From positions 31,722,501 to 31,786,500 of the forward strand of contig NC_088929.1 in assembly GCF_038396675.1 (NCBI RefSeq): a stretch of DNA of 64,000 nt, given 5' to 3'. Under the pieces are notes generated by a model, which ran no database searches, was not told the origin of the DNA, and was given only the letters and a program-made list of their open reading frames with translations. This DNA is from Hydra vulgaris (lineage: Eukaryota; Cnidaria; Hydrozoa; Anthoathecata; Hydridae). Positions within the stretch are counted from its first letter, which is position 1, and each line of letters begins with the position of its first letter. The position numbers were made by a program, and so were the translations under genes. This document shows, one piece after another, positions 1-64,000 of the stretch.

Positions 1-182
1 CTTTCTTTTTGTTGTGTGCATTTCTGTACCCATTTCATTTTGAAGACCAGTTATGTACCTGGCAATTTTATTTTATATTAATACTTAATTTAATATACAG
101 ATAAAAGGTAACATACAGGCAACTGAATATAAAGAGACAGAGAAATAAATATAAAAGCATTTAAACAATTTAATTTAAATAT

Positions 183-1406
183 TTATAAAATATACCTGTA
201 AGCTTTATCAAAAAATGGATTCCAGATGCATTTATTACTGATGCAAAGTGCTGCTTTATAACCCTTAGCAAATGGATTTCTTGAATTAAGATGGTCGAAA
301 AGCTGATGAATCAATCGTATAAATTTTATTGTAGCTTCACAACCCTTAAATTGTGGTAACTTAAGTTCGGTCCAACAGTATTCGATAGCATCAGCAACAC
401 TAGAACTAAACACTTGAGCTGCAAGGTTAACTTTCATTTTCTGTTGCCTCCAATCTATATGTTGAGATTCAAGTTTATTACCAAGTCTCAGACCCTCCAC
501 ATCTTGAAGGTTGTGTAAATCTTTAATATAATTCCAACATAATTGTTTTTTTTCTGAATCAAACAAAATGCCTTTTTCTGCTAATGTATTTCTCATCAGT
601 TTTAGCATATGACATACATCAAGAAGAACAAAAATTTTTTCATTTGCTATTAGTGGATGTGAAAATGAAGGTACCATTTTAGTAACTTTCAATGCAACCC
701 CAAGTTCTGCTAGCATACTAAAATGGCAAGATGGACCATCACAAGTAATTGATACAACTTTGACACCTGCGTCAGACAAACGCTGAATACAGATTCTAAT
801 GAGATTAGCTCTTTCACTTCCAGTGAGACCATTAATAAAAAAATATCCACATGGAACTTTCCATGAGCTATTAACACATACAACCATAAAAACTAATACA
901 TCCTTTGCTACAGGTGTTGAGTCATCGTCTATATCATAGCCAAGATCATAGTAACCACTGTATTTTTCACCGTCCCATGATATATGTTTTTTAATGCTCA
1001 TTTCACCCAACACGAGAGAGCAAACTACTGTTTTATCTTTACATTTTGCTTCTTCAACTTTTATCTTTATAGCTTCAAATGCAGGTTTTGTAAAACCAGG
1101 ATTCGCATCAATTTTTGCATACCATTTTTGAATGTGTGATTGACAAGGCAAGGCAAAATCAAATGTTTTGCGTACAAACTCGTTTGCTTTTGTAGAATAA
1201 AATTGCAACGTCAATGCAAATGCTTTTACTTCAGGGGGATATTTTTTCCCCTTTTTGGAATGCTTACCAGTAACAATTTTTTGCATAAGTGCTCTTGGTA
1301 CTCCAGAAAATGTCTTTAAAAGCATTTCTTGACAGTTATGGGAAATCATTTTGTTTTTATTCAAACTTTGAACCACAGACTTGATAGAAATTACTGTTTT
1401 TTTCAT
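183..1406 (-). CDS. P-element-like transposase, catalytic part (copy 1)
   Basis: A 407-residue open frame resembling the RNase H-like region of THAP9/P-element transposases. It shares blocks with copy 2 downstream: a CSLV..EMS block (residues 129-137), VSITCDGPS, LLDVCHMLKLMRN (the family D..H..K..RN block), and the MKVNLAAQVFSSSV stretch. In the first block the aspartate expected before EMS is glycine 134 (codon 1005-1007), whereas copy 2 has FDEMS, so this copy is probably catalytically dead. The frame ends just after an AG/GTATAT donor-like site near 195, so the C-terminal exon probably lies beyond the left edge. The N-terminal THAP exons are upstream at 2330-2907. Family assignment is from motif recognition, not a search. 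Confidence 0.75.
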   Translation of the reverse strand: MKKTVISIKSVVQSLNKNKMISHNCQEMLLKTFSGVPRALMQKIVTGKHSKKGKKYPPEVKAFALTLQFYSTKANEFVRKTFDFALPCQSHIQKWYAKIDANPGFTKPAFEAIKIKVEEAKCKDKTVVCSLVLGEMSIKKHISWDGEKYSGYYDLGYDIDDDSTPVAKDVLVFMVVCVNSSWKVPCGYFFINGLTGSERANLIRICIQRLSDAGVKVVSITCDGPSCHFSMLAELGVALKVTKMVPSFSHPLIANEKIFVLLDVCHMLKLMRNTLAEKGILFDSEKKQLCWNYIKDLHNLQDVEGLRLGNKLESQHIDWRQQKMKVNLAAQVFSSSVADAIEYCWTELKLPQFKGCEATIKFIRLIHQLFDHLNSRNPFAKGYKAALCISNKCIWNPFFDKAYRYIL

Positions 1407-1579
1407 TCTGCTACACTTTCATTGAACAATTTTTAGCTTTTTTTTTTAAATGCAAATTTTTTTTTGATGGCTCGTTTCAAGTTTTTTATTTAATTCCATA
1501 TAGCTAGAGCAGCACTCATCCACTATAGTCAATTCTTTGTTTTCATTATGTACTTCAGTTTGCAAATTTATTGCCTATA

Positions 1580-1613
<34 letters not shown>

Positions 1614-1717
1614 TTATACATACATTAATAAATAAATATATTAACTTAAATAAATAAATATATTTTATATTTGTATTTATATGTATATATAATATATACA
1701 TATACATATAAATACAA

Positions 1718-1874
<157 letters not shown>

Positions 1875-2152
1875 TAAATATATACAATATATACATATAC
1901 ATATAAATACAAATATAAAATATATATACATATATATATCATAAATATATTTATTAATTTACTATTTACTATAAACAGCCTCAGAAACCTTTGGGTTGTA
2001 ATACACTAACATTGCCCAACTAATGATTCATACAACAATGTGTAAGCTGTTTACCTTGCAAATATGTTACAAGCCTTAGGCATTTTACAGCGGGTAATTA
2101 AGAATCAAAAGGTGTATACTGATATGTACTTAAATCTAATTATATATTTGTG

Positions 2153-2279
<127 letters not shown>

Positions 2280-2329
2280 GTTTGTGCTTTGCAAACCTTT
2301 TTTAGATGGTCAGGAAACTGTTTAAATCA

Positions 2330-2492
2330 AGTAAGTGTGGCATTATTTCTAAGTTGAATTGTCTGACCAGTTCTATCAATGTCTCTTTCCATAAAATGGT
2401 GTGAGCAAATAACACCAGATTTACTTGGTTGCCAATTATCGCGATACATCTTTAAAATCCATTCTCTCTTACGGTCTTCATTTAAAGAAAAT
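2330..2492 (-). CDS. THAP-domain second exon (copy 1)
   Basis: Begins after a TTATAG acceptor and encodes the second half of a C2CH THAP zinc finger: [20 protein letters not shown] followed by GVICSHHF, which supplies the C-x2-H pair. It continues the frame of the exon at 2756-2907. The downstream end is uncertain because I see no clear donor and the frame stops at 2327; the usual AVPTIF box is degenerate. It lies between two (TA)n arrays. Confidence 0.6.
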
Positions 2493-2523
2493 CTATAACA
2501 TATTAATGTTATAAGCAATGCTT

Positions 2524-2659
<136 letters not shown>

Positions 2660-2755
2660 CATAGATTCTATGATAGAGATATATTATAATATTAATCTAA
2701 TTATAATACTATTGTTTTTATATTATTATTAAAGAAAGCAGTGGTCATTACATAC

Positions 2756-2907
2756 AAATGAAAAGTTCTTCTTAATTTTCTTTTAACAACAGATTCTTCA
2801 TCGGAACTTCCTGAACTATCACTTCTTAAGCCCCCAGTTCTTTTTCTTTTTTTGCACCCATAAGCAGAACACTCTGAACCTCGAAGATCTTTTTTTAATC
2901 CGCTCAT
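2756..2907 (-). CDS. THAP-domain first exon (copy 1)
   Basis: Starts with ATG and encodes CSAYGCKKRKR, the first cysteine pair (C-x4-C) of a THAP finger, then a Ser/Asp/Glu-rich insert and RRTFH, ending at a GTATGT donor. Together with 2330-2492 it rebuilds the C-x4-C ... FHxF ... W ... C-x2-H layout. It belongs to the same minus-strand transposase gene as 183-1406. Confidence 0.6.
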
Positions 2908-3230
2908 ATTTGTATTTTCTTAGCTGTGATTTGATACCGCGTATTTAAAGCGATTAGTCGAAAAACAGAACTAAAAGCTTACGGGATTTAAATTCTTGGG
3001 GCTTTCCAATATGGCGATTTTGGCGTCAAAAAATTAGAAGTTTTGTTCGGAGTTGCGCTATCGAGTTGTTATTGAGATCAGTGGACCAAATTCATATAAA
3101 CAACATAATCAGTTGATACACTAAACACTGTTTATAATATATTTACATAGATATATTACATTTTAAAATATTATTGGCTTTAGCTTTTCAGGAATCAAAT
3201 TATTATTTGTAATCCCTTATATAATTAAAT
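2908..3230. other. Spacer between divergent P-like transposases
   Basis: No gene. This approximately 320-bp stretch lies between the start of copy 1 (minus) and the start of copy 2 (plus). It is less AT-rich than its surroundings near 2930-3090. I could not match it to an inverted copy elsewhere, so the element ends are not defined. Confidence 0.5.
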
Positions 3231-5924
3231 ATGCCAGTTTTTCTGTTCAGCCATCAATTGTGTAAACAAACGTGCAAAGAATGTTGAAAACAGTATATCT
3301 TTTTTTAGATTCCCAAACGAGAAAAACAGACAAGTAACTGTTCACTATATTTGATATATTAAAAAAATAAATATATCAAAACTTTAAAGATATTTATAAA
3401 ACAATGTAAATGCATAATATGATGAAAAATATTGATACATAATATGATGGAAATAACTGCAACAAATTTATAAGGTTAACTTTTTTTTAGATGCAAACTT
3501 TGGGTTCATAATTGTCGTCGTCAAGATCTTGATACAAAATCTTGTGAAGAACTTAATCTTAGTTATACGATTTGCAGTGAACATTTTGATTCATCCCAAT
3601 ACTATCTAGCTAACAATGGCAGTAAAATAGTACTTTTAACTGCTGTACCAACAATTTTTAACTTTCCAATTCAACCATCTTCGTTAAATTTAAAGAGAAA
3701 ACAACCAACAAACAGAACTTGTTTACAGGATAAAATACAAAAAAAAAGAAGTCAGTAATACAATTGAATTTAGCGCAAGAAATAGTGTTGATACTACTGG
3801 TACAAATGATATATCAGCTGACAAAACCAATTTTAGAAATAAGTATATGTCATCTCAAGTTAAGATTTTTCGTCTTAAAAAAAAAAATAAAGAACTTACA
3901 GTTAAAGAACAAAATGTTACAAAATTGTGATGGTTCAATAGAACACATAAATTTATCTAAAAAATTCTTAACTACTACCCAGCTACAATTTTTTGAAAGT
4001 CAATTACTTATGAAAAATCGCGTTAAAAAAGGAAATAGTTGGACTGTTAAAGATAAACTGTTATCCTTGAGGATTATATATCACAGTCCACAAACTTTTA
4101 AAAGTGCCAAGATGAGATTTTCATTGCCTGCTAGAAGCACTATTTTAATGTTTCTAGAAAAATCTTTTGGGACCCTAGTATCTGGATTTTCAAATAAGGT
4201 TATGACCTTATTAAAAATGAGAGTTAAAACCATGACAAAAATAGAAAGGAACTGTTCCCTTGTTTTTGATGAAATGTCTTTAAAGCAACATCTGGATTAT
4301 GACAAAAACAGTGACAAGGTTGTTGGAATTCAATCGAATGGTAAACCAGTGAACCAAGTACTTGTATTGATGGTTCGAGGGTTATCAACAAAATGGAAAC
4401 AACCAATTGCTTATTTTTATAGTAATAATGCCATGAGTTCAACCAATTTAGCTAAGATCTTATATAATGCTATGGTTCATCTACATGCAATAGGTTTAGC
4501 TGTAAGATGTCTTGTTTTTGATCAAAGTTCAACTAATATTAGAGCTATTAAATTTCTAGGATTTTCATTATTAAATCAACAAATTTTACATCCAACTACA
4601 AGAGCAAAGGTATATATAATATTTGATCCACCACATCTCATAAAAAGTCAGAAATAATTTAATACAACATGACATTCTGTCTGATGGTAAAATAATCTCG
4701 TGGAAGCATCTGCAAGAGCTCTATAATTTGGAAAAAGTTAATGCTATCCGCCTTGCTCCAAAATTGACAGATTGTCATTTAGATCCAGGATCACAATTAA
4801 CAATGCGAGTAAAGTTGGCAACACAAATTTTTAGTAGTCAAGTTAGTACTGCTTTGAATGTATATGCTTCTACAAAACTATTGCCTGAAAAAGTTTTGTC
4901 TACATCCTTTTTTATTAAAAATATGGATATTTTATTTGACATAATGAATTCTCGTAAACTAATAGCAGATAAACCAACACGTTCTGCTTTAATGTTAAAT
5001 AACAAGTTTATTCAACAACTTGAAGATTTGAGAGTTTGGATTAAGGGGTGGCATTTTTGTGGTGCTCGTAGCCAAAAAGGTCCAGTCATTGGGGTTTAGA
5101 TGTTACTATTTCTAATATTCTTTGTCTCACAAACGAATTGCTTCACGAGGATTTCTTTTATGTTTGCACAGCTCAGTTTAATCAAGACTGTTTTGAAATT
5201 TTTTTTGCATTAATACAAAGCAAAGGAGGTTGGAATGACAGACCAACAGCATTGCAATTTAAATCAGCATATCAAAATGCTTTAGTACTCCTTTCAATAG
5301 AGCAATCTAATTCTAACAGTAATTGTCTCCCAGAATCAGTAATTGTCTCCCAGAATTTTTTGGTTGCAGTTACTGTAGATTCAATTACTAACAAAGTATT
5401 TAAGAACCAAATTTCTGCAAATGAAAAATTGATTTTTAAACAGCCATCTTCATTAACAAAAAAATTACAACCTTGTATTTTACAAAATGTTTCAAGTGAT
5501 TCACTTTCGCAGTCAGTTAAGCAAGTTTTAAAATCGATTGCAGAATATTCAATAAAGAAAGTTCAAATTTGTCAAAAATGTGTCCAAGTTCTTTCAAGTG
5601 TCATATCAAGTGGAATTAACTTATTTAATACTGATTCTTTTTTACAAAACTTGCTTCAAGATATGGATATGTTTTTATAATACAAATCAAAATTTTACTT
5701 ACTAAAAGAAACATCATACAACAAATTATTAATGAAATAAAAAATCATTGCAATTTTAGATTTCTTTTTGATGAACATGTTGATCATGCCTTTCTCTTGA
5801 AAGAAAGTTTAATTAGAAACTTTGTTATTATGAGAATGTCTTATTTTATACGCTTTTATAATCGAGATATACAACCACGAAACAAGGCATGTAAAAAAAA
5901 GTTGGCTCGTATTATTCATGGATA
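3230..5924 (+). pseudogene. P-element-like THAP transposase, broken (copy 2)
   Basis: A decayed two-part gene. Exon 1 (about 3230-3334) encodes the first THAP cysteines and SFFRFPNEK, but its ATG is one frame off, implying a 1-base change in a T run near 3238-3242. Exon 2 (from about 3490) encodes YTICSEHFD (C-x2-H) and AVPTIF, the conserved THAP closing box. The catalytic region (about 3764-4657) keeps FDEMS, VFDQSS and FDPPHLIK. Further pieces at 4660-5099 and 5138-5680 are in other frames; the last includes the P-element C-terminal hallmark GGWNDRPTALQF. A final shifted piece runs to the stop near 5924. With at least four frame changes it cannot make a full protein. It is more complete than copy 1 in its catalytic residues. 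Confidence 0.75.
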
Positions 5925-6379
5925 ATCCTTGCATTAATGCTTGTGATAATGATTTGATTTTATTAATAAAAGATATTTCTTATAAAAAATAGTGTTTTTT
6001 TCTCACAGCATCATTTATTAATTTAGAATCTAAATAAGAATATATTTAAACGAATAAGGTCATAAAAATGCTTTTAAATTGCAGTTTTGCAAGTTTTTAT
6101 CACTATCATTAATATATTCATGTTAAGTTAATAATGTTATACAAGTAAATTTATGAATAAGTTAACAATTTCAAAAGTTTAGTTATTTTCAAGTTGCCTG
6201 ATATGATTGTTATTTAAATTTATGTTATTAAAATTCATCAAGTTTGCGTATTAAGATCATTTTGGTCCCGCAAGACATCCCGCAATGCTTTGTGGCTAAA
6301 ATTACACTATTTTGTCGGGAGTTGGCAGCCCTTGCTTTTTAGCCTCGGCGGCGAGTGACAAAACCCGCCCCTGATTGCA
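5925..6379. other. Intergenic, no gene seen
   Basis: AT-rich up to about 6240, then a more GC-rich block (6260-6375) before the ISL2EU-like element. I see no reading frame or RNA gene and found no inverted partner for it. Confidence 0.5.
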
Positions 6380-6381
6380 AT

Positions 6382-6459
6382 TCATGATATTCATATGAGC
6401 GCCGAACGTCCGCAAAATTTTATATCCGCCATGATGGGTGGCAAAAATATGTAAACAAA
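6382..6459 (+). repeat. Left terminal inverted repeat, ISL2EU-like
   Basis: Starts TCATGATATTCATATGA and ends in ATGTAAACAAA. It matches the reverse complement of 10080-10157 with a few mismatches (for example in the GAGCGCCGAACG part). The transposase ATG at 6467 lies 8 bp inside it. Confidence 0.9.
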
Positions 6460-6466
6460 AGTAAAA

Positions 6467-8142
6467 ATGGTAAAAAGCTGTTGCGCACCATACTGTGGAA
6501 ACAGAAAAATTAAAGGTAGCACAATTTCTTTTCATAGGTTTCCGAAAGAAGTAGAGCGAAGGGGGTTATGGGTTGCTTTCTTAAAGAGAAAGATTTTGCC
6601 GAATTTGGAGTTTGCTTACATTTGCGGTGAACATTTTATTACTGGTAAGTCAAGTCTTTTTGTATGAATTTATTAAATGTTAAATACATTAACACATGAG
6701 CACTTATAAATTTACATATAAATACATGCATATATAGGTATATATATTTATATACAACAATATATATATATTTATTTATTTTTTATAATAAACATATATA
6801 TGTTTATTTTTTAGGAAGAAAAAATGATGATAAAAATCATGTTGACTATGTTCCTTCCATTAAAAATGTTAACAGAAACAATAAAGGTATACCTATTGAA
6901 TTTAATGACATGTCATGTCATTCATCAAGGAAAATATATTCAGAAAGATCAAATCGTTTAAAGAAGAGGAATGCTGAAAAAGTGCTTATTGAAGAAAATA
7001 GTATTAACAGTTGTTTTCAAGAAGAAATTGTTGAAGAATCCGAAACTATCAAAATTATAAGAGAGTTAAGAGAAGAAAACGAGAAGTTTAAAAATTCAAT
7101 TAAAAAACTAAAAGAAGACAGTAAAGCAGAAATTGAACTTCTTCAAAAGGAAAATATGAAATCTAAATATATTATACAAAAATTAAAAAATGTAAATACT
7201 GCACTCGTCAAGAAAAACAAAAAATTGAAAAATCAAATTGATGAGGCTACTTTTAAACTAATAAAAGACAAAAAGAAAGTTCAATTTTATACAGGTCTTC
7301 CTGATATACATGTTTTTAAACATGTTTTTAACTTAATTGAAAACTACGTGCCAGCTAATAATGCTTCAACTATGACAAAGTTGCAAGAATTTTGTATTGT
7401 TTTAATGAAACTGCGTCTTAATTTGCTGGAACAAGATATAGCGTATAGATTTGGGATAAGTCAACCAACCGTATCACGAATCTTTGAAAAATGGCTTCTT
7501 GTAATGGCACGCAGACTATCCTTTTTAATAAAGTGGCCAGAGAGAGATATATTAAGGAGAACAATGCCAACTTGTTTTCGAGAATTTTTTCCTAAATGTA
7601 TTGTTATTATTGACTGTTTTGAGATTTTTATTGAAAAACCAAAAGATCTGACAGCTAGAGCTCAAACTTTTTCTAAATATAAGCACCATAATACTGTTAA
7701 AGTTTTAATTGGCATTACTCCACAAGGCTCAATATCATTTGTTTCAGAAGCTTGGGGTGGAAGAGTATCTGACGTTTATATTACAGAAAATTCTGGAATA
7801 TTAAATAATTTACTTATTGGAGATCAGGTGTTAGCAGACAGAGGTTTTACAATTGCAGATTCCGTTGGTTTATATTGTGCAGAATTAAAACTTCCTGCTT
7901 TTACACGAGGAAAGTCTCAGTTATCTCAAATAGAAGTTGATTGGACTCGAGAGATTGCCCGTGTACGAATACACGTTGAACGTTTAATTGGGCTCTTAAG
8001 AAATAAATACACAATTTTGCGAGGAATACTTCCTAATAAATTAATCAGTCGAACAGATGATGGAATATGTAAACTAAATGATATTTTAACTGTTTGTTCT
8101 GCTTTATGTAACCTTTGTTGTGGAGTAGTCCCTATTGATTGA
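6467..8142 (+). CDS. THAP/DDE transposase of ISL2EU-like element
   Basis: Two exons, 6467-6644 and 6815-8142, joined by a GTAAGT...TTTTTTAG intron with matching phase (1+2), give an uninterrupted 501-residue protein. Residues 1-75 form a THAP finger: CAPYC, FHRFPKE, then CGEHF and a DYVPSIKN box resembling AVPTIF. Residues about 136-211 are Lys/Glu-rich and predicted coiled coil. Residues about 265-290 (QDIAYRFGISQPTVSRIFEKW) are a helix-turn-helix. The DDE_4-type nuclease follows: D326 in IVIIDCFE, D401 in VLADRGF, E448 in RIHVERLIG. Such proteins bind the terminal repeats and cut and rejoin DNA in the nucleus. This is the only transposase in the window that looks intact. Confidence 0.85.
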
Positions 8143-8200
8143 CTTTTATTTTAATATATAAAAAAAATACATAAATGTAGTGTTATGTTTATTTATTGAT

Positions 8201-10104
8201 TTAAAACTTTTTTTTTTTAATTCTGGTTTTCTTGTGGCAACAATATGGGCAAAACCATTTTCCAATGGGTTTGCTTGTGAGTCCAAGACAATTAAGATGA
8301 TAGGTTTTTATAACGCAAGTTAAATCGAAACATTTAATTATAATACTCTCTTTGATTTTACCGCAAGTACATATTGTTTCAAAATTGTTACTTTGTTTTA
8401 ATTCCCCAATATTTACAAAAGTATTATGATTTCTAGAATACCATTTAGCAAGGAGTTCAGGCAATATCGCTAAGATAAAAAAATCTCTTGCTTTGTTTAA
8501 GTTTTCAGTGAGGAATTCTTTATCAACATAAATTTTTTCAATTAGACTAGCTTCACCATTATACACAATAAAATAACAAATCGGAATATTTGAAATTAAC
8601 ATTCGTAGCTGAACTTGATAATAGTATTGATGATTTCTTTTTAAATAGTCTTTTCCATCCTTTATTTCCATGCAAAACTCTTTAACATTATTTGCCAGTT
8701 CAAAGGCATTTCTTTTTGTGCATTTAAATGGACATTTTATCTCAACTATGTATTCATGAGAACAGCATGTACATTTCATAATACCATCAGGAGTTGCTCC
8801 GAGGTATGGCCATCTGGGTGTTCTAAGCAATCCACAATCAAAATTTTCAACATTTTTGTGAGTTGTTAATAGATGCGATTTTAAACAATTTTTAGCTGCA
8901 ATTTCATTATCACAACCATACTTTGTTGCTTTGGTAATAATTTATTTTGTGATGGATAACATATTTGCATTATTAAATTTTTAGAAGGCATGGCTATATT
9001 TGAATGACAACAAGCTTTAAATTTACTAGCTGTTATAACCCCAGCACGTGCTCTAAACCATAAACTTGATTGGGATTGATTTTTTGTATGATCTGAAATC
9101 AATTTAATTTCATCTTCAGTTATTTTTATATCTAAAAAAGTTTTATTTGAAAGTTGCACGAGTTCATGATACTTTAATTGTTCATATTCTCTTTTGTAAA
9201 AGTTAAAAATGATTGTATTAAGTTTTGCAACTAAAGGTATATATTTATAACTATATTCAGGAATTATACGAAGAATTACACTATCTCTTGCATTATATGA
9301 TATTTTACTGTAAAAGTTAGCAATTTCTGATTTACTTGGAATTGGAACGGATGAGGCTTTTTCGATATAAGGTTTTGCTCGTGTTTTGTTCTTTACTTTT
9401 GCTTCAAATTTTTTTTTAGGAACGGTAAAATTAATTTGTGAAAGTGGCAAATAAGTAACTTCCTTAAGGTTTGGCGGCAACCAAGCACATAATTGAGATG
9501 TACAAGCATCATCGTTATTTCTTTTCCGATAATCAGATGTTAACATTAAATAAAATAATGTTGCTCCAATATGAGAACAGACTTCGCCTAAACCTGCCTT
9601 ACATGTGCAATGTGCATTTATAACTTCACCATCTCCTTGAATGCTAACCCATACCCTTGTTGGAGTTTTAGAAAAAATGCTCTGACCATGTCTTACACGA
9701 CTGGTAACAATATATATAGACTTTACACCATGAATGAACTTTACAAGAACGTTGTGAACAAGACCACTAGTTACATAGTTGTAAGACTCAAGACCTTTGT
9801 AAGATTTTAAACTAGAACTTGTAAACTGACTAGGAAAGTTGATTAGATAGCTGTATATATCAGCAAAAGTTAAATTAGACCATTCGTCTACGTTATTAGT
9901 TAGTTCACAGTCTTTTTCTGATAAAGAATACGGGTCAAAAATAATCTCTAAAACTGATAATTTTTCTTCGTATCTCTTTTTTGCTTCCAAATTAAGACTC
10001 TCGTAATACTGCGATCGCATAATTGTAAGCAAAGAAGAATTTAAATCAATTACAACAGATCGGCTTTTTGTATCTAATATTTGTTTACATTTTTTTGCCA
10101 CCCA
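8201..10104 (-). pseudogene. SWIM-YqaJ-PHD nuclease protein, one frameshift
   Basis: Upstream part (8881-10104): an unrecognised N-terminal region followed by a SWIM zinc finger, INAHCTCKAGLGEVCSHIGA (CxC...CxH). Downstream part (8201 to about 8930): a YqaJ/lambda-exonuclease-type domain with TKYGCDNEIAAKNCL, GATPDGI, and VEIKCPF, so the D...E-x-K metal-binding residues are present, then a C-terminal PHD-like finger (CTCGKIKE...HLNC...WFCPYCC). The two parts are in different frames; the shift lies near 8930-8938, just before TKYG. No ATG opens the frame near the 5' end (the first is at 10018-10020); upstream codons read into the terminal repeat. A YqaJ nuclease is thought to help the transposase in this group; its exact role is unknown to me. 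Confidence 0.8.
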
Positions 10105-10157
10105 TCATGGCGGATACAAAGTTTTGCGGACGTTTGGAGTTCATATGAATATCATGA
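10080..10157 (-). repeat. Right terminal inverted repeat, ISL2EU-like
   Basis: Reverse complement of the left terminal repeat, ending TCATATGAATATCATGA, followed by AT. It overlaps the 5' end of the nuclease open frame. Confidence 0.9.
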
Positions 10158-10159
10158 AT

Positions 10160-10501
10160 AAGGTTTATATTATACATGGAAGTAACGAAAGCATAAGACA
10201 ATATTATTTGGAACAATCTATTCTTTGTCAAGTATGCGCTTACAACTGATTGTATTCTGTATTTGTTTTAAAAATTTGAACACATATTTTTACTTAAAAC
10301 ATCAAATTAACATTTAAAACGAACAAAGAATTCAGTTATAAAGACTATATATATATTTTTTTTTATTCACTTGCTTCTTTTCGTCTTTTTGCTTTTTCTT
10401 ATTTTCTTTTTCAGGTACCTCCTGTAAGACCTTTTCTCTCTCTATTGATGCATGTTTTTTTTTTATATACGTTTATTTCACAACTACAAAGTATTTACAA
10501 G
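10160..10501. other. Spacer between two DNA transposons
   Basis: About 340 bp of AT-rich sequence between the ISL2EU-like and pogo-like elements. No gene seen. Confidence 0.5.
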
Positions 10502-10503
10502 TA

Positions 10504-10528
10504 GGGGAGAACCTTAATGAATGGGACA
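10504..10528 (+). repeat. pogo-like left terminal inverted repeat
   Basis: 25 bp, perfectly inverted relative to 14043-14067, directly preceded by the TA duplication. Confidence 0.92.
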
Positions 10529-10690
10529 GTTTTCGTAAAATGGATTTTTTGAGGTTGATAAATTTGTTTAAAAATTACTTTGAAAATAGTTTGATAACTA
10601 TTAACTCTCGTACTATGATAAACAAAAACAAAACAATTGATTCTGCATATGGGTATTGATAAAAAGAGAATTTTATTGGACCATGGCATT

Positions 10691-10750
10691 TGTCCCATTC
10701 ATTAAGAACTACTCATTGAATGGGACAAAAAAAATTATTGAATGGGACAA
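10691..10750. promoter_or_regulatory. pogo left subterminal motif cluster
   Basis: Three copies of the TIR core TGTCCCATTCA(A/T)T, one forward and two reverse, lie about 190-245 bp inside the left end. Their identity to the inner end of the terminal repeat suggests transposase-binding sites; inference. Confidence 0.6.
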
Positions 10751-11254
10751 ATCTAAAAAATTAATAAAAGAAGAGAGTTCCTAAGAAACTTTCAAGGCAG
10801 TCAAGCAGTAAGGATAGTTTCTACAATTAGGGAACCCGAAAAAGCTATAAATATAGCAGAATGTCTGCATATATTGACAAACCTAAAATAATTTTATTAA
10901 AAAATATATGTATATTAAAAATAAATTAAAAACAGGAATAATTGCTTTTAGTAAAATAAAAAGCGTTTTTTAAATGCTTGGATATAATTCCCAGTAATGA
11001 AACATTTCCAATAGGGAAATGAGTCGTTGCCTACAGCATCCCTATGCTAAATTATAAATTAGAAATAAATAAACAACTTGATACCATATAAAGTATCTAG
11101 TTTACTTTCAAAAAACTCAATAACAAAGCATCTTATTAGATATTTAAAAAATTCATTTTATTTATGTTTAACCAAAATACAAAAATCAACAATTATTGCT
11201 TGTTGCAAAGTACATGAAATAAAAACCAATAAATCAAAGAAAGTGTAGAAGATA

Positions 11255-12990
11255 TTAACAGTCAACTTCACATAGTTCGCATTCATAATAACGCTTCTTG
11301 CTGTTATTATTACAATTGCCACATATCCACCATTGACAAGTAAAACACTGAATCCAAGCAGGCCCAAAGAAATTTTTCCAGTTGCATTTGCATATTTTGC
11401 AAGTATTTTGCTGTTGTTGGTTTACGGGTTCATTTTTTACAGATGACACAAAAAATCTGCATTAGAGTTTTCTGTTTCTTTCACTCTATTGAGGTCAATT
11501 TTTCTTTTTCGATTTTGTGTGTTAATTTAACCAGTTTCAAAAATTTTCCTCTTATCTACTGTCTTTTCTGGAGTTTTAGTTAATATAGTACTTTTACCCT
11601 GCTGTCTTCTTTTTTTAGAATCTTTTCTTGGGGGTGCTTTAGGGTACGGATGAATGGTTTCTGGACTAACTATTTTGACTGATGATTCTGAAGAATCAGC
11701 TTGTTTATTTTTTTTATATGATTGTTGATTATCTGGTTGTTTATTTTCTGGTTGCTCGACAGGAAGAGGTCTGTCACTAACACTAGATGATATGAAATCA
11801 CTTTCCCCAAATATTTGTCTATTAAGTGGATAGATCCCACATTTAGAAAATCCACTGCAAGCATATTTTATTGTGAATGACATATTATATGTTCTGCATG
11901 CTAGCTGAGGTAAATTATATATGTTAATAATTCTCCCTGGATTGGAGGCCAACCATTCATTCTGAGCCAATCTAAAATAAGATTTAAAAGAACCAAACAC
12001 CGAAACATCCAAAAGCTGCAATCTATGACTGCAGTGTAATGGAAATGTTAATAAAATCAAAAAGTTTTCTTTTGCAAATTTTATTGTTTCAAATGAAATG
12101 TGGCTTTCGTGGTTGTCCATTAATAACAGCACTGGATGATCCACAGATGGCTTAGCATGGGAAACAAAGTGCTTCATTGCAACTTAAGAGTTCTCACTTG
12201 TCATCCAACCATTTTTGTTACACAGCCCTAAGCTTCCTGTTGGGGCTCCACTTATCATAAAATCCTTGTAGTTTACTCTCGGAAATATAAAGACAGGTGG
12301 AACTGTATTACCCATAGCATTCACAAAAGCTAACATTGTCACCAATGAACCTCTTTCTGCTGGAACAGCTTGTGATACCCTTTTAGTTCCACGAGTTGAA
12401 ATAATCTTTGGAGGATTGGTTACTGTTAATAATCTTGTCTCATCTGCATTAAAAATACATTCTGGTTTGAATTTATATTTTAATTGAACTTCTGACAAGT
12501 TATCAAAAAACATTGATACCGTATGTTCATTAAATGCAGTTGCACGAGCAAGACAAACTTTTTCTGGCTTACGTAGTGATAATTTTGGATGTCGTATCAA
12601 AAAACTTTCCAACCATTGCTTTCCAGCCATTTTATTTTGGTGCCATGACTCTGGAATACTTTTAAAATTTAATGCAATTCCATACTTGTAGGCTAACTGC
12701 CTAGTTTGTAATTTAGTTAAACTATAGCACATATTTGAAGATGTATGCAAATAATCTGCAATAGCACTTTCCTCGGACGCATGAAATATTTTTCTATTTC
12801 CAATGTTTACAGTGTGTTTATAGTCTGGCAGCTTTTGATATCTTGCCATTTTAACAGCTCTACCTAATGCAGATTTTGATAAACTATATGTTTCAGCTGC
12901 ATCTCGTATGGAAATACCCTTAAGAACACTTTTGACTGCATCTTCAACATCTAAAGAGTTTTTACATATAAATTTTGTGTTTGGTTTCAT
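11255..12990 (-). pseudogene. pogo-like transposase, in-frame stop and shift
   Basis: N-terminal part (12184-12990): a psq-type helix-turn-helix (GISIRDAAETYSLSKSALGR), a CENP-B-type second DNA-binding domain, and the first catalytic aspartate in FNADET. A TAA at 12184-12186 interrupts the same frame, which resumes at 12177 with LLLMDNHESH (second Asp) and LQLLDVSVFGSFK (third Asp): the DDD pattern expected for pogo. After a further stop at about 11528 and a frame change near 11450, a C-terminal zinc finger (CKICKCNW...WIQCFTC..WWICGNC...CELC) is encoded at 11255-11449. The upstream ATG follows a TTTTATTTTAG acceptor-like site, so a 5' exon is possible. The protein would bind the element ends; this copy is inactive. 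Confidence 0.8.
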
Positions 12991-13348
12991 CTAAAATAAA
13001 ATTTGAAACTTCACAAAAAACCAAATATATGCAAAATGCAAATATTTAAATACAAACATTAAATATATAATTAAAATACACACAGATATGCACACACATA
13101 TATATGTATGTATATGTATGATACATATACATGTTCAGAGTAAAGAGAGAACTAAATCTCTATTAAAATTATTTCTTTAGTATTCTTTAAAGTTGTGTCG
13201 ATCAATAGTTTATTAAATGAAATTAATTTTAAATATTTAATTAGATATGTTGATGTATGATATTTATAATATGTATAAATATGTATAAATGTTTAATTAG
13301 ATATGTTGTTGATAACAGAGTATTAAAAAGATGGCGAATATTACATAC

Positions 13349-13350
<2 letters not shown>

Positions 13351-13436
<86 letters not shown>
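13351..13436. repeat. (TA)n microsatellite inside pogo element
   Basis: About 85 bp of pure TA repeats in the 5' flank of the pogo transposase. Confidence 0.97.
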
Positions 13437-13442
<6 letters not shown>

Positions 13443-13660
13443 CTTATAATTCCTGTTTGGTAGTTATTTATTGTATTTATATACATTTATGTATATCTAT
13501 CATTTATAATATTAATTTGTAGCTAAAGCATTGGTCACACTTGTTTAGAACCACATTCTAACATCAAATTAAAACGTATTTAAAAATAATATTATGTGTG
13601 ACCATAACTAAGTTTTTGAAATATGTTTTTCTGCTTTTTTCACATCAGGCCGTTTGGAAA

Positions 13661-13700
13661 TGTCCCATTCAATAATCAATACTTTGTCCCATTCAATAGG
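13661..13700. promoter_or_regulatory. pogo right subterminal motif cluster
   Basis: Two copies of TGTCCCATTCAAT about 23 bp apart, with a third at about 14027-14039 next to the right terminal repeat. Same motif as the left cluster. Confidence 0.6.
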
Positions 13701-14042
13701 CTTCCCACTATATCCACAAATGACAGGACAGGCTAAAAACAGTAATACCTAACCGCAAATGCTTTACAAATTTAAAAAGTAGAGACATTTGGGTGTTTAA
13801 AAATGGAGTTTCATTTTTCATAACTTTAGTAATCGCTGCAAAATCAGACACAGAGAATTGTTTTTAAAAATTACTTTTTGTTCTTCAAAACACAATAACA
13901 TCCAATGCCATTATGTTTAGACTATAATAGAAATAAAGATTTGGTCTGTTGAATGATTGTGTCAAACACTTCTTACCACAGTAGTTTGGATAGCCAACCG
14001 TAGATGCTTCTGAGCAAATTTGATTTTGTCCCATTCAATAAT

Positions 14043-14067
14043 TGTCCCATTCATTAAGGTTCTCCCC
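14043..14067 (-). repeat. pogo-like right terminal inverted repeat
   Basis: 25 bp, inverse of 10504-10528, followed by TA. Confidence 0.92.
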
Positions 14068-14069
14068 TA

Positions 14070-14639
14070 ACCAATCACAGATTGGCGGTAAATATAAAAA
14101 AATATAAATCATAAATATAAAGTTCGAAATGTACGAAGTAAATAAAAATATAGTTTCGCACAACTCCGAGACATTAATAAAATAAATATCAATTACAACA
14201 ATATAATAACGTGAACGTAAAAATAATCTGAGAAATATGCCTCTATATTATTCCAATTAAAAATAAAAATACAATAAATAAAAATAAATCTGCTGATTTT
14301 TCGGAGGAGAGTTTTGATGTTTCACTATAAATTTATTTACTACATTTCAAAATAATGTTAGTGTGTAAATAAGATAAAAATGAAATTTGTGTAAGATTGA
14401 TAAAAAGAATTACTTATTTGTAGTTATAGGAAGCTCGCAGAAGACTGAAGTCAGTCTTGTCATCAAGTACCTATTTCAGAGACGTGTAATGCACATAAAA
14501 AATGAGCTGCATACGTGGTATATATGTATGTGTTATATATATACCTTGTTATTAATATTTTTTTTTATCGATTTGTATTAAAAGTTAAGCTACATTTATT
14601 TACTTCTTTATTCAAATTTAAAAAAATTCCTTACAGTTG
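14070..14639. other. Intergenic, no gene seen
   Basis: AT-rich unique sequence. No convincing open frame; the 64-residue frame at 14387 has no recognisable domain. Confidence 0.5.
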
Positions 14640-15660
14640 TTTAATTTGATTATTTTAGTTTTTAGCCTTTTTTTTAGATAATAGTGATTCGTTTCTGGAA
14701 ACTAATTTGTTAAATAAATAGGAACTACGATATGTAATAGAGAATTTTGAGAGTTTTGTTGTTTCAAAAGGTATTTTAAAGTTGCCTGTTGCTCTTGTAT
14801 TGTATTTATTTATATTGTTTTTAAAAAAGTGTGTTGTAGAATGTTCTGGAACCAGACTTTATATTTAAACATGAAAAGTATATTTTAAAATATTTATTTG
14901 AAATATATTTAGTGCGTTCATTTGTTCCAGTAAGGGTTGAGCACAAGTAAATTTGTTTTTGTTGTATACTAGTCTTGAAGCGTGTTTTTGACGTAAGTAA
15001 AGTGGTTCTAATTTAGATTTGTGGGTACTGCTCCATGCTATGTTGGCATACATGAGATAGCTATGTATTAATGAAAAGTAGATGAGTTTTAGACTTTTTT
15101 GTGACAAAAATGGTCTTGCCTTGTAAAGTAAACCTATGTTCTTTGATATTTTTGTGTTTATGTAGTTTATGTGGGGTTTCCAAGAGATGTGTTCATCAGT
15201 TAGAACTCCTAAAAACTTTGTATTCAGAGCTCTTTTGATGGTTATATTTTCTATATTAATTGTTGGTAGGTTCAGGGGTATTTTTTTAATTTGTTGATAA
15301 GAGTGAAATAGTATATACTTAGTTTTTTCTATATTGAGTTTATTTGATTTAAACCATATATTAACTTTTTTTAGTTCAGCATTTGTTTTTTCATAGAGGT
15401 CTTCGATTGACTTTGACGAGTAAAATAAGTTTGTATCGTCGGCAAACATTATAGTTTTAAAGATACTAGAGGCGTTTGGAAGATTGTTTATATAAATAAG
15501 AAACAAAAGAGGAGCAAGAATGAAACCTTGGGGTACAGCACATTTTTGGGTACCAGTTTAAAGCTTGATATTTTATGCCATGGTTTTTCATTTTTGTTAG
15601 TAAATCTCATGGTTGACGATGTCAAATGCCTTTGACAAATCAATAAAGATTTAGGGGTAT
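14640..15660 (-). pseudogene. LINE reverse transcriptase fragment
   Basis: From the 5' side: IDLSKAFDIVNHE (RT block with catalytic Asp) near 15610-15655, then an internal loss, then VPQGFILAPLLFLIYINN near 15480-15535, FADDTNLF (the YxDD-type active site) near 15440, and the thumb region FLGVLTDEHISWKPHI. The 213-residue frame ends at 14865, but reading continues in another frame with NTRATGNFKIPF...ITYRSSYLFNKLVS to about 14680, typical of a LINE C-terminus. The pattern is CR1/Jockey-like. The copy is 5'-truncated, internally deleted and frameshifted. I did not find target duplications. Confidence 0.75.
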
Positions 15661-15840
15661 AAAACTGTAATAAAATTAAAATGAGTCTTATAATAACTTT
15701 AGCACTTGTAAAGTACTGTTTTCTTACATACAGTTACTTTATATTGCATGTATTTAGAAATATACAATTGCTAAAAGTATGTAGTCTCTAACACTTATTT
15801 ATATTTTTAGAGCTCCTGGATACCAAATACTAGGATTAAG

Positions 15841-15953
<113 letters not shown>

Positions 15954-16212
15954 AGTAAGAGAGAGATCGACCAATGTTGCATAAGCAGTTTACATAAGCA
16001 TAAACTATGTTTTATTATTATATAAATTTTTATTATATTTTAGGAATTAAAAAGAACAAACAATACAAGCATTTTTTAAAAACACATTAAAATGCTCACA
16101 TGAAATTTAAGTTAATTTGAATTCATATTAAACTAAAAGTTAATCAAGTTAAAATGTTACTTAGTTTTTTTACATACGCTAAATCTAAAATACAACTATT
16201 TTTTATATATAC

Positions 16213-16329
16213 TATTTTTTAGAAGACTATATTTGTCGTCATATTAGTTGTCCCAATATTTCAACCCTATAATAGGATTGAAATAGTGGAACAACTATTA
16301 TGACGACAATTATACTCTTGTAAAAAATA
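16213..16329. repeat. Fold-back repeat (MITE-like)
   Basis: Two arms of about 57 bp that read through TTGTCGTCATATTAGTTGT and its inverse ACAACTATTATGACGACAA, meeting at CCCTATAATAGG. The arms have several mismatches, so it is an old palindromic element. Confidence 0.8.
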
Positions 16330-17404
16330 CTTAAATATGGTTGGATTTTACTAATGTAGATGCCAAATTAAGATTCTAAAGTAGACTTTTTTCAGTTTTC
16401 ATTGTCTAAAAGGTGGCCTTTTTTAGTATTAATTTTTTTTAATGTAATTTTACATTTAATGATAACAGTGAAAGATGTTCATTTCTAAATTTACTTGATT
16501 CAAATTTATTATTTTGATTAAATTTTTTTCTCTAGATTAATTTATGAAATACCTCACGAAACCGATTTGATCATTAAAAGCACAGTATCATGTTCTTACG
16601 TGGCAGATTTTACAAATTTTTAATGTTTAAAAACTTTAAGATTTAAATCATGTTTAAAAACTTTATGATAGTATGAAGTAGGTGTACTGTACATACAATT
16701 GAAATAAATTTTGATATATGCTATTAATCTACAGATTGATTATATTGATGAATTTCAAAAATTCAATTGATAATTAAATTAAAAGTTAAATCAGTATGAT
16801 ACAATTTTTTAAATTATGTTACACTGAGAGATAAATAAATGAAATTAATCTATGACTTTTTTTTTGTTGTTGTTGAAAGTATAATTAATAGTTATTATAT
16901 AAACTTGTTTCCCTCCCATGGGACACAAAGCTCCACAATCTTGCAAACCTGGCCTTAGAGCCAATGGACAGATTCAAACATGTTTACTCTAAATTTAGAG
17001 ATTTTAATAGTGTATATTATAACATATTAAAATTATACTCTCAAATATTTTTAGCTCTTTAATTAAACTATTAATATTATACAAATGATGGGTTTACCTT
17101 ATCTGCATGTTTTTTTTCATGCCCTTTTAAACTACCTTAAATACAGAAAAAGTTGAATTAACATAATTTACTTTTGATCCTTTTTTTTTTTTTTTTTTTT
17201 TAAATTATACATGGGGTATTGATTTTGTAGTTATAAGGCTTTCAACTAATGTGACACTTTTTTTGACCTTTTTTGATTCCTCCCTCCACCATAAGAGATT
17301 TTGTGATATTTTTTATCAACCCCTTCCCCCTTCTTTCCCTCTTATGTGACGTGACATTTGTAAATAAAATAAATCTGAGTTCGCAATTTTTGCTAAAAGT
17401 TTAC

Positions 17405-17472
17405 TAATTCCGTTGTGATAAGAATTTAAATTGATATTTAGTTCAACTTCAATTCTTATCACAACGGAATTA
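17405..17472. repeat. Short inverted repeat, perfect 22-bp arms
   Basis: TAATTCCGTTGTGATAAGAA at 17405 onward and its exact inverse at 17451-17472, with a 24-bp AT-rich centre. MITE-like. Confidence 0.85.
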
Positions 17473-17487
17473 CATTACACAAAAAAG

Positions 17488-17535
17488 GAGTTATTCTTTA
17501 AAAGAACCTTAGAGTTATTCTTTAAAAGAACCTTA
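17488..17535. repeat. 24-bp tandem duplication
   Basis: GAGTTATTCTTTAAAAGAAC plus CTTA, two exact copies in tandem; each unit also contains a small internal palindrome (TTCTTTAAAAGAA). Confidence 0.9.
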
Positions 17536-17971
17536 AAAAACGTTAGATGTCATATAATTAGCGTGCAATGGGGAACGGCGGTGCAAAACTAGTTGTTTCG
17601 CTGCGTATATATTTTATGGACACCCATAAGAAGAAGTTGTATTAGGAGCGGATTTAGTATAGTACCCCTTAGAAAATGCCTTGGAGAACCAGTAGGAAAA
17701 TGTACATACATTAACTGAGAGTTTTAATAGCGTTTAGTCGTGGTAATAGTGAGTCTGATATCATGACTAAAATATTTTATTTTTAAAAACTAGTACCTCA
17801 GTAAGGAATTTAAGATCTGAACAAACCCCGAAAGTTGAGGCCGTTGTAGTTACTTATATTTTGTCAAATGTAGTTACTTATTTTTTAAGTGCTACGAAAT
17901 AAAAAATTTAAATGTTCAAAATAACAAAGTTTTCAATTAAGTAACATTTCAAAGTTCTTTCCCAAGGGTTG

Positions 17972-18026
17972 TCAATCTTTCACCAGTTATAAAGCGATCA
18001 TCGCTTTATAACTGGTGAAAGATTGA
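17972..18026. repeat. Perfect 55-bp palindrome
   Basis: Left arm 17972-17998 and right arm 18000-18026 are exact inverses (27 bp each) about a single C at 17999. Core reads AAAGCGAT-C-ATCGCTTT. Confidence 0.95.
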
Positions 18027-19049
18027 TAATCCTAAAATTAAAGGCACTTGATTCATTTAAGAATCAATAAAAAACAATTAATAAGTTTACGACTATTAGG
18101 GAACTATTCATCAAATCAAGAAAATGGACTATATACTGATCAACTTTAAAATATTTGAAAATTAGGCCAAGATGAATCTAAATATTTAATAAACAGGGGT
18201 GGGTAAAGGTAAAAAGAGCAACAATATCTGTTAGAATGATATTATATACGGATATAATAAACAGTGCTGGAGTAAGTGGGGCTATAGACCCGGCACATAA
18301 AATTGACCACTAAAAAAAATAGCCCTGGGTAACTAAGGTCATGACCTGCTACTGCTATATAGTGTGAATAATAATAGTAGCTATTATTATTACATATCGA
18401 TTATAGTACAACAAGTATGAAATGCAACCAACAAAAAAAAAATTTATTTAGTAATTTTTATATATTTTGTAGTATTTTGCTTCTCTGTTTTTAATTTCAT
18501 TTTTTGTCTAATATTTTAATCTCTTACAAATATATTTTTACATTATTTAGACTTTCTTTTTTAATAATTTATAGTTGCAATATATTGTTTTTTCTTTTTT
18601 CTCAAAGTTGTTTAAGCTTTCTGTATATAGGGTAAGTTTTTGATGGTGTGATTTAAGAATACTTTTTAAGTCCTTTGTTGGAGAAGGTTCGTGTTCGTAT
18701 TATCCAAACCCAGCATCCCATTTTTTCAAAAATGGAATAGCACGATCTTCCAACATGTGTAACTTTGATAGCACTTAATCTGACCAATTAGCACAATAAA
18801 ACTCTTTTAAATCTGCAATATATTTTTCTAAAGATAAATATACAATAATAGTAAAAAGCATATATCTTTTATCTGTATCATTTATTTTACATATTTCTCA
18901 AACATACTACAAAGTTTATCAACCAATAAATATTTAGGAATATCTAATCTAAAAACAAGACATTTAAAATAATATACTTTCAAGAATATTGTTCTAACTC
19001 AATTCAATTCTAATTCAAATAAATTTATTTTCTATCCAAAATTATCAAA

Positions 19050-19334
19050 TTGCGTATTCGTCTATTAAATTGTCAATATGTCTGGAATCACACGCAAATT
19101 ACCCTACCTATCTCAATCTGTTATTTCTTTACTGCTACAAAAAGTTCACATTATTATCTTCTAACTTTTAGTAAACTTCAATTATTTATCCTAAATCATC
19201 ATTCAGTTAAGTACAGCCGTAAATCTATCACAAACCAATGCATAAAATCATGGAATAATTTTCACTTCAAATCATTAAACTCTATTACTAAAACCCGTCT
19301 TTATGCCTTTTTTTTGGAGAGATACTGTTTGTAA
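19050..19334 (+). pseudogene. Possible LINE C-terminal remnant
   Basis: A 94-residue frame ending in YSRKSITNQCIKSWNNFHFKSL followed by TKTRLYAFFLERY, which resembles the C-terminal tail of LINE reverse transcriptases (the ...W N ... pattern before the stop). No RT core is present upstream. Tentative; it may be chance. Confidence 0.35.
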
Positions 19335-19691
19335 AATGTTAAGCTCATTGTGCGTTATTATTATTTCTTTTGGTATTATTATATGTAATATAAATATTAT
19401 TATAACATTATTTTATTATTATTCATATCATTATTACTTATTGTTATTGTTTAATATTTAATTTAAATATTTATAAAAATTATTATTGTTATTGTTATTA
19501 TTATTATATGGATTATGTTTATTAACATAAATATTATCAACATTGCTATTATTGTTACTGTCCTCGTTATAATTATTTTAAAATTAGTGCTATTATTATA
19601 CAATTTATTTTTACTTTAGATTAGTACTAGTACAATTTCTAAATATCCATGAAGTGTAATAACCTTTTTTCAGGATATATATTGTTATTGT

Positions 19692-19798
<107 letters not shown>

Positions 19799-19899
19799 CT
19801 TGCTTGCATGTGTATGTTGCATACACACACACACAAATATGATATATGTGTGTATGTTTTCTATTTAGCAATTGCAAGTTTCCAAATACATGCAATGTA

Positions 19900-22108
19900 A
19901 AGTAAGTAAAAAAAAAACTTACTTTTCAATTAGCTGATTTAATATTAATAAATAATTTTATTTTTTTACATATTTTTTATCTTTATTTTTATAACATGAT
20001 CGTTAAAAATGCACCAGAACGAAGTTATAAGAAAAAAATCTAAACATTAATAAACAAGTCGCTCTTCTACAGCAAAATAGCTTTCACAGAAATACAACTA
20101 TGCGCATTTTAATTTGTTTTTAAAATTATTTTATTTGTCTAATATAAAAAATATGATGCTTGTTTATTGATTCATAAAAAAGTTTATAATAATGAACAGC
20201 ACACTAAAAAATGCAAATAAATGGTTGTCATCTAAAATTTACTCTGTAGAACCGCAGCCGTTTAAAAAAAGCTCTAAATTTTTTACTAAACACTAGCGCA
20301 TGCGTACCTCAACATAACGCTTTTTCCTAATATCTAAACGACAGTATAAGAGAAGTGAAATAAAAATAAAGTTCGTAATTTTAAATTTTCAAAGGTTTTT
20401 GATGTTCTATGTAAGTTATGTATAATCCGCTTTTTACATTTATTTTGGCTAAGATGTTGGTTTTGTTTCTGATAATTTTATATAGATTTAAAAAAATACT
20501 TCTCCCTATCAAACTTTTTTTTACAAAAATTTAAAAACCGATTATGACCTTTTTTTTTGAGAACTCGGAATTCGAAAACCGGTTGTTTAAAAAGTCGGTT
20601 TTTGTATAAATTCCACTTAAGTCCACTTACCTGTTTTGAAAATATTATTACGAGAAAATAAGCTTGTCTGTACACTACACTACCTTATACACACGTGCGT
20701 CGAATTTTGAGCTTTTTGAATAACCTAGACGAAATACTGTTGCTTAACTTTCAGCAATTTTAATTTAATTAATGCTTCGGTATAAACGAGTGAAGTTAAT
20801 TGTCTTAGCCAGCAATTATTTTTAAAGTGACGATTTCTTTTCTATAAAAGATCATTTTTAGTAATGACGATTGAAGTAACGTTTCAATTTTGGCATTTTT
20901 GTGCGCGCGTTTAATAAAAAAAAGCCGAATCCCAACAATTAAAATGATTTTCAAAAGTTTTAAAGCTTAATATTATGAAGAATTTGTCTTTAAATTAAAT
21001 ACATTTTTTAAACGTTAGTCATATATTCGTTAGTAAACAACGAGTTTGGTTTTAGTTGTATTCTTTTGTTTTATAAAAACAAAAATAAAAAAGATTATTA
21101 ACTGCAACAAAAACAACAACAAAAAAAAAACATTGGTAAATTTTTTCAATATTATTAAATATTGTCAACTATATATTAAATATCAAATATTATTAAATAT
21201 TATCAAATATTATTAAATATTATTCTCTCATACATCTTTATGAATAAAAATGTCTTTATTATAAAAAGTTTTTGTTATTTTTTTATCAATAAAATAGTTA
21301 CTAAGTTTTGTGTGTTTTTACAAAGTAATTTGAATTAATATTATACATGTAATAATTATATACCGTGTATTTAAATAAACCATACCAATATTTTATTATG
21401 CATAATAGACAGCTCTTAATAAATAAAAAAGTTTCCATTAAAATTAAATTTTGTTTTTTAACAAAGGTTGCTATAGATACATAATATAATAATTAAAAAG
21501 TTTTCAAGTAGTTACTTATATAATAATAGCAAATTTTCATAAAAGTAGTTAAAATAAACAACAACGAAAAAAGAACAAATTCATTTTAAAAAATAAAAAT
21601 AGTTATGTTCGCTGCAACAAGCTGTCTGTAAGCGGAGAATTTAGAAGTATTTAAAAAAATTTTGACTATCCTCTTTATTAATTTACAGCAAGTTTAGCTA
21701 TTAAAATTTTTTATTTGTCTGATTTCTTTTTTACTATTTACTATGTTATATAACACTACAAAATACTTAATTTTAAACGTTTTAACAGATATCAATATAA
21801 AATATCCTTTCACGTAGTAAATTATTTGAGCATATTAGATTATAAACGTGATTTAATTTTCTGAATGATTTGGCAACTTCGGTACATTCGAGCAAACAGC
21901 TGTTTTTTAAACGTTATCTATCGTAAACGAAATATTACTGTTAAAAACAAATAATTTTTTAGAGTTTTTGTATCTATTTCTTTTATTTGTGTAAATATAA
22001 AAGTTTATCAAACATTTATAAATACTTTTACGTTTGTTAAAATATTTAAAATATATGTCAAATAGATGAACATTAAAAACATGGCTGGTAAACATCCCCG
22101 ATGCTTCA
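19900..22108. other. Intergenic, 5' of the SVOP-like gene
   Basis: AT-rich, with no recognisable gene. A run of degenerate TATTAAATAT units lies at 21145-21225. Confidence 0.5.
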
Positions 22109-22144
22109 AATGTTCATTAAGTCTGACGTCACTTAATGAACATT
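22109..22144. promoter_or_regulatory. Palindrome with CRE-type site upstream of SVOP-like gene
   Basis: Arms AATGTTCATTAAGT (22109-22122) and its inverse (22131-22144) flank CTGACGTC, so a perfect TGACGTCA octamer sits at 22124-22131, about 120 bp 5' of the predicted start codon. TGACGTCA is the classic CREB/ATF site; whether it acts here is inference, since the palindrome may be a small repeat remnant. Confidence 0.45.
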
Positions 22145-22250
22145 AAGAACTAAAATGCTTACATAATTTAGATTAAGGATTAAAAAAATTAAGGTCCTTA
22201 CTTTTCACCGGGGCAGAAAAAAGATGAATATTTAGAACACACAAAAAAGT

Positions 22251-61204
<38,954 letters not shown>

Positions 61205-61269
61205 TAATGATCTACTTTTAGTCAAGTTATAGTGCAGACAAAAGCAAACCAATGCGTATTTATTCGACA

Positions 61270-61363
<94 letters not shown>

Positions 61364-61850
61364 TACTTCTACTAGGTAATAGGCTTATGGCTCGGGCTTT
61401 TTTTTTTATTTTTGCTCGTCTTTGAAAAATCTATTGGAATTTTATCATAAACAAAATCTTGTTTTTAAGAACTATCTTATCTTAAACAATTTTTGAGTGT
61501 TGAATAGTATTTTAGTGTTGAATAAGGGTTCGACTTTTTTTTAGTTAAGGTATTCTTTATTAATGATCATATTTTGTAAGAATATTATTTTATAATTAAA
61601 TTAAATAAAAAATTACTAAAGAATATTTTCTATAAGCCGTATAACTCGCAATAAATTACAAAGTTCAAATATACTCAAACATAACTTAATATTGTCATTT
61701 TATTATATCATATTTATATTTTTATTAACTCAATAATGCTAATTATGCTAATTATGAAAATTATTGTCTGAATATGCTAGTAAAATGTTATACATTACTG
61801 TCCAATCCATTAATAAATAAAACCAATATAACACAATAAATAATCTGCCT
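61205..61850 (+). other. Probable 3' UTR of SVOP-like gene
   Basis: AT-rich sequence with a (TA)n array and AATAAA polyadenylation signals near 61812-61820 and 61836. The true cleavage site is not determined. Confidence 0.4.
61271..61358. repeat. (TA)n microsatellite
   Basis: About 88 bp of TA in the 3' flank of the SVOP-like gene. Confidence 0.97.
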
Positions 61851-62432
61851 AAGTTTTGCATTGAGAAAGCTAAGTTTTACTGAAAATTTTTTTAATATTT
61901 TGCGCGGCTCAGGGTGTGAACAGCTTCCACAAATATCTTGATAATCAGGCTTAGTGCACTTAATATATAAGTTTCCCTGTATTTAAAACAATTTAAACAC
62001 ATAAATTAATGTAAGCATGTTTACTTTGTCTATATTATGTAAAAATAAGTGCATATGGACAATATGTTACTTTATACTAGCATATATTATACTAAGCATA
62101 TATTTAACGTTGTGTTTGAAAGGCGGCATCGTTAATGTTAATTACAAAATAAAAAAATATTGTACATTTATATAACAAGAATTATATAATAAGTGCTTAC
62201 ATAAACAAAACTGTAGATAAGTTAAATTACTCGACGGAGGTAAAAGGTCTCTTCCTCTTGTCCTTAAAAAAAACATCTAGTAGTAAAGCACGATCCATGT
62301 AGTAAAAAAAACTTTTTGACTGGGTCGGGGAGTTCTCTTAACTGCATACTTATCAACAGCCCAAATACGCCATCCATTCCTCTACGAATTTCGTTTTATA
62401 TCTTGAAAATAAATAAAAAATGCAACATTTGT
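61851..62432. other. Convergent intergenic region
   Basis: Between the tails of the SVOP-like (+) and polycystin-like (-) genes; no other gene seen. The 93-residue plus frame at 62316 is antisense to the polycystin exon. Confidence 0.5.
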
Positions 62433-64000
62433 TTACGACCATTTAGCAAGCTCCGCTTGCAAAGTTTTTTGCATCACATCTTCTTGAGTTTCATCAAAAT
62501 CCCAGTCTTGAACACTCAACACACGCTTTCCTACAGTTTCTTCCATACTATCAAAAGCGCACGTCATTTTCCAATATTTATCAAGAGATTTTTCTAAAGC
62601 TAATAACTTATTTTCGATGTCGTGGTCGGAGTGATGTTTGTTTATTAAATGAGCATTAGATTTATTCTTGTAATGTTTCTGTATATTGTTAGATGGTTCT
62701 GATTCACTTAGGTTTTCCATCGCCATATTAACGACTCCAATTTCTTCTGGTGCTTCAGATTGTGGGTCGCGACTTATTAACTTTAAAAACTTCTTGATCA
62801 TAAAGTCGACGATTTCGTACTTTTGACTTGTCATCGAAAGATCTTTGTTAACCGATGCGTAAGTTTCCATGACAATTGTTAAAAAAACATTCATGATATA
62901 CATTACACCAAAAATCATGATTAAAGTAAACCATAAAGAGCCCAAAACAGGTTTTGCAGATACGATGTCCTTAAACTTAAAACTACCCAATAGCAACGAC
63001 ATCACTGACTCAGAGGCAGAAATGTAGTTACTATACTCTGGAAGATACGGAATAAACATCAAATAAGCCCACGCTGTAAATGACGTAAAAAATATTACAA
63101 ATATTAAAAGAAATGCAGCAAGAGGGCTAGCACTTTTTTTAAGAGTCAAAACAAAAACGGAAATAGTTTTGTTATATTGAAGAATGCGAATAGACTTGAT
63201 GCAAGTCAACAATACCAAAACTGACGTTAAGCCAGAAAAAAGTTGATCCCATTGCACAATTCTGTTGAAACTCACAAATTTTTTTTGCTCTTCATGAATG
63301 CTTTTAACAGCCTTCTTTACTAACATAACTCGTGAAAAAAAGACACCAGTCGTAATAAGCAACAGAATTATGAGAAAAAACTCATAAAGATTCCAGAATC
63401 CTGAAAATTATATGATTATATATCATACGAATCATACCATTAAATTATGTGTGTGTGTGAATATATATATGTGCATTTGGTACTTGCCACATGTGAAAAT
63501 CCCAATTTATGTAGATGTGGGCCATGTATGGGTATGGTATTTATAGTACTTCAGTGGTATAAGTATTATAGCCACATGTGGGCCATAAGTGGCTACCACC
63601 TAAGTAGTATAAATACCATAGCCACACACGGCCAACATAGCCATCCCATAAATCAACTGTGGCTTTCATTTAATGACACATGTGTTCCACATCAAATTTT
63701 CTTTGTTGGGAGATTTTAAAATGTGCATAATTTCATAAAATGATGGGTTAGATTTAAGGTATAATTCAAAGTCTTAAAAAAACTAATAATTAATAAATAA
63801 ATTAATAAATATATAACAATTAATATTATTAATAAATTAATAAACATAAATACCTCTGAAATACAATTTTTTCATTTTGTAAATTTTCTTTGCTTCTTTA
63901 TACATCGCAATAAGAAAAAAGAAAACAACAAATACTTGACACACCAGAGTTAAAGTTGCTGTTTCACCAGCAAACGTGTACAATCTAGCAATATGTATGC
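62433..64000 (-). CDS. Polycystin-1-like channel protein, last two exons (partial)
   Basis: Exons 63854-64000 (runs off the window edge) and 62433-63400, joined with matching phase across a GT-AG intron. The join reads LYFRG-FWNLYEFFLIILLL, the conserved FWN.E block of polycystins. Then TM segments LFSGLTSVLVLLTCIKSIRI, PLAAFLLIFVIFFTSFTAWA (S5), the pore region ASESVMSLLLGSFKF, PVLGSLWFTLIMIFGVMYIM (S6), and QKYEIVDFMIKKF, which fits the PKD1/PKD1L branch better than PKD2. A cytoplasmic tail of about 130 residues with a possible coiled coil (NKLLALEKSLDKYW) ends AELAKWS, stop TAA at 62433-62435. Role: cation channel subunit in plasma or ciliary membrane; the exact paralogue is not resolved. 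Confidence 0.85.
63517..63639. repeat. Fold-back repeat in polycystin intron
   Basis: GTGGGCCATGTATGGGTATG... (63517-63558) pairs with ...ACCATAGCCACACACGGCC (63596-63639), with some mismatches; GCCACATGTGG also repeats in the loop. Confidence 0.75.

Follow-up and report, generated by a model that had tools for sequence, protein, structure and literature searches.

The PHIS superfamily of DNA transposons comprises groups that are defined by their target duplications, and the available text of its description gives ISL2EU elements AT duplications, a transposase with THAP, HTH, and DDE parts, and a second open reading frame with a YqaJ domain (Han et al., 2015; PMC4482050). Repeats that start with GG, an A-AT-T target, and a mean length of ~4.8 kb appear in the same portion of text as features that are usual in ISL2EU without defining the group (PMC4482050). 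In their accessible parts, this paper contains the words SWIM and PHD zero times each, a second (PMC9179366) contains SWIM zero times and "PHD" once, and a third (PMC12730594) names ISL2EU and neither YqaJ, SWIM, nor PHD. As far as we found, a SWIM or PHD module in ISL2EU is undescribed, which is weak evidence, with most subscription papers and Repbase out of reach.

RAG1/RAG2, with its relative ProtoRAG, is another gene pair of transposon origin, and there too the partner of the transposase can carry a PHD finger: RAG2 is a six-bladed propeller whose PHD finger binds H3K4me3, and ProtoRAG is without a PHD finger (PMC8355894, accessible part). The Hydra vulgaris element described here resembles that pair in having a second protein that can carry a PHD and differs from it in the type of its transposase and in having a nuclease where RAG2 has a propeller. 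No propeller family was among the Pfam matches listed for the nuclease protein of the element, and RAG2 is, to our knowledge, no nuclease.

A two-gene element with AT duplications, recent copies, and convergent genes

Positions 6382–10157 of a 64,000-nt stretch of Hydra vulgaris DNA (the window) hold a two-gene DNA transposon with convergent genes (Table 1). Its inverted arms (6380–6459 and 10080–10159) were 80 nt long and 93% complementary; without the outer AT on each side, a 2-bp target duplication, the terminal inverted repeats were 78 nt long and 92.3% complementary, and these are the repeats that a first-pass annotation had recognized as the bounds of the element. The same annotation had placed a THAP/DDE gene on the plus strand and a nuclease gene convergent to it on the minus strand, and domain searches bore this out: the plus-strand frames matched Pfam THAP (6e-13) in exon 1 and HTH_Tnp_4 (3.3e-18) and DDE_Tnp_4 (8.9e-50) in exon 2, and a predicted GT-AG intron would fuse both frames into a 501-residue protein with D326, D401, and E448. 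The transposase/YqaJ pairing that it had named for ISL2EU agrees with the published features in the available text (PMC4482050). Its word "complete" held for the anatomy alone, as the nuclease frame is broken in the window copy.

Table 1. Features of the element, in positions of the 64,000-nt window
Feature	Positions	Strand	Basis
AT target-site duplication, left	6380..6381		sequence read and copy comparison
Left terminal inverted repeat, 78 nt	6382..6459	+	40 matching places in host genome
Transposase exon 1, THAP zinc finger	6467..6644	+	Pfam THAP 6e-13
Predicted intron GTAAGT...TTTTTTAG, 170 nt	6645..6814	+	inferred from sequence
Transposase exon 2, HTH_Tnp_4 and DDE_Tnp_4	6815..8142	+	Pfam; D326, D401, E448 of 501 aa
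Nuclease gene 3' frame: YqaJ catalytic part, C-terminal PHD	8201..8941	-	ORF, Pfam, and PDB match
ING-type PHD finger; I, K, I, T at cage positions	8240..8371	-	sequence alignment
Nuclease active-site motifs	8609..8917	-	G..E..A 8917-8894; D 8797-8783; E-x-K 8743-8729; Q 8626-8609
Frame overlap, site of this copy's frameshift	8881..8941	-	frame uninterrupted in L009, L013, L014
Nuclease gene 5' frame: SWIM motif, start of nuclease domain	8881..10104	-	first ATG at 10020
SWIM motif CTCKAGLGEVCSH	9571..9609	-	motif reading
Right terminal inverted repeat, 78 nt	10080..10157	-	complementary to left arm
AT target-site duplication, right	10158..10159		sequence read and copy comparison

The window element has all three of the ISL2EU features named above, namely the AT duplication, the THAP-HTH-DDE transposase, and the YqaJ second reading frame. 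It differs from the usual ISL2EU element in its length (3.8 kb rather than ~4.8 kb), in repeats that begin with TC or CC rather than GG, and in its target, which read A-AT-T in just 2 of the 11 copies having AT on both sides and A-AT-A in the window copy.

We searched the host genome (911,502,276 bases in 15 contigs, AT-rich with 28.5% GC) with the left repeat and found 40 places, which fell into 15 opposite pairs (window included) and 10 single ends; the window, the 14 other pairs, and 6 of the 10 single ends gave 21 loci for comparison. Eight loci (L009–L014, L022, and L024) matched the window element at 98–99% identity for most of the length that aligned, the exceptions being stretches of L012 at 95.5% and 96.4%, and older copies were mostly 82–91% identical to it. 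Such near-identity among recent copies does not speak for selection. Of the 13 copies in which both ends were mapped, the window copy being one of them, 11 had AT on both sides (the misses were L009 and L017). Among other observations on these loci, the left repeat was only partial in L021 and L022, the repeat pair of L023 spanned 7.7 kb, and L018 and L021, with their common flanks, are apparently a single locus that was duplicated.

Copies without the minus-strand gene had been named in the first-pass annotation as a finding that would count against it. Every one of the 15 copies that had repeat sequence at its two ends, the window copy among them, kept the SWIM and PHD parts at least as remnants; SWIM ligands were not found in L018 and L021, and the PHD was cut short in L010. 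Over the 21 loci, SWIM was present in 18 and PHD in 17; two of the six single ends examined (L025 and L026) had no trace of the nuclease gene, SWIM, or PHD. None of the 15 copies checked had both genes as full open frames, an open nuclease being accompanied by an interrupted transposase exon.

Pairing of the two genes extends well beyond these copies. Host searches with a piece of the nuclease (best 150 of 903 candidates scored) and a piece of the DDE domain (best 150 of 1272 candidates scored) gave, after 7 second pieces had been left out, 143 YqaJ places, of which, among the matches listed, 70 had a DDE place within 6 kb and 73 did not. Uniform placement would give 0.3 pairs. All 70 pairs were convergent, tail to tail, and the convergent pair is therefore a general design in the host genome. 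A separate host search with the PHD-less nuclease of L048 returned 95 matches.

A nuclease with a conserved active site

In the window copy, the nuclease domain is split between two minus-strand frames, one with a Pfam YqaJ match (2.4e-7) and the other with a Viral_alk_exo match (1.9e-4). Among the listed frames of 15 copies, the gene was a single 637-codon frame, stop to stop, in L009, L013, and L014, so the family as a whole does not share the frameshift; in another copy's uninterrupted frame, the YqaJ match reached 8e-15. All 15 aligned nuclease proteins matched Pfam YqaJ, and G397, E401, A404, D440, E455, K457, and Q497 were invariant in 15/15 aligned nuclease ORFs. The catalytic E, D, E-x-K, and Q of the lambda-exonuclease/YqaJ type were also present in the window frames, as expected from the first-pass description of a YqaJ-type nuclease with D...E-x-K intact. 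An AlphaFold2 model of the nuclease protein had a mean pLDDT of 62.3, with predicted values per ten-residue block of 66–97 over residues 301–550, 59–79 over most of the PHD, and ~50 in the SWIM part, where the modelled beta-beta-alpha unit is a hint at most. The best PDB folds for this model were LHK-Exo (1.4e-9) and lambda exonuclease (1.1e-8), followed by ING PHD structures (E 0.004–0.016, TM 0.59–0.84 of target), and the best viral matches were baculovirus alkaline exonucleases. The window nuclease thus resembles lambda exonuclease, YqaJ, and baculovirus alkaline exonuclease in fold and in its active-site set.

For the SWIM finger of the first-pass annotation, the motif CTCKAGLGEVCSH stood, at 9609–9571, without a significant Pfam SWIM match: none was obtained at E ≤1 in the window frames, none was significant in the uninterrupted frame, and L047 gave one weak match (E 0.053). 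The four ligands (CxCxnCxH) were identical in 8/8 aligned rows, which had been picked for holding the motif. We also chose 32 divergent YqaJ loci, 12 of 3 kb and 20 of ~1 kb, a non-random set with some loci of the same family. Seven of the 12 longer loci carried the full SWIM motif, both with and without a PHD; four other frames started at its second half, and one had no visible SWIM. Because the motif is found whether or not a family has a PHD, it is not the special addition that it had been taken for. One protein, from a locus in which no PHD was seen (L050), had an N-terminal SAP domain (5.1e-7), the sole SAP among 15 proteins scanned.

The pairing with a transposase and the conserved active site together lead us to read the second protein as an accessory nuclease. 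We consider it reasonably likely that the element is a cut-and-paste transposon of the ISL2EU group in the PHIS superfamily, recently multiplied in its host, whose second protein acts on DNA ends together with the transposase. The latter would recognize the repeats via its THAP finger and then cut. The second protein would serve as an accessory factor, with its SWIM finger binding DNA and its YqaJ nuclease processing DNA at the ends of the element or where the donor site is broken, and such processing would favor repair in which the element is retained or copied. As an optional guide, the PHD finger may tether the second protein to chromatin or to another protein.

Two other roles for the second protein bear on the same evidence. 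It is unlikely, in our judgment, that the protein chiefly partners the transposase by binding DNA or chromatin, with its nuclease secondary. Such a partner has a counterpart in the Myb-like second protein of PIF/Harbinger elements, which binds the repeats and helps nuclear import (PMC9179366, accessible part), and a SWIM motif combined with a PHD or SAP would supply binding modules; catalytic residues that are all invariant in 15/15 ORFs, however, would be needless for pure binding. More doubtful still is a nuclease that is dispensable for transposition and shields the element from the host, for instance through destruction of silencing intermediates or of DNA that competes with it, with the PHD placing it at certain copies. 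Eight viral-contig relatives, found with the nuclease alignment as query, are bare phage-type nucleases of ~290 aa that, unlike the window protein, have neither a SWIM nor a PHD motif; being free-standing, they suggest that the enzyme can be of use in the absence of a transposase, and strict conservation of the active site would also fit a protective role. Convergent pairing with the transposase, however, fits the integral role of an accessory nuclease at least equally well. Other searches for relatives were negative: tblastn of plasmids and phages (P0003 only) found none outside the host, and two single-protein queries of viral contigs confirmed none.

An ING-like PHD finger that varies among families

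The C-terminal finger of the window protein, first described as PHD-like, has both the C4HC3 ligands and similarity to ING PHD fingers. Its best PDB match was the PHD of ING4 (4.6e-12; 42% identity over the finger), and it shares with the ING family the spacing of the zinc ligands and a GKWFCPxC end; in Pfam, it matched PHD-1st_NSD at 6.3e-4, below the curated cut-off. In the chosen set of divergent loci, a PHD with all zinc ligands was present in 14/32 and a PHD that appeared damaged by eye in 5/32 (L041, L056, L058, L066, and L068), giving 19/32 with an intact or damaged finger; in 13/32, none was seen within the stretch examined, where a PHD in a later exon could be missed. The finger is thus the variable part of the protein among host families. 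At the 143 YqaJ places in the genome, the protein alignment ended before the PHD in 71, spanned it in 62, and was partial in 10, a tally that undercounts the finger, since L059 carries a PHD even though its alignment had stopped. In a tree built from 31 nuclease rows, without L051, L066, and L069, five changes were needed to account for where the PHD is present, fewer than in any of 500 shuffles. These five changes led us to reject a single gain as a simple history; given the weak forks of the tree, one gain plus losses may account for the pattern.

With the ING4 finger as query, we found 148 host places. The best match (72% identity) lay inside a 317-codon frame (L085) that is probably an ordinary ING gene, and many of the remaining places coincided with YqaJ places, among the matches listed. 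Repeated 112-aa PHD frames were considered as another kind of element and rejected on the one family checked, as in L086 a YqaJ piece lies immediately before the PHD frame, which is the end of another YqaJ-PHD gene. The host and human ING4 fingers were 73% identical; 15 transposon fingers were only 28–46% identical to the host finger, which argues that capture of the ING-type PHD was probably old.

The window family differs from the ING family at the methyl-lysine cage, where the Tyr, Ser, Met, and Trp of ING4, with Met being a residue that we take to belong to the cage, are replaced by I, K, I, and T. Tyr/Phe, Met, and Trp were kept in 6/15 transposon fingers (L043, L044, L045, L046, L065, and L086), whereas the L039 type, like the window family, has lost the cage. 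According to the accessible parts of two studies, Y, S, and W are cage residues, histone binding is lost when the Trp of ING3 is changed, and the Tyr is dispensable in ING3 (PMC5846061), and Y198 is a cage residue of ING4 (PMC8123807). Because the ING-type cage is lost, the PHD of the window family is unlikely to read H3K4me3 and probably keeps just a structural or protein-binding role; in the intact-cage families, its partner is probably methylated H3K4. The earlier label of a chromatin-reading finger therefore suits some families better than the window family.

Over the PHD, the pair L044/L045 had a dN/dS of 0.29 (p 0.004), the pair L039/L040 one of 0.24 (p 0.028), and the pair L045/L067 one of 0.73 on 4 changes; the p values come from Fisher tests for which counts were rounded. 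Two of the three pairs measured thus give signs of purifying selection on the finger. That the PHD is a functionless leftover of host gene capture is the least credible of the alternatives. The loci with no PHD seen (13/32) or a damaged one (5/32), the lost cage of the window family, and the little constraint in L045/L067 fit it, but the retention of all zinc ligands in 14/32 loci and the low ratios in two pairs argue against it.

A possible guide for the transposon

The accessory-nuclease reading can be extended, more tentatively, to ISL2EU second proteins at large. These could be modular guidance nucleases, built on a SWIM-YqaJ core with modules that are gained and lost: a C-terminal ING-type PHD in many families and an N-terminal SAP in at least one PHD-less family. 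Families with an intact cage might then direct repair or insertion toward active chromatin, in parallel to the RAG2 PHD but independently of it, and loss of the cage would amount to a switch of target.

ISL2EU elements pair a phage-type exonuclease with a transposase, and in this Hydra vulgaris genome the pair is joined by a PHD finger that varies by family. Host families that differ in PHD, cage, and SAP form a natural mutant set in which the chromatin of insertion sites can be compared. If the PHD guides the element, this would be a second case, beside RAG, of a DDE transposase that is coupled to chromatin by its partner.

Features surrounding the ISL2EU-type element

The second P-element-like transposase is split over three frames and lies directly upstream of the ISL2EU-type transposon. 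We take the remnant with DDE_1 and HTH_psq frames to be pogo-like, and the Polycystin cation channel frame probably belongs to a host gene.

Additional transposon, retroelement and channel features of the window
Feature	Window position	Strand	Domains or basis
P-element-like transposase 1	186-1418	-	TNP-like RNaseH + GTP-binding domains
P-element-like transposase 2	3734-5677	+	TNP-like RNaseH + GTP-binding domains
Further DNA transposon remnant	11530-12990	-	DDE_1 + HTH_psq frames
Copia-type polyprotein	38913-41135	-	RVT_2 + integrase
Reverse transcriptase, separate from copia-type polyprotein	50743-51357	-	RVT_1
Polycystin cation channel frame	62436-63407	-	Polycystin cation channel

Possible duplicated loci and a PHD-less nuclease

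Two host-genome copies of the element, L018 and L021 (contig C15, 30.58 and 31.24 Mb), share their flanks and an internal deletion; they probably represent a single locus that was duplicated. At L083 (host C4:8112800-8118300), the end of a YqaJ-PHD gene is present twice, within an exact inverted duplication of 1536 bp (arms 1191-2726 and 3326-4861) that reflects either a recent event or an assembly artefact. The protein of a divergent YqaJ locus, L050, has the SWIM-YqaJ arrangement without the PHD finger, and a SAP domain (5.1e-7) is found at the start of its ORF (548-2281, + strand).

ING-type fingers and YqaJ domains

Many ING-type fingers were detected in the host genome, as against one strong ING-like host frame (L085, C12:54348700-54350200), which is 72% to ING4 across the finger. 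These numerous fingers reside, at least partly, in transposons. In another genome, that of a clam, an expansion of YqaJ domains and of herpesvirus alkaline exonuclease domains was scored as endogenous viral elements (PMC7826175). These clam domains may instead be those of ISL2EU nuclease genes.
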